Positions 1-52,178 of a stretch of DNA of 52,178 bases are shown in pieces (the stretch's first letter is position 1; the number at the start of each line of letters is the position of its first letter). Position numbers and translations under genes: made by a program. This DNA is from Arthrobacter sp. GTDB taxonomy: Bacteria; Actinomycetota; Actinomycetes; Actinomycetales; Micrococcaceae. The stretch spans positions 8,796 through 60,973 of the forward strand of contig NZ_JAPSHV010000005.1 in assembly GCF_031179385.1 (NCBI RefSeq), in the 5' to 3' direction. The notes beneath the pieces were generated by a model, which made no database searches, was not told the origin of the DNA, and worked only from the letters and a program-made list of their open reading frames with translations.

Positions 1-2
1 TC

Positions 3-122
3 AGGGCGTTCGCCGCGGAGGGACACCGGTCGGTCCTGGCTATCCCCTCGCCCGACGGCTCGTTGATCTCCTATGACGTAACAGTCGCGGACGGGAAGGT
101 GAGCGCCGTCGTCGTCCGTTGA
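3..122 (+). CDS. C-terminal end of an unidentified protein (cut by the window edge)
   Basis: An open frame enters from the left edge and stops at the TGA at 120-122, giving about 39 residues (ending DGKVSAVVVR) without an internal stop. The tail alternates hydrophobic residues in a way that suits beta-strands. It is convergent with the TPP enzyme, whose stop lies 16 bases downstream. No family can be named from this fragment. It is treated as coding because the frame is open to the edge and ends where the next gene begins. Confidence 0.5.
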   Translation, partial: RAFAAEGHRSVLAIPSPDGSLISYDVTVADGKVSAVVVR

Positions 123-137
123 TCTCCCTGATCGGCG

Positions 138-1829
138 CTATTTCCTGATCGCCACCGACTCCGCCATGAACTCGGCAACCACCTGCTGGGAGATCGCGAC
201 GTCGAGGACGAACACGCCGTCGTCGTGGGTCGCCAGCCAGTCGGCGAGTGTGGAAAGGTCCGCGAGCGAGTGCGCCTTGATGCCTTCAGCACCGAGTGCC
301 CGCCCGACGGCGGCGAAGTCCACTTCATCGATGAGCATCGCCTGGTTGTGGAGCCCCTTGGCCGCGTATTGATGGAGTTCAGCGCCGTAGGCGGAGTCGT
401 TCAGCACGATCAGGACGCCCCTCCGGGTGGCGCGGAGGAAGGTCTCGAAGTCAGCCAGCCCCATCAGGCCGCCGCCGTCGCCGCTGACCAGGACGGTGGT
501 GCGCTCCGGTCGGGCGACCGAGACGCCGGCGGCGGACCCGAAGCCCATGCCGATGGACTGGAAGGCCGTGCCCACCAGGATCATGGCGTGCGGATCGGGC
601 ACCGAGAGGTACATCGGGGCCCAGCCGATGAAGTGTCCGCCGTCCATGACTACGGACCGCTCACGGGGAAGTATGTGCTCGAGCGCCGCGACCACCGCGC
701 GGGGGTTGAGCCTGCCGTCCGGTGCGAACTCGACCGGGTCTTCGATTGGTGCGGATGAGCGGAACTCCTCCCCCGCGACTTCCGGGATGCTTTCACGCCA
801 GGTGCTCTCCGCAGGCTGCACGAGCTGCAGCAGGGCTTCGGCGAACGGGCGGATGTCGGACCGGATGTAGTCCACGACGATCGGATGGCGCTCGTCCGGT
901 TCGTTGTCCACGCGGATGATCCGCGTCTCCGGTGGGAAGAGCGTTCCGTAGCGCGTCTGGAAGATGTTCATGCTGGCACCGACCACCAGCACGACGTCGG
1001 CCTGCCGCGCCACCTCGAGGCGGTGGCGGCGGGTGAAGCCGCCCGCGACGCCCAGATCCCATTCGCTTTCGAACGCGTTGATCGCCATCACGGAGGTCAT
1101 GAACAGCGCACCCAACCGGTCGCCGATGTCCCGCAGCGGGGCAGCGGCACCGGCGAGGACCACGCCGCGGCCGGCAATCACGACGGGCCGCTTCGCTGAG
1201 GCGAGGAGTGCGGCCACCCGCTCCAGGTCGGCTTCCTGCGGGGGCCATGCTGCCTTGGCGGGTAACGGCTCCAGCGGCTCGGCATCGGTGAGCGGTTCGG
1301 TGGCAAGGTCGTATGGGATGGCGACGATCACGGGCTGCACCGTCTGCAGCGCCAGGTCGAAGGCCCGGTGCGTGATCGCTGCGGCATTGCCCGGATGAGC
1401 TACGAGCGTAGTCACTCCGACCGCCTCAGCAGCTTTGGGCTGGTCAATGTCGAAGTTCCGGAAGCCACCGGCAGGCGCATCCCCGACAACCAGCACCAGT
1501 GGAATCCGGGCGATGCGCGCCTCAGCGAGGGTGGTATAGGCGTTGGTGAAACCCGCACCGTAAGTGGTGGTAGCTGCGGCTACCCCGCCGGTCGCCCGGT
1601 GATAGGCGTCCGCCATGGCGACGGTCGCGGATTCATGACGGGCTGAGGTAAATGGGAAGCCGCTCCGTGTGAGCCTGCTGATGAAGTGGGCGTTGCCGTT
1701 GCCCATCAGCCCGAAGAGATGGCCTGCCCGCTCTGCGACGGCGTCAGCAACGGCCGCCGATACATGGCCTTCGTCCGGAAGCTTTTGCGCCCCGGCCGTG
1801 GGTGGAACGTGCGTACTCGCGCTCGTCAT
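138..1829 (-). CDS. Thiamine-pyrophosphate-dependent enzyme, acetolactate-synthase-like
   Basis: A protein of about 563 residues with the three-domain layout of the acetolactate synthase / benzoylformate decarboxylase superfamily. The N-terminal Pyr domain carries the conserved TPP-activating glutamate (ARHES, Glu about residue 66). A central dehydrogenase-like fold domain follows. The C-terminal PP domain has the Mg-TPP motif GDG (about residue 449) ending in LNDSAYG. The frame can be opened further upstream to 1877, but I chose the ATG at 1829 because an AAGGAG/AGAGG purine stretch precedes it and the family begins there. The substrate cannot be told from the sequence: a 2-keto acid carboligase or decarboxylase is likely, and true IlvB is unlikely because no regulatory subunit gene sits beside it. 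It is divergent from an alpha/beta hydrolase gene. Confidence 0.85.
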   Translation of the reverse strand: MTSASTHVPPTAGAQKLPDEGHVSAAVADAVAERAGHLFGLMGNGNAHFISRLTRSGFPFTSARHESATVAMADAYHRATGGVAAATTTYGAGFTNAYTTLAEARIARIPLVLVVGDAPAGGFRNFDIDQPKAAEAVGVTTLVAHPGNAAAITHRAFDLALQTVQPVIVAIPYDLATEPLTDAEPLEPLPAKAAWPPQEADLERVAALLASAKRPVVIAGRGVVLAGAAAPLRDIGDRLGALFMTSVMAINAFESEWDLGVAGGFTRRHRLEVARQADVVLVVGASMNIFQTRYGTLFPPETRIIRVDNEPDERHPIVVDYIRSDIRPFAEALLQLVQPAESTWRESIPEVAGEEFRSSAPIEDPVEFAPDGRLNPRAVVAALEHILPRERSVVMDGGHFIGWAPMYLSVPDPHAMILVGTAFQSIGMGFGSAAGVSVARPERTTVLVSGDGGGLMGLADFETFLRATRRGVLIVLNDSAYGAELHQYAAKGLHNQAMLIDEVDFAAVGRALGAEGIKAHSLADLSTLADWLATHDDGVFVLDVAISQQVVAEFMAESVAIRK

Positions 1830-1956
1830 AGTCCTCTGCACTCCTTCGTGTCGTCGTGAATAGGGTATGTGATTCACGGTGCACCGATGACTTCGCCGGC
1901 TTGCCCGCGTCTATAAGGCAAACCACAACGGTTGGACGAAGGAAAGGAAGATTGCG

Positions 1957-2796
1957 ATGAACGGCACCTCAGCACCCGTTACCGGCTACGCCCCCGTCAA
2001 CGGGCTGGACATGTACTACGAGATCCACGGTGGAGGAGGCGATGTTCCGCTTCTCCTCCTCCACGGCGGACTGTTCAACATCGACCTGCAGTTCGGTCAG
2101 CTCATCCCTGATCTGGCGAAGACACGCAAAGTCATTGCCGTCGACTTCCAGGCACACGGACGGACAGGCGATATCGACCGTCCGCTGACCAGCGCGGGCC
2201 TGGCGTCCGACGTCGTCGGGCTCCTCCGCCATCTGGGCATTCCGCAGGCGGATGTTTTCGGTTACAGCGTGGGCGGTGCAGTGACCATTCAGCTCGCCGT
2301 CGAGTACCCCGAGGTTGTTCGCAGGATCGTGACCTCCTCGGTGTCGTTCGACCCGAGCGGTGACAGGTCGGAGAACCAGGGCGCTATGGAGGAGATGACC
2401 GTGGACATGATCGCGGGCACGCCGATGGAAGCGGACTACCTCGCGAAGTCACCGACTCCTGACAGGTTGCAGGACCTGTTGAACAAGCTGGTGCGCTTTG
2501 ACGACGGCGCCTCCGGTTGGAGCGAGGACCAGATCAAGGCCATCGAAGCACCAACCCTCATCACGGTCGGTGACTGCGACATGGTGCGCCTCGAGCACGC
2601 TGTCCGGTTCCTTCAACTGCGCGGCGGTGATGTGAACGGCGACTTCGAGGGCGTACCTGCCTCCCAGCTCGCCGTGCTTCCCGGCACCACGCACTTCTTT
2701 GGTCTCAGCCGTCCGTCGCTGGTGCTTGAGCTGGTAGTCCCGTTCCTCGATGCGCCGATGCCCGGAACGGAACCGTCGACGCCGTTGATGTCCTGA
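1957..2796 (+). CDS. Alpha/beta hydrolase
   Basis: A 279-residue soluble alpha/beta hydrolase. Visible features are the oxyanion-hole region LLLHGG (about residue 35), the strand VIAVDFQAHGRT, the nucleophile elbow GYSVGG (Ser about 105) and a terminal His in GTTHFFG. No signal peptide is seen. A purine-rich GGAAAGGAAG lies before the ATG. The family includes esterases, lactonases and haloperoxidase-like proteins, and substrate cannot be inferred. The divergent TPP enzyme might share its promoter region (1830-1956). The gene is convergent with the GH42 gene, only 6 bases apart. Confidence 0.85.
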   Translation: MNGTSAPVTGYAPVNGLDMYYEIHGGGGDVPLLLLHGGLFNIDLQFGQLIPDLAKTRKVIAVDFQAHGRTGDIDRPLTSAGLASDVVGLLRHLGIPQADVFGYSVGGAVTIQLAVEYPEVVRRIVTSSVSFDPSGDRSENQGAMEEMTVDMIAGTPMEADYLAKSPTPDRLQDLLNKLVRFDDGASGWSEDQIKAIEAPTLITVGDCDMVRLEHAVRFLQLRGGDVNGDFEGVPASQLAVLPGTTHFFGLSRPSLVLELVVPFLDAPMPGTEPSTPLMS

Positions 2797-2802
2797 GGAC
2801 GG

Positions 2803-4791
2803 CTAGCTCCGGCGCACGAGCGCATACCCGAACGGCTCAAGGTGGACTTTGTCCACGGAGTCACCGTCCACGGAGTCACCGCCCAGCAGGTCAGTTCCTG
2901 ACACCTCGATGGCGACGGCGTCGGCACCGTGGTTGATGAGCGTTACCACGTCACCGCGCTGAGCAACCTCCACCAGCTCGGGCAGTCCCTCAAGTACGGG
3001 CACGACGCCGGCACCTGCGAACACGTGAGCGCTCACCTGGCGTGCGCCGTCGTCGTCGGGCACCGTTGCGAGGTAATAGGCGCGCCCGGCGCCGGCCGTG
3101 CGGCCGGTGAAGGCGGGCAGTCCCTCGGTCCGGCCGCCGCTGAAGCTGCCAAGCACCTCCGCGTCGACGGCGGCGATCTCCTCGGCGAGATACAGTCCGT
3201 CGAAGGAATCGGAGCCAAGGGAAACCGGCGCGGTCTGCTGGCCGGGCGAGGTGGAAGAAGGCGGCACAAGCGCGCCGAACTCCTCGAGCGTCACGCCGAG
3301 CAGCGGTCCGAGCTGGGTCAGGTAGCCGCCCTCGCGGAACCGGTCATGCTCGTCCACAACGTCGCTGAACGCGGTCACCAGCAGGTGCCCGCCGTCCGTA
3401 ACGAACCGGGTGAGGTTCGCGGCGCCGTCGGACGTCAGCAGGTAGAGCTGCGGCGCGACGACCACGGAGTACTGGGCCAGATCCGACGTCGGCTGCACGA
3501 AGTCGACCTGCACGTGCTGGCGGTGGATGGCGTTGTACCAGCGCTGGACGCATTCGACGTAGTCCAGGACAACCGGGTGATCGGGGTTCTCGATGGCCCA
3601 CCAGTTCTCCCAGTCGAAGACGATGGCGACGCGGGCGTCCCGCGAGCCGGCAGGAAGCGTCGGCAGGGAGGCGAGTTCCTGTCCCAACTGGACAACCTCG
3701 CGCCACGTACGGGTCGATGTGCCGGCATGCGGGAGCATCGCGGAGTGGAACTTCTCGGAGCCTGCGCGGGACTGTCGCCACTGGAAAAACAGGATCCCGT
3801 CGGCGCCGCGCCCGACGCACTGCATGCTGAGGGCCTGCATCTGGCCCGGCGCCTTCGGTGCGTTGGTGGGCCGCCAGTTCAGCGCGTTCGTGGACTGTTC
3901 CATCAGCAGCCACGGCTTCTCCGGCTTCAGCGAGCGGATGAGGTCGCGCTGGAACGCCCCGGCGCGGAAGCTCTCGGCCTCGTTCGGATCGGGGTAGCAG
4001 TCATCGGAAATGACATCCATCTCCGCGGCCCACTCCCAGTAATTCGCGGGCTTGAACGCACCCATGAAGTTGGTGGTGACCGGCTGGGTGGCTCCGGCGG
4101 CGCGGATGATGTCCCGCTCCATCCGATAGCACTCGAGCAGCATGTCGGAGGTGAATCGGCGGAAGTCGAGCAACTGCCCGGGATTGTGGCTGTAGGGCGC
4201 CTTGCGCGGGGGGAAGATGTGGTCGAAGGACTCGTAGTGCTGGGCCCAGAACCAGGTGCCCCAGGCAGCGTTCAACTCTTCGAGCGTGCCGTACTTGCGC
4301 TTCAGCCAGCCGCGAAAAGCATCACGGGCCGAGTCGGAGTAGTCCAGGTTCAGGTGACACCCGTACTCGTTGTTCACATGCCACAGGACCACTGCGGGGT
4401 GGTCCTTGTACCGCTCGGCCAGTCGCTGCACGAGTGCGGAGGCAAGCCTCCGGTACGACGGCGACGACGGCGCGTAGTGCTGGCGGCTGCCATGCCAGTA
4501 CGGTGCGCCGTTCTCATCTGCGGCCTGGATGTCGGGATAGGCGACGGTCATCCACGGCGGTGGTGACGCCGTCGCGGTTGCGAGGTCGACGGCGATTCCG
4601 GCCTCGTGCAGCATGCCGATGATGCGGTCAAGCCACTCGAAGTCGTAGACGTCCTCCGAGGGCTGGATCCGCGACCACGCGAAGATGCCGAGGCTCACCA
4701 TCGTGACCCCGGCCTCGCGCATCCGCTCGACGTCTTCCGGCCAGACCGATTCGGGCCACTGCTCAGGGTTGTAGTCGCCGCCGTAGTGCAC
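2803..4791 (-). CDS. GH42 beta-galactosidase (YesZ/BgaA-like)
   Basis: A 662-residue GH42 enzyme of typical length. It opens with the family signature YGGDYNPEQWP and a TIM barrel. The acid/base glutamate sits in WHVNNEYG (Glu142) and the nucleophile in LLMEQST (Glu298). A trimerisation domain and a small beta-domain follow. The start is GTG, preceded by AAAGGA 9 bases upstream. No signal peptide is present, so it acts in the cytoplasm on imported beta-galactosides. As last gene of the sugar ABC operon it probably removes galactose from galactan or RG-I side-chain oligosaccharides. This is inferred from the pectin genes nearby and from the GH42 gene yesZ in the B. subtilis yes locus. The C-terminus contains a two-copy 15-bp repeat. 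Confidence 0.95.
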   Translation of the reverse strand: MHYGGDYNPEQWPESVWPEDVERMREAGVTMVSLGIFAWSRIQPSEDVYDFEWLDRIIGMLHEAGIAVDLATATASPPPWMTVAYPDIQAADENGAPYWHGSRQHYAPSSPSYRRLASALVQRLAERYKDHPAVVLWHVNNEYGCHLNLDYSDSARDAFRGWLKRKYGTLEELNAAWGTWFWAQHYESFDHIFPPRKAPYSHNPGQLLDFRRFTSDMLLECYRMERDIIRAAGATQPVTTNFMGAFKPANYWEWAAEMDVISDDCYPDPNEAESFRAGAFQRDLIRSLKPEKPWLLMEQSTNALNWRPTNAPKAPGQMQALSMQCVGRGADGILFFQWRQSRAGSEKFHSAMLPHAGTSTRTWREVVQLGQELASLPTLPAGSRDARVAIVFDWENWWAIENPDHPVVLDYVECVQRWYNAIHRQHVQVDFVQPTSDLAQYSVVVAPQLYLLTSDGAANLTRFVTDGGHLLVTAFSDVVDEHDRFREGGYLTQLGPLLGVTLEEFGALVPPSSTSPGQQTAPVSLGSDSFDGLYLAEEIAAVDAEVLGSFSGGRTEGLPAFTGRTAGAGRAYYLATVPDDDGARQVSAHVFAGAGVVPVLEGLPELVEVAQRGDVVTLINHGADAVAIEVSGTDLLGGDSVDGDSVDKVHLEPFGYALVRRS
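2851..2880. repeat. Two-copy 15-bp tandem repeat in the GH42 gene
   Basis: GTCCACGGAGTCACC occurs twice head to tail (2851-2865 and 2866-2880). Read on the coding strand it encodes a duplicated GDSVD near the C-terminus of the galactosidase. The repeat keeps the frame and is probably a recent slippage duplication in a surface loop. Confidence 0.9.
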
Positions 4792-4821
4792 GGTTGATAT
4801 TCCTTTCGATGTGGGAAAGTT

Positions 4822-5463
4822 CTAGCGCCGGGTGACGTTCTTGCGCTCGCGTTCCTTCACAACGAGCACGGCAAAAACCAGACAGCCCATTCCGGGCACA
4901 ATCAGCGGCGGCAACTGCCAGGTCACGACGACGGTCAGCGCCAGCGCGACAAGCAGAGGCAGGATCGCTCCGGCGTCGGAAACGAAGGCCTGAACACCGT
5001 CACGCACAGCCTGCCGCCAGCCCTTCTCGAGACTCCAGCGGACAGCCGACTGCAGCAACGTGACCGCAAGTGCTGCCAGACCAAACAATCCGACGGCGAA
5101 CACCGCCTGCCAGCCGGGCAGCACCTGGGTGCCGGCGAGGAGCAGGTTGAAAAGTAGGACTGCGGCGAGCGCCACCGCTCCCACGCCGACGATCCAGCCG
5201 GTTCGCAGGGCGGACAGGTAGTCCTGCCACCACTGTCCGACGGTGGACCGTTCCGCCAGCAGGTAGCGGTGCAGGTGCCGGGTGGAGGCCGCAACCGCGG
5301 CCGGGAGTGTGATCAGCAGGAGTCCGCCGACCACGGTCAGTACACCCATCCACAGCACTTCCGCGAACAGCGCGAACTTCCCCTCGGCACCCGGCCACTT
5401 GAGCTGGGTGCCGTCGGGAAGGGGGCGCCTTTGGCGCCTTTCGCGCTGTCCGCGGGGTGTCAT
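4822..5463 (-). CDS. DUF624 (YesL-like) membrane protein
   Basis: A 213-residue protein with about five hydrophobic segments: a first pair around residues 35-60, then about 90-112, 117-140 and 165-200. Its basic C-terminus (KERERKNVTRR) is probably cytoplasmic. Length, topology and position in a sugar ABC operon fit the DUF624/YesL family, which is recurrently encoded next to carbohydrate ABC transporters and has no proven biochemical role. Its ATG overlaps the stop of the permease gene by 4 bases (ATGA), so translation is probably coupled. It precedes the GH42 gene by 30 bases. Confidence 0.75.
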   Translation of the reverse strand: MTPRGQRERRQRRPLPDGTQLKWPGAEGKFALFAEVLWMGVLTVVGGLLLITLPAAVAASTRHLHRYLLAERSTVGQWWQDYLSALRTGWIVGVGAVALAAVLLFNLLLAGTQVLPGWQAVFAVGLFGLAALAVTLLQSAVRWSLEKGWRQAVRDGVQAFVSDAGAILPLLVALALTVVVTWQLPPLIVPGMGCLVFAVLVVKERERKNVTRR

Positions 5464-6374
5464 CCCTTCAGACCCTGGGTGGCGACTCCGTCGACGAGGA
5501 ACCGCTGGAAGATCACGAAGAACAGCATCACAGGCAACAGGGCGAGGACCGAGATTGCCACGGTGGCCCCGTAGTCGGAGGCGCTGGACTGGTCATTGAA
5601 GACTCGCAGGGCCAACGGCAGCGGGTAGTTCTCGGGCGAGTTCAGGTAGAGCAGAGGCCCGAGGAAGTCGTTCCAGCTCCAGATGAACGCGAAGATCGAG
5701 GAGGTGATGAGCGCCGGCTTGATGAGCGGGAGGGTGATCGACCAGAAGATCCGCCAGTGACCACAGCCATCGATGCGGGCAGCTTCGTCGAGTTCCTTCG
5801 GCAGGTTACGGATGAACTGGACCATCAGGAAGACGAAGAACGCCTCGGTTGCCAGGAACTTGCCGACCAGCAGGGGGAAGAACGTGTCAACCATGCCCAG
5901 GTTCCGGAAGATCATGTACTGCGGGATGATCAGCACGTGGAACGGCAGCAGCAGTGTTCCGATCATCATCGCGAAGAACAGCGGACGGCCCTTGAAATCA
6001 AGACGGGCGAAGGCGTAGGCCGCCATCGATGAGGAGATGACCGTACCGATCACCGCGCCGATACCGAGGATGGTCGAGTTCCAGAAGAACTTCCAGGTGG
6101 GAATGCCTGCCACGCCCTCCATGACCTTCACGAAATTGTCGAAGGTGGGGTTCTCGGGCAGAAGGCTCTGGTTCGAGCCGAACTCGGCGTTCGGCTTGAA
6201 GGATGCCGAAATCATCCACAGGAGCGGATACAGCACGACGGCGGTAAGCAGGACGATCCCGACGATCCACGCTACTGTCGCTGCAGTCTTGCGGGGGGTC
6301 TGAGGGCGCTTCCGGACCGGACGGACCGGGGAACCAACGGAGTTAGTCGCTGATTCGATATTTGCAGTGGTCAC
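5460..6374 (-). CDS. Sugar ABC transporter permease, MalG type
   Basis: A 304-residue inner-membrane permease of the carbohydrate uptake type 1 family. A basic N-terminal tail precedes six hydrophobic segments. The cytoplasmic EAA loop that docks the ATPase reads DEAARIDGCGHWRIFW and is followed by LPL. The start is GTG at 6374 with an excellent GGAGG 9 bases upstream, and it overlaps the preceding permease by 4 bases (GTGA). It pairs with that MalF-type permease and the lipoprotein binding protein. No ATPase gene is present in the operon. Confidence 0.95.
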   Translation of the reverse strand: MTTANIESATNSVGSPVRPVRKRPQTPRKTAATVAWIVGIVLLTAVVLYPLLWMISASFKPNAEFGSNQSLLPENPTFDNFVKVMEGVAGIPTWKFFWNSTILGIGAVIGTVISSSMAAYAFARLDFKGRPLFFAMMIGTLLLPFHVLIIPQYMIFRNLGMVDTFFPLLVGKFLATEAFFVFLMVQFIRNLPKELDEAARIDGCGHWRIFWSITLPLIKPALITSSIFAFIWSWNDFLGPLLYLNSPENYPLPLALRVFNDQSSASDYGATVAISVLALLPVMLFFVIFQRFLVDGVATQGLKG

Positions 6375-7357
6375 TTTGTGTCACCTCCGTAGTGCACCCA
6401 GCTCTTGGAGGTGCGGAAAAGAATGAACGCGAGAATGCCGACGGCAATCAAGAGAACCCAGGCCATCGCGGCGGCGTAGCCCATCTGGTTGTTCGTGAAG
6501 GCGCGGGTGTAGAGGTAGACGGTGTAGAAGTTCGTCGCACCCGCCGGTCCGCCGCTGCCCGAGCCGATGATGTAGGCGGAGGCAAAGATCTGGAAGGCGT
6601 TGATCATCTCAAGCAGCAGGTTGAAGAAGATGACGGGAGAGAGCATCGGCAGGGTGACGCTCAGGAACTTGCGCCAGGCCTTTGCACCGTCCACGGATGC
6701 TGCTTCGTAAAGCTCTCCCGGAATCTGCTTCAGGCCGGCCAGGAAGATGACCATGGGGGCACCGAACTGCCACACGGCCAGGAGGATCATCATCGGCATG
6801 ACCAGGGCCGGTACTCCGACCCAGCCGCCGAGGTTGATGCCGAACAGGTTCAGGCCGTTGTCGATCGGACCATTCGTGGAAAACATTGCCCGCCAGACGA
6901 TCGCAATGCTTACCGATGCTCCGATCAGGCTTGGTGCGTAGAACGCCGACCGGAAGAAGCCGGTGCCCTTCGACTTGAAGTTCAGCAGCATCGCGACGCC
7001 AAGCGCCGCGGCCAGCTTGATCGGCGTGCCGACCAGCACGTAGATCAGGGTGATCTGGACAGAACCCCAGAAAACGGTGTCGCCTGCCATCCGTTCGAAG
7101 TTGCCCAGCCCGGTCCATTTCGGAGCGGTGAAGAGGTTGTAGTCCGTGAAGGCGAGGTAGAGCGAGAAGAGCATGGGGCCCAGGGTGAGGGCGAAGAGCC
7201 CGATCAGCCAGGGGGTGAGGAAAAGGTAGCCGGCGAGATTGTCCTTGCCGCCCTTGCGTTTGGGCTGACCACCCGTCCGGCGGTTGCCCGCCGGACGGGT
7301 GCCGGGTTCGGCGGTAGTGCGGGTGTTTACTGGCGCGTGCGCCGATCCCGTTGTCAT
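6371..7357 (-). CDS. Sugar ABC transporter permease, MalF type
   Basis: A 328-residue permease. The first 30-35 residues are hydrophilic, and the first membrane segment is at LAGYLFLTPWLIGLFAL. The EAA loop reads YEAASVDGAKAWRKF, followed by LPMLSPV. The ATG at 7357 is preceded by AGGAG. It sits 38 bases after the binding-protein gene and overlaps the MalG-type gene. With its partner it should form the channel for RG-I or galactan oligosaccharides. The substrate is inferred from neighbouring enzymes, not from the protein. Confidence 0.95.
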   Translation of the reverse strand: MTTGSAHAPVNTRTTAEPGTRPAGNRRTGGQPKRKGGKDNLAGYLFLTPWLIGLFALTLGPMLFSLYLAFTDYNLFTAPKWTGLGNFERMAGDTVFWGSVQITLIYVLVGTPIKLAAALGVAMLLNFKSKGTGFFRSAFYAPSLIGASVSIAIVWRAMFSTNGPIDNGLNLFGINLGGWVGVPALVMPMMILLAVWQFGAPMVIFLAGLKQIPGELYEAASVDGAKAWRKFLSVTLPMLSPVIFFNLLLEMINAFQIFASAYIIGSGSGGPAGATNFYTVYLYTRAFTNNQMGYAAAMAWVLLIAVGILAFILFRTSKSWVHYGGDTK

Positions 7358-7395
7358 GAACTGCTCCTAATAGCGGCGATAGCTAAGGTCGGTGT

Positions 7396-8694
7396 TCAGC
7401 CGGCGAGGGTTACCGCGGCCTCGTCGAAGAACTGCTGGGCAGCATCTTCAGGCGAGATTGAACCCAGGCCGATTGAGGTGCCGAGGGTGAGGAAGGTGTT
7501 TTCCAGTGCGCCGTAGCCTACGACGGGCGCTGCCGGAGGCTCACCGATGCGGTCAGCGACCGAATCCAGGTACTCCTTGACTTCAAGCTCAGGACCTTCG
7601 AGTGCCGCGCCTTCGAGTGCGGTTTCGGATGCGGGAACGCCCAGCGATGCTCCGAAGATCTTGCCGACCTCGGGGCTGTTGATCAGGAACTCGACGAACG
7701 CCACAGCAGCTTCAGGGTGCTCGGTGCCGGCTGATACAGCGTGCAGCATGGAGGGCTTCTGGTAGAGGTCCTTCACCGAGGGGTCGTTCGTGGGAGGAGC
7801 AACGATGTTCAGGTCCTCAGCACCGGTGTCACCGAGGTAGCCGCCCATGAAGTTGGACCAGGTCATCTCGCTTGCGGTGAGGTTGGAGCCGAACCCGGAC
7901 TTGGGCAGCAGTTCCTCAAGGGTGCGCGCTGGGATGACGGTCTCGTTTTCGCGAAGATCCGCGGTGCTGCTCCAGAATTCAGCAAGCTCTTCCTGTGTGA
8001 AGTTCAGCTGGCCGTCCTCGGTGAAGAGCTCGCGGCCCTCCTGGCGGAGCTGCAGCTCGAAGTTCTGGATACGGCCGGTGTAGTCGGTTCCGCCGAAGAC
8101 TTCATCGCTGGCGTCACTCACGCTGGCCATGTACTCCTCGTATTCCTCCCACGAGGTTCCGCCTTCGTAGCCTTCAACACCTGCCTGCTCGATGAGCGCA
8201 GGGTTCTCGAACAGCGACCAGGCGTTGTAGCCGGTGGGCACACCGAGGGTCTGGTCCTCGAGCTTGCCCGTAGCCAGCAGGGTGTCGTCGATGGTGTCGG
8301 TGGTCAGGCCGTTGCCGACATAGTCGTTGAGATCCAGCAGCAGGCCGTTCTGGCCGTACTGGCGCAGGTAGCTGTAGTCGAACTGCATGACGTCCGGCAG
8401 TCCGCCGCCCGCGGCTTCGGTCTGGCGCTTCTCCCAGTAGGCGGGGAAGTCCATGAAGGTTCCGTTGACGTCGATGTTCGGGTTCTCTTCCTCGAACAGG
8501 GCGATCGCCTCGTTGTAGCGCTCAGCGCGGTCTTCGTTGCCCCACCAGGTGAAGTTGAGGGTGACTTCCTCGTTCGGGTCTGGGGTGCCGCCGGCTTCGC
8601 CGCCGCCATTGCCGCCACAGGCGGTCAGCATGAGAGCTGCCGCGACCGTGACCGCTACGCCGGAACCGGCGCGTCGTGAGAATTTGTTGAACAT
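7396..8694 (-). CDS. Sugar ABC transporter substrate-binding lipoprotein
   Basis: A 432-residue extracellular solute-binding protein of the carbohydrate uptake type 1 family. It has a lipoprotein signal peptide with a basic start (MFNKFSRR), a hydrophobic core, and lipobox LTAC with Cys26, followed by a Gly/Asn-rich linker. The mature part contains VTLNFTWWGNEDRAERYNEA, the usual first strand and helix of this family. I chose the ATG at 8694, not the open frame further upstream to 8811, because AGGAGG lies before it and the signal peptide begins there. It is the first gene of the operon binding protein-permease-permease-DUF624-GH42. Two operator-like palindromes lie upstream in the region shared with the CE7 esterase. 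Confidence 0.95.
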   Translation of the reverse strand: MFNKFSRRAGSGVAVTVAAALMLTACGGNGGGEAGGTPDPNEEVTLNFTWWGNEDRAERYNEAIALFEEENPNIDVNGTFMDFPAYWEKRQTEAAGGGLPDVMQFDYSYLRQYGQNGLLLDLNDYVGNGLTTDTIDDTLLATGKLEDQTLGVPTGYNAWSLFENPALIEQAGVEGYEGGTSWEEYEEYMASVSDASDEVFGGTDYTGRIQNFELQLRQEGRELFTEDGQLNFTQEELAEFWSSTADLRENETVIPARTLEELLPKSGFGSNLTASEMTWSNFMGGYLGDTGAEDLNIVAPPTNDPSVKDLYQKPSMLHAVSAGTEHPEAAVAFVEFLINSPEVGKIFGASLGVPASETALEGAALEGPELEVKEYLDSVADRIGEPPAAPVVGYGALENTFLTLGTSIGLGSISPEDAAQQFFDEAAVTLAG

Positions 8695-8768
8695 CTTTGT
8701 CCTCCTGGGGAACGGCTCAGATATGAGGTGAAGCTCTTTGGTTCCGCTGCTACAGTGGTGTGCATCAC

Positions 8769-8782
8769 GGAAAGCGCTCTCC
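8769..8782. promoter_or_regulatory. Operator-like palindrome, type B, at the transporter/esterase divergent promoter
   Basis: GGAAAGCGCTCTCC is an imperfect palindrome (one arm mismatch) with the LacI/GalR-type core. It closely matches the site before the rhamnogalacturonan lyase gene (13703-13717), sharing the pattern CGGAAARCGCTYTC. It lies between the divergent transporter operon and the CE7 esterase gene. The regulator that reads it is not identified. Confidence 0.55.
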
Positions 8783-8794
8783 AATGAGAGTAAA

Positions 8795-8808
8795 TTGAAT
8801 CGTCTCAA
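8795..8808. promoter_or_regulatory. Operator-like palindrome, type A, degenerate copy at the transporter promoter
   Basis: TTGAATCGTCTCAA matches the TGAATCGTTTCA core seen before rhaM with one mismatch, and the perfect palindrome before rhaI with two. Its position 13 bases from the type B site suggests that the transporter and esterase respond to two signals. Confidence 0.45.
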
Positions 8809-8882
8809 CACGCAAGGCCTATCTCTAGAATAATGTGATCCGTGATACTTCCGAGACCAAAGAAGCGAAGGATTTCCTGAAG

Positions 8883-9869
8883 ATGCCGCAGTTTGACCTC
8901 CCCCTCCGCGAGCTCGAACAATACGCGCCGGAGCGGGCTGAGCCCACTGATTTCGATGCCTTCTGGGAAAAGACGCTTGCCGAGGCGGCGTCGTTCTCGC
9001 TTGACGCCCGCTTCGAGGAGGTGGAGGCAGGTTATACCGAGCTCGTTACTGAAGACGTCACTTTCGCGGGATACGGAGGGCACCCGATCAAGGGGTGGAT
9101 GCTGCGGCCCCGGTCTGCGTCCGGCCCGCTGCCCACCGTCGTCACGTACATCGGTTATGGCGGCGGCAGGAGTCTTGTCGGTGAGTGGACAGCCATCCCC
9201 AGCACCGGCGTCGCACACTTTGTCATGGATCTGCGTGGCCAGGGGGCCGGACACAAAAGCGGAGACACCCCGGACCAGGGAGTGAGCGGACCGCACTTCG
9301 GAGGGCACCTCACGCTCGGAATCGATTCACCCGAGACCTACTACTACAGGCGCCTGTTCACCGACGCCGTGCGCGCTGTAGAGGCTGCGCAGGCTCATCC
9401 GTTCGTGGATCCCGCGCGTGTAATCATCTCCGGGGGAAGCCAGGGCGGGGCGATTGCGCTCGCATCCGCAGCCCTCACCCCAACCGTCCTGCAACAGGCC
9501 CCGCTGGCCGCAATTGTGGACGTTCCGTTCCTCTCGCATATCCGGCGCGCGACCGAGATTGTGGACACGGCACCCTACGGCGAGTTGGTGCGCTACCTCG
9601 GTGTACAGCGGGGTCGGGAAGAGGAAATCTTCAACACTCTCGGCTACTTCGACGGCGTGAACTTCGCAGCCCGCGCCACCATGCCGGCGCTCTTCTCCGT
9701 GGGTCTGCTCGATGACGTTTGCCCGCCTTCCTGCGTCTACGCCGCCTACAACCACTACGCAGGCGAGAAATCGATGAACGTCTACCCCTACAACGGACAC
9801 GAAAACGGCGGAGCGGTCCAGCTCGCCGAGCACATCCGGTTCCAACGGGAGATCTTCGCCTCGGCCTGA
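8883..9869 (+). CDS. CE7-family acetyl esterase (acetylxylan esterase / cephalosporin-C deacetylase type)
   Basis: A 328-residue enzyme with the CE7 layout. It begins MPQFDLPLREL, the usual start of the family, and has FWEK near residue 28. A conserved RGQG follows (about 118-121). The Ser nucleophile lies in SGGSQGG (Ser186), Asp in GLLDD (Asp277) and His in YNGHENGG (His306). The open frame extends to 8835, but the ATG at 8883 has a better ribosome site (AAGGA) and matches the family start. No signal peptide is seen, so it acts in the cytoplasm on imported acetylated sugars. Galacturonate residues of RG-I are commonly acetylated, which fits the locus. It is divergent from the transporter operon. 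Confidence 0.9.
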   Translation: MPQFDLPLRELEQYAPERAEPTDFDAFWEKTLAEAASFSLDARFEEVEAGYTELVTEDVTFAGYGGHPIKGWMLRPRSASGPLPTVVTYIGYGGGRSLVGEWTAIPSTGVAHFVMDLRGQGAGHKSGDTPDQGVSGPHFGGHLTLGIDSPETYYYRRLFTDAVRAVEAAQAHPFVDPARVIISGGSQGGAIALASAALTPTVLQQAPLAAIVDVPFLSHIRRATEIVDTAPYGELVRYLGVQRGREEEIFNTLGYFDGVNFAARATMPALFSVGLLDDVCPPSCVYAAYNHYAGEKSMNVYPYNGHENGGAVQLAEHIRFQREIFASA

Positions 9870-9942
9870 GCCCCGGACGGTCGGTTGCGCGCCGCGGCCC
9901 GGTGATTTCCGTCGGCGGCACCGGTCCGGCGATCATTGAGCG

Positions 9943-11013
9943 GTGCCCGATACTTCTCCGCCGCAGACCGCCACCGTGACCGAAGTGCCCGAACTGAGGT
10001 TCGGCGTCGTCGTCCCTCCGTCGCTCGATCCGGCAACCATGCAGGAGCTGCGTGCATCCCTGCCCGTGCTGCTCACCGAGTCGTATCCGGGAGTCGGATG
10101 GCGCGTGGACCTTGCAGTCGAGACCCTCGACGGCCACGCGCCGTCGGAGCTGTTGGAAACCGCGCGGGATCGGCTGCTGGATGAGGACTGGGACCTCGCC
10201 GTCGTTGTCAGCGATCTGGCGTTGCGCAGCGGGCGGAAGCCCGTGCTCACGCAGATCAGCCCCGTTCACAGGGTGGGCCTGGTGGCTCTGCCCGCGCTGC
10301 GGGCGGTGGGACGCAAGGAAAGCATTACGACGGCAGTCAGCCGCCTGGTCGGCCCTCTGGCGGGATGGGACGACGACGACGAACCCGTTGACCGCGCGCG
10401 CCGCGCGCACGAGATGGCCGACGACCTGCCCGACCTCGCCGACGAGAACCCTCTTCAGTTCACCGGCCGGGTGCTCGCGGGAAATGCCCGCGTACTGCTG
10501 GGCCTCATCCTCGCGAACCGGCCGTGGCGGCTCGCCGTCACGCTCTCCCGTGCGCTGACCGCGGCGGCGGCCGCCGGCGTCGTCACCCTCGCGACCAGTG
10601 ACCTCTGGCTGCTCGCAACCGCCTACGGGCCGTGGCGATTGGTCCTCCTGACCCTGCTTGCGGTGGGAGCCGTCACGCTGACGCTCATGATCGGTGCGGA
10701 CCTGTGGGAGCGCCCACGGCGGCGGGTCGAGCGGGAACAGGTTGCTCTGTTCAACCTCGCGACGACGGCAACCGTGGTGATCGGTGTCGTCACCTTCTTT
10801 GCGGCGCTCTTCGTCCTGTCCTTCCTGGCAGCGGTGCTGCTGGTCGACGCGGGGGTGTTTGCCGCCGTCGTCGGTGAATCCGTTGGCCTCGCGGAGTATG
10901 CGCAGCTCAGCCTGCTGACCGCCGCGTTGGCGACCGTGGGCGGTGCGCTCGGCGCGGGGCTGGAGAACGACGACGTCGTCCGTGCCGCGGCCTTCACCCG
11001 AAACGACGTCTAG
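9943..11013 (+). CDS. Multi-spanning membrane protein of unknown function
   Basis: A 356-residue protein with a GTG start. The first 190 residues look soluble and include the strand-rich LRFGVVVPP and DWDLAVVVSDLAL, and an acidic DDDDEPVDRARR stretch. About four hydrophobic segments follow, near residues 200-222, 226-248, 270-300 and 320-338. It ends in a short hydrophilic tail. I do not recognise a named family. The N-terminal domain could sense or bind something at the inner membrane face. It follows the esterase gene by 73 bases and may be co-transcribed with it, though the function shows no link to sugar use. Confidence 0.75.
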   Translation: MPDTSPPQTATVTEVPELRFGVVVPPSLDPATMQELRASLPVLLTESYPGVGWRVDLAVETLDGHAPSELLETARDRLLDEDWDLAVVVSDLALRSGRKPVLTQISPVHRVGLVALPALRAVGRKESITTAVSRLVGPLAGWDDDDEPVDRARRAHEMADDLPDLADENPLQFTGRVLAGNARVLLGLILANRPWRLAVTLSRALTAAAAAGVVTLATSDLWLLATAYGPWRLVLLTLLAVGAVTLTLMIGADLWERPRRRVEREQVALFNLATTATVVIGVVTFFAALFVLSFLAAVLLVDAGVFAAVVGESVGLAEYAQLSLLTAALATVGGALGAGLENDDVVRAAAFTRNDV

Positions 11014-11044
11014 CTCCTCGCCGCCGTCCTGCCGGGAAGCGAAC

Positions 11045-11100
11045 AAGAGCAATCCGGACAGGATGGCGCTGACTCGCACCTTCCTGTCCGGATTGCTCTT
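11045..11100. terminator. Strong intrinsic terminator between convergent genes
   Basis: A perfect 19-bp inverted repeat: the left arm at 11045-11063 starts AAGAGCAATCC and the right arm at 11082-11100 ends GGATTGCTCTT. The loop is 18 bases, and TT follows on the plus strand. It lies between the stops of the membrane protein (11013) and the PL11 lyase (11121). With A-rich and T-rich ends on both sides it can serve both directions. Confidence 0.9.
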
Positions 11101-11120
11101 TTATCCGTAGGGGCCAAACG

Positions 11121-13685
11121 CTACCGGACCATAGTGAGGACCGTCTGCGCTCCGTTGTCCAGAATTCCCCGGGCGGCATCGGATACGACGTCCGGCTTCT
11201 TGCCCTGGTTGAGCGCCTTCACGAACCGGTCCATCGCCTTGCCGACGTTGGCGACATTGCCCTGCTCAACACCCTCCTGCGCCTGGGCCAGCGAGGTTTC
11301 GAGCTGCTTGGCTACCGGTCCCGCAACATCGCCGCTGGCGATCAGGGATTCGAGCGTGGCCTGCAGGTATCCGATGAGCCCCGGAGTCCAGGCATCTGGC
11401 ACCGGAACATCTGCGAAGTCCATGTCCGAGGCAAAGTAGTAGCTCGTGTAGGACGGCTGGTTGTAGGAGGTGTTCTGGCGGGCCACCTCAGCGCGGTACT
11501 GCGGGTCGTGCATCAGCGTGGTCAGCTTGTGGTCCGTGACCTCGGTGCTGAGGTACACGCGGATCGCCGAGCTGTCTGCGGTACGAAGGAACAGCTCTTC
11601 CCGCCAGTCACCGAAGGCGTCCGCCACCAGTGCCGGGTTGCCCTTGGTGCCGTTGTTGGTCCGGGTGCCCTCAGCTGTCACGAGGCGGCCGCGGGTCCAG
11701 TCGTCGATGGTCGGCGTCCCGTTGCCGGAACCGTTGACGAGCTGCGTGGTCATGTCCGCCGCCCACTTGATGCTCTGGTTGGTGCCCGGGGTGCGGGACT
11801 CAACCCGCTCGCCGGTTGCGTTGAGCAGACCGGACCCGTCGCTGCCGCCAGGCATGCTGGCCCACACTTCGATACCCTCGACGTCGGAGCGCACATCACC
11901 GATCATGCCGCGGCCGGTGTCGCGGCCGGAGTACGCGCCGAAAAGCACTTCGCCGGTTGCCGCGTCACGCATGGCCGAGCCATAGGGAGCCCAGGCTCCG
12001 CCCTCGTGAACGGTCCAGATCTCCAGTCCGGGGCGGTTCGGATCAATGTCGGTGACGTGCATTGCGTCGCCGTGGCCAAGGCCTGCTTCCGCACCCGGAT
12101 TGCCGCTGCCCGACGGCAGGGTGTCGAAGGAGCTGTAGAGGAGCGAGCCGTCGTCGTCGATGGTGGCTGCGCCGTAAACGATCTCGTGCTTGCCGTCGCC
12201 GTCCACATCGGCGGCGCTGAGGGAGTGGAAGCCCTGAGTGGTGATGGAACCGAACTCGGGATCAGTGCCCAGGCGTCCATGGGGGCCGTCGTTGAACGGA
12301 TTGGTCATCGGAGTCCAACCGCTGTCCACGTTCCAGACCTTGGAGAGGTTCTTGCCGTCCCAGTTGTAGGCAACCAGGGTGGAGCGGGTGTAGTAGCCGC
12401 GGGCGAAGACGGCCGACGGACGCTGGCCGTCGAGGTAGGCGACACCCGCCAGGAAGCGGTCCACACGGTTGCCCGGCTCGATGCGGCTCATGGCGTAGTC
12501 GCCCCACATGAGGCCGTCGTCGTGACGTCCCGGCTCGTAGTCCACGGTCTGGAGCTCATCTCCAGTGGCGCCGTCGAACACCGTGAGGTATTCGGGGCCG
12601 CTCAGGATGAAGCCCTCGAAAGCGCGGAGGTTGTTGCGGGTGCTCCGTGAGGGTGCGTAGACGTCGATGAAGTAGTCCGCCATCGCGCGGGCATCGGCGT
12701 CGGAGAGCGGGTACTCGTACCGCTGCTCGATTCCGAACGCTTCCTCGAGGGTTGCCGGCCAGTTTCCGGCAACCACCTCAGGGTGCTCGTGCCAGCCGGC
12801 GAACATGTCGACGACGTGCTCGTAGTAATCGGCCGCGCTCTTCCGGTAGTCATCGGTGTTGCTGTAGCCCGCCGCGACGTCGTCCGCCGGCATGGTGATG
12901 TATTCAGGCTCGCCGGCCACGCCGTCCGTGTACCTGGTGACCGTGGTGCCTGGCGCGGTCTTCATCATCATCTCGGTGCGGCCGTCGCCGTCGAAGTCAT
13001 AGACCATGAACTGCGTGTAGTGCGCGCCGGAACGGATGTTCACGCCGAGGTCGATGCGGTGAAGCAGTGTGCCGTCCATCGCGTACGTGTCGATGTAGGT
13101 GTTGCCGGTGTAGCCGACCTGTGAGACGTCCTTGGAGTTGTTCGGCTCCCACTTCACGACGTACTCATAGTCGCCGTCACCGTCCGCATCGCCGAGGCTC
13201 ATGTCACTCGCCGAGTAGGCGTAGCTGTCACCCTTGGGAGTGACACCGTCGGCCGGCTTCTGGAGCGGGATCTCGGTGTACCCCTGCGCCCACGGGCTGA
13301 CGTCTGCGCTGCGCTGCAGTTCAACCCCACCGACGACGGCGGCAACGGAGTAGGTTGCATCAGCCGGCGCGCCGGTGTCGAGGTAGTTGGTGCTGTCGGT
13401 GACTGTGGCGATCTTCTCGCCGTTGCGGTAGACGGCGAAGTCGGCGCCGGTCTGACCGGTTTCGTTGGCTCCGGTTACTTCAGTAGCCAGGAGACGCCAG
13501 CTGAGGAAGGTTCCCTCGGTCGTGGCGGCCGCGACCAGGCCGCGGTCGAGGTGTTCGAGCTGTACGCCGATCTGGGCGTCGGGGGCGGGAGCAGCTGCGG
13601 CGGGAACGCCGCCGCCTCCCGCAATCAGGGCTGCACTGACGGCAAGCGTCGCCGGTATGGGTGTCAAGCGAAAGCGCGGGTTCAT
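11121..13685 (-). CDS. Secreted rhamnogalacturonan lyase, PL11 (YesW-like), with helical C-terminal domain
   Basis: An 854-residue secreted enzyme. The signal peptide runs to about residue 32 (GVPAAAA). An N-terminal beta-sandwich (about 35-125) is followed by the eight-bladed propeller of PL11, recognisable from repeated Ca-binding loops such as DADGDGDYEYVVKWEP, DFDGDGRTEMMMKT and DVDGDGKHEIVYG. The family cuts the rhamnose-galacturonate backbone of RG-I by beta-elimination and needs calcium. The last 85 or so residues (from LIGYLQATLESL) form a helical domain like the tail of the ThuA-domain protein downstream, probably FIMAH-type. AAAGGA precedes the ATG. A type B operator lies 18-32 bases upstream of the start. 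The gene is monocistronic, between a terminator and the promoter region. Confidence 0.93.
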   Translation of the reverse strand: MNPRFRLTPIPATLAVSAALIAGGGGVPAAAAPAPDAQIGVQLEHLDRGLVAAATTEGTFLSWRLLATEVTGANETGQTGADFAVYRNGEKIATVTDSTNYLDTGAPADATYSVAAVVGGVELQRSADVSPWAQGYTEIPLQKPADGVTPKGDSYAYSASDMSLGDADGDGDYEYVVKWEPNNSKDVSQVGYTGNTYIDTYAMDGTLLHRIDLGVNIRSGAHYTQFMVYDFDGDGRTEMMMKTAPGTTVTRYTDGVAGEPEYITMPADDVAAGYSNTDDYRKSAADYYEHVVDMFAGWHEHPEVVAGNWPATLEEAFGIEQRYEYPLSDADARAMADYFIDVYAPSRSTRNNLRAFEGFILSGPEYLTVFDGATGDELQTVDYEPGRHDDGLMWGDYAMSRIEPGNRVDRFLAGVAYLDGQRPSAVFARGYYTRSTLVAYNWDGKNLSKVWNVDSGWTPMTNPFNDGPHGRLGTDPEFGSITTQGFHSLSAADVDGDGKHEIVYGAATIDDDGSLLYSSFDTLPSGSGNPGAEAGLGHGDAMHVTDIDPNRPGLEIWTVHEGGAWAPYGSAMRDAATGEVLFGAYSGRDTGRGMIGDVRSDVEGIEVWASMPGGSDGSGLLNATGERVESRTPGTNQSIKWAADMTTQLVNGSGNGTPTIDDWTRGRLVTAEGTRTNNGTKGNPALVADAFGDWREELFLRTADSSAIRVYLSTEVTDHKLTTLMHDPQYRAEVARQNTSYNQPSYTSYYFASDMDFADVPVPDAWTPGLIGYLQATLESLIASGDVAGPVAKQLETSLAQAQEGVEQGNVANVGKAMDRFVKALNQGKKPDVVSDAARGILDNGAQTVLTMVR

Positions 13686-13702
13686 CTTTGAATCCTTTCA
13701 AC

Positions 13703-13717
13703 GGAAAACGCTTTCTC
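13703..13717. promoter_or_regulatory. Operator-like palindrome, type B, before the PL11 lyase
   Basis: GGAAAACGCTTTCTC contains GAAA-ACGC-TTTC, a LacI/CcpA-like palindrome. With the preceding AC it shares 13 of 15 or so positions with the site at 8769-8782. It lies close to the lyase start, where a bound repressor would block transcription or early elongation. Confidence 0.55.
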
Positions 13718-13924
13718 TAGGCTAGGGGAAGTGCCGGAGACAGGTCAAGGTTTTTCCAAGGTCGAGATGAGTGGCCTCGATGCCGCCGGATGCGGAGAAG
13801 GTTCGGTGGTGTCCGCGGCCGCCTACCGCGCCGCGGGGCTATGTTGTCTCAGGCAGTAAAGTCGGCCCCCACGACTCGATCAGCAACAAGCGGGGTTGAT
13901 GGGGTTTGCTAACTGGCGACTCGT

Positions 13925-14641
13925 TCAGTGATCGTCCGGCTCCTGGAACTCCAATGGAACAGCATCCGGATCACCATCCGGGGCAAGGAAAAGGTGTACG
14001 TGTCCTCCCCCTGACTCAACGGTCAGGGTGTCGAGCTGCGCTGCTCCGGACTGCCAGAGGCGAACCGCCGCATCGCGCCGCTCGATCACAGTCTCGGCAT
14101 ACGATTCGCGCTCCTCATGGGGCGCATTGAGAAGGTGGCCATAATCCGCCACAGCCGACTCGAGCAAGTGGGCGGCACCGACGAAGGCCTCCCTGGCCAC
14201 CGTCTGTTCGCTTGTGCCTTCCCCGACAGCGTCCAACGACGACATCGCGCGCTCCAGCGCCAGCTCCCACTCACCCGCCTCACCGGCGCCTGCGACGTTC
14301 GGAGTAGCGTCTTGCTGCGCCGACACAGCGAAGGAGAGCTTCTGCAGGACCTCCCCCATATGCCCATGCGCCACTTCGGCGGCGGAAGCAAGGCTGACGT
14401 TGAGCTCTGCCCGTTCCCGCGCCTGCTCAGCAGCCAGTTTCTCAGCGACCGCTTCAATTGAAGCGACCTCAGGCGCCTCCTCTCCGCGCGGATCCCGACC
14501 AGCGGCAAGCGCGGTAGCGGCGACAGCGACGAGCACCACGGCAACTGCAGCCATGGCGAGGACCAGTGTTATGCGCCAGCGGCGGGACAAACGGTTCACG
14601 ATGATCAACACAACCTTTGATGGATCTACCACACGCTCCAT
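13925..14641 (-). CDS. Membrane-anchored extracytoplasmic protein of unknown function
   Basis: A 238-residue protein. A basic stretch (NRLSRRWRI) is followed by one membrane segment (about residues 24-47) acting as an uncleaved anchor or signal. The rest is a long Glu/Ala-rich, mostly helical domain (about 55-200) with coiled-coil character, and an acidic C-terminus. I do not recognise a family. The ribosome site is weak, so the start could be one of the GTG/TTG codons a few residues downstream. It stands alone between the lyase and ThuA genes, and nothing in it indicates sugar binding. Confidence 0.6.
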   Translation of the reverse strand: MERVVDPSKVVLIIVNRLSRRWRITLVLAMAAVAVVLVAVAATALAAGRDPRGEEAPEVASIEAVAEKLAAEQARERAELNVSLASAAEVAHGHMGEVLQKLSFAVSAQQDATPNVAGAGEAGEWELALERAMSSLDAVGEGTSEQTVAREAFVGAAHLLESAVADYGHLLNAPHEERESYAETVIERRDAAVRLWQSGAAQLDTLTVESGGGHVHLFLAPDGDPDAVPLEFQEPDDH

Positions 14642-14734
14642 TCGCTGCCGACTTTTGACGGCAGTGTGGAGCGTCGCGAAGCAAGCACGTCAGCAGGTAT
14701 CGGGGTAGGCGACCTGATGGTCGCCAGAGGAAGA

Positions 14735-14772
14735 TCGCCGCACTGGCCCTGACGCAGCGGCCAGTGCGGCGA
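14735..14772. terminator. Hairpin downstream of the ThuA-domain gene
   Basis: A perfect 14-bp inverted repeat (TCGCCGCACTGGCC at 14735-14748 and its complement at 14759-14772) has a 10-base loop. It starts 9 bases after the end of the minus-strand ThuA gene. The following bases on that strand (ATCTTCC) are only weakly T-rich, so termination is likely but not textbook. Confidence 0.7.
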
Positions 14773-14780
14773 CCATACGT

Positions 14781-15923
14781 TTACTCCAGCTCGCTCTGCC
14801 AGGTTTGCAGGTCGCGAACCTTTCCGATCAGCAGGCCCTGCGCTCCGGAACCAGCGTCAACGTGCGCCCGTACCTGTGCGACAGCTGCATTGAGCTTGTC
14901 TGCAGAGTCAGCATGCAGGCCCGCATCCGCCAGCTCCTGGGCCTTCTCCAGTTGCTTCGACAGCTGTTCGGCGGCCTTCGGCGAAATCGTTCCGTCAGCC
15001 AGCAGGTTTTCGGTCAATGATTCCACCTCGTACCAAGTGGTGCAGTCGCCGCCGCCGTCGACAGCACCGGCCGACCATGCGATCCCACCCAGAAGGTGCT
15101 CAAGGAACACCGGATCCACGTACGACGCTTCTGTGTGCCCTCCGGCCGTGTACCACGAGCGCGCTGACTCAAAGTTGTGGCACCAGGACAGCGGGTGATC
15201 GGAACCCATGGCATTACGGCCGGGGTTGTAGGTTGTCTCATCGAGATTTGTGAGCACACGTACGGCATCGCGCGGGCTCTGGTTGAAGTTGTACCACTCG
15301 TCAAATCGGGTCCAGGATCCTGACAGATGCTTCGTGGAAGGGTGGGTGCCGTCTTCAACCGTCTGAACGGCGGTTTGCTGCGCGGGATGGCTGACGAACC
15401 GGGCACCGCCGCCTGTTAGTTCGCTGTACCAGGGAACGGTGTGCATCGAATCTGTCGCGGCATGGACACCGGCAAATCCGCCGCCGGCTCGGATATACCC
15501 CTGGAATGCTGTCAATTCACTGGTGTCGAGCAACGTGGGTTTCGCCGGATCGAGGTTATTCGTGCCGTCGACCGTGGATACGAAAACGATCGTTTCGTAC
15601 TTGGCCAGATCCGACGCACTGGTGAAAGGGGTGGTTGGCAGCGTGCGGTCCGGTTGCCCCAGATTCCTCGACGAGGTCGGCGGATCCCAGACATCGACGC
15701 TGAAACCGTTCGCTTCACCGAGGGCGATGATCGCCGTTGTGGCCTCGTCGATGCTGCTATGGCGGAAGCCTGTCGTCTTTCCCACCACAAGAACGTCATA
15801 GTCCTCGACCACAGCGGCTGTGGTGGAGACTGGCTCGGCCTGGGCGGGGGCCGTCGCCAACGCGGGAACGACGAGCGCCGCTCCTAAAACGCCGAGGGCT
15901 GCCTGACTGATGTATCGCTTCAT
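14781..15923 (-). CDS. Secreted ThuA-domain protein with helical C-terminal domain
   Basis: A 380-residue exported protein. The signal peptide begins MKRYISQAALGVLG and is cleaved near residue 29 (APAQA). A ThuA-like, glutamine-amidotransferase-type fold domain follows (about 42-280), with DVLVVGKTTGFRHSSI, GGGFAGVHAATDS and HPLSWCHNF as recognisable landmarks. ThuA-family proteins act on sugars, but the chemistry of this secreted branch is not settled. The last 75 residues (from VESLTENLLADG) resemble the C-terminus of the PL11 lyase. I chose the ATG at 15923 because AAGGAG precedes it. The open frame upstream to 16052 lacks a ribosome site. A 29-bp dyad lies about 105 bases upstream. Confidence 0.85.
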   Translation of the reverse strand: MKRYISQAALGVLGAALVVPALATAPAQAEPVSTTAAVVEDYDVLVVGKTTGFRHSSIDEATTAIIALGEANGFSVDVWDPPTSSRNLGQPDRTLPTTPFTSASDLAKYETIVFVSTVDGTNNLDPAKPTLLDTSELTAFQGYIRAGGGFAGVHAATDSMHTVPWYSELTGGGARFVSHPAQQTAVQTVEDGTHPSTKHLSGSWTRFDEWYNFNQSPRDAVRVLTNLDETTYNPGRNAMGSDHPLSWCHNFESARSWYTAGGHTEASYVDPVFLEHLLGGIAWSAGAVDGGGDCTTWYEVESLTENLLADGTISPKAAEQLSKQLEKAQELADAGLHADSADKLNAAVAQVRAHVDAGSGAQGLLIGKVRDLQTWQSELE

Positions 15924-16230
15924 TGCGCTCCTTCTGTTACGGCTGAATTCCCGAGCCGCGGACGGCTGAGCCGGAGGTTCGGGGGAAGTACGCTGCCGGT
16001 CCCCTTCAGCGCCGCTACTCTCATCGGCGGAATATGTTGGATCGAACAACATATTCCAAGTAAAGCGCCAATTGCGTCAGGAATCTACAGTTCGGCCTGA
16101 GGAAAATGCCCTGCTGATGAGAAGGGACCGGCAGCCCTACGCCGGGGACAGCCTGATTGGAGACCTGACCGTGTCATTACGCCGCCGTATCGACAGAAGA
16201 AAAGACGGGTTGCGCAGAGCCCTGCTTCGG
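15924..16230. other. 307-base intergenic region before the ThuA gene
   Basis: This stretch lies between the ThuA start and the end of the GH43-like gene, both on the minus strand. It holds the 29-bp dyad at 16029-16057 and presumably the ThuA promoter. A short GCCCTGC/GCAGGGC hairpin overlaps the stop of the GH43-like gene, with T-rich sequence further on, and could be a weak terminator. I see no other gene in it. Confidence 0.6.
16029..16057. promoter_or_regulatory. 29-bp dyad, probable operator of the ThuA gene
   Basis: The arms GGAATATGTTG (16029-16039) and CAACATATTCC (16047-16057) are perfect inverted repeats of 11 bp around a 7-base centre, GATCGAA. It is AT-rich in GC-rich surroundings. 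The size and spacing fit a dimeric repressor of GntR or TetR type. It is unlike the two operator types found elsewhere in the locus. Confidence 0.65.
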
Positions 16231-17148
16231 TCAGCGCAGGGCATCCACGGGCGCGTCGCGGTCGCAGATCAACGTCCCGCCCGCGACCCATAGGCGGGCG
16301 CGGTGCACCTCCGAGCGCCGCAGTGCGCCGGACTGAAGCTCGACGTCGTTACTTCCGTCCCACTCCGGATGCGTGAAGTAGAACGCGACGGCTTCCTCGC
16401 CACGGACGACGACGTCGGCATGCCTGCCCACCTGCCGATCCTCGGGGTGCTTTCCCGGCGCGTCGAGGATGAGACCCTGAGCGGTCCAATGCACACCGTC
16501 ATGTGACCGGTAGACGCGCTGGCCCCGCCACTCGTCGACAATCATCCACATCCAGCCGGCGAGCGGGAAAACGTTCGGCCCTTCGTGCGGCAACCCGTCG
16601 ATGACCCGCCCTTCCACGGTCCACGACTGTCCGTCCGGACTTACTGCAGCCCAGGTGGTGGAGCCGTCCGCTTCGTCCTTGTACCAGAGGCGGAGCAGTC
16701 CGTCAGGGGTGCGGGCGACCGCGGCATCGATGACGTAGTTGGAACTCAGCTCAAGAAACCCGCGGTGTTCCCAGTTCTCCAGGTCGTCGCTGACCAGGTG
16801 GGCGATACGGCGCTCGTGGCCCTCCCAGGTCGAAGCCACCCCACGGATCCACGTGAGGTACATGGAGTACTGCCCGCCGTCCCACACGACTTCGGGCGCC
16901 CAGTGGGTGTTCAACCCGGGCTCATCCGCCGGGTCGAGCCCGTCGACCACACCGCGATAATGCCAGTGAGCGCCGTCGTCGGACACCGCCATGCCGATCC
17001 GGCTGCCGTGCACCCACTCGACGCCGTGACCGGGGTCCGAGGGGCGCCGCTGGGTGTAGAACATCCGCCACTGCCCGGTCTGTTCATCCCGGATGACCGT
17101 TGGATCGGTGGGTCCGCCGAGCGGGTCGGACAGCAGCGGCGCGCTCAC
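16231..17148 (-). CDS. GH43-like five-bladed-propeller glycosidase
   Basis: A 305-residue protein with no signal peptide. Repeated motifs of the type VSDDGAHWHY, VSDDLENWEH, VSPDGQSWTV and RSHDGVHWTA mark the blades of a five-bladed propeller as in GH43, GH32, GH117 and GH130. An early Asp-Pro (GGPTDPTVIRD, Asp15) and a Glu in HWAPEVVWDGG are candidate catalytic residues. The start is GTG, overlapping the end of the MocA dehydrogenase gene by 4 bases, so the two are translationally coupled. In an RG-I locus it could remove arabinose, galactose or a modified unit from side chains. The exact family and substrate are uncertain. Confidence 0.7.
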   Translation of the reverse strand: MSAPLLSDPLGGPTDPTVIRDEQTGQWRMFYTQRRPSDPGHGVEWVHGSRIGMAVSDDGAHWHYRGVVDGLDPADEPGLNTHWAPEVVWDGGQYSMYLTWIRGVASTWEGHERRIAHLVSDDLENWEHRGFLELSSNYVIDAAVARTPDGLLRLWYKDEADGSTTWAAVSPDGQSWTVEGRVIDGLPHEGPNVFPLAGWMWMIVDEWRGQRVYRSHDGVHWTAQGLILDAPGKHPEDRQVGRHADVVVRGEEAVAFYFTHPEWDGSNDVELQSGALRRSEVHRARLWVAGGTLICDRDAPVDALR

Positions 17149-18233
17149 TGCCCGGGACGCAGGTCGCGGACCGGTACGCGCATGCTTCCGCGGAAGTCCG
17201 GCTCGGCCAACTCGGTTCTGGTCACGGGCCGTCCGCGCCCGGCTGAGGCATACAACGCCGCGACGATCTCGATGGCGCGCGCAGGATCCGCAGCGACCGG
17301 CGGCACCTCGCCACCGGCGAAGAGCGATGAGTACACCTCGGAAAGAAGCGCATCGTGTCCACTCGGCACCTCGACCTCCGGCAAGGCCCAGGAGGCGACG
17401 CGCTCTGATGTCACATGGCGGGCCGGCGTCAGCTTCCAGCTCGCATGATGGTGGCCGTAGAGGTGCTCGAGCTCAATGGTGGCGTGCTCGGTGTCAATCC
17501 GGATCAAACTCGATTCGCGGGGCGCGAGCACGGTGGTCATCACGGATGCCACGGTGCCGCGCTCAAACACGACGACGCCGCAGGAGGTGTCCTCAGTCTC
17601 CACATCGCGGTCCAACCGGAACAGCTGCCCCGAGGCGGAGCTCCACTCGCCGAGCAGGTAGGAGAGCAGATCGATCTGGTGGATCCCGTGGCTGAGGGTG
17701 GTGCCGCCGCCCTCAGACTCCCAGGTTCCGCGCCACGGCACGTCGAAATACTCTGCTCCGCGGTACCAGTGCGTATGGCAGACTGCGGTCAGCGGCCGGC
17801 CGAGTTCCCCGGACTGCAGCAGGTTCCGGATGTGCGTTGCCGCCGTACCGGTGCGCTGCTGGAAGACGACGGCGAGTTGCCGGTCAGCTGCGGCGGCGGC
17901 CGCCTGCATGGCGTCAACTTCGGCCAGCGACAGCGCAGGCGGCTTCTCGGCGATGACGTGGGCACCGGCGTCGAACGCCGCTGCAGTCTGCTGCGCGTGG
18001 CCGGCAGGAGGAGTGCAGATATGCACGACGTCGACAGCCTCCTCCGCGAGCAACTCCTCCAGGGTGCCGTACCCGGCTGGGATACCGTGCCGTGCGTTGA
18101 AATCGCGGACGCGCTCGTCGCTGGGGTCAGCGGATGCGATGACGTTGACGCCGGCGATGTCTGCAAGTGCCTCGGCGTGCAGGTGTGCAACAGCGCCGGT
18201 GCCAAGGATGGCGGCACGGAGGGTGGGGGTCAT
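17145..18233 (-). CDS. Gfo/Idh/MocA-family sugar dehydrogenase (copy 1)
   Basis: A 362-residue oxidoreductase. The Rossmann NAD(P) site is AAILGTGAVAHLHAEAL near residue 7. The family motif EKPPALSLAEVD follows (Lys about 96). A C-terminal alpha/beta domain has GGGTTLSHGIHQIDLLSYLLG, where the His residues belong to the active site. It is clearly paralogous to the dehydrogenase at 24712-25821 (shared WYR..YFDV.WRG.WE.EGGG block). Enzymes of this kind oxidise or reduce sugars, sugar acids or glycosides at one carbon. It overlaps the GH43-like gene and follows rhaM by 101 bases. Confidence 0.9.
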   Translation of the reverse strand: MTPTLRAAILGTGAVAHLHAEALADIAGVNVIASADPSDERVRDFNARHGIPAGYGTLEELLAEEAVDVVHICTPPAGHAQQTAAAFDAGAHVIAEKPPALSLAEVDAMQAAAAAADRQLAVVFQQRTGTAATHIRNLLQSGELGRPLTAVCHTHWYRGAEYFDVPWRGTWESEGGGTTLSHGIHQIDLLSYLLGEWSSASGQLFRLDRDVETEDTSCGVVVFERGTVASVMTTVLAPRESSLIRIDTEHATIELEHLYGHHHASWKLTPARHVTSERVASWALPEVEVPSGHDALLSEVYSSLFAGGEVPPVAADPARAIEIVAALYASAGRGRPVTRTELAEPDFRGSMRVPVRDLRPGQ

Positions 18234-18275
18234 TCGGGATCCTTAGGTGCAGGGCGCAAAATTGTCGGTGTGCCG

Positions 18276-18305
18276 CAGGATCGTCGAGAGATCGCGACGG
18301 TCCTG
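18276..18305. other. Hairpin between rhaM and the MocA dehydrogenase gene
   Basis: An inverted repeat of about 11 bp with one G-T type mismatch (CAGGATCGTCG at 18276-18286, CGACGGTCCTG at 18295-18305) has an 8-base loop. It lies in the 101-base gap downstream of rhaM on the minus strand. T-residues come only about 15 bases later, so it looks more like an RNA-stabilising or partial attenuating structure than a full terminator. Confidence 0.45.
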
Positions 18306-18334
18306 AGAACAAGTGACGATCCTGGGGAGGCGGG

Positions 18335-18676
18335 TCACTTAGAGTGCGGCTCGAGCTGGTCCTCGAGGTTGAAGACCTCTTCGAGCTGAAGGAATCCCTC
18401 ATCAGGACGGCCCTCGAGAGCCACAAAGAACTCCCCCATCTCAGCTTGCCAGCGGGCGTTGACGCCGGTCTCCGCCATGGCTTTCTGCGCGGCGGCGAAG
18501 TCATCCGACTCGACGTAGCCGATCAGGAGACCGTCCGGGCGCAGGAAAAGTGAGTAGTTGTTCCACCCGGTGTCCTTCAGAGCACGCAGCATCTCCGGCC
18601 AGACCGCCGCGTGGCGCTCCTTGTATTCCTCGATGCGGTCGGGCTTCACCTGCAGTTGGAAGCAGACGCGTTCCAT
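18335..18676 (-). CDS. rhaM: L-rhamnose mutarotase
   Basis: A 113-residue protein of usual family length. It interconverts the alpha and beta anomers of L-rhamnose in the cytoplasm and so supplies the form used by the isomerase. Landmarks are CFQLQVKPDRIEEYKERH (His22), VWPEML, GWNNYSLF (Tyr41) and a conserved aromatic/acidic C-terminal half with GEFF. I chose the ATG at 18676 because GAGGAG precedes it by 4 bases. The frame extends upstream to 18739 without a ribosome site. A type A operator lies 35-48 bases upstream, between lacI and rhaM, so rhaM probably has its own promoter. Confidence 0.93.
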   Translation of the reverse strand: MERVCFQLQVKPDRIEEYKERHAAVWPEMLRALKDTGWNNYSLFLRPDGLLIGYVESDDFAAAQKAMAETGVNARWQAEMGEFFVALEGRPDEGFLQLEEVFNLEDQLEPHSK

Positions 18677-18710
18677 GATTCTCCTCGTTGAGCGTTGTTC
18701 GAATGGCATA

Positions 18711-18724
18711 GTGAATCGTTTCAC
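18711..18724. promoter_or_regulatory. Operator, type A, before rhaM
   Basis: GTGAATCGTTTCAC has 5-bp perfect arms (GTGAA/TTCAC) around TCGT, the form of a LacI/GalR-family operator. It lies in the short gap between the LacI gene and rhaM. The core matches the site before rhaI in 11 of 12 bases. The neighbouring LacI regulator is the obvious candidate ligand. Confidence 0.75.
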
Positions 18725-18772
18725 GGCAGATGCTATCACCGGAGAAAGCCGAGCAGTAGCGCGTTGGAGACG

Positions 18773-19771
18773 CTAGAGCGTGCTCCCGCGGCTGACCAGC
18801 TCCGGCTGGAAAATGACTTGACGGCTTTCCGATGTGGGCCGGTCGATGGCCTCAAGCAGGAGTTCGATGGCGGTCCTGCCCATCAGCTCGGTGGGACGCC
18901 GAACGGTGGAAAGCGGGACGACCGCGGACTGCGCGAAGTCGATGTCGTCGTAACCAATCAGGGCCAGATCCTCCGGGATGCGGAGCCCTCGGATGAGCAG
19001 CACCGCCTGCATGACGCCAATCGCCACCAGATCATTCGCACAGAAGATGCCGTCGGGCAGCGCTTCAAGGCCTCGCTCCGCAAGAAGCTCACCGGCAGCC
19101 CGCCCGGCGAGCACCGTCATCGCGGCCGCTTCAACGACCTCGAGCTCCGCATCCGGATACTCAGCGACTGCTTGCTGCGCTCCGGCAAGGCGATCCGCTA
19201 CCTGCTGGATGTCCGTCGATGCGCCGACGAAAGCGATCCTCCGCCGTCCGCGCGTGAGCATATGCTTCACGGCCATGTACCCGCCCGCGACGTCGTCGAC
19301 TGACACGGAGCTCACGCGACGCTGCGGGTCGACGCGGTCCACCAGGACCACCGGAACTCCGTGCGCACGGAGCTGCTTGAGCCGCTCGTCCACGTTTCCC
19401 ACCGGTGAAATCAACACACCCTTGACGCGTTGCTGCTCGAACACGTCGAGATAACGGCTCTCCCGCTCTCCGTCGTGTCCACTGTCCCCCAGCAGCACCG
19501 TACTGTCCGACTCTGCCGCGCGGTCCTCGGCGGCGCGAGCGAGGGAAGAGAAGAACGGGTTGCTCACGTCGAGCACGATGAGGCCGATCGTGCGGCTCAT
19601 TCCGGCTCTCAGTTGCCGGGCGGCGTCGTTCCTCACGAAGCCCAGTTCAGAGATGACGCTGAGAACCCGCTCCCGGGTTTTTTCCGCGACGCGGTCCGGG
19701 TTGTTCAATACATTGGACACTGTTCCAACAGCGACCTGCGCCTGGTCTGCGACATCTTTGATACTGACCAT
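18773..19771 (-). CDS. LacI-family transcriptional repressor, probable rhamnose regulator
   Basis: A 332-residue LacI/GalR protein. The N-terminal helix-turn-helix and hinge (IKDVADQAQVAVGTVSNVLN, then RQLRAGMSRT) cover residues 3-60. A periplasmic-binding-like effector domain follows, with IGLIVLDVSNPFF, GVPVVLVDR, DGIFCANDLVAIGVM and LALIGYDD. It is divergent from rhaI with 250 bases between, and upstream of rhaM on the same strand. Its likely effector is L-rhamnose or a catabolic intermediate, and its likely operators are the TGAATCGWTTCA sites. Both are inferred from position. The ribosome site (GAGGCG) is modest. Confidence 0.9.
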   Translation of the reverse strand: MVSIKDVADQAQVAVGTVSNVLNNPDRVAEKTRERVLSVISELGFVRNDAARQLRAGMSRTIGLIVLDVSNPFFSSLARAAEDRAAESDSTVLLGDSGHDGERESRYLDVFEQQRVKGVLISPVGNVDERLKQLRAHGVPVVLVDRVDPQRRVSSVSVDDVAGGYMAVKHMLTRGRRRIAFVGASTDIQQVADRLAGAQQAVAEYPDAELEVVEAAAMTVLAGRAAGELLAERGLEALPDGIFCANDLVAIGVMQAVLLIRGLRIPEDLALIGYDDIDFAQSAVVPLSTVRRPTELMGRTAIELLLEAIDRPTSESRQVIFQPELVSRGSTL

Positions 19772-19849
19772 TGCGGCTACGCCTCATTTCGTGGGATTGG
19801 TAGCTGTGAGCAAGTGATGTTCAGAAATGTGCAGTCTCCAAAAGATTGC

Positions 19850-19903
19850 TTGACACCACTTTGAGCCAAGGATACCTTTGAATCGTGCCAATGAATCGAT
19901 TCA
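19850..19903 (+). promoter_or_regulatory. rhaI promoter and perfect type A operator
   Basis: A -35 box TTGACA (19850-19855) is followed after 17 bases by a weak -10 (TACCTT, 19873-19878). The perfect 12-bp palindrome TGAATCGATTCA lies at 19892-19903, about where the transcript should begin. An extra half-site, TTTGAATCG, sits at 19877-19885. This layout suits repression by steric block. Confidence 0.65.
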
Positions 19904-20021
19904 AATTCGATTTCATTTGCTGACTCTCCACCTCAGCCTCAGCGGTCCTGTGAAGAGTCGGCGCAAAACAACGACGACGCGCGCCGGCCAAGTAGCCAGC
20001 AGCAGTAGATGTGGAGAAGTA

Positions 20022-21188
20022 ATGGTTGACCTGAGCGGCATCACGCCAACCCTGGAGAACCTCGCTATCGAGGTGCCGTCCTGGGCTTACGGCAATTCCG
20101 GAACCCGTTTCAAGGTGTTCCAGACACCGGGCACCCCGCGCACTGTGCAGGAAAAGATCACAGACGCCGCCAAGGTTAACGAACTGACCGGTCTGGCTCC
20201 CTCTGTTGCCCTGCACATCCCATGGGACAAGGTCGAGAACTACTCGGAGCTGTCGGACTTCGCGCAGGGCCTCGGCATCAAGCTGGGCACGATCAACAGC
20301 AACACCTTCCAGGACGACATCTACAAGTTCGGTTCCCTGACCCATAGTGACCCGTCCGTGCGCAACAAGGCCCTGGACCATATGTACGAGTGCATTGACG
20401 TCATGAACGTCACCGGCTCCCAGGACCTGAAGATCTGGCTGGCCGACGGCACCAACTACCCGGGGCAGGGTGACATGCGCTCACGCCAGGACTGGCTGCA
20501 TGACTCCCTGCAGAAGGTCTACGCCCGCCTGGGCGATGACCAGCGCATGGTCCTCGAGTACAAGTTCTTCGAGCCGGCTTTCTACCACACCGACGTTCCG
20601 GACTGGGGCACCTCCTACGCCCACACGCTGGCCCTGGGCGAGAAGGCGTTTGTCTGCCTGGACACCGGCCACCATGCACCCGGCACCAACATCGAGTTCA
20701 TCGTGGCGCAGCTGATCCGTCTCGGGAAGCTCGGATCCTTCGACTTCAATTCACGCTTCTACGCCGACGACGACCTCATTGTGGGATCGGCAGATCCGTT
20801 CCAGCTGTTCCGCATCATGTACGAAGTTGTCCGCGGCGGCGCGCTCGATCCCGCCAGCAACGTCGCGTTGATGCTGGACCAGTGCCACAACCTCGAAGAG
20901 AAGATCCCCGGGCAGATCCGCTCGGTGCTCAATGTCCAGGAGATGGCCGCGCGTGCGCTCCTCGTCGACCGCGCGGCGCTGACCAAGGCGCAGGAGGCCG
21001 GCGACGTACTCGGCGCCCATGCCCTCTTCATGGATGCCTTCTACACCGACGTCCGTCCGGCGCTCGCGCAGTGGCGTGAATCCCGCGGCCTCCCCGCGGA
21101 CCCGATGGCTGCCTACGCAGCCAGCGGCTACCAGGAAAAGATCAATGCAGACCGCCAGGGCGGGCAGCAGGCAGGATGGGGCGCGTAA
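20022..21188 (+). CDS. rhaI: L-rhamnose isomerase, RhaI type
   Basis: A 388-residue isomerase converting L-rhamnose to L-rhamnulose, of the Pseudomonas/actinobacterial type and not the E. coli RhaA type. It is a TIM barrel with metal-binding and catalytic segments such as WLADGTNYPGQGDMRSRQDW, MVLEYKFFEPAFYHTDVPDWG and VCLDTGHHAPGTNIE. The C-terminal SGYQEK is also typical. I chose the ATG at 20022 because GGAG precedes it and the family begins there. The open frame from 19878 crosses the operator. It is the first gene of the rhaI-aldolase-rhaB operon and overlaps none of the next gene if that starts at 21203. Confidence 0.95.
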   Translation: MVDLSGITPTLENLAIEVPSWAYGNSGTRFKVFQTPGTPRTVQEKITDAAKVNELTGLAPSVALHIPWDKVENYSELSDFAQGLGIKLGTINSNTFQDDIYKFGSLTHSDPSVRNKALDHMYECIDVMNVTGSQDLKIWLADGTNYPGQGDMRSRQDWLHDSLQKVYARLGDDQRMVLEYKFFEPAFYHTDVPDWGTSYAHTLALGEKAFVCLDTGHHAPGTNIEFIVAQLIRLGKLGSFDFNSRFYADDDLIVGSADPFQLFRIMYEVVRGGALDPASNVALMLDQCHNLEEKIPGQIRSVLNVQEMAARALLVDRAALTKAQEAGDVLGAHALFMDAFYTDVRPALAQWRESRGLPADPMAAYAASGYQEKINADRQGGQQAGWGA

Positions 21189-21202
21189 CGATGGAGAACG
21201 CA

Positions 21203-23245
21203 GTGAGCACAGTAAACAGCACAGTCCAGGCTCTCATCGAGCGCTCCAACCGGCTGGGAGCGGACAAGCGCAACACCAACTACGCGGGCGGCAACACGTC
21301 CGCGAAGGGCTCCGACACCGACCCGGTGACCGGTGAAAACGTCGAGCTGCTGTGGGTGAAGGGCTCCGGTGGTGACCTCGGCACGCTCAAGGAGCAGGGG
21401 CTGGCCGTGCTGCGCCTGGACCGCCTCCGCGCCCTGACCAACGTCTACCCGGGCCTTGACCGCGAGGACGAGATGGTCGCCGCGTTCGATTACACCCTGC
21501 ACGGCAAGGGCGGCGCCGCCCCTTCGATCGATACCGCCATGCACGGCCTCGTCGACGCCGCGCATGTTGACCACCTCCACCCGGACTCCGGTATCGCGAT
21601 TGCAACGGCGGTCGACGGCGAAGCGCTCACCGAGAAGATTTTCGGTGACAAGGTGGTGTGGGTTCCCTGGCGCCGTCCCGGATTCCAGCTCGGCCTGGAC
21701 ATCGCCGCGATCAAGGCCGAGAACCCGCAGGCCGTGGGCACCATTCTCGGTGGGCACGGCATTACCGCCTGGGGTGAGACCTCCGAAGAGGCCGAGAACA
21801 ACTCCCTGTGGATCATCGAAACCGCCGAACGCTACATCGCCGACAACGGCCGCCCGAACCCGTTCGGTGAACCCCTCGAGGGCTACGCGGCGCTCCCACC
21901 GGAGGAGCGCCGCGCGAAGGCCGCCGCCCTCGCGCCCGTAATCCGCGGCCTGGCCTCCACAGACCGGGCGCAGGTCGGGCACTTCACCGATGACGACGCT
22001 GTCCTGGACTTCCTGAGCGCCTCCGAACATCCACGGCTGGCAGCCCTGGGCACCTCCTGCCCGGACCACTTCCTGCGCACCAAGGTCAAGCCGCTGGTGC
22101 TGGACCTGCCGGCAGATGCTTCCATCGAGGCTTCCGTTGCCCGCCTGAAGGAACTGCACCAGGAGTACCGCGAGGACTACCGCGGCTATTACGAGCGCCA
22201 TGCCGAGTCTGATTCCCCGGCCATGCGCGGAGCCGACCCCGCGATCGTCCTGATCCCCGGCGTCGGAATGTTCTCCTACGGGGCGAACAAGCAGACCGCC
22301 CGCGTCGCAGGCGAGTTCTACATCAACGCCATCAACGTCATGCGCGGAGCCGAGGCGATCTCGACCTACGCACCGATCGATGAGTCGGAGAAGTTCCGCA
22401 TCGAATACTGGGCACTGGAAGAGGCCAAGCTCGCGCGGATGCCCAAGCCCAAGTCCCACGCCACCCGCATCGCGCTGGTCACCGGCGCCGCCTCCGGCAT
22501 CGGCAAGGCCATCGCCACCCGCCTGGCCGCTGAGGGTGCGTGCGTGGTCATCGCCGACCTGAACCTCGAAAACGCTGAGAAAGTAGCCGAGGAACTCGGC
22601 GGCTCCGACGTCGCTATCGGCGTCCAGGCCGACGTGACCAGCCCCGAGCAGGTTCAGCAGGCGATCGACGCAGCCGTCCTGGCCTTCGGCGGGCTCGACC
22701 TCGTGGTCAACAACGCCGGCCTGTCCATCTCCAAGCCGCTGCTGGAAACCTCCGAGAAGGACTGGGACCTGCAGCACAACGTGATGGCCAAGGGCTCGTT
22801 CCTGGTCTCGAAGGCCGCCGCGAAGGTCCTCATCGACCAGGAAATGGGCGGGGACATCATCTACATCTCCTCGAAGAACTCCGTCTTCGCCGGCCCGAAC
22901 AACATCGCGTACTCGGCCACCAAGGCAGACCAGGCCCACCAGGTGCGCCTGCTCGCCGCTGAACTCGGTGAGTATGGTGTCCGGGTCAACGGCATCAACC
23001 CCGACGGTGTGGTCCGCGGCTCCGGCATCTTCGCCGGCGGCTGGGGCGCCAAGCGCGCCGCGGTCTACGGCGTCGACGAGGAGAAGCTGGGCGAGTACTA
23101 CGCCCAGCGGACCCTCCTCAAGCGCGAGGTGCTCCCCGAGAACGTGGCCAACGCCGCCGTCGTACTCACCTCCGCCGAACTGTCCCACACCACCGGGCTG
23201 CACGTCCCCGTCGACGCCGGCGTCGCCGCCGCGTTCCTCCGCTAA
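21203..23245 (+). CDS. Bifunctional rhamnulose-1-phosphate aldolase / lactaldehyde dehydrogenase (RhaEW)
   Basis: A fused protein of about 680 residues. The N-terminal two thirds is a class II aldolase: NTNYAGGNTSAKG near residue 30, metal-binding histidines in HVDHLHPDSG (121-126) and in GGHGITAWG. The C-terminal short-chain dehydrogenase has VTGAASGIGKA (about 428), NNAG and the active-site YSATK. Together they split L-rhamnulose-1-phosphate to dihydroxyacetone phosphate and L-lactaldehyde and oxidise the latter. I prefer the GTG at 21203, which has GGAG six bases upstream and begins STVNSTVQALIERSNRLG. An ATG at 21191 just after the rhaI stop is the alternative. Confidence 0.93.
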   Translation: MSTVNSTVQALIERSNRLGADKRNTNYAGGNTSAKGSDTDPVTGENVELLWVKGSGGDLGTLKEQGLAVLRLDRLRALTNVYPGLDREDEMVAAFDYTLHGKGGAAPSIDTAMHGLVDAAHVDHLHPDSGIAIATAVDGEALTEKIFGDKVVWVPWRRPGFQLGLDIAAIKAENPQAVGTILGGHGITAWGETSEEAENNSLWIIETAERYIADNGRPNPFGEPLEGYAALPPEERRAKAAALAPVIRGLASTDRAQVGHFTDDDAVLDFLSASEHPRLAALGTSCPDHFLRTKVKPLVLDLPADASIEASVARLKELHQEYREDYRGYYERHAESDSPAMRGADPAIVLIPGVGMFSYGANKQTARVAGEFYINAINVMRGAEAISTYAPIDESEKFRIEYWALEEAKLARMPKPKSHATRIALVTGAASGIGKAIATRLAAEGACVVIADLNLENAEKVAEELGGSDVAIGVQADVTSPEQVQQAIDAAVLAFGGLDLVVNNAGLSISKPLLETSEKDWDLQHNVMAKGSFLVSKAAAKVLIDQEMGGDIIYISSKNSVFAGPNNIAYSATKADQAHQVRLLAAELGEYGVRVNGINPDGVVRGSGIFAGGWGAKRAAVYGVDEEKLGEYYAQRTLLKREVLPENVANAAVVLTSAELSHTTGLHVPVDAGVAAAFLR

Positions 23246-23254
23246 GTTCCGTCG

Positions 23255-24697
23255 ATGAGTTCGAAGCCTGCGGTCTACGCAGCCATCGATATCGGCGCCT
23301 CATCCGGCCGGGTCATCCTCGGCCGGATGGGCGCCGACGGCCCGTCCCTCGAAGTCGTGCACCGGTTCCCGAACGGCGTGCAGGAGAACGACGGCGCGCT
23401 GCGCTGGAATGTCGCTGCACTCTTCGAGGAAGTGCTGCACGGCCTCACACTCGCGGGGGAGCGGGCGAAGGCCGCCGGCGAGCAGGTGGTGAGCATCGGT
23501 GTCGACACCTGGGCCGTGGACTACGGCCTGGTGCACGACGACGGCGAACTCACCTCCCAGCCGCACAGCTACCGTGACTCCCGCACGGCGGATGTGACGG
23601 AAAAGGTACACGCCACCGTTCCGTTCGAGCAGCTTTACGAAACAACCGGGCTGCAGTTCCTGCCGTTCAACACCGTCTACCAACTGGCGGCCGAGCCCTC
23701 CCTCGCGAACGTCCAGGCGCTGCTGATTCCGGACCTGCTCGGGCTCTGGCTCACGGGGGAGCGCCGAACCGAGGTGACGAATGCCTCGACCACCGGCCTG
23801 CTCGACGCATCGACGGGCAACTTCGCTACCCACCTCTTCGACGCACTCGAGATTCCGCGCCAGATCTTCCCGACACTGATCGAACCCGGACAGGCGCTGG
23901 GGTCCCTGCTGCCGTCGATCGCGGAACGCATCGGACTGGATGCCGCAACGCGGATCGTCGCCGTCGGATCCCACGACACCGCGTCCGCCGTGGCCGCGGT
24001 GCCCGCCGGTGAAGCGAACTTCGCCTACATTTCCTCCGGCACCTGGTCGCTCGTCGGCGTCGAGCTTCCCGAACCGATCCTCACCGCAGCCAGCCGCGCC
24101 GCAAACTTCACCAACGAACGCGGCGTCGACGGAACAATCCGCTACCTGCGCAACTGCGGCGGCCTGTGGCTGCTGCAGGAGTGCCTGCGCGAGTGGGGGC
24201 CGTCGGTCACGCTTGAGAACGTCCTGGCGGAGGCGGCTGCTCTGCCGCCCGGCGGCCCACAGATCGACGCCGATTCGGATGACTTCATTGCGCCGGACAC
24301 TATGCCGGACCGCATCCGGGCCGCGGCGGGTTCCACGCTTGAGTCCCCCGCCGCCGTCGTCCGCTGCATTATGGACAGCCTCGCGCAGGTCTACGCGCGC
24401 ACGCTTGCCCAAGCCGCCGACCTCAGCGGACAACCGATCGACGTCGTCCACATTGTGGGCGGCGGATCGCAGAACCGGCTGCTATGCCAGTTGACCGCCG
24501 ACGTTACGGGTCTGCCCGTGGTTGCCGGTCCGGTTGAGGCGACGGCGCTTGGCAACGTGTTGGTCCAGGCGCGGGCCGACGGCGCACTCGGTGAGGGCGC
24601 CACCCTCGCCGACATCCGAGCGGCTGTGAGGAGCACGGCACAGACTCAGAGCTACGAGCCGTCAAGGCATGTCGAAGCAGCACTGACCAACAGCTAA
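23255..24697 (+). CDS. rhaB: Rhamnulokinase
   Basis: A 480-residue FGGY-family kinase that phosphorylates L-rhamnulose at C1 with ATP. The first phosphate loop is AIDIGASSGRV (residues 10-20). GVDTWAVDYGL (about 87-97) holds the family Asp, and the C-terminal lobe has YISSGTWSLVG and VHIVGGGSQNRL. It starts 9 bases after the aldolase gene with no strong ribosome site, so it probably depends on translation of that gene. It is third in the rhaI operon. Confidence 0.95.
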   Translation: MSSKPAVYAAIDIGASSGRVILGRMGADGPSLEVVHRFPNGVQENDGALRWNVAALFEEVLHGLTLAGERAKAAGEQVVSIGVDTWAVDYGLVHDDGELTSQPHSYRDSRTADVTEKVHATVPFEQLYETTGLQFLPFNTVYQLAAEPSLANVQALLIPDLLGLWLTGERRTEVTNASTTGLLDASTGNFATHLFDALEIPRQIFPTLIEPGQALGSLLPSIAERIGLDAATRIVAVGSHDTASAVAAVPAGEANFAYISSGTWSLVGVELPEPILTAASRAANFTNERGVDGTIRYLRNCGGLWLLQECLREWGPSVTLENVLAEAAALPPGGPQIDADSDDFIAPDTMPDRIRAAAGSTLESPAAVVRCIMDSLAQVYARTLAQAADLSGQPIDVVHIVGGGSQNRLLCQLTADVTGLPVVAGPVEATALGNVLVQARADGALGEGATLADIRAAVRSTAQTQSYEPSRHVEAALTNS

Positions 24698-24711
24698 GGC
24701 AAAGGATCACA

Positions 24712-25821
24712 GTGACAGTTCGCACCACACCCATCCGTACCGCCGTCGTGGGAGCCGGAGGAATCGCACAGGGCCAGCATCTGCCCGGGCTGCGGGGGCT
24801 CGGCGACCGGATCGAGATTGCGGCGATCGTGGACATGGACGGCAACCGCGCCGCCGAGGTGGCCCGTGAATGGGGCGCGCCGCACTCATTCACGGTGGTG
24901 CCGGACATGCTCGAAACGGTGCAACCCGACCTCGTCGTGGTATGCACTCCCCCCGGCTCCCACACCGACGCGGTGATCCGTTCACTCGACGCCGGCGCCT
25001 CGGTCTGGTGTGAGAAACCACCGACCCTGTCGCTCGCCGAGTACGACGCGATCCTCGAACACGAGCGGGAGAACGGCCCGTATGCGTCCTACGTCTTCCA
25101 GCACCGGTTCGGCTCGGCTGCGCGAACGCTGCGGTCACAGATCGCAGCCGGTGAGTTGGGCCAACCCCTGATCGGTATCTGCCACACGCTCTGGTACCGG
25201 GACGCGGCCTATTACGACGTCGCATGGCGGGGCAAGTGGGAGACCGAGGGCGGTGGTCCTGCCATGGGACACGGGATTCACCAGATGGACCTGTTGCTTT
25301 CTCTGCTCGGTGACTGGACCGAAATCAACGCCACCATGGCAACTCTCGGCCGTGACGTCGAAACCGAGGACGTATCCTTTGCCCACGTCACGTTCGAGAA
25401 CGGCGCGATCGTGTCCGTGGTGAACAGTGTGCTGTCTCCCCGGGAAACCAGCTACCTGCGCTTCGACTTCGCCGATGCCACCGTGGAGGTCGAGCACCTG
25501 TACGGCTACGACAATTCGCACTGGAAGTGGACGCCGGCGCCACACGTCAACCCTGACACCGTAAGCTCCTGGGCGCCTACCCAGAACCTCGCCAGCTCGC
25601 ATGCCGTACAGCTAGAGGAGCTTGTGTCCTCCCTCGAACGTGGGGAACGGCCGGCAGCATCCGGTCACGACGGACGGCGGGTACTTGAGCTCGTGGCAGG
25701 CCTGTACCAGTCGGCCATCACAGGACGGCGGGTGCGGCGCAACCAGCTGACCCGCGACAATCCGTTCTACTGGTCCATGAATGGTGAACACTCAACGATC
25801 GGGGAAACAGCGAATGCCTGA
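24712..25821 (+). CDS. Gfo/Idh/MocA-family sugar dehydrogenase (copy 2)
   Basis: A 369-residue oxidoreductase with an N-terminal Rossmann domain (AVVGAGGIAQGQHLPGL), the family EKPPTLSLAEYD motif, and GGGPAMGHGIHQMDLLLSLLG in the C-terminal domain. It aligns along its length with the copy at 17145-18233, including the WYRDAAYYDVAWRGKWETEGGG block, so the two arose by duplication. The GTG start has AAAGGA upstream. It follows rhaB by 14 bases and overlaps the DUF6807 gene by 8, which places it inside the rhamnose operon. Confidence 0.9.
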   Translation: MTVRTTPIRTAVVGAGGIAQGQHLPGLRGLGDRIEIAAIVDMDGNRAAEVAREWGAPHSFTVVPDMLETVQPDLVVVCTPPGSHTDAVIRSLDAGASVWCEKPPTLSLAEYDAILEHERENGPYASYVFQHRFGSAARTLRSQIAAGELGQPLIGICHTLWYRDAAYYDVAWRGKWETEGGGPAMGHGIHQMDLLLSLLGDWTEINATMATLGRDVETEDVSFAHVTFENGAIVSVVNSVLSPRETSYLRFDFADATVEVEHLYGYDNSHWKWTPAPHVNPDTVSSWAPTQNLASSHAVQLEELVSSLERGERPAASGHDGRRVLELVAGLYQSAITGRRVRRNQLTRDNPFYWSMNGEHSTIGETANA

Positions 25822-26719
25822 CCTGCAGCTCAGCCGTCCGAACAACAGCGAGCTCGTGATCTCCTGCGGCTCCGTGGACCTGGCGACGTACGTGTTCATT
25901 CCACCTGCCACCCGGTCCGAAGCGCCAAAGCCGTATCTGCATCCTCTCCGGACGCTGAGCGGGGCGCCCCTGACCGGCTTCCGCCCCTGGGACCATCGCT
26001 GGCACAAGGGCCTGCAGATGACGTGGTCCCATGTTTCCGGACAGAACTTCTGGGGCGGGCCCACCTTCTCTCCGGAGACCGACTACCAGTGGAGGGACAA
26101 CCTGGGCTCGATCGAGCACGACGGGTTCCCTGCTGTGTCCGCAGCCCCGGAGCGCATCGCGCTCGGTGAGGAGCTGACGTGGCGCAACTCCGCCGGCGAG
26201 CGGTGGATCTCGGAGCAGCGCGAGACCGTGTTCTCCAGCGTGGACCTGCAGGAAGAGTCCTGGCAGCTGGATTTCAGTACCGAACTCACCAACATCTCCG
26301 ACCGTGTTCTCGACCTTGGCAGTCCCACCACGCACGGACGCCCGAACGCAGGCTATACGGGGTTCTTCTGGCGTGGTCCCCGCAGTTGGACCGGCTGTGC
26401 GATCGTCGGTCCTGACGGCGTCGACGGGGAAGCGATGATGGGCACCTCCGCACCCTGGATTGCCTTGGTTGGGGACAATGACGAGCTCGACGGCGGTGCC
26501 ACCATTGTGGCGTTGGCGGGGGCGTCGTCGTCGTCGGTTCCGCTGAAGTGGTTCGTCCGGAGCGAGCCGTTCGCGGCGCTGGCCCCCTCCCCCGCGTTCG
26601 ACGAGGGGATATCGCTGGCACCGGGAGAGTCGCTGCGGCTGCAGCACCGGTACGTCTTCGTGGACCGCATCTGCGAGCGCGACGACGTCGAGCGGTTGGC
26701 CAAACAGGCGGCCCTGTGA
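25814..26719 (+). CDS. DUF6807 (PmoA-like) family protein
   Basis: A 301-residue protein starting MPDLQLSRPNNSELVI. Recognisable family features are PYLHPLRTLSGAPLTGFRPWDHRWHKGLQMTWSHVSGQNFWGG (given here by its landmarks: PYLHP, FRPWDHRWH, NFWGG), GRPNAGYTGFFWR and the late APWIALVG. This beta-rich family is called methane oxygenase PmoA in databases, but it is soluble and unrelated to particulate methane monooxygenase. Conserved His and Asp in PWDHRWHKG suggest sugar binding or catalysis. It overlaps the MocA gene before it by 8 bases and the cupin gene after it by 4, so the three are very probably one functional unit. The reaction is unknown. Confidence 0.8.
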   Translation: MPDLQLSRPNNSELVISCGSVDLATYVFIPPATRSEAPKPYLHPLRTLSGAPLTGFRPWDHRWHKGLQMTWSHVSGQNFWGGPTFSPETDYQWRDNLGSIEHDGFPAVSAAPERIALGEELTWRNSAGERWISEQRETVFSSVDLQEESWQLDFSTELTNISDRVLDLGSPTTHGRPNAGYTGFFWRGPRSWTGCAIVGPDGVDGEAMMGTSAPWIALVGDNDELDGGATIVALAGASSSSVPLKWFVRSEPFAALAPSPAFDEGISLAPGESLRLQHRYVFVDRICERDDVERLAKQAAL

Positions 26720-27444
26720 GTGCTTCGCCGCCGCTGTTCCCCGGCAGCGTAGGCATGAGTGATCTGCGTGTCTACGAATGGGAGACCGAAGACGGTCATC
26801 ACGGCGGGACCCCGCACCTGCACACCGTGTCGAACGAGGGCTATGTGGTGGTCGGCGGCTCCGGGGAAGTACACACGCTCTCGTCGGAGGGCTACGCCCG
26901 AGATTCCCTGACAGCCGGTTCTGTGCTGTGGTTCAGTCCGGGCACCGTGCACCGGCTCATCAACACCGGCGACCTGCGCATCCTGACGGTCATGCAGAAC
27001 TCGGGCCTGCCCGAGGCAGGCGATGCGGTGCTCACCTTCCCACTCGAGATCGTGCAGGATGCTGACCGCTATCGCTTGGCGGCCACCTTGCCCGAGGGGG
27101 ACGAAAGCGAGCGGGCGGACGCAGCACGACGGCGGCGCGATCTCGCGATCGAAGGCTACGGTTCCCTGCTGGCTGCCCTAGAGGACGGCGACCGGGGGCC
27201 GCTCGAGGAGTTTTACGCGGCCGCCACGGCGTTGGTGCAGCCCCGTGTGGAGGAATGGGCCAGGCTCTGGTCGGACACCGTCCTCGCCGACGTTGAGACG
27301 ACTCGCGCTCAACTGGCCTCCCTCGCTGAAGGCGACGCTTCGCACCTGCGGGATGCCGTCGTCGTGCGCGCCGTGCCCCGGCCGGAGCCACGGGCCTTCG
27401 GGATGTGCGGGCGGCTTCAGGTGTGGGACGCTCACAGGCCTTAA
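26716..27444 (+). CDS. Cupin-domain protein
   Basis: A 242-residue protein with a GTG start overlapping the DUF6807 stop by 4 bases (GTGA). An ATG at 26755 is the alternative. The cupin part (about 15-100) has the metal-site pattern PHLHTVSNEGYVVVGGSGEVHTL and, in motif 2, LWFSPGTVHRLIN. The helical C-terminal half contains no second clear cupin barrel. It may bind a metal and a sugar acid, as isomerase or lyase, or act as a sensor. It is the last gene of the rhamnose-linked operon, and the following 166 bases hold no gene or clear terminator. Confidence 0.8.
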   Translation: MSASPPLFPGSVGMSDLRVYEWETEDGHHGGTPHLHTVSNEGYVVVGGSGEVHTLSSEGYARDSLTAGSVLWFSPGTVHRLINTGDLRILTVMQNSGLPEAGDAVLTFPLEIVQDADRYRLAATLPEGDESERADAARRRRDLAIEGYGSLLAALEDGDRGPLEEFYAAATALVQPRVEEWARLWSDTVLADVETTRAQLASLAEGDASHLRDAVVVRAVPRPEPRAFGMCGRLQVWDAHRP

Positions 27445-27610
27445 CCCGCGCCCCTGACCAATGCGGCGCCGCAAGAACGCCGATAAGTGGCAGGATCGCG
27501 GGGTAGTCTCCACGTTTTTGCGCAAGCCCGGCACTTTTGCGGATCAGGTTGCTCTCGCAGCGGCGCGCTCGTACGGACCGGGCGCCCTTCCACCTCGATA
27601 AGCTCTACGG

Positions 27611-28528
27611 GTGACCCACCATCCGGGTGCCGGCCTCGGCGCGCTCTTCGTCCTCATCGCCGCGGTGCTGTGGGGCACCACCGGGACGGTTGCCAGCTTC
27701 GCTCCCGATGTCGGACCCCTCGCCATCGGCGCGGCCGCCATGGGGGTCGGCGGACTCCTGCAGGCAGCCCTCGCCAGCCCTGGTCTGGCTCAGGCACGTC
27801 AGGAATTACGACGGCGGTGGCTCACCATCGCCGTCGGCGGCCTCTCTGTCGCTATCTACCCTCTCGCCTTCTACAGCTCGATGCGCCTGGCCGGCGTGGC
27901 AGTCGGCACGGTCATCTCCATCGGCTCGGCACCCATCGCGTCTGCGGTCATCGAGCGGGTGATTGACGGGCACAAGCTGACGCGGCGCTGGGTGATCGGT
28001 GCCGGCGTCGGGCTTGCGGGAGTGGTGCTCCTGACCTTCGTGGAGCCCGCGCACGCGGCTGAGGCCGGCAACGCCGGCGTCGGAGTCCTGCTTGGACTGC
28101 TGGCAGGGGCCACCTACGCACTGTACTCGTGGGCAGCGCACCGCACCATGCAGGGTGGCGTGCCGTCACGGGTTGCCATGGGCACGATCTTCGGAGTGGG
28201 CGGAGTCCTTCTGATGCCGGTGCTCCTCGCCACCGGAGCACCGCTGCTTGAATCCTGGAACAACTTCGCGGTCGGTGCCTACATGGCGTTGGTCCCGATG
28301 TTCCTCGGTTATGTGTTCTTCGGGCTCGGCCTCGCCCGGGTCAGGGCAAGCACCGCGACCACTCTGTCCCTGGCGGAACCGGTGGTGGCTGCGATCCTCG
28401 CCGTCGTCATCGTGGGTGAGAGGCTGCCCGCGGCCGGATGGATCGGCGTCGCGCTCGTGATCGCGAGCCTTGCCGTGCTTACGGTGCCGGTGCGGCGCAG
28501 GATCCCCACGCCTGCCGGAGCGCCCTGA
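27611..28528 (+). CDS. EamA-family (DMT superfamily) transporter
   Basis: A 305-residue inner-membrane protein with about ten hydrophobic segments in two EamA repeats. The first repeat begins AVLWGTTGTVASF. The second begins with GVLLGLLAGATYALYSWAAHRTM and ends near AEPVVAAILAVVIVGERLPAAGWIGVAL (landmark LAEPVVA). These proteins export amino acids, nucleotides or other small metabolites. Substrate is not visible. The start is a GTG at 27611. It is a separate unit from the rhamnose operon. Confidence 0.9.
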   Translation: MTHHPGAGLGALFVLIAAVLWGTTGTVASFAPDVGPLAIGAAAMGVGGLLQAALASPGLAQARQELRRRWLTIAVGGLSVAIYPLAFYSSMRLAGVAVGTVISIGSAPIASAVIERVIDGHKLTRRWVIGAGVGLAGVVLLTFVEPAHAAEAGNAGVGVLLGLLAGATYALYSWAAHRTMQGGVPSRVAMGTIFGVGGVLLMPVLLATGAPLLESWNNFAVGAYMALVPMFLGYVFFGLGLARVRASTATTLSLAEPVVAAILAVVIVGERLPAAGWIGVALVIASLAVLTVPVRRRIPTPAGAP

Positions 28529-28589
28529 CCCGTAACGACGTCCGTTTGGTCACAGCCGCCGTGGAAATGTGGCCGCCTAGAGTGGGAGC

Positions 28590-29003
28590 ATGTGGTGGGA
28601 ACCGGTGCTCGCAATCCTGGCGGGGCTCCTCCTGCTGTACGCGGTGGCGCTCGTGCTTCTCTACCTCTACGCGCGCCGTCACCCGGAAACGGTGAGCATG
28701 CGCAGCGCGATGAGACTGCTGCCGGACCTGCTCAGGCTTTTCCGCTCATTGGTAACTACCCCCGAAGTGCCGACGGTCGTCCGAATGCTCATTGTCGGCT
28801 TGCTGGTGTACCTCGTCCTCCCGATCGATCTCGTTCCCGACTTCATCCCGGTCCTCGGTTACGCCGACGACGTGATTGTGGTCGCCGTCGTCCTCCGCGC
28901 GGTGATCCGGCGGACCGGCCCTGATCTGGTGGCCAGCCTCTGGAAGGGCGACGACGACGGCCTCCGGATTGTCCTCCGCCTCGCCGGAGTGTCCAGGGCT
29001 TGA
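28590..29003 (+). CDS. DUF1232 (YkvA-like) membrane protein
   Basis: A 137-residue protein. An N-terminal membrane segment (about 5-28) is followed by a helical linker, and then by the DUF1232 signature LVYLVLPIDLVPDFIPVLG and YADDVIVVAVVLRAV. The family is widespread and small, and its role is not settled. It follows the EamA gene by 61 bases. Confidence 0.85.
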   Translation: MWWEPVLAILAGLLLLYAVALVLLYLYARRHPETVSMRSAMRLLPDLLRLFRSLVTTPEVPTVVRMLIVGLLVYLVLPIDLVPDFIPVLGYADDVIVVAVVLRAVIRRTGPDLVASLWKGDDDGLRIVLRLAGVSRA

Positions 29004-29259
29004 CGGCGTGAACGACGTAACTTTCCGGCAGATTGAGTGGTTCACGCTCCTTTATGCCCCTGGATCTGAGCAAGTTTTTTGGAGTTCAGGGACCAGCGAA
29101 AATGGCATGCACCGGTCCCGCATTCCGCTAGTTCGCAATGAATTCGACACCAATCCCGGGTGAACTCAACCCCAACCGGCAGTAAACACGTCGTGGTGCA
29201 ACATCATGGTCGTCAGTATGCTTACTAAACTGCTGCTCGACCGGGAACAGGGTGGGACC

Positions 29260-30717
29260 ATGGTGGATAGAAATGAAGCGCTCGGCGGGAACATGCACGC
29301 CCGGACGTCGGCTCGCTCCAGAACTGTCGGAGTGATTCTTGCCGGTGGAATCGGAACCCGGATGGGCCTTGATATTCCAAAGCAACTGGTGCCTATCGCG
29401 GGGAAAACGAGTCTCGAGCACACCACAGAGATCTTCCAGAACTGTGAGCTCATCGACGAAGTCCTGGTGATGATGGACCCGCACTGGATCGACCGGGCGC
29501 GAGAGTTACTGCCGACGGCGCACTACTCCAAAATCACGACAATCCTCGCCGGCGGCCGGGACCGCAATGAAACATCGTTCCTTGCCCTAGAGGAGATCGC
29601 CGATCCCCAGGCGAAGGTGATCTTCCACGACGCCGTCCGCCCCCTTCTCGACGCCGGAATCATCACGTCCTGCGTCGACGCTCTGGACACCTATTCCGCC
29701 GTGGACACCGCCATTCCCTCTGCCGACACCATCATCGAGGTGGACGAGCACGACTTGATCCGGGCCGTACCCCCTCGCGCATCGCTCAGGCGTGGCCAGA
29801 CACCGCAGGCTTTCCGATGGGAGGTGCTGATGCGGGCCTACTCACTGGCCCGGCAGGATCCGGATTTCGCCGCAACGGATGACTGCAGCGTGGTCCTCAA
29901 GTACCAGCCGGAGGTGCCGATCTTCGTTGTCCCCGGACATGAAGCGAACATCAAGCTCACCCATCCCATCGACATCCACCTTGCCGACAAGCTGTTCCAG
30001 CTCAAGCACCAGCACCCCGGGGCGATCCCACTACCCACGTCAACGCTTCGGGGCGCGTCCGTCGTGGTGCTCGGAGGAAGCTCGGGCATCGGTGCTGAGC
30101 TTGCCCGGCAGCTGAAGGAGGCGGGGGCCGACGTCGTGTGCCACAGCCGGACCGGCAGCGGAACCTTCGTGGAAGACCGGGCGTCCGTCCGGAGCGCACT
30201 CGCTTCCGCAGCGGCAAGCTTCGGGAAAATAGATCACATCGTGCTCACCGCCGGCGTCCTGACCGTGGGCGAACTGGTCACCCTGACAGACGAGCAGCTG
30301 CAGCATGATGTCGGAGTCAACCTGATGGCGGCGTTCGTTGTGGCGCAGGAGGCACACTCCTACCTCCGGGAGTCGCAGGGCTCGCTCCTGCTCTTCTCCT
30401 CCAGCTCCTACACCCGTGGCCGCGCCAAGTACACCGTCTACTCCGCTACCAAGGCTGCACTGGTAAACCTGACCCAGGCATTGGCTGATGAATGGAGTGG
30501 CGATCACATCCGCGTCAACTGCATCAGTCCCAGCCGCACGGCCACACCAATGCGGGAGAAGGCTTTCGGGATGGAGGACCAGAACACGCTGGTGCAGGCG
30601 GCCACCGTTGCTTCCTCAAGTGTTCAGGTGCTGGCTTCCGACTCCACCGGCCAGATCTTCGATGTCCGCCTACCGCAGACAGACCCCCTGCTCACGGAAT
30701 TGGAATCGGTCCTTTGA
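29260..30717 (+). CDS. Bifunctional CDP-ribitol synthase: IspD-like cytidylyltransferase fused to SDR reductase
   Basis: A two-domain protein of about 485 residues. The N-terminal IspD/TarI-type nucleotidyltransferase has VILAGGIGTRMG (about 25-36), PKQL, FHDAVRPL and RGQTPQAFR. The C-terminal short-chain dehydrogenase has GGSSGIGAEL (about 271) and the YSATK site (Tyr394, Lys398). This order matches Haemophilus Acs1/Bcs1, which reduces ribulose-5-phosphate to ribitol-5-phosphate and activates it with CTP. The start is uncertain: ATGs at 29206, 29218, 29260 and 29293 are all in frame. I took 29260, which has a modest GGGTGGG upstream. The 256 bases before it are relatively AT-rich and should hold the operon promoter. 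The LicD gene follows with a 4-base overlap. Confidence 0.82.
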   Translation: MVDRNEALGGNMHARTSARSRTVGVILAGGIGTRMGLDIPKQLVPIAGKTSLEHTTEIFQNCELIDEVLVMMDPHWIDRARELLPTAHYSKITTILAGGRDRNETSFLALEEIADPQAKVIFHDAVRPLLDAGIITSCVDALDTYSAVDTAIPSADTIIEVDEHDLIRAVPPRASLRRGQTPQAFRWEVLMRAYSLARQDPDFAATDDCSVVLKYQPEVPIFVVPGHEANIKLTHPIDIHLADKLFQLKHQHPGAIPLPTSTLRGASVVVLGGSSGIGAELARQLKEAGADVVCHSRTGSGTFVEDRASVRSALASAAASFGKIDHIVLTAGVLTVGELVTLTDEQLQHDVGVNLMAAFVVAQEAHSYLRESQGSLLLFSSSSYTRGRAKYTVYSATKAALVNLTQALADEWSGDHIRVNCISPSRTATPMREKAFGMEDQNTLVQAATVASSSVQVLASDSTGQIFDVRLPQTDPLLTELESVL

Positions 30718-32264
30718 ACGGGTCCTTGACGGCGGACACGCTGCGGCTGACCGTCTCTAAGGTGACCGTCCCTGCCGGCGAACCCCTTTCCCTCCTGCTT
30801 GGTGGCCGGCGAATCTGGACCTTCAAGGCGCCGAGCGAAGCTGCGGCGGCGCCCAGCTGGTCTGTGGAGTGGCCACCTGCACTGGCTGAACGGCTGGCCG
30901 GACGCGCAGCCCTCGCCGTCGAGCGCAATGGTATTCGAGTGGTGGAAGAGCAGCTCGTCTCCTTTGACGGCACAACCGACGAACTGCACCTGACAGAACC
31001 AGGCACGGGCTTCCCCCAGGTGGTCAACAAGTGGGGGCGCGTTGCCCGCTCCTTCGAAGGAAGGGATGCTGCCCTGGTCGAGGAGGTCCTCGACGAGGTC
31101 GAGCACCTGATCAGCGTCCTCCGCCGCGAACTGGGGATCGACCTCTTCGTCACCGGCGGCACCTTGCTGGGACCTGTCCGCAACGGCAGAATCATGGCAA
31201 ACGACGACGACGCCGACCTCGCCTACCTGAGCACGCACGGCAATCCGTCCGACGTTGCCCTGGAAAGCTTCACGATAGAACGAACACTGCTAACCCACGG
31301 GTATGAAGTGGTGCGCCATTCGAGCGGACACCTCCAGTTGATGTTTCCGGGCGGAAGCATCACTGACCGCTTTTACATCGACATTTTCAGTTACTTCGTG
31401 TGTTCCGGATGGTTCTACGGCACCTTCCACGCACGGGAGCGTGCCGAGCGCGTAACCATTCTCCCCCTGAAGCCGCTTCCCGTTAACGGGCGCCTGCTCC
31501 CCGGTCCAGCGGAGCCCGGACAACTCCTCGAAGCAATCTATGGGCCCACCTGGGAGACGCCTGATCCGACCTTCACCTTCGTCACCCCGCCTCCTGCATT
31601 CCGCCGGTTCTACTGGTGGCTGAACCACTTCGATGTCGACCGGGAGAATTGGGAGGATCACCACAGGGTGGACATCGCCGCGGGCCCAGCCGACACCGAG
31701 TCAGACGTTGCCCGGAAGGCTCTCCAGGTTTTCGGAGAGGGCTCCACCGTCCTGGAACTCGGGTGCGGATTAGGCGCTGATGCTCGCTTCCTTGCAGCCT
31801 CTGGGTTCGGAGTTCTGGCAATTGATTACAGCCGCCCAGCCATCCAGTACGCGCGGGCTCAACAAGACCCGGCTACAGGGTCCTCTCACTTCGAAACGGC
31901 CAACCTGAACTCAGCGCGCTCCGCCCTCCACGTGCGGAAGCTGTGCACTGCATTCACGAACCCGGTACATGTCTACGGGAATCACCTTTTCGACGCGCTG
32001 AGTCCGCTCGGCTGGGACACCACCCTGATGTTGGTCAAACATCTCCTCAACAACAGCGGCAGTCGCGCACTGTTCGAAATCAGGACCGGCAGCACCGGCG
32101 AACCAGTCCGGTGGAGCGGCTGCCAGCCTGTCGACTGGGATCGCTTCCAGGAACAGCTCCATCGTTACGAGCTGAGCATCGAGGACGAGGAAGAAGCTGC
32201 ACAGAACGAGGCAGATGCAGGCCCGACACACAGACGCGTCGTCGTACGGAAGGAGAACAGGTGA
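30714..32264 (+). CDS. LicD-type phosphotransferase fused to a SAM methyltransferase
   Basis: A protein of about 516 residues with a TTG start overlapping the upstream stop (TTGA). A later TTG is possible. After an N-terminal beta-rich region of 110 residues comes a LicD/FKRP-like nucleotidyltransferase-fold domain: LFVTGGTLLGPVRNG (144-157) and NDDDADLAYL (163-172), the metal-binding acidic cluster, then YIDIFSYF (221-228). LicD proteins transfer phosphocholine or ribitol-phosphate from CDP-activated donors. From about 340 a class I methyltransferase follows, with motif I VLELGCGLGADARFL (346-360) and AIDYS (369-373). The fusion suggests transfer of a polyol phosphate and methylation of the same glycan. 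Confidence 0.8.
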   Translation: MNGSLTADTLRLTVSKVTVPAGEPLSLLLGGRRIWTFKAPSEAAAAPSWSVEWPPALAERLAGRAALAVERNGIRVVEEQLVSFDGTTDELHLTEPGTGFPQVVNKWGRVARSFEGRDAALVEEVLDEVEHLISVLRRELGIDLFVTGGTLLGPVRNGRIMANDDDADLAYLSTHGNPSDVALESFTIERTLLTHGYEVVRHSSGHLQLMFPGGSITDRFYIDIFSYFVCSGWFYGTFHARERAERVTILPLKPLPVNGRLLPGPAEPGQLLEAIYGPTWETPDPTFTFVTPPPAFRRFYWWLNHFDVDRENWEDHHRVDIAAGPADTESDVARKALQVFGEGSTVLELGCGLGADARFLAASGFGVLAIDYSRPAIQYARAQQDPATGSSHFETANLNSARSALHVRKLCTAFTNPVHVYGNHLFDALSPLGWDTTLMLVKHLLNNSGSRALFEIRTGSTGEPVRWSGCQPVDWDRFQEQLHRYELSIEDEEEAAQNEADAGPTHRRVVVRKENR

Positions 32265-32473
32265 AGAGGATCCGGGTAGGAAAGCGGACATCGCACCGTG
32301 ACGTCATGGACCAGCTGGCGGACCTCCAGCTGGAAGTGCAGGCGCTGAAAGCTGAAGTAGCACGCCTCGACGCCGACCTCGACGAGTCACGCAGGCTGAA
32401 CCTGCGCGCAGCCGAACTGCTCGACGTCGTCTACCAGGAGTTGGGAGACCGCCATGACCGGGCCACGTTGTAA
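32261..32473 (+). CDS. Small coiled-coil protein
   Basis: A 70-residue protein with a GTG start, an AAGGAG ribosome site, and a 4-base overlap with the LicD gene. After a basic N-terminus (KRIRVGKRTSHR) it is almost entirely heptad-like helix (QLADLQLEVQALKAEVARLD), then ELLDVVYQEL. It could be a scaffold for the surrounding enzymes. Similar small coiled-coil proteins (DUF6752-like) occur beside actinobacterial glycan genes. Its end overlaps the next gene by 20 bases. Confidence 0.75.
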   Translation: MKRIRVGKRTSHRDVMDQLADLQLEVQALKAEVARLDADLDESRRLNLRAAELLDVVYQELGDRHDRATL

Positions 32474-33791
32474 CCGACCCATCGAAGTGATCGGCGGGTT
32501 CGAAAGCACGTTCCTGCCGGCTCACGATCGGGACATCTTCGAAACCACCCAACATGACCTCCGGTGGCGGGAGGACCTGCGATTACTGAGCAACTCCGGC
32601 ATTGTGCGGTTGCGATACCCGGTCAGGTGGCATCGCGTCGAGGAGACCGAGGGCAGTTATGACTGGTCGACGACCGATGAGGTTCTCGGCTTCCTGCGGG
32701 ACGAGGGCTTCCGCCCCATCGTTGACCTCGTCCATCACACGAGCTACCCCCGCTGGCTTTCCGACGGGTTCGCCGATGCACGGTTCGGCGACGCCTACCT
32801 TCGCTACGCGGAGGCTTTTGCTCGACGCTACCCGTGGATCGAGGAATACACCCTCTTCAATGAACCCTTCTCCACCCTGTTCCTCAGCGGCCATGAGGCT
32901 ATTTGGCCTCCCTATCACTCCGGCCTGCAGGGCTTCGTCGATCTGATCGTGAACGTGCTGCCCGCGGTAGCCGAGGCCAGCCGCCTTTACCGCACGCTGC
33001 TGCCTCACGCTCGCCACGTTTGGGTAGACACCTGCGAGTTCCACACGGGGTCGGACGCAGCGGGCCAGTCCTACGCTGACATGGCGAACGAGCGCCGCTT
33101 CCTGGTGCTGGATGCCTTCCTCGGCAGAGACTACGACGACGGCGGCCAGCTCGCACGCGATCTTGAGCCGGTGGGCGGCGAGCGCCTGAAGGGCCTGGTC
33201 CCCGGCTTCGTGGATGTCCTCGGGCTGGACTACTACGCTCACTGTCAGTGGAACTTCTCCATAGAGGGAGGATCGACCCCCACGCCGACGCCTCTTCCCC
33301 TGGCGGATCAAATCGGGCAGTACTGGGAGCGCTACGGGCTTCCCTGCATGATCACTGAGACGAACGTCCGTGGCCACACCTCTGACCGCGCAACCTGGTT
33401 CAAGTACGTCCTTGAACAGTGCGAGATCGCGCAGGAACGGGGCGTTCCCCTCGAAGGCCTGTGTTGGTTCCCAGTCATCGACTCCACCGACTGGGATTCC
33501 CTGCTGTTCCGCTGTGACGGCCATATTGACCCCGTGGGGGTCTACTGGCTGGACGAGAACCTCGAGCGGCGGAGCTCCGTCATGGCGACCTCGTATGCGC
33601 TGGCCGCCGGCGGTGCACGAGCGCTTGACCTTCCCGCCTACCGGTTCCAGCAACCCGTGGACGCCTGGCTCAAGGGCTATCTACCGCAGATGTCGCACTG
33701 GAATTGGCAGGAGCCGCCCTCTACCGATATTGGATCCAGCCTCCCCCGAACAACCACACGTATGGAATTGAGGATCGTCGATGCAAAGTGA
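32454..33791 (+). CDS. GH1-like TIM-barrel glycosidase
   Basis: A 445-residue protein of clan-A type. IVRLRYPVRWHRVE and WIEEYTLFNEPFS place the acid/base Glu137 in NEP, and PCMITETNVRG gives the nucleophile Glu302. It is close to, but shorter and more divergent than, GH1 beta-glucosidases. No signal peptide is seen, so it would work in the cytoplasm. The ATG has GGGAG six bases upstream. A hydrolase within a glycan-building operon could trim intermediates, act as a transglycosidase, or edit faulty products. It overlaps its neighbours by 20 and 11 bases. Confidence 0.78.
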   Translation: MTGPRCNRPIEVIGGFESTFLPAHDRDIFETTQHDLRWREDLRLLSNSGIVRLRYPVRWHRVEETEGSYDWSTTDEVLGFLRDEGFRPIVDLVHHTSYPRWLSDGFADARFGDAYLRYAEAFARRYPWIEEYTLFNEPFSTLFLSGHEAIWPPYHSGLQGFVDLIVNVLPAVAEASRLYRTLLPHARHVWVDTCEFHTGSDAAGQSYADMANERRFLVLDAFLGRDYDDGGQLARDLEPVGGERLKGLVPGFVDVLGLDYYAHCQWNFSIEGGSTPTPTPLPLADQIGQYWERYGLPCMITETNVRGHTSDRATWFKYVLEQCEIAQERGVPLEGLCWFPVIDSTDWDSLLFRCDGHIDPVGVYWLDENLERRSSVMATSYALAAGGARALDLPAYRFQQPVDAWLKGYLPQMSHWNWQEPPSTDIGSSLPRTTTRMELRIVDAK

Positions 33792-34917
33792 ACTCATTGT
33801 CCTGTCACACCTCCGCTGGGATTGGGTCTGGCAGCGGCCGCAGCAACTCGTGTCGAGGCTCGGCAAAGCGCCGGCGCGCAAGACATGGTTCGTGGAGGAG
33901 CCGCTCACTCCTGCGGGTGGGACCACCGAGAATCGGCTCAACAGCAACGAGGTCGACGGTCTCACACGCGTCTGGCTCGAGATCCCCGAGCAGGGCAGGC
34001 ACGTCGGCTTCTTCGATGAAGTGATGCCCGACTACGTGGAACAACTCCCGAAGCTGATCGGCGAGCCCGAGGGTGAGCGGGTCGTCTGGATCTATACGCC
34101 GCTTGCACTTGAGGCCGCCCTCGCTCTCAAACCCACCACTTTGGTGTACGACATCATGGATGACCTTGCGGCCTTCAAGGATGCCGCTCCTGAGCTTCTG
34201 GTGCGCCAGCGGCAGGCCCTGAGGAAAGCCGACGTCGTTTTCGCTGGAGGGAGATCGCTCCACCGGTCCGTCGTCAAACAGGGCAGAGAGGACGCACATC
34301 TCGTGCCAAGCGGGGTAGCTGCGGAGCACTACGCCGCGGCCGGCCGCGCGGCCGGCACGGACCGCAGCACACGAACTGCCGGGTACGTCGGAGTCCTCGA
34401 CGAACGACTTGATCTCGCCCTGGTGGCAGAGCTCGCCGAACGGCTTCCGGACTGGGAGATCCGTATGATCGGTCCCATTTGCAAGATCGACGCCGCGGAT
34501 CTCCCGCAAGCGCCGAACATCAGCTATCTGGGTCAGCAGGCCTACGAGGATCTTCCCCGCCTGATGGCTGACCTGGATGTGGCGCTGATGCCATTTGCCT
34601 TGAACGAATCGACCAGATCGATCAGCCCGACGAAGACGCTTGAGTACCTCGCGGCCGGTCTTCCGGTTGTATCAACGCGGGTACCCGACGTAGTGGCCGA
34701 TTTCGAGGGCGTGGTAGAGCTCAGGAATGATGCGCGTGGTTTTGCGGCGGCCTGTGTCGACCTTCAGGGACAGGCCGGCAGGAAGGCACGGGCTACCGAG
34801 TTGAAGCGGCTTATGAAGCACCACCACTGGGACCGTATTGCGGGGCTCATGGAGAAACTGGTCTTCACGGCTGCGAACGCCAATTCAGAAGCCGATGCCG
34901 CCGAGGCGACTGCTTAG
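33781..34917 (+). CDS. Glycosyltransferase (GT-B fold)
   Basis: A 378-residue GT-B enzyme. The N-terminal half has [17 protein letters not shown] (about 7-23), a pattern seen in many glycan-cluster transferases, and [11 protein letters not shown]. The C-terminal half carries the donor-site region with [20 protein letters not shown] (about 277-296) and [19 protein letters not shown] precedes the ATG. No membrane segment is visible. It overlaps the GH1-like gene by 11 bases. The sugar donor is not predictable. Confidence 0.85.
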
Positions 34918-34922
34918 CTGCC

Positions 34923-35828
34923 ATGGCTGCCGGCAACAGAGCTGCGGATACTTATCTCTCCTCCGAGTACCCGCCGCCCGGACACCTGCTCCTTCACCTC
35001 AGCGACACCCACATCCTGGGCAGGGGCGAGCCACTGTACGGAGCCGTGGACAGCGAGGCCCGGCTCCGGCAATTGCTTGGGAGCATCCGGGCTTCGAATC
35101 TCCGGCCGGACGCCCTCATCCTCACGGGGGACCTGACCGACAGGGGTGAGCCGGCGGCGTACCGGAAGCTGCGCAGCGTCGTCGAACCGGTGGCCCGAGA
35201 GACCGGCGCACAGCTCATCTGGCTGATGGGCAATCATGATCGCCGTGAAAATCTCCGCGCCTGTCTTCTGGGGGAAGCACCTGCGGCCACCCCGTTGTAC
35301 CGGAGCTACCTGCTGGGTGGACTGCGGATCATCACTCTGGACACCTCGGTGCCCGGGTACCACTATGGGTCGCTCGATTCCGAACAACTCGCTTGGCTAG
35401 CGGCAGAACTGGCGACACCCGCACCGGAGGGCACCATTCTTGCGATGCATCATCCTCCCATCCCGATGATCCAGAACCTTGCGGTGCTGACGGAGCTGCG
35501 GAACCAGGACCGTCTGCGCCGGGTCATTGAAGGGTCGGACGTACGGCTCATCCTTGCCGGACACCTTCATGTCTCGACCTCGTCGATGTTCGCCGGCATC
35601 CCGGTCTCCGTGGCATCGGCAACCTGCTACACCCAGGATCTGCACGTGCCCGACGGCGGCGCCCGCGGGTGGGATGGCGGCCAGGGCCACAACCTCGTGC
35701 ATGTCTACCCCGGGACCATCGTCAATTCGGTCGCGCCGCTAGGATCTTTCAGCACGGTTGGAACACACCTGTCAGCAGAAGAAGTCGAAGAGCGGGTTCG
35801 CGGCGCCGGAGTTTCCAGCGGTAACTAG
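34923..35828 (+). CDS. Metallophosphoesterase, CpdA/GpdQ-like
   Basis: A 301-residue calcineurin-like phosphoesterase with all metal motifs: LHLSDTH (Asp28, His30), LTGDLTDRG (Asp70), GNHD (Asn104, His105), MHHPP, and GHLHVS near the C-terminus. The family hydrolyses cyclic nucleotides, glycerophosphodiesters or UDP-sugars. Five bases after the glycosyltransferase it could clear a phosphodiester by-product of the glycan pathway, but a general cAMP-phosphodiesterase role is equally possible. It is convergent with the DUF1206 gene. Confidence 0.88.
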
Positions 35829-35842
35829 CAGTAGCGCTCCCG

Positions 35843-36673
35843 TCACATCCGCCCGAACTTCGAGCGCACCAGCGCGAAAGCACCGTAACAAATCAGGCCG
35901 ACGGCGATCGAGATGAGCAGCGGCATGCCGAACGGGTGATCGGTCAACGCCTTCAGGCTGCCGTCCAGCCCGGTGGACCGTTCCGGATCATGGGTGACCA
36001 CCGCGGCCACGAACAAAACTCCCACGAGGATGAGAGCGAGGCCCTTTGCAACGTGGCCGATCACGCCGAGTATCTCGATGAGAGCACCCCGCCGCGTGTC
36101 CTCGAAGTGACGGAGCTCAGGCCGGAACTTGCGCAGGATCCCCTTGAAAACGAAGTACACCCCAATGCCGAACACGGTCCCGCCCACCGCGAGGATCACG
36201 AAGACCCCGAAGGGTGAACCCATCATCGCCGCAGTGAAGTCACGCGTAGATTCACTCGAGTCAGCCTTGCCGCCGAACGCGAATCTCGCGAAGGTGAAAG
36301 CCATACTGCCGTAGATGATGCTCAGCGACCCTGAGGAGATTGTCTTCGAGATCTGTTCCCCGGTCGGAAGGTGACGGGCCCGCAGGGTAGCCTCGCTGAA
36401 CTGCCAGACAGCCAGCCCGAAACAGCCGACGGCACACGCCCACATGGTCCACGGGCCGAGGGTCCCCCCAGCCAGGCGTTCCAGCGCACCCGTAGGCTCC
36501 GCCTCGCCGTTTCCCCCGAACGCGATCTGCAAAGCGATGATTCCGATGAGCACATGCACTATAGCGAGAACAGCGAATCCGAAGCGGGCGACGACGTCGA
36601 GCGCCTTATGGTCCGACACCTCTTCCGCGACGTCCGCGGCCTCCCGTGCCCGAGAATTCTCGTCCGTTGACAT
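35843..36673 (-). CDS. DUF1206 membrane protein
   Basis: A 276-residue protein with six hydrophobic segments in three similar pairs, beginning VVARFGFAVLAIVHVLIGIIAL, the mark of DUF1206. I chose the ATG at 36673 with AGGAG five bases upstream. A GTG directly before it is the alternative. The family is common in actinobacteria, and its function is unknown. It is divergent from the M15-like gene. Confidence 0.85.
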   Translation of the reverse strand: MSTDENSRAREAADVAEEVSDHKALDVVARFGFAVLAIVHVLIGIIALQIAFGGNGEAEPTGALERLAGGTLGPWTMWACAVGCFGLAVWQFSEATLRARHLPTGEQISKTISSGSLSIIYGSMAFTFARFAFGGKADSSESTRDFTAAMMGSPFGVFVILAVGGTVFGIGVYFVFKGILRKFRPELRHFEDTRRGALIEILGVIGHVAKGLALILVGVLFVAAVVTHDPERSTGLDGSLKALTDHPFGMPLLISIAVGLICYGAFALVRSKFGRM

Positions 36674-36732
36674 CACCGCTCCTGTAGTGCCCTGAGTATT
36701 TCAGGGTACAGCGGCAGGAACTTTCTTGGTGG

Positions 36733-36770
36733 GAACCCTGTGTGCGGGGGCGGCGTGCGAACCCTGTGTG
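36733..36770. repeat. Two direct copies of GAACCCTGTGTG
   Basis: GAACCCTGTGTG occurs at 36733-36744 and 36759-36770, start-to-start 26 bases apart, in the 195-base region between the divergent DUF1206 and M15-like genes. The spacing of about 2.5 helical turns leaves open tandem activator sites or chance duplication. Confidence 0.6.
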
Positions 36771-36868
36771 GAGGGCGGCACAGGGCCCACCCGGGAACTC
36801 ACCGCACCAGCTGTCGTTTTAACTTTCACCAGTCCCCTCCGCTCTTACTGCTGGAAGGACCACTCCTG

Positions 36869-37621
36869 ATGATCAACGACAACCTGAATGGCGGCCGACG
36901 ACGCCGCGTCGGGTTGTTCGTGATGCTCCTGCTGCTCGCGGTACTCGCGTCGGCTGCAGTGCTCGTGGTGTCCGGTTTGCGCAGCGGGGGGAGCTTGTCA
37001 CTGGGGCTTCCGGAATGCACCGTCCACACTGCGGAAGGGGAGGTTGGACTCGACCGTGACGAGGCCAAGCGGGCTACGACCGCCGCCGCGCTCCTGGCTC
37101 GCGGGTTGGAAGCGCCGGACACCTCCGATATCGACGACGCCGTGATACAGCGGCTGACCGACGGGCCCGCCGAAGACGCCGGACCCGGCCTGGCATGCCG
37201 CGGTTCAGCGTCCGGCGGCCTGGAGGAACAGCAGCTGGGTGCCAGCGGTCTCACCCCACGCGCCGAGCAGGTGCTCGAGGCGATGACTGGGGTGTTCGGC
37301 AAACAGAGTCTCGGCGGGTACGCCCCGGGTGGCGTCAGTCAGGGGCACGGAGCGGCGTCGACGCACTATGACGGACGAGCCATCGACATCTTCTTCCGTC
37401 CCGTGTCGGAGGACAATCGGCGCGACGGCTGGATGCTGGCCCACTGGCTCGTCGCTCACGCCGAGGACCTCGACATTCAGTACGTCATCTTCGACGACCG
37501 GTTTTGGAGCGCGCACCTCACCAGAGCGCAGTGGCACGATTACGACGCCCCTGATCCCAGCAACGAAATCCTGCGCCATCTCGATCACGTGCATGTGGAC
37601 GTGCTGGGCGGAGGCGACTGA
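36869..37621 (+). CDS. Membrane-anchored M15-like peptidase-fold protein
   Basis: A 250-residue protein. A basic start (NDNLNGGRRRRVG) precedes one membrane segment at about 14-37, and the rest is extracytoplasmic. The C-terminal domain has GHGAASTHYDGRAIDIFF and HLDHVHVDVLG, the His/Asp and HxH zinc pattern of M15 (D-Ala-D-Ala carboxypeptidase/VanY-like) enzymes. A peptidoglycan hydrolase role is plausible. The ATG at 36869 has GGAAGGA upstream. The open frame from 36740 is not supported. The stop abuts the convergent reductase gene. Confidence 0.75.
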   Translation: MINDNLNGGRRRRVGLFVMLLLLAVLASAAVLVVSGLRSGGSLSLGLPECTVHTAEGEVGLDRDEAKRATTAAALLARGLEAPDTSDIDDAVIQRLTDGPAEDAGPGLACRGSASGGLEEQQLGASGLTPRAEQVLEAMTGVFGKQSLGGYAPGGVSQGHGAASTHYDGRAIDIFFRPVSEDNRRDGWMLAHWLVAHAEDLDIQYVIFDDRFWSAHLTRAQWHDYDAPDPSNEILRHLDHVHVDVLGGGD

Positions 37622-38266
37622 CTAGCGCCGCCAGAACAGGTGATGCGTCACGCCGCTGGAGCTGGGCACGACGTCGAGGTGGAAACGGTCGAGAAGCTCC
37701 TCAGGTGATTCCCAGAGGCGCGATCCCGATTCGAGCTTCATCGGTGACACTGCGACATGCAGCGTGTCCACGAGGTCCGCATCGAGAAACTCCCGAATCG
37801 TCGTTGCTCCTCCACCCAATCGGACGTCCTTGCCGTTTGCGGCCTCTTTCGCCTTCCCCAGTGCAGCGACAGGATCGACGTTGATGAAGTGGAACGTGGT
37901 GTCCGAGAGGGTGAAGGATGGCCGCTCGTAGTGGGTCATCACGAACACCGGAGTGTGGAAGGGCGGCTCGTCACCCCACCATCCCCGCCAGTCCTCGTTC
38001 TCCCAGGGGCCGCGGTGGGGACTGAACTTGTTGCGGCCCATGATTTCGGCCCCGATGTTGTTCTTGAAGTCACGCGTGAAGTAGTCGTCGAGGCCGCGCG
38101 TTCCGCCGGGGTCGGTCCGGTTCGGCCAGCTCGCCGTAGCGCCTGCCCACGCGAACATTTCTCCGGGGTCCGCGTGGCCGAACGGTCGCTCCAGGCTTTG
38201 GTTTTCGCCCGCGCCGAAGCCGTCACTGGAAACGTTGAAGTTCTGGACCCTGAGTAGCTGGCTCAT
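37622..38266 (-). CDS. Dihydrofolate-reductase-like (RibD C-terminal) protein
   Basis: A 214-residue protein of the RibD-C/DHFR-like family. It opens LLRVQNFNVSSDGFGAG, has AEIMGRNKFSPHRGPW mid-way, and LGGGATTIREFLDADLVDTLHVAVSP near the end (landmark GGGATTIREFL), which forms the NADPH site. It is a probable NADPH-dependent reductase of unknown substrate, a common stand-alone family in actinobacteria. True riboflavin synthesis is unlikely without other rib genes. Confidence 0.87.
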   Translation of the reverse strand: MSQLLRVQNFNVSSDGFGAGENQSLERPFGHADPGEMFAWAGATASWPNRTDPGGTRGLDDYFTRDFKNNIGAEIMGRNKFSPHRGPWENEDWRGWWGDEPPFHTPVFVMTHYERPSFTLSDTTFHFINVDPVAALGKAKEAANGKDVRLGGGATTIREFLDADLVDTLHVAVSPMKLESGSRLWESPEELLDRFHLDVVPSSSGVTHHLFWRR

Positions 38267-38340
38267 CTTGGACTCCTCATTGCCTTCAGAGGCATCGCGG
38301 CTACCCAGAAACTATCGGCAACCGGCGCCATCCACAACGG

Positions 38341-39420
38341 TCAGTCTGAGCGCCACTCCCCCGTCTCGAAGAATCGGCGCAGCACGGCGAGCGCAGGGGC
38401 GGGGTTCAGCCCGCGCTCGGCCAACCAACCATCGTCGTTGTAGGAGCAGGCGTACCGATCGCCGGAGTCGCAGAGGAGCGACACGATGCTCCCACGCCGG
38501 CCGGCAGCCTTCAGCTGCGCAACAAGCTGCCACACTCCCCACAGGTTGGTGCCGGTGGAGGGACCGGCGGAGATTCCAGCGAATGCCAGCAGGTGGCGTG
38601 ATGCGGCAACCGATGCGGCATCGGGCACCTGGATCATCGCGTCGATGACGGAGGGGACGAAGCTCGGCTCGGGCCTCGGTCGGCCGATTCCCTCGATGCG
38701 CGAGGGCTTCCCGACGGCTGCGGCCCCACCCGCCCAGGTGGGATAAAACGCCGAGTTCTCGGGATCTACGACAGCGAGCCGCGTGGGGTACCGGTTATAC
38801 CGGAGGTACCTGCCGATGGTGGCACTGGTCCCACCGGTCCCTGCCCCTACCACCACCCAGTCCGGGACGGGGAACCGCTCGTGCTCCATCTGCCGGAAGA
38901 TCGATTCGGCGATGTTGTTGTTGCCGCGCCAGTCCGTGGCCCGTTCGGCGTAGGTGAACTGGTCCATGTAGTGTCCGCCCGTTTCGGCGGCGATGTGCTC
39001 TGCAGCGTCGTAAACTTCCGAGGCATTCTCGACGAAGTGGCAGGTCCCGCCGTACTGCTCGATCAGGGTGATCTTCTCGGGACTTGTGGAGCGGGTCATC
39101 ACTGCGATGAACGGCAGCCCCAGCAGCTGTGCAAAATAGGCCTCGGACACGGCGGTGGAACCGCTCGACGCCTCGACGATCGTGGCTCCTTCCCGGATCC
39201 AGCCGTTCACCAGCCCGAAGAGGAACAGCGAGCGCGCAAGCCGGTGCTTCAGGCTTCCGGTCCGATGGGTCGACTCGTCCTTCAGGTAGACGTCGATACC
39301 CCAGCTCTCGGGCACGGGCAGCGCCAGCAGGTGCGTGTCGGCTGACCGGTTGCCTTCAGCTTCGATGCGTCGGATCGCTTCATCGGACCAGGAGCGGTCA
39401 GCCCCAGCGGAAATCGTCAT
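38341..39420 (-). CDS. PLP-dependent cysteine desulfhydrase, Cds1-like
   Basis: A 359-residue fold-type II PLP enzyme. The cofactor lysine is in TGSLKHR (Lys58), the substrate loop in [16 protein letters not shown], and the phosphate-binding glycine loop in [22 protein letters not shown] and the overall length fit mycobacterial Cds1, which breaks L-cysteine into pyruvate, ammonia and sulfide, and not CysK. It stands alone on the minus strand. Confidence 0.85.
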
Positions 39421-39491
39421 ACCTGAACACTATCCACGGCAGGTACGACGGCGGTGCCCGGGTGAGCACCGTCGTCGTCCGTCGGCAGCCG

Positions 39492-40247
39492 CTACAGCCG
39501 GCGGTCGGCGAAGACCTTCAGTGCGTCACGCACAAACTCCGCGCCCTTCCGGCCGCCGTAGTTCGCTGCGAAGCGATCGTCAGCGACGTACATGTCGCCG
39601 AGGCCCACGAAGTACTCCTTCGACGGCCGACCGTCAGACGAGGGCAGGCCCGGGACACCGGACAGCCACTCGAAGTGCCGGCGTGCCAGTTCCTGCGCAG
39701 CGTCGCTGTCAGGCGCAATCCCTTGTTCCGCGGCGGCAGTCCAGTCAGCGCCGAGCTGCGCCGTACGCGCCTTGTACTGCGTGCGTTCAGCCTCGCTCAT
39801 GCCCCGCCACCAGCGATCTCCGGTCGCATACGCCTCGGCGCCCCACCGTTCCTCAACTTCGTCCTTGTACCGGGTGTGGTCGAAACCGTCGAACATGTTT
39901 TCTGCCATGAGTTGTTCACCTCCTTCCAGTTGGTCGATGGTCAGTGAAACCGACGCGATCTGCCGCGCCAGCCGCTCCTGTTCCTGTCTCAGCAGCTCCA
40001 GGTGCTTCCGGAGGGCGCGAGCAGGCTCAGCTTCCCGGTTCAGCACTTCCGTGATAGCAGGTAGTCCCAACCCCAGGCCGCGCAGCAGGAGGATCCGCTG
40101 TAGACGCACCAGGGCGTCGTCGTCGTAATAGCGGTAGCCGTTGCTGCCCACCCGCGACGGGGGCAACAGCCCCAGCCGGTCATAGTGGCGAAGCGTGCGG
40201 CTCGTGGTTCCCACCAGTCTCGCTACGTCCTGGATCGAGCGGTCCAT
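39492..40247 (-). CDS. MerR-family regulator with TipAS domain (TipAL-like)
   Basis: A 251-residue regulator. An N-terminal winged helix (VARLVGTTSRTLRHYDRLGL, then YRYYDDDALVRLQ) and dimerisation helix (about 75-110) are followed by a TipAS-type ligand domain (FDGFDHTRYKDEVEERWG to the C-terminus). TipAL of Streptomyces binds thiopeptide antibiotics and activates its own promoter. The ATG at 40247 has AGGAGG upstream. It is divergent from the guanine deaminase gene across a promoter with a dyad between -35 and -10. Confidence 0.9.
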   Translation of the reverse strand: MDRSIQDVARLVGTTSRTLRHYDRLGLLPPSRVGSNGYRYYDDDALVRLQRILLLRGLGLGLPAITEVLNREAEPARALRKHLELLRQEQERLARQIASVSLTIDQLEGGEQLMAENMFDGFDHTRYKDEVEERWGAEAYATGDRWWRGMSEAERTQYKARTAQLGADWTAAAEQGIAPDSDAAQELARRHFEWLSGVPGLPSSDGRPSKEYFVGLGDMYVADDRFAANYGGRKGAEFVRDALKVFADRRL

Positions 40248-40272
40248 GTGCCCTCCTGCCTTGTTTGTCCAC

Positions 40273-40301
40273 CGTATAGGTTGACGTCGCGTCAAGGTCA
40301 A
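40273..40301 (-). promoter_or_regulatory. MerR-type promoter with dyad in the spacer
   Basis: On the minus strand a -35 TTGACC (40301-40296) and -10 TATACG (40278-40273) are 17 bases apart. The perfect palindrome TTGACG-TCG-CGTCAA (40281-40295) fills the spacer. This is the arrangement used by MerR proteins that twist their promoter, so autoregulation of the TipAL-like gene is likely. The deaminase start lies 22 bases to the right and may also be affected. Confidence 0.7.
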
Positions 40302-40323
40302 CAGCCAGGTGTAGGGTTCCAGC

Positions 40324-40803
40324 ATGAGCACTGTGGAGGAGCAGTTCCTCGCCCGCGCCATAGCCCTCGCAACCCAGAATGTGTACGACGGGGGTGGCCC
40401 CTTCGGTGCCCTCATCGTCACCCCGGACGGGCGTGCTTTCGAGGGCGCCAACCGGGTGACGGCAAACAATGATCCAACCGCCCACGCCGAAGTGATGGCG
40501 ATCAGGAACGCGTGTTCATCCCTCGGTACGTTCGACCTGACGGGCTGCACTCTCTACACCAGTTGCGAGCCGTGCCCTCTATGCCTGGCGGCCGCACTCT
40601 GGGCGCGCGTCGACAGCATTTCCTTCGCGGCCGATCGGCATGATGCAGCCAAGGCAGGATTCGACGACGCCGTGTTCTACGAATTCTTCGAAGCACCCGT
40701 TGCAGAACGCTCCATGCAGGTGCGGCAAATGGAGCTTCCTGACTCAGCGAGCGCCGAACCGTTCCGCGCCTGGGCTGACCTCCCCGACCGCATCGACTAC
40801 TGA
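40324..40803 (+). CDS. Guanine deaminase, cytidine-deaminase fold (GuaD-like)
   Basis: A 159-residue zinc deaminase. The zinc and catalytic residues are in TAHAE (His54, Glu56) and CEPCPLC (Cys84, Cys87). The C-terminal AGFDDAVFYEFF resembles the swapped tail that shapes the guanine site in Bacillus GuaD. It would convert guanine to xanthine in the cytoplasm. A tRNA-adenosine deaminase (TadA) is the alternative, but the tail and length favour GuaD. Confidence 0.85.
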   Translation: MSTVEEQFLARAIALATQNVYDGGGPFGALIVTPDGRAFEGANRVTANNDPTAHAEVMAIRNACSSLGTFDLTGCTLYTSCEPCPLCLAAALWARVDSISFAADRHDAAKAGFDDAVFYEFFEAPVAERSMQVRQMELPDSASAEPFRAWADLPDRIDY

Positions 40804-40901
40804 CGCTCGGACTAACCTGTCTCCAGCCGCCCGGAAAATACACAGTATGCTTAGCAATTAGTTTGACGGCATACAGGTTTATTCCTCGGGAAGGGCAACA
40901 C

Positions 40902-42017
40902 ATGGCAGGTTCCCACCTACACAGCACCCGCTCGAGCCCGTGGGCTGACGGCCTCGGACGCACCGGTTCCCGGGCCGCCCAGATCCTGCTGATTCTCACT
41001 CTGGCGGTGGTCGCAATCTACGGGCTGCTGCAAATCCGCCTGCTGGTGATTCCCGTCATCATCGCGCTGATTCTCGCGGCAGCCATCGGCCCGTTCGTGA
41101 ATCTCCTGCGTCGCCGAGGGGTGCCCGGCGCACTCGCCACAGCCATAGCGTTCCTGGCCCTGCTGGTCGTTCTCTCAGGGATCATTACGATCATCGTGCT
41201 TTCGGTCCGCAGCCAGGCTGATGAACTGATCGCCGCCGCCACCGAAGGCCTGGATGAGCTTCAGGCCTTCCTGACGAGCGGGCCGTTCCCGATCTCCCCG
41301 GAGCAACTCGGCGAGGCACGTACCGCGATCATCGACTACGCGACCAGCGCGCAGTTCCGGTCGGGTGCGATCTCGGGTGTCTCCGTTGTGGCGGAATTCC
41401 TTACCGGTGCCACCCTGACCGCGGTGATCCTCTTCTTCTTCCTGAAAGACGGCAAGAAGATCTGGGAATTCTTCCTCCGCCCCTTCAAGGGCGAGCGCGA
41501 ACAGAAACTGCGTCGTTCGGGAGCCCGTACCCTCGAGGTACTCGGTAGCTATGTCCGAGGAACAGCGATCGTCGCCCTGGTGGACACCGTTGCTATCGGC
41601 ATCGCGCTGCTGATCCTCGGTGTACCTCTGGCCATTCCGCTCGCGATGATCGTCTTCATCGGTGCCTTCATCCCACTGGTGGGCGCCACCATCGCCGGCG
41701 TTCTGGCAGCGCTCGTCGCGCTGGTGGCCAACGGCCCGATTGTCGCCCTCATAGTGGTCGGCGTCGTCATCGCCGTCAACCAGTTGGAAGGTGACCTACT
41801 GCAGCCGATCGTCATGGGCAAGTCGCTGCGGCTTCATGCACTGGTGATCCTGCTGGCCCTGACCGCCGGAACCATCCTCGCCGGCATCATCGGCGCCGTC
41901 CTGTCCGTGCCGATAGCCGCCGTGACCTGGGCGGTCCTGCAGGTGTGGACGGCGGAAGACCCGAGGATGGAGCCGTTGAATCCGGACATGCCACCGGCCG
42001 GATCAGAACCCACCTGA
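40902..42017 (+). CDS. AI-2E family transporter
   Basis: A 371-residue membrane protein with about eight hydrophobic segments. The first pair, around residues 25-70, is followed by a soluble stretch at about 110-165. FLKDGKKIWEFFLRPF and the late VPLAIPLAMIVFIGAFIPLVGATIAGVLA region (landmark FIPLVGATIAG) are typical of this family. Members export autoinducer-like molecules or act as Na/H antiporters. The ATG at 40902 is preceded by GAAGGG. Confidence 0.88.
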   Translation: MAGSHLHSTRSSPWADGLGRTGSRAAQILLILTLAVVAIYGLLQIRLLVIPVIIALILAAAIGPFVNLLRRRGVPGALATAIAFLALLVVLSGIITIIVLSVRSQADELIAAATEGLDELQAFLTSGPFPISPEQLGEARTAIIDYATSAQFRSGAISGVSVVAEFLTGATLTAVILFFFLKDGKKIWEFFLRPFKGEREQKLRRSGARTLEVLGSYVRGTAIVALVDTVAIGIALLILGVPLAIPLAMIVFIGAFIPLVGATIAGVLAALVALVANGPIVALIVVGVVIAVNQLEGDLLQPIVMGKSLRLHALVILLALTAGTILAGIIGAVLSVPIAAVTWAVLQVWTAEDPRMEPLNPDMPPAGSEPT

Positions 42018-42066
42018 GCCGAGCACACTAGAAACTGCAGGATCACTACCGAGTAGGACGCACACG

Positions 42067-43401
42067 ATGACCACCGAAACCGCCGCCCCTTCAAAGCTCC
42101 GGCAAGGAATCTCCGGCAAGCTGCTCTACCTGTTCATCCTTGGTGACGTACTCGGCGCCGGCGTCTACGCGCTGGTCGGTGTCATCGCGGCTGAGGTTGG
42201 TGGGGCCATCTGGGTGCCACTGGTTGTTGCACTGGCACTGGCGCTCCTCACCGCGGGTTCCTACGCGGAGCTCGTGACCAAATACCCGAAGGCAGGCGGT
42301 GCTGCGGTCTTCGCCCAGCGGGCATACAAGACCCCGTTCATCTCATTCCTGGTGGGGTTCTGCATGCTCGCAGCCGGGGTGACCAGTGCTGCCGGCCTGG
42401 CCCTCGCCTTCACGGGTGATTACCTCTCCGCCTTCATTGCCGTGCCGCCGGCCTGGGCCGCCGTCGTTTTCCTTGTCCTGCTGGCGTTGCTGAATGCCCG
42501 CGGCATCAAGGAGTCAGTCCGCTCCAACGTGGTGATGACTGTCATCGAGGTTTCCGGACTGGTGCTGGTCATCGTCCTGGTGGCTGTCTTCCTCGGCCAG
42601 GGCAATGGCAATCCCGAGCAAATCTCACAGTTCCCGGCCAACGCCAATCCGGCAGTTGCCGTCCTGGGAGCGTCCCTCATTGCCTACTACTCCTTCGTGG
42701 GCTTCGAGGTGTCGGCGAATGTCGCGGAGGAAGTACGCAATCCGGCCCGCGTGTATCCGAAAGCCCTGTTCGGAGCCCTCGCCACCGCAGGCGCCGTGTA
42801 CCTGCTGATCGGCCTGGTATCCGCGGCCGCGCTGCCCGCCGAGGACCTCGCAGGGTCCACCGCGCCCCTCCTCGACGTTGTCAACGCCACAGGCTTCGGC
42901 ATCCCGCCGTGGCTGTTCAGTTTGATCGCCCTCGTCGCTGTCGCCAACGGCGCACTGCTGACCATGATCATGGCGAGCCGGCTGACCTTCGGCATGGCCG
43001 AGGAAGGGCTCCTGCCCTCGGTACTCGGTAAGGTGCTACCCAACCGCCGCACTCCGTGGGTGGCCATCATTGCGACGACGGCGATCGCCATGGCACTGAC
43101 CCTCACAGGTGACCTTGCTTCGCTGGCCGAGACAGTCGTCCTGCTCCTGCTCTTCGTGTTCATCAGCACGAACGTCGCGGTCCTGGTGCTCCGCCGGGAC
43201 CGGGTGGAGCACCAGCATTTCCGCATCCCGACGGTGATCCCCTACCTGGGTGTCGCTTCCTGCCTGGTGCTCCTCACCCAGCAGTCGGCGGAGATCTGGC
43301 TGCGCGCAGCGATTCTGATCGGTGTAGGTGTTGTCCTCTACGTCATCAGCACCGTCGTCTCAAAGCGGACCAACGCCGGCCAGCGGGCTGAGACGCGGTA
43401 G
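42067..43401 (+). CDS. APC-family amino acid permease
   Basis: A 444-residue permease with about twelve membrane segments. The unwound first helix LFILGDVLGAGVYALVG and the RAYKTPFISFLVGF region are APC hallmarks. ASLIAYYSFVGFEVSANVAEEVRNPAR marks helix 6 and the following loop (landmark YSFVGFE). The substrate is an amino acid or amine. It heads a tight series of genes running to 46482, with a 2-base gap to the next. Confidence 0.92.
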   Translation: MTTETAAPSKLRQGISGKLLYLFILGDVLGAGVYALVGVIAAEVGGAIWVPLVVALALALLTAGSYAELVTKYPKAGGAAVFAQRAYKTPFISFLVGFCMLAAGVTSAAGLALAFTGDYLSAFIAVPPAWAAVVFLVLLALLNARGIKESVRSNVVMTVIEVSGLVLVIVLVAVFLGQGNGNPEQISQFPANANPAVAVLGASLIAYYSFVGFEVSANVAEEVRNPARVYPKALFGALATAGAVYLLIGLVSAAALPAEDLAGSTAPLLDVVNATGFGIPPWLFSLIALVAVANGALLTMIMASRLTFGMAEEGLLPSVLGKVLPNRRTPWVAIIATTAIAMALTLTGDLASLAETVVLLLLFVFISTNVAVLVLRRDRVEHQHFRIPTVIPYLGVASCLVLLTQQSAEIWLRAAILIGVGVVLYVISTVVSKRTNAGQRAETR

Positions 43402-43403
43402 CT

Positions 43404-44153
43404 GTGGGCCTTGCTTTGACGGGATCCCTGGTCATCGCTCTGGTGCTGGCCGGATTGCACCTGGCCGCTCCACGGATCCGCAAGCTGCCCCTCGTACCCG
43501 AGGGTGTAACTGGTTCGTTTGCGGGAGGACTCGCGGTTGCCTACGTCTTCCTACACCTGCTGCCGGAAATCGCCGAGGGCAACGAGGCGGTCGGCGACCT
43601 GCTCGAAGACACCATTGAGGTCACCCCGCTTTTCGACCTGGGGATCTTCGTCGTGGCTCTCACCGGCTTTACTGTCTTCTACGGTCTGGACCGCCTCGCG
43701 ACCACCCGACGGAGACGCAGACGCCGCGATTCCGCAGGAGCCTACTGGGTTCACCTCGGTGCTTTTGCCTTCTACAACACGCTCATCACCTACACGATGG
43801 CTCTGCGCGTCGAGACTGGTTATCTGTTCGCGATCCTTTTTGCCATCGCGATGGGTCTCCACTTCGTGCTCACGGACCGCCATCTTGAGGAGCACTACCC
43901 GCACAGGTTCGCGTCGAGCGGCCGGCTCGTTCTTGCGGGCGCGCTGCTTATTGGTTGGCTGTTGTCGGCGGTCTTTGCGCCGACAAGCACAGTGGTGGTT
44001 GCCATCCTCACAGCGTTGCTCGGCGGATCGGTACTCCTGAACGTTTTCCGGGAGGAGTTGCCGTCGAACCGCGGATCAAGCTTCCCCTGGTTCCTTGGTG
44101 GCCTCATCATCTACTCAATCCTTCTTGCTCTCATTACGGCGGTTGCACAATGA
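43404..44153 (+). CDS. ZIP-like membrane protein
   Basis: A 249-residue protein with a GTG start and about seven hydrophobic segments. FAGGLAVAYVFLHLLPEI recalls the HxLPE metal motif of ZIP transporters, and there is an Arg-rich cytoplasmic loop (TTRRRRRRRDS). HLEEHYPHRF adds further histidines. I infer distant relation to ZIP metal transporters, but the metal sites are not all evident. Its stop overlaps the RecQ start by 4 bases (ATGA). Confidence 0.65.
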   Translation: MGLALTGSLVIALVLAGLHLAAPRIRKLPLVPEGVTGSFAGGLAVAYVFLHLLPEIAEGNEAVGDLLEDTIEVTPLFDLGIFVVALTGFTVFYGLDRLATTRRRRRRRDSAGAYWVHLGAFAFYNTLITYTMALRVETGYLFAILFAIAMGLHFVLTDRHLEEHYPHRFASSGRLVLAGALLIGWLLSAVFAPTSTVVVAILTALLGGSVLLNVFREELPSNRGSSFPWFLGGLIIYSILLALITAVAQ

Positions 44154-45781
44154 ATCCGAAACTCGATCAGACCGCGCGGGAACTCTTCGGCTGGGACTCC
44201 CTTCTTCCGGGACAACGCAAGGCACTGAACGCGGCCGACGACGGCAGGAATCTCCTCTGCGTCCTCCCCACCGGCTATGGCAAATCGGCCATCTATCAGG
44301 TGGCGGCCATGTCAGTTCCGGGAGTCGCCGTCGTCGTTTCGCCGTTGATCTCGCTGCAGCGGGACCAGGTGGAAGCCATCAACGAGGCGCTCGGCGAAGT
44401 TCGCGCGTACGTGCTGAACTCGACAGCGTCCGACGCCGAGGTCGACGAAGCATGGGCAGCCGCCGAGGACTCCGACGAAGAGCGTCGCGCCAAGTTCCTG
44501 TTCCTCGCGCCGGAGCAACTGGCACGGGAAGAGGTAAGCGAGCGGCTCAAGGCCCTGGACGTGTCATTCCTCGTCATCGACGAAGCCCACTGCGTCTCCG
44601 CCTGGGGTCACGACTTCCGGCCGGATTACCTTCAGCTGGGTTCCCTCGTGCGGCGACTCAAGCGGCCGGTTATCGCACTGACCGCAACAGCCTCACCCCC
44701 TGTTCGGCAGGAAATCCTCGAAAGGCTGAAGCTCGACGACGCACTCGTCATCGCGGAAGGTTTCGATCGACCGAACCTGCACCTCAGCGTTCACCAGCAC
44801 GAGTCGGAGCGGGACAAGAAGCACGCAGTCCTTGAGCAGGTGACCTCGCGTGAAGGCCAGGGACTGCTGTACACCGCCACGCGCCGGCAGACGGACGAAT
44901 ACGCACAGGAGCTGAGGGATGCGGGCCTGCGTGCTGATGCGTACCACTCAGGACGGAAGAAATCTGAGCGAACGGCATTGCATGACGCATTCCACGCCGG
45001 TGAACTGGACGTCGTGGTGGCTACCACCGCGTTCGGCATGGGCATCGACAAGCCCGACGTACGGTTCGTCATCCATTCCGACATTCCAGATTCTCTCGAC
45101 AGCTACTACCAGGAAGTGGGTCGGGCGGGGCGAGACGGGGATCCTGCCGACGTCGTGCTGCATTATCGCCAGGAGGATCTCGGGATCCGGCGGTTCTTCG
45201 CAGCCAAGAGCGTGCAGGAGGATGGCCTCCGCGAACTGCTCGCTGCGCTCCGGTCGGCCGATGGCTCTCTTGATGCCGCGGGCATCCGGGAAGCAACCGG
45301 ACTGACTCAGCGGAAGCTGTCGGGACTGCTGAATCAACTGCTTGAGGTGGGGGCTGTCCGAGAGCGCAGCGGGAAGTACCGGGCCGCAGCAGATGACGCG
45401 GACCAGGTGATTGCCGACGTCGTCGAGCATCGCAAGCGGCGGCAGGAGGTGGACCGCTCACGGGTGGAGATGGCGCGGCAGTACGCCGAGTACCGGGGGT
45501 GCCGTCGCCGGTTCCTGCTCGGCTACTTCGGCGAGGAGCGCGAAGGCCTGTGCGATGCCTGCGATAACTGCGACACCGGCCGCTCCGCCGATCACCACGA
45601 AGAGGCTGAAAACCAGCCCTTCGCGCTGCAGAGCACCGTGCGCCACGGGGAGTGGGGCGAGGGCGTGGTCATGGGCTACGAAAACGACGTCGTCACCGTA
45701 CTGTTCGAGGAGCACGGCTACAAGTCATTATCCGTACCGCTCGTTGAAGAGAAGAAGCTGCTGAAAGAGGTGCACTCGTGA
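44150..45781 (+). CDS. RecQ-family ATP-dependent DNA helicase with an extra C-terminal Tudor-like domain
   Basis: A 543-residue helicase. Walker A is TGYGKS (41-46), motif II DEAHC (144), motif III ALTATA, and motif VI YYQEVGRAGRDGD. The RecQ zinc cysteines are YRGCRRRF and CDACDNC (about 450-475). The winged-helix part is abbreviated and no HRDC domain is present. The C-terminal 45 residues (HGEWGEGVVMGYENDVVTVLFE, split here at landmarks HGEWGEGVV and VTVLFEEHGYKSL) resemble the Tudor-like end of PcrA/UvrD. It unwinds DNA 3' to 5' in repair or replication-fork rescue. The ATG overlaps the upstream stop. The open frame further upstream is inside the ZIP-like gene. Confidence 0.9.
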   Translation: MNPKLDQTARELFGWDSLLPGQRKALNAADDGRNLLCVLPTGYGKSAIYQVAAMSVPGVAVVVSPLISLQRDQVEAINEALGEVRAYVLNSTASDAEVDEAWAAAEDSDEERRAKFLFLAPEQLAREEVSERLKALDVSFLVIDEAHCVSAWGHDFRPDYLQLGSLVRRLKRPVIALTATASPPVRQEILERLKLDDALVIAEGFDRPNLHLSVHQHESERDKKHAVLEQVTSREGQGLLYTATRRQTDEYAQELRDAGLRADAYHSGRKKSERTALHDAFHAGELDVVVATTAFGMGIDKPDVRFVIHSDIPDSLDSYYQEVGRAGRDGDPADVVLHYRQEDLGIRRFFAAKSVQEDGLRELLAALRSADGSLDAAGIREATGLTQRKLSGLLNQLLEVGAVRERSGKYRAAADDADQVIADVVEHRKRRQEVDRSRVEMARQYAEYRGCRRRFLLGYFGEEREGLCDACDNCDTGRSADHHEEAENQPFALQSTVRHGEWGEGVVMGYENDVVTVLFEEHGYKSLSVPLVEEKKLLKEVHS

Positions 45782-46482
45782 AAGCCCTGCCCGTGCTATC
45801 AAGGGCGGGAGGACACGGGTTGAAAGCGGTCTTCGCCGGGATGAAGGTGTTCAGGCCGCACCGGCCGATTCACTCCCACGGCGTGTTGCTCGAGGGCACC
45901 CTTACCCATTCGCGGGTCTTCAGCGGCGAGGAATGGCTGGACAATTCCGATGAGGAGCAGGTTCTTGCGCGCGTCTCCCGCTCAGTGGGACTGCCGGATG
46001 CCCTGCCCGACGTCGTCGGCCTGGCTTTGCGTATCGGTGAGGCCGATGTGTTGCTGTCCACGACCGGAGGCGGGGTGCCCGGGCGCTTCATGATCCTTCC
46101 GCGTCGCTCGGTAGTGGACGGACCGTTCACCTCACTGATGCCATTCCGCGGAAGCGGCGGGCCAGTCTTGCTGGCAGTGCGCCGGGAGGGTCCTGGCCCG
46201 GACCTCAGGACCCTTTCCGAGCTTCGCTCCTACGACGGCGAACTCCAGTGGGGCCTGCATTACAGCCGGCTGCGCGGTCCCTGGACCCGCTCCGGCACTC
46301 TACGGCTGAGGGTGTGTGACGATCAACACCGGGACCCCCGGTTCGACCCGATAGGACACCCTCCAGCAGGCCTCAGCTCCTACACATGGGCTCGAGAATT
46401 GCGGGTTCCGTCATACGCTCTCGCGCAAGAAACACAGCATGGCTACACTTCGGAGAAGAACACCGCTCAGCCCCGAAAGTGA
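45778..46482 (+). CDS. Catalase-superfamily-like protein
   Basis: A 234-residue protein with a GTG start overlapping the RecQ stop by 4 bases. PIHSHGVLLEGTL resembles the distal histidine region of catalases, and DVVGLALRIGEADVLLSTTGGGVPGRF resembles their second core segment (landmarks GLALRIG, LLSTTG). It is half the size of a catalase and the haem-ligand tyrosine is not obvious, so catalase activity is doubtful. Similar short proteins are annotated variously in actinobacteria. Coupling to a RecQ gene may point to oxidative-damage defence. Confidence 0.55.
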   Translation: MKALPVLSRAGGHGLKAVFAGMKVFRPHRPIHSHGVLLEGTLTHSRVFSGEEWLDNSDEEQVLARVSRSVGLPDALPDVVGLALRIGEADVLLSTTGGGVPGRFMILPRRSVVDGPFTSLMPFRGSGGPVLLAVRREGPGPDLRTLSELRSYDGELQWGLHYSRLRGPWTRSGTLRLRVCDDQHRDPRFDPIGHPPAGLSSYTWARELRVPSYALAQETQHGYTSEKNTAQPRK

Positions 46483-46485
46483 TCC

Positions 46486-46689
46486 ATGGAAACCAACCAC
46501 AAGATTTCCCCGGAAGACCCCTTCCCCGAAGACCTAACGGTCCTGGACGACGTCGAGGTGGAAGTGCTCAACAGCCGGATCCACCGGGAGCTTGAGGCCG
46601 AATACGCGGAGGGCTTCCCAGAGCCCGAAACCGAAGCACGGCTTGAGGAAGTCAACCTCGAGCTGAACCGCCGTGAGCAGGAGGGCTGA
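46486..46689 (+). CDS. Small acidic protein of unknown function
   Basis: A 67-residue protein with about one third Asp/Glu, mostly helical, with ELEAEYAEGFPEPETEARLEEV in its second half (landmark EYAEGFPEPE). It begins 3 bases after the catalase-like gene and is the last member of that run. The ribosome site is weak. I do not recognise a family. Clean spacing and strand agreement support it as real. Confidence 0.6.
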   Translation: METNHKISPEDPFPEDLTVLDDVEVEVLNSRIHRELEAEYAEGFPEPETEARLEEVNLELNRREQEG

Positions 46690-46712
46690 GCGGGCTCACC
46701 CGGATGACTTAA

Positions 46713-46728
46713 TCGAAAATCTGTTCTA
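46713..46728. promoter_or_regulatory. LexA-type SOS box
   Basis: TCGAAAATCTGTTCTA matches the Gram-positive/actinobacterial LexA consensus TCGAAC-N4-GTTCGA in 10 of 12 fixed positions. It lies 35 bases before the start of the next gene, with AT-rich TAGTTTTAAA just after it, a suitable place for a promoter. Confidence 0.6.
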
Positions 46729-46762
46729 GTTTTAAACCCGGCACTGAAGAAGGTGAAGGGTT

Positions 46763-47101
46763 ATGACGGCGCAGCACATCGAAGAGGTCCAGCCGGGTTC
46801 GCGGTCCCTCAATGAGGAGGCTGACGTACGTTTCACCTCCAGGGGCGCACCCCTGGCGCTTCGCTGGCGGGCGAGCATCTGGCAGGTGCTCGGGGAGCCC
46901 ATGCACTGGACCAGTTCCCGGAGTTGGTGGGAACCGGGCCAGGCCGGAAAAATGGGGCAAGGCAGCGTCATGACGCTGCAGTACTGGCGCTTCCGGGCGC
47001 AGACGGGACCGGCGTCCCCCATCCTTGTTTTCGATATCTGCAGCGACCCGCGATGGGAGGGCTGGCGTCTGGTGCGCATCACGAACCTCGGTGCGGGGTG
47101 A
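46763..47101 (+). CDS. DUF6504-like small protein
   Basis: A 112-residue protein. ADVRFTSRGAPLALRWRASIWQVLGEPMHW has the rhythm of the DUF6504 family (landmarks PLALRW and SRSWWEP), followed by WWEPG and a C-terminal beta-rich part. The ATG has GAAGGTGAAGG upstream. It is convergent with the luciferase-like gene. With a LexA-type box before it, an SOS-linked role is possible. The family assignment is tentative. Confidence 0.6.
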   Translation: MTAQHIEEVQPGSRSLNEEADVRFTSRGAPLALRWRASIWQVLGEPMHWTSSRSWWEPGQAGKMGQGSVMTLQYWRFRAQTGPASPILVFDICSDPRWEGWRLVRITNLGAG

Positions 47102-47106
47102 TGCGG

Positions 47107-48189
47107 TTACAGGCTGGTCGCCCCGGTGGTACTCATGCTGTAGTGGTCGGCCACCAGTTCCAGAGTGCGTGATTGGGCACGGCGGGAGTGCCCCTGAACG
47201 ACAAGCATGATTTCGTCGACGCGAGTGTGAGCGTGGAGCTCCTCGAGGCTTTTTGCCACCTGCTCCGGTGTCCCGTGCAGCGTCTGATCGGTGTACTCAT
47301 CGAGGATCGCTTGTTCCTGCGTGCTGGCGCGGAAAAGTTCGACTTCCTCAGGGGGAAGCACGGAAAAGGTCTTGCGCTGGAACATCCTGAGCATCGCCAT
47401 GGCCAACGTCGCAGATTGGCGGCGCGCCTCGACTGGGTCTTCGTCAGCAATCACTCCGACGCTGACCAAGCTATAGGGTTCAGCGAGGCACCTCGACGGG
47501 CGGAAGTTCTCCCGGTAGATGCGCAGGGCGTTGAGTACATCGGCGCGCCCGAATTGAAGTGCGAAGGCATAGGGTCGACCGAGTTCGGCAGCCAACCGTG
47601 CTGAATAGACTGAGGATCCAAGGAGCCAGAGGTCAGCGGTAGTCGTCTCGCCGGGGAGCCGGTTCTGCTCGGCCTGCCATGGTCCAGGCACCGCCGGAAC
47701 ATTCCGGTAGGGGTGGTCCTGCGGGAAGTCGTTGTTCAGAAATCCAAGGAGCTCGGCAATCTGTTCAGGGAACGCATCGTTGGCCGCGTGGTGGCGGCGC
47801 AGCGCGGCGGCTGTTCCCGCGTCCGTACCGGGCGCTCGCCCCAAGCCGAGGTCGATCCGCCCGGGTGCAAGCGCGCTCAGCATGCCAACCTGCTCTGCGA
47901 TGACCAGCGGTACATGGTTGGGAAGCATGATCCCGCCCGCTCCCAGTCTTATTCGCTGCGTTTCTCCGATGAGGCGCGCCACCATGAGCTGTGGTGACGA
48001 AATGGAAGCTCCGGGCATGGCGTGGTGCTCAGACATCCAGAACCGTCGGTAACCCCGCTCGTCCGCCAGCTTCGCCAACGCAACTACATCGGCGAGTGTC
48101 TCCCCCGCGGAGTAGCCCACACCGGTGAGGGCATTGTCGAGGACGGACAGCGCGAAAGGTGCGGTGCCCGAGAAGTGTGCATGGTTCAC
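47107..48189 (-). CDS. LLM-class flavin-dependent oxidoreductase (luciferase-like)
   Basis: A 360-residue TIM-barrel enzyme. LALSVLDNALTGVG-type opening (here ALSVLDNALTGVG), RFWMSEHHAMPG (about 49-60), IRLGAGGIMLPNHVPLVIAEQVG (landmark GIMLPNHVPL) and LGLGRAPGTD are the conserved segments of the MsnO8-type LLM subgroup. It uses reduced flavin from a partner reductase. The GTG start overlaps the stop of the cysteine hydrolase by 4 bases. Confidence 0.92.
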   Translation of the reverse strand: MNHAHFSGTAPFALSVLDNALTGVGYSAGETLADVVALAKLADERGYRRFWMSEHHAMPGASISSPQLMVARLIGETQRIRLGAGGIMLPNHVPLVIAEQVGMLSALAPGRIDLGLGRAPGTDAGTAAALRRHHAANDAFPEQIAELLGFLNNDFPQDHPYRNVPAVPGPWQAEQNRLPGETTTADLWLLGSSVYSARLAAELGRPYAFALQFGRADVLNALRIYRENFRPSRCLAEPYSLVSVGVIADEDPVEARRQSATLAMAMLRMFQRKTFSVLPPEEVELFRASTQEQAILDEYTDQTLHGTPEQVAKSLEELHAHTRVDEIMLVVQGHSRRAQSRTLELVADHYSMSTTGATSL

Positions 48190-48818
48190 GAAGCGCGCTC
48201 AGCCCCAGCCATGGCAGAACTACCCAGGTCGCTTCCCTGCAGCGCTTCCTGCGCGTTGACGGCACTGATCCAGGCATCGGTGGTGCCCACCTGAGCCCAG
48301 TTCGAATTCAACAGGGTGAGCAGGGTGGTGTGCACCGTCTTCGCATCGACGAAGCCGGCGTCATTGGCTAGGTTGATCGCCCCGGTGGCGTCAGAAAGCA
48401 CTTCGGTGGTGAACCCAATCGCTTCAGCCTCAACGGCCGAGCCCAGGATGCAGTTATTCGTCATGTATCCGACAAGGGTGACGGTGTCGACGTCGTTCTG
48501 GCGGAGCCAGTCGGTCAGGTCGGTACCGGCGTACACAGAGCCGTACTGCTTCACGACGCTCTTCCACTCACCCGTCCGCCGGCTCTCGACTTCGGGGTGC
48601 AGTTCGAATTCAGGAGAACCGGGCGCGAAGACGGGAGCACCCTCACCGGCGGTGTGCTGAATGACCGCGATTGGCATGCCCGCCGCGGTGGCGGTGTCGA
48701 TTGCCGCTGCGACTCGCGGCAGAGATTCTTCATGCGGAGGGTACTGGATCTCAAAGATGCCGCCGAAATACTGCTGCTGAACATCAACGAGGACGAGGGC
48801 GCGGCGCGGAGTAGCCAT
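48186..48818 (-). CDS. Isochorismatase-family cysteine hydrolase
   Basis: A 210-residue enzyme with the catalytic triad Asp12 (LVLVDVQ), Lys90 (VVKQYGSVY) and Cys123 (GYMTNNCILG). Hydrolysis of an amide such as a nicotinamide- or biuret-type substrate is likely. It is first in a two-gene unit with the luciferase-like enzyme and divergent from a GlxA-type regulator, which probably controls it. Confidence 0.92.
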   Translation of the reverse strand: MATPRRALVLVDVQQQYFGGIFEIQYPPHEESLPRVAAAIDTATAAGMPIAVIQHTAGEGAPVFAPGSPEFELHPEVESRRTGEWKSVVKQYGSVYAGTDLTDWLRQNDVDTVTLVGYMTNNCILGSAVEAEAIGFTTEVLSDATGAINLANDAGFVDAKTVHTTLLTLLNSNWAQVGTTDAWISAVNAQEALQGSDLGSSAMAGAERAS

Positions 48819-48948
48819 AGTTCACAATCTCCCGGGTAGAGGTAACCGGCCTGATGGCCATGAATCAATCGTCCCGGCAAGCGCCGGGGGCCGACAGTGG
48901 CACAACGGCACATGTACGATGGATTTAGGCCAAAGAATGGAGCCCTAC

Positions 48949-49911
48949 ATGCGTATCGCTGTTTACGCCTTCCATGGTGTGACGATGTTCCATCTCGCCG
49001 TCCCGCAGATGGTGTTCGATGAGGTCACCCGGCAGGGGCTCGCCGACTGGACCACAGTGCTTTTCTCGGATCACCCCGGCTCGGTCCGCACTGCCGAGGG
49101 TTACGAATTGGGAGGCGTGCAGGGACCCGAGGTCGCCGAGGACGCTGACGTAGTGGTGGTGCCCTCCTGGTTCGACGACGGCCGCCCGCTCAGCGGTGGT
49201 CTGCGTTCAGCGCTGCAGAGCGCTCATGAGCGCAACACCGCAGTCCTCGGACTGTGCCTCGGAGCGATCGCCGTCGCCGACGCGGGCCTTCTCGCCGGAC
49301 GCCGTGCCGTTACCCATTGGCAGGCATTCACGACCCTGGCTGACCGGCACCCGGATATCTCCCTCGACCAATCCGTGCTGTACATCGACCACGGCGACGT
49401 CCTCACGTCAGCGGGAACCGCATCGGGGCTGGACGCATGCCTGCATATCGTGCGGGACCGATTGGGAGCGGACGCTGCCAATCAGGTGGCGCGCAGTCTG
49501 GTCGTCGCTCCACACCGCGAGGGTGGACAGGCGCAGTACATCGAGCACCCTGTCCCGGAGCGGGCCGGTGACGATCCCATCGCACGCGTACTTGAATGGT
49601 CGCTGGCCAATCTTCGTGAACCGCTTACAGTCGAGCGCCTGGCTGACCAGGCACACATGAGCCGCCGAACCTTCGTCCGCGCGTTCCGCGCGAAGACCGG
49701 GGCAACACCGGCAGGCTGGATTCGCAGCCATCGGCTCGATGCCGCCAGGAGACTCCTGGAGACCTCGGACTTGTCCATAGACCAGATCGCGGCCGACTGC
49801 GGCTTCGGCAATGCCGTGACCTTCCGGCAGAACTTCGGAGCGGCCTTCTCCACCACTCCTACCGAATACAGACGCCGGTTCACCACGCGTCCTGGTCCGA
49901 CGACGCGTTGA
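48949..49911 (+). CDS. GlxA-family regulator (DJ-1/PfpI domain plus AraC helix-turn-helix)
   Basis: A 320-residue regulator. The N-terminal DJ-1/PfpI-like domain has the nucleophile-elbow motif GLCLGA (Cys103), probably used for ligand sensing. The C-terminal AraC domain (about 215-315) has VERLADQAHMSRRTFVRAF and the second helix-turn-helix LSIDQIAADCGFGNAVTFRQNF (landmark DCGFGNAVTF). The ATG at 48949 has GGAG six bases upstream. An in-frame ATG at 48919 is less likely. Transcribed away from the cysteine hydrolase gene. Confidence 0.92.
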   Translation: MRIAVYAFHGVTMFHLAVPQMVFDEVTRQGLADWTTVLFSDHPGSVRTAEGYELGGVQGPEVAEDADVVVVPSWFDDGRPLSGGLRSALQSAHERNTAVLGLCLGAIAVADAGLLAGRRAVTHWQAFTTLADRHPDISLDQSVLYIDHGDVLTSAGTASGLDACLHIVRDRLGADAANQVARSLVVAPHREGGQAQYIEHPVPERAGDDPIARVLEWSLANLREPLTVERLADQAHMSRRTFVRAFRAKTGATPAGWIRSHRLDAARRLLETSDLSIDQIAADCGFGNAVTFRQNFGAAFSTTPTEYRRRFTTRPGPTTR

Positions 49912-49956
49912 TAGAAGTCGGCCATGGGCTTACCGCTTTCGCACGGTGGCACCGTA

Positions 49957-51033
49957 TCAGGAGGTGAGGAAGCGCTCGTAGGCCGCAATGGCGACGTCGA
50001 ACACATGAGTGTCACTGATGTCGCTCTCCAGGAAGGGCGAGATATCAGCGGTCGAGTTGCCGGGGCTTCGACGCCACGTGCCAACAGCCTCCCCCTCCAG
50101 AACAAGGGTGGGCTTGAAGACCCCGTTCTTGGCCAGCATGACGCGCGCTGCGTATTCGCGGGGAAGCGTCAAAGCCCTGTCCTGATAACCGAGAATGTAT
50201 TCGTCATAGCCAGGCAGCAGGAGCCCCCGCTGGGGGCTTGATTCCGGCACCAGTTCGGCGGCGGCCCAGTAGGTCGCGCCGTCGTAGACGTACTCCGTCA
50301 ACTCGCTGCGGGCGAGCGCCAGCCCCTGCTTGGCGTCAGCGACGGTGAGCTTGGACCACCAGACGAAGTCGTGCAGCGTTGCAGGACCATGGCCTGTGAA
50401 GTAGCCGAGGACAAACCGTCGAAGCGCCTCGTCCCGATCCGGTTTCAGGCCCTCGGACGGCGCCCATTCGTCGAGGAGCACCAGGGCTTGCTGGCTTCCG
50501 GCGGGAGGTCCCCAACAGACGACCTGGGTATGCGCGAGGTACCAAATGATGTGATATCCGCGTTGACCGGCCGGGGAGATACCGGCCCGGTCCAGGGTTT
50601 CAAGGAACTCATCGCGCGGAAGTTCGAGGCCCCCTGCGAGCGCCTCACGCGCTACGTCTCCGGCGCCCTCAAGGGTCCGCTGGTCCAACTCCAGCTCACC
50701 CAGGCGCCTCGTCGCCGACCTCAGCATCCGCTCACCGGTCAGGCTCAACATCCAGCGAAGGTCGGCTGGACGCACGAAGTGCAGGGTTCCTCGGATCGGA
50801 TAAGAACGCACTACCTCGGCGCTGTCAAGAACGGCAAGGATGTCCTCCCGACTGGATCCGGGCACGCGCAAACCGACTGCCCACAGCGCCTGCCCGAACT
50901 CCTGTGCCTGCACAGCGAGCAGTCTGCTGACCACATCCACAGCGCCCGGTGCGGAACCGTCGTCGTTTGTGGCGGAAAAGTGACTGGCCAGCCGGAGCTG
51001 CACCAGGTGGTCCCGGGTTATCGGCGCTGCCAT
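49957..51033 (-). CDS. Winged-helix DNA-binding-domain protein (HTH_42 / AlkX-like)
   Basis: A 358-residue protein of the HTH_42 superfamily, to which the DNA glycosylase YcaQ/AlkX belongs. Landmarks are LLAVQAQEFGQALWAVGLR, VVRSYPIRGTLHFV, YFTGHGPATLHDFVWWS and LLLPGYDEYILGYQDR. A nucleic-acid role is suggested by the family, but many members of this subgroup have no assigned activity. It is divergent from the hydrolase gene with about 50 bases between. Confidence 0.87.
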   Translation of the reverse strand: MAAPITRDHLVQLRLASHFSATNDDGSAPGAVDVVSRLLAVQAQEFGQALWAVGLRVPGSSREDILAVLDSAEVVRSYPIRGTLHFVRPADLRWMLSLTGERMLRSATRRLGELELDQRTLEGAGDVAREALAGGLELPRDEFLETLDRAGISPAGQRGYHIIWYLAHTQVVCWGPPAGSQQALVLLDEWAPSEGLKPDRDEALRRFVLGYFTGHGPATLHDFVWWSKLTVADAKQGLALARSELTEYVYDGATYWAAAELVPESSPQRGLLLPGYDEYILGYQDRALTLPREYAARVMLAKNGVFKPTLVLEGEAVGTWRRSPGNSTADISPFLESDISDTHVFDVAIAAYERFLTS

Positions 51034-51082
51034 GGCTCAAGTATGCGTCGAACAGAAGCCGAACCTACGGCATGATGGGCAG

Positions 51083-51745
51083 ATGGCTTCCTCAGAGCGC
51101 TTCACGCTACAGGTTGACGGCGCTGATTTCACCTGCGCGTACTTCCGGCCGGACGGGGCCACCGCGACCGTCGCGATCGCACACGGGGCCGGCGCCGGCA
51201 TGGATCACCCCTTCCTGATCGGCTTCAGTGATGCCCTGAACGCTGCGGGACTGGCCACGATGCGCTTCAACTTCCCCTACATGGATCAGGGCAAGCGGTT
51301 CCCGGACCGGCCTCCGAAAGCGATCGCCGCCTGGCGCGAAGTGATGGCCAGCGCCGAAGAGCGCTCCGACGGCGAACCGGTGTGGGCCTGCGGGAAGTCC
51401 TTCGGCGGGCGCATGGCATCCATGGCCGTGTCCGAGGGTATGGAGGCAGCAGGCCTCGCGTTCCTCGGATATCCCCTTCACCCGCCGGGGAAACCGGAGA
51501 AAATTCGCGATGAGCATCTGTACAGCGTCGGAGCTCCCATGCTGTTCCTTCAGGGCAGCAATGACTCCTTCGCCCGGAAGGACCTTTTGGACGCCGTGAT
51601 CTCGAAACTCGAGGGAAGGGCAACCCTGCAATCAGTGCCCGACGCCGACCACTCCTTTGCGGTCAAAGGCACCAGGCGGAGCCCTCAGGAGATCGGCGCG
51701 TCACTCGCGCCGGCACTGGTGTCGTTCATTGCGCGTAATGCCTGA
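51083..51745 (+). CDS. Alpha/beta hydrolase, KANL3/Tex30-like
   Basis: A 220-residue hydrolase. AIAHGAGAGMDHPFL forms the oxyanion region, WACGKSFGGRMAS holds the nucleophile serine, GSNDSFA the acid, and PDADHSFA the histidine. I chose the ATG at 51083, where the family begins. The frame extends upstream into the start of the divergent gene. Substrate is unknown. Confidence 0.85.
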   Translation: MASSERFTLQVDGADFTCAYFRPDGATATVAIAHGAGAGMDHPFLIGFSDALNAAGLATMRFNFPYMDQGKRFPDRPPKAIAAWREVMASAEERSDGEPVWACGKSFGGRMASMAVSEGMEAAGLAFLGYPLHPPGKPEKIRDEHLYSVGAPMLFLQGSNDSFARKDLLDAVISKLEGRATLQSVPDADHSFAVKGTRRSPQEIGASLAPALVSFIARNA

Positions 51746-51774
51746 CCGTCAGCTTGAGTGGGTACGGTGAAACC

Positions 51775-52178
51775 ATGCCAATTTCAGTCCCTTCGAACCT
51801 GACGTTCATTCCCGCCCGGGACGGCGAGGAAACTCCCCGACCGGCCATACTTGTTCTGCCGGGAGGCGGATACGGGCAAACCTCAGCCCACGAAGGGGAA
51901 CCCGTCGCTGAATGGCTCGCCGGGCTTGGCGTGCACGCTTTCGTGCTCCGGTACCGGGTTGCACCTCATCAGCACCCGGCACCGTTGTCCGACGCGAAGG
52001 AGGCGATGCTGTGGATCCGCGGCGGGGAGCACGGGATAGCCGTCGACGCTGACCGTGTCGGAGTCCTGGGGTTCTCTGCAGGTGGGCATCTCGCGGCAAC
52101 CCTCTCTACCGACACCCCATGCGGGGATCCACATCTGGACGTCACCGGAGCAATTCCTGACCTTTCGGTCCTCTGCTA
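51775..52178 (+). CDS. Alpha/beta hydrolase, acetyl-esterase-like (cut by the right edge)
   Basis: An open frame of 134 codons starts with MPISVPSNLTFIPARDG and runs off the window. ILVLPGGGYGQTSAHEGEP is the oxyanion/HGGG-like region and GVLGFSAGGHLAATLS the nucleophile elbow, as in BD-FAE-type acetyl esterases. The catalytic Asp and His would lie beyond the edge. It follows the previous hydrolase gene by 29 bases. Confidence 0.88.
   Translation, partial: MPISVPSNLTFIPARDGEETPRPAILVLPGGGYGQTSAHEGEPVAEWLAGLGVHAFVLRYRVAPHQHPAPLSDAKEAMLWIRGGEHGIAVDADRVGVLGFSAGGHLAATLSTDTPCGDPHLDVTGAIPDLSVLC

Follow-up and report, generated by a model that had tools for sequence, protein, structure and literature searches.

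Our analysis of a 52,178-nucleotide stretch of Arthrobacter sp. DNA (the window; contig NZ_JAPSHV010000005.1, positions 8,796 to 60,973) suggests that six adjacent genes, here called A to F, form a cytoplasmic module that probably builds activated ribitol and attaches ribitol phosphate, or methyl-ribitol phosphate, to an ABC-exported glycan of the galactofuranan type. Domain identities, conservation of catalytic residues, gene linkage and co-occurrence across genomes were all established for this cassette by computation. Ribitol is quite likely to be the group transferred. Galactofuranan is a plausible, if somewhat doubtful, acceptor, and a terminal cap, rather than a side decoration, is a tentative suggestion.

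Results

The six genes form an operon on one strand at 29206–35828. The open reading frames and their joins (overlaps of 4, 4, 20 and 11 bases and one 5-base gap) are as described in the initial annotation, which had listed six same-strand genes with overlaps of 4–20 bases or a 5-base gap. Gene A (29206..30717, + strand; ATG start at 29206, alternative start at 29293) encodes a candidate bifunctional CDP-ribitol synthase, and its stop codon lies in a 4-base TTGA overlap with the TTG start of gene B (30714..32264, +), which encodes a LicD domain and a SAM methyltransferase. Gene C (32261..32473, +; GTG start, overlap of 4 with B) encodes a 70-aa coiled-coil protein of the DUF6752 family, gene D (32454..33791, +; overlap of 20 with C) a GH1-like protein of clan GH-A, gene E (33781..34917, +; overlap of 11 with D) a GT4-type (GT-B) glycosyltransferase, and gene F (34923..35828, +; 5-base gap after E) a calcineurin-like, CpdA-type metallophosphoesterase. 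A scan of the sequence gave two promoter-like and three terminator-like sites, in line with shuffled sequences (means 0.9 and 4.5). The host of the cassette is a soil actinobacterium.

Conservation of the gene order, proposed earlier as a check, was borne out. The order A-B-C-D-E is kept in 14 of the 14 same-genus genomes that carry B (34 searched), and F is kept with this block in 13 of the 14; hence, the grouping of the six genes is not due to chance. A, B, D and E also co-occur, in an identical set of 15 of 35 genus genomes.

Gene A is a single open reading frame in which a Pfam IspD domain (residues 43–262, 152 bits) is followed by an SDR domain (293–467), confirming the IspD-like/SDR fusion first proposed. 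The N-terminal half is a TarI/IspD-like cytidylyltransferase and the C-terminal half an SDR reductase, with the YxxxK (Y412, K416) and GGSxGIG motifs invariant in 7 of 7 sequences. When PDB matches to A are ranked, ribitol-5-phosphate cytidylyltransferases score 103–119 bits and the best IspD 102, a small margin, with mycobacterial-type IspDs just below the ribitol enzymes; for the housekeeping IspD of the host genome, the ranking is reversed. Judged by sequence, the cytidylyltransferase half of A is nearer to ribitol-5-phosphate enzymes than to the IspD of the MEP pathway. No NCBIfam model certifies A, however, which counts against its assignment as a CDP-ribitol synthase: it scores 153.5 bits with NF001183 (cut-off 166) and 166.8 bits with TIGR00453 (cut-off 181.3).

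The protein encoded by B consists of a beta-rich N-terminus (~1–104), an FKRP-like LicD nucleotidyltransferase domain (~107–288) and a SAM methyltransferase (~305–516; Methyltransf_25, 28.1 bits, cut-off 27). Since the single-sequence Pfam LicD score (21.1 bits) is slightly below the cut-off (22.6), the LicD assignment rests on a profile of 53 B homologues. The best PDB match of this profile is human FKRP (E 2.3e-13), the sole LicD-family structure among the matches listed, and the match therefore fits glycerol, choline or some other CDP-linked group as well as ribitol. The LicD domain is matched at E ≤ 0.01 by 53 of 53 members of the B family; the protein of locus L043 exceeds the Pfam cut-off, at 27.9 bits. 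Furthermore, D164, D166, D168 and D223 of B, equivalent to the catalytic D360, D362, D364 and D416 of FKRP, are invariant in 53/53 homologues. When the complete B protein was used for the fold search, methyltransferases filled the best matches listed; the LicD part was therefore modelled by itself, and it has the NTase fold seen in FKRP. The comparison with the FKRP family that had been called for thus gave human FKRP as the best profile match, with all four catalytic aspartates kept. The earlier claim of a CDP-ribitol-type synthase feeding a LicD/FKRP-type transferase-methyltransferase fusion is supported at the level of sequence and fold.

The LicD domain might instead transfer another CDP-linked alditol or amino-alcohol phosphate, such as glycerol phosphate, or A might make a different CDP-pentitol. 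The LicD family is broad: in the excerpts of the two articles, a member from Actinobacillus, CpsC, works with CDP-glycerol (PMC11666461) and other LicD homologues use CDP-choline (PMC4873967). Moreover, full A is missing in 16 of 30 tested B genomes. (In genome G055, A is present without B.) However, A adjoins B in 14/14 genus genomes, both genes occur in the same 15/35, and the enzymes closest to A are ribitol-5-phosphate cytidylyltransferases. We consider a different donor unlikely.

The TagF/TarL-type domain PF04464 had no match in the host genome, which is 92% complete, and Pfam detects none in B; hence, B is the only user of CDP-ribitol detected. A search for other LicD proteins in the host genome found none at E ≤ 0.001, but the same search also missed B and so excludes little. 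The lack of PF04464 would suit a B that polymerises ribitol phosphate into a wall teichoic acid where TagF/TarL is absent, as CpsC does with glycerol phosphate, and the excerpt of PMC11666461 documents that a LicD-family polyol-phosphate polymerase exists. Nonetheless, we regard polymerisation by B as improbable: a fused methyltransferase and a coiled-coil partner would be more in keeping with one terminal or lateral modification than with processive polymerisation, and in five of the six Nocardioides genomes in which the context of A was read (L128 and L130–L133; not L129), the neighbours of A include PF04464 proteins instead. In L092 (Agromyces) and L054 (Leucobacter), the locus of A and B also encodes a PF04464-type protein, which could be a user of A's product.

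Gene C matches DUF6752 at 30.6 bits (cut-off 27) and is the only protein matched by this family in the host genome. Across actinobacteria, 60 of 64 C-like matches adjoin B or sit inside it; C was found beside B in 60/88 cases, two of them fusions. In L029 and L043, the C motif is the terminal part of B itself. From these sequences, C appears to be a partner, or a detached tail, of B.

What is the acceptor? B lies near genes for galactofuranan synthesis and export (Glf, GlfT2, Wzm-Wzt) in 14 of 79 loci, in one case overlapping GlfT2, and the other 65 show none of these genes within reach. A GlfT2 match is missing in 2 of 28 B genomes, and in 18 of 26 genomes B is not within 18.5 kb of GlfT2, a limit chosen after the distances were seen. 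Within the genus, the presence of GlfT2 is uninformative because 35/35 genomes carry it; in the host genome, it is on another contig than the cassette. The surface-glycan setting envisaged in the initial annotation finds support in the loci of some relatives: in other genera, A and B share loci with Wzm-Wzt, GlfT2, Glf and sugar-nucleotide genes. These neighbours also argue against the suggestion that the cassette, instead of modifying the wall, yields a soluble or secreted small molecule, namely a ribitol phosphate that bears sugar and methyl groups. Such a product would fit a compact cassette of patchy distribution (15/35 genomes) that has no transporter gene and includes the glycosidase-like D, but we judge it to be quite improbable.

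By far the least probable explanation is that A is a second MEP-pathway IspD with unrelated neighbours: its membership of the IspD superfamily, and the narrow margin by which mycobacterial-type IspDs trail the ribitol enzymes, would fit, but A has a reductase fusion and is strictly linked to B, and it falls under the ispD equivalog cut-off (166.8 vs 181.3 bits), whereas the genome keeps its own ispD-ispF pair, with an IspD above that cut-off (213.6 bits), on which ground we dismissed this explanation. Because of that pair, the case in which A makes only CDP-methylerythritol, raised in the initial annotation, is unlikely.

Discussion

We propose that the SDR half of A reduces ribulose-5-phosphate, and that the cytidylyltransferase half activates ribitol-5-phosphate with CTP to give CDP-ribitol. 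The LicD domain of B, using the metal-dependent mechanism of FKRP, would transfer ribitol-5-phosphate to a glycan that is carried on a lipid at the cytoplasmic side of the membrane, and the methyltransferase half would then methylate the newly added unit. The coiled-coil protein C may dock B on a partner, either the polymerase or a membrane complex, and may set spacing. The modified glycan, for which galactofuranan (Glf/GlfT2, Wzm-Wzt) would be the likeliest acceptor, would be exported via an ABC exporter. Roles for the last three genes are tentative: E probably attaches a sugar to the new unit, D may act in trimming or transglycosylation, and F may be a hydrolase of phosphoesters or of excess CDP-ribitol.

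Several known systems resemble parts of the cassette. Like A, Acs1/Bcs1 of Haemophilus influenzae is a cytidylyltransferase and a reductase in one chain, presumably in the same domain order. According to the excerpt of PMC10299916, Bcs1 makes CDP-ribitol, and the Hib enzyme that uses it, CroT, is a GT-B protein that is compared with TagF; in contrast, B is a LicD protein. The proposed succession of a CDP-ribitol synthase and a LicD-type ribitol-phosphate transferase is also that of human ISPD and FKTN/FKRP (excerpt of PMC4873967), and B keeps all four FKRP catalytic aspartates. B departs from FKRP in its N-terminal part, in the methyltransferase fused to it and in having a coiled coil as partner; in the excerpted literature, two loops of FKRP, one of them the zinc-finger loop, are given as conserved in FKRP orthologues only. 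CpsC of Actinobacillus shares with B a bacterial LicD domain, homology to FKRP and, probably, the use of a CDP-polyol, but differs in its CDP-glycerol donor, its N-terminal TPR domain and its setting in a Gram-negative capsule (excerpt of PMC11666461).

The pairing of CDP-ribitol and LicD has already been published, and the cassette is a variant of such a partnership. In the available text of PMC7188991, TarI (EF2172) and LicD proteins (EF2175/EF2168), which resemble A and B, are proposed to place ribitol phosphate on the wall polysaccharide EPA of Enterococcus faecalis, although they are separate proteins, the model includes a Wzx flippase, and that text mentions neither a methyltransferase fusion nor a coiled-coil partner. 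Bacterial ISPD-LicD fusions are mentioned in the excerpt of PMC4873967. Hence, the word "undescribed" in the initial annotation was too strong for the core idea. The cassette itself is not described in the titles and abstract openings of the best matches in the open-licence literature (Arthrobacter ribitol teichoic acid; actinobacterial LicD and methyltransferase; galactofuranan and ribitol). What is new is that C is a recurrent partner of B across actinobacteria, and that B and galactofuranan genes are linked in several genera besides this one.

A tentative extension is that actinobacteria cap ABC-exported galactofuranan at its non-reducing end, with the FKRP-type transferase-methyltransferase and its coiled coil installing a methyl-ribitol-phosphate cap. 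The cassette might then work like WbdD, with CDP-ribitol instead of ATP. In the excerpts of PMC3482155 and PMC11231755, WbdD (E. coli O9a, Klebsiella O3/O7) combines a phosphate-adding domain, a methyltransferase and a coiled coil, and acts on an ABC-exported glycan. B and C together have this combination of methyltransferase, phosphate-adding domain and coiled-coil partner, a likeness of architecture only: the phosphate-adding domain is an ATP kinase in WbdD and LicD-type in B, and, unlike the coil of WbdD, that of the cassette is short and in most cases encoded separately. Furthermore, a carbohydrate-binding module of Wzt reads the terminus in WbdD-type systems, whereas the Wzt at the host's GlfT2 locus (242 aa) matches only ATPase families in Pfam and has no such extension. 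If correct, capping would give Gram-positive bacteria an equivalent of the O-antigen terminators, and would amount to an ISPD-FKRP pathway in bacteria whose target is a galactan akin to the mycobacterial one.

More broadly, the active site of B matches that of FKRP, a human muscular-dystrophy protein. The chemistry of ISPD and FKRP, which is defective in human dystroglycanopathy, could be modelled in bacteria with this cassette. A modified galactofuranan is predicted for actinobacteria, a polymer of the type by which the wall of mycobacteria is anchored, and methylated ribitol phosphate becomes worth seeking in Arthrobacter walls. DUF6752 gains a candidate role as a partner protein.

Domain searches upheld the initial assignments of C to F as coiled-coil, GH1-like, GT-B and phosphoesterase proteins. 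D matches GH1 in Pfam (43 bits) and keeps Glu137 (NEP) and Glu302 (TETN), which we take to be the catalytic residues of GH1-type motifs; at 54.1 bits against an NCBIfam cut-off of 478.5, it is not certified as a GH1 beta-glucosidase. Its distant relatives (30–34% matches) adjoin sugar-import genes in four loci inspected by eye, and look like ordinary catabolic glycosidases that are uninformative for D. The best NCBIfam match of E is TuaH (81.7 bits, cut-off 550) and F scores 86.6 bits against the CpdA model (cut-off 225), so neither name is certified. In loci L040–L042, F lies upstream of A.

A conserved six-gene module

The six genes form a conserved module. Its chemistry is of a known kind, and its protein architecture and setting are new. 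Direct reading of the sequence bore out the initial annotation of six co-directional genes at 29206-35828, with the joins as described. All lie on the + strand. Gene A ends at 30717, 4 bases into B, which begins with TTG at 30714; C begins with GTG at 32261 and overlaps the end of B (32264) by 4. C and D overlap by 20 bases, D and E by 11, and E and F are separated by 5. By Pfam and NCBIfam, A joins IspD to SDR, B has a methyltransferase and a LicD match below threshold, C is DUF6752, D is GH1-like, E is a GT4-type glycosyltransferase and F is a calcineurin-like phosphoesterase.

We searched 57 genomes for B: that of the window, 34 congeneric genomes and 22 from the same order. Full-length B occurs in the own genome and in 14/34 same-genus genomes, and G054, from another family, has a relative at 37%. 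Gene order is conserved: all 14 same-genus genomes with B keep A-B-C-D-E on one strand, and F is next in 13 (it is absent from locus L015). In genome G012, D is split over three frames (L016, about 11650-12970), representing a sequencing error or a pseudogene. In separate searches of the 57 genomes, A, D and E each gave strong matches in the 15 genus genomes that have B, and in no other genus member. Beyond the genus, A was also found in G054 and in G055, which has no B; D reached at most 131.6 bits, and E had no match at E <= 1e-20. The chromosomal site of the cassette varies between genomes. A PF02590 SPOUT methyltransferase gene, presumably rlmH, lies immediately upstream in 12/14 same-genus loci, and was not found beside the window copy, L015 or L016.

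A scan with the B profile, using one genome per species, gave 138 relatives. Of the best 80 of these (78 loci), only L030-L042 have all five genes A-E; their records are titled Arthrobacter or Pseudarthrobacter except for L032. That record (WNZI01000007.1), titled Vibrio cholerae strain 35D, holds an Arthrobacter cassette and looks mislabelled. F lies upstream of A in L040-L042, which argues that F is part of the unit. Two or three neighbouring B paralogues are found in L069, L077, L083, L084, L085, L104, L105 and L107, mostly from Nocardioidaceae; 6/8 of these close pairs are on opposite strands.

C is associated with B well outside Arthrobacter. We used C as a query on 93 loci, and counted over 79 loci with 88 B genes, requiring E <= 0.01 and a same-strand position within 500 bases downstream of B or within the B ORF. 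A C-like stretch accompanies 60/88 B genes (58 downstream, two within the same ORF, in L029 and L043), and the other 28 have none at E <= 0.01. Sixty of the 64 C-like matches sit at B, while the downstream windows make up 1.9% of the sequence. Excluding L030-L043, the 14 loci of the Arthrobacter group, leaves 46/74 B genes and 46/50 matches. DUF6752 also ends B in L029 (23.2 bits) and L043 (20.1 bits), both scores being under the Pfam threshold of 27. Together, these sequence patterns indicate that C is either B's partner or its detached tail.

The CDP-ribitol synthase candidate

For the first half of A, four PDB structures (3f1c, 4jis, 6xhp and 2vsh) outrank every IspD, with a margin over the best-scoring IspD of 1 to 17 bits. 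PDB titles name 4jis and 6xhp as ribitol-5-phosphate cytidylyltransferase, and 3f1c and 2vsh as the methylerythritol enzyme; we take the latter two to be TarI despite those titles. The window genome's other IspD, which precedes IspF, passes the ispD model and ranks the two kinds of structure the other way round, by >100 bits. The SDR motifs of A are invariant in 7/7 sequences. Full-length A is present in 14/30 B genomes tested, two of the 30 being Arthrobacter.

In five of six Nocardioides genomes whose A surroundings we read (L128, L130-L133), the stretch includes a protein with PF04464, the TagF/TarL-type transferase domain (259-282 bits); none was found near A in L129. IspD-SDR beside PF04464 in these five is another way of using CDP-ribitol. 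By eye, genes resembling sulfotransferases also lie near A in the same five. A PF04464-type protein shares a locus with both A and B in Agromyces (L092, 15687-16949) and Leucobacter (L054, 1598-2653). PF04464 was not found at L029, L057, L079 or L081, which also have A and B together, nor in the window genome. Hence, A-type enzymes supply TarL-type transferases in some genomes, and elsewhere their customer seems to be B.

Comparison with known systems

The pairing of CDP-ribitol with a LicD transferase is chemistry already known or proposed, as extracts from two papers indicate: it is that of human ISPD-FKRP (PMC4873967, which mentions bacterial ISPD-LicD fusions in passing) and of enterococcal EPA (PMC7188991). 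Hib Bcs1 makes CDP-ribitol, and the Hib transferase is GT-B (PMC10299916, in extract). WbdD, as outlined in part of PMC3482155, combines a methyltransferase and a coiled coil with a domain that adds phosphate, and acts on an ABC-exported glycan; an excerpt of PMC11231755 takes the coiled coil to mark this kind of assembly. B and C match that plan as excerpted, with LicD replacing the kinase. However, the coil of C is short, and the Wzt of the window genome has no carbohydrate-binding extension, both of which weaken a strict analogy. The same excerpt of PMC11231755 states that terminal pyruvate merely diversifies the chain of Klebsiella O1.

Is galactofuranan the acceptor glycan?

In G054, A and B lie amid glycosyltransferases, O-antigen-polymerase-like proteins and an ABC exporter (by eye; the exporter was confirmed by similarity), and B is ~13.6 kb from GlfT2. 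The matching exporter of the window genome is on another contig, adjoining Glf and GlfT2 (Pfam: GLF 276 bits, GlfT2_domain3 174, Glft2_N 101). By tblastn, a GlfT2-like gene lies <=8 kb from B in 11/79 loci, from Actinomycetospora, Nocardioides, Naasia and Agromyces; five of the 11 are from Actinomycetospora and are only 32-33% identical. Pooling Glf, GlfT2 and Wzm-Wzt gives 14/79. At L079 of Naasia aerilata the order is glf-glfT2-B, all on the same strand: glfT2 ends at 7920, and the assigned start of B is 7917.

Distances were measured in 28 B genomes picked before the galactofuranan lead arose, namely the 30 tested for A less two. GlfT2 is present in 26 (single-copy in 24), and had no match in the other two. 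It is <=8 kb from B in 7/26 genomes, and <=18.5 kb in 8/26 against 0.23 expected, the wider limit being set after the distances were seen; the eight come from four genera and are not eight independent events. Against a galactofuranan link stand the two genomes with no GlfT2 match, the 18/26 that show no such proximity (<=18.5 kb), and the presence of GlfT2 in all 35 genus members, with or without the cassette.

Roles of D, E and F

Both glutamates of D are kept in 6/6 sequences, so D is possibly a working glycosidase or transglycosidase. Any roles for D, E and F within the module are guesses. One second copy of E was found, in G019: it is at 66% and directly 3ʹ of a polysaccharide pyruvyltransferase-like gene (40% identical), in the stretch L138, 9175-11524. 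Similar genes neighbour B in L044, L063 and L099 as well. Elsewhere in the window, 2803-25821 carries plant-polysaccharide catabolism genes (GH42, rhamnogalacturonan lyase PL11, ThuA, FGGY kinase, an aldolase-SDR fusion and a MocA oxidoreductase).
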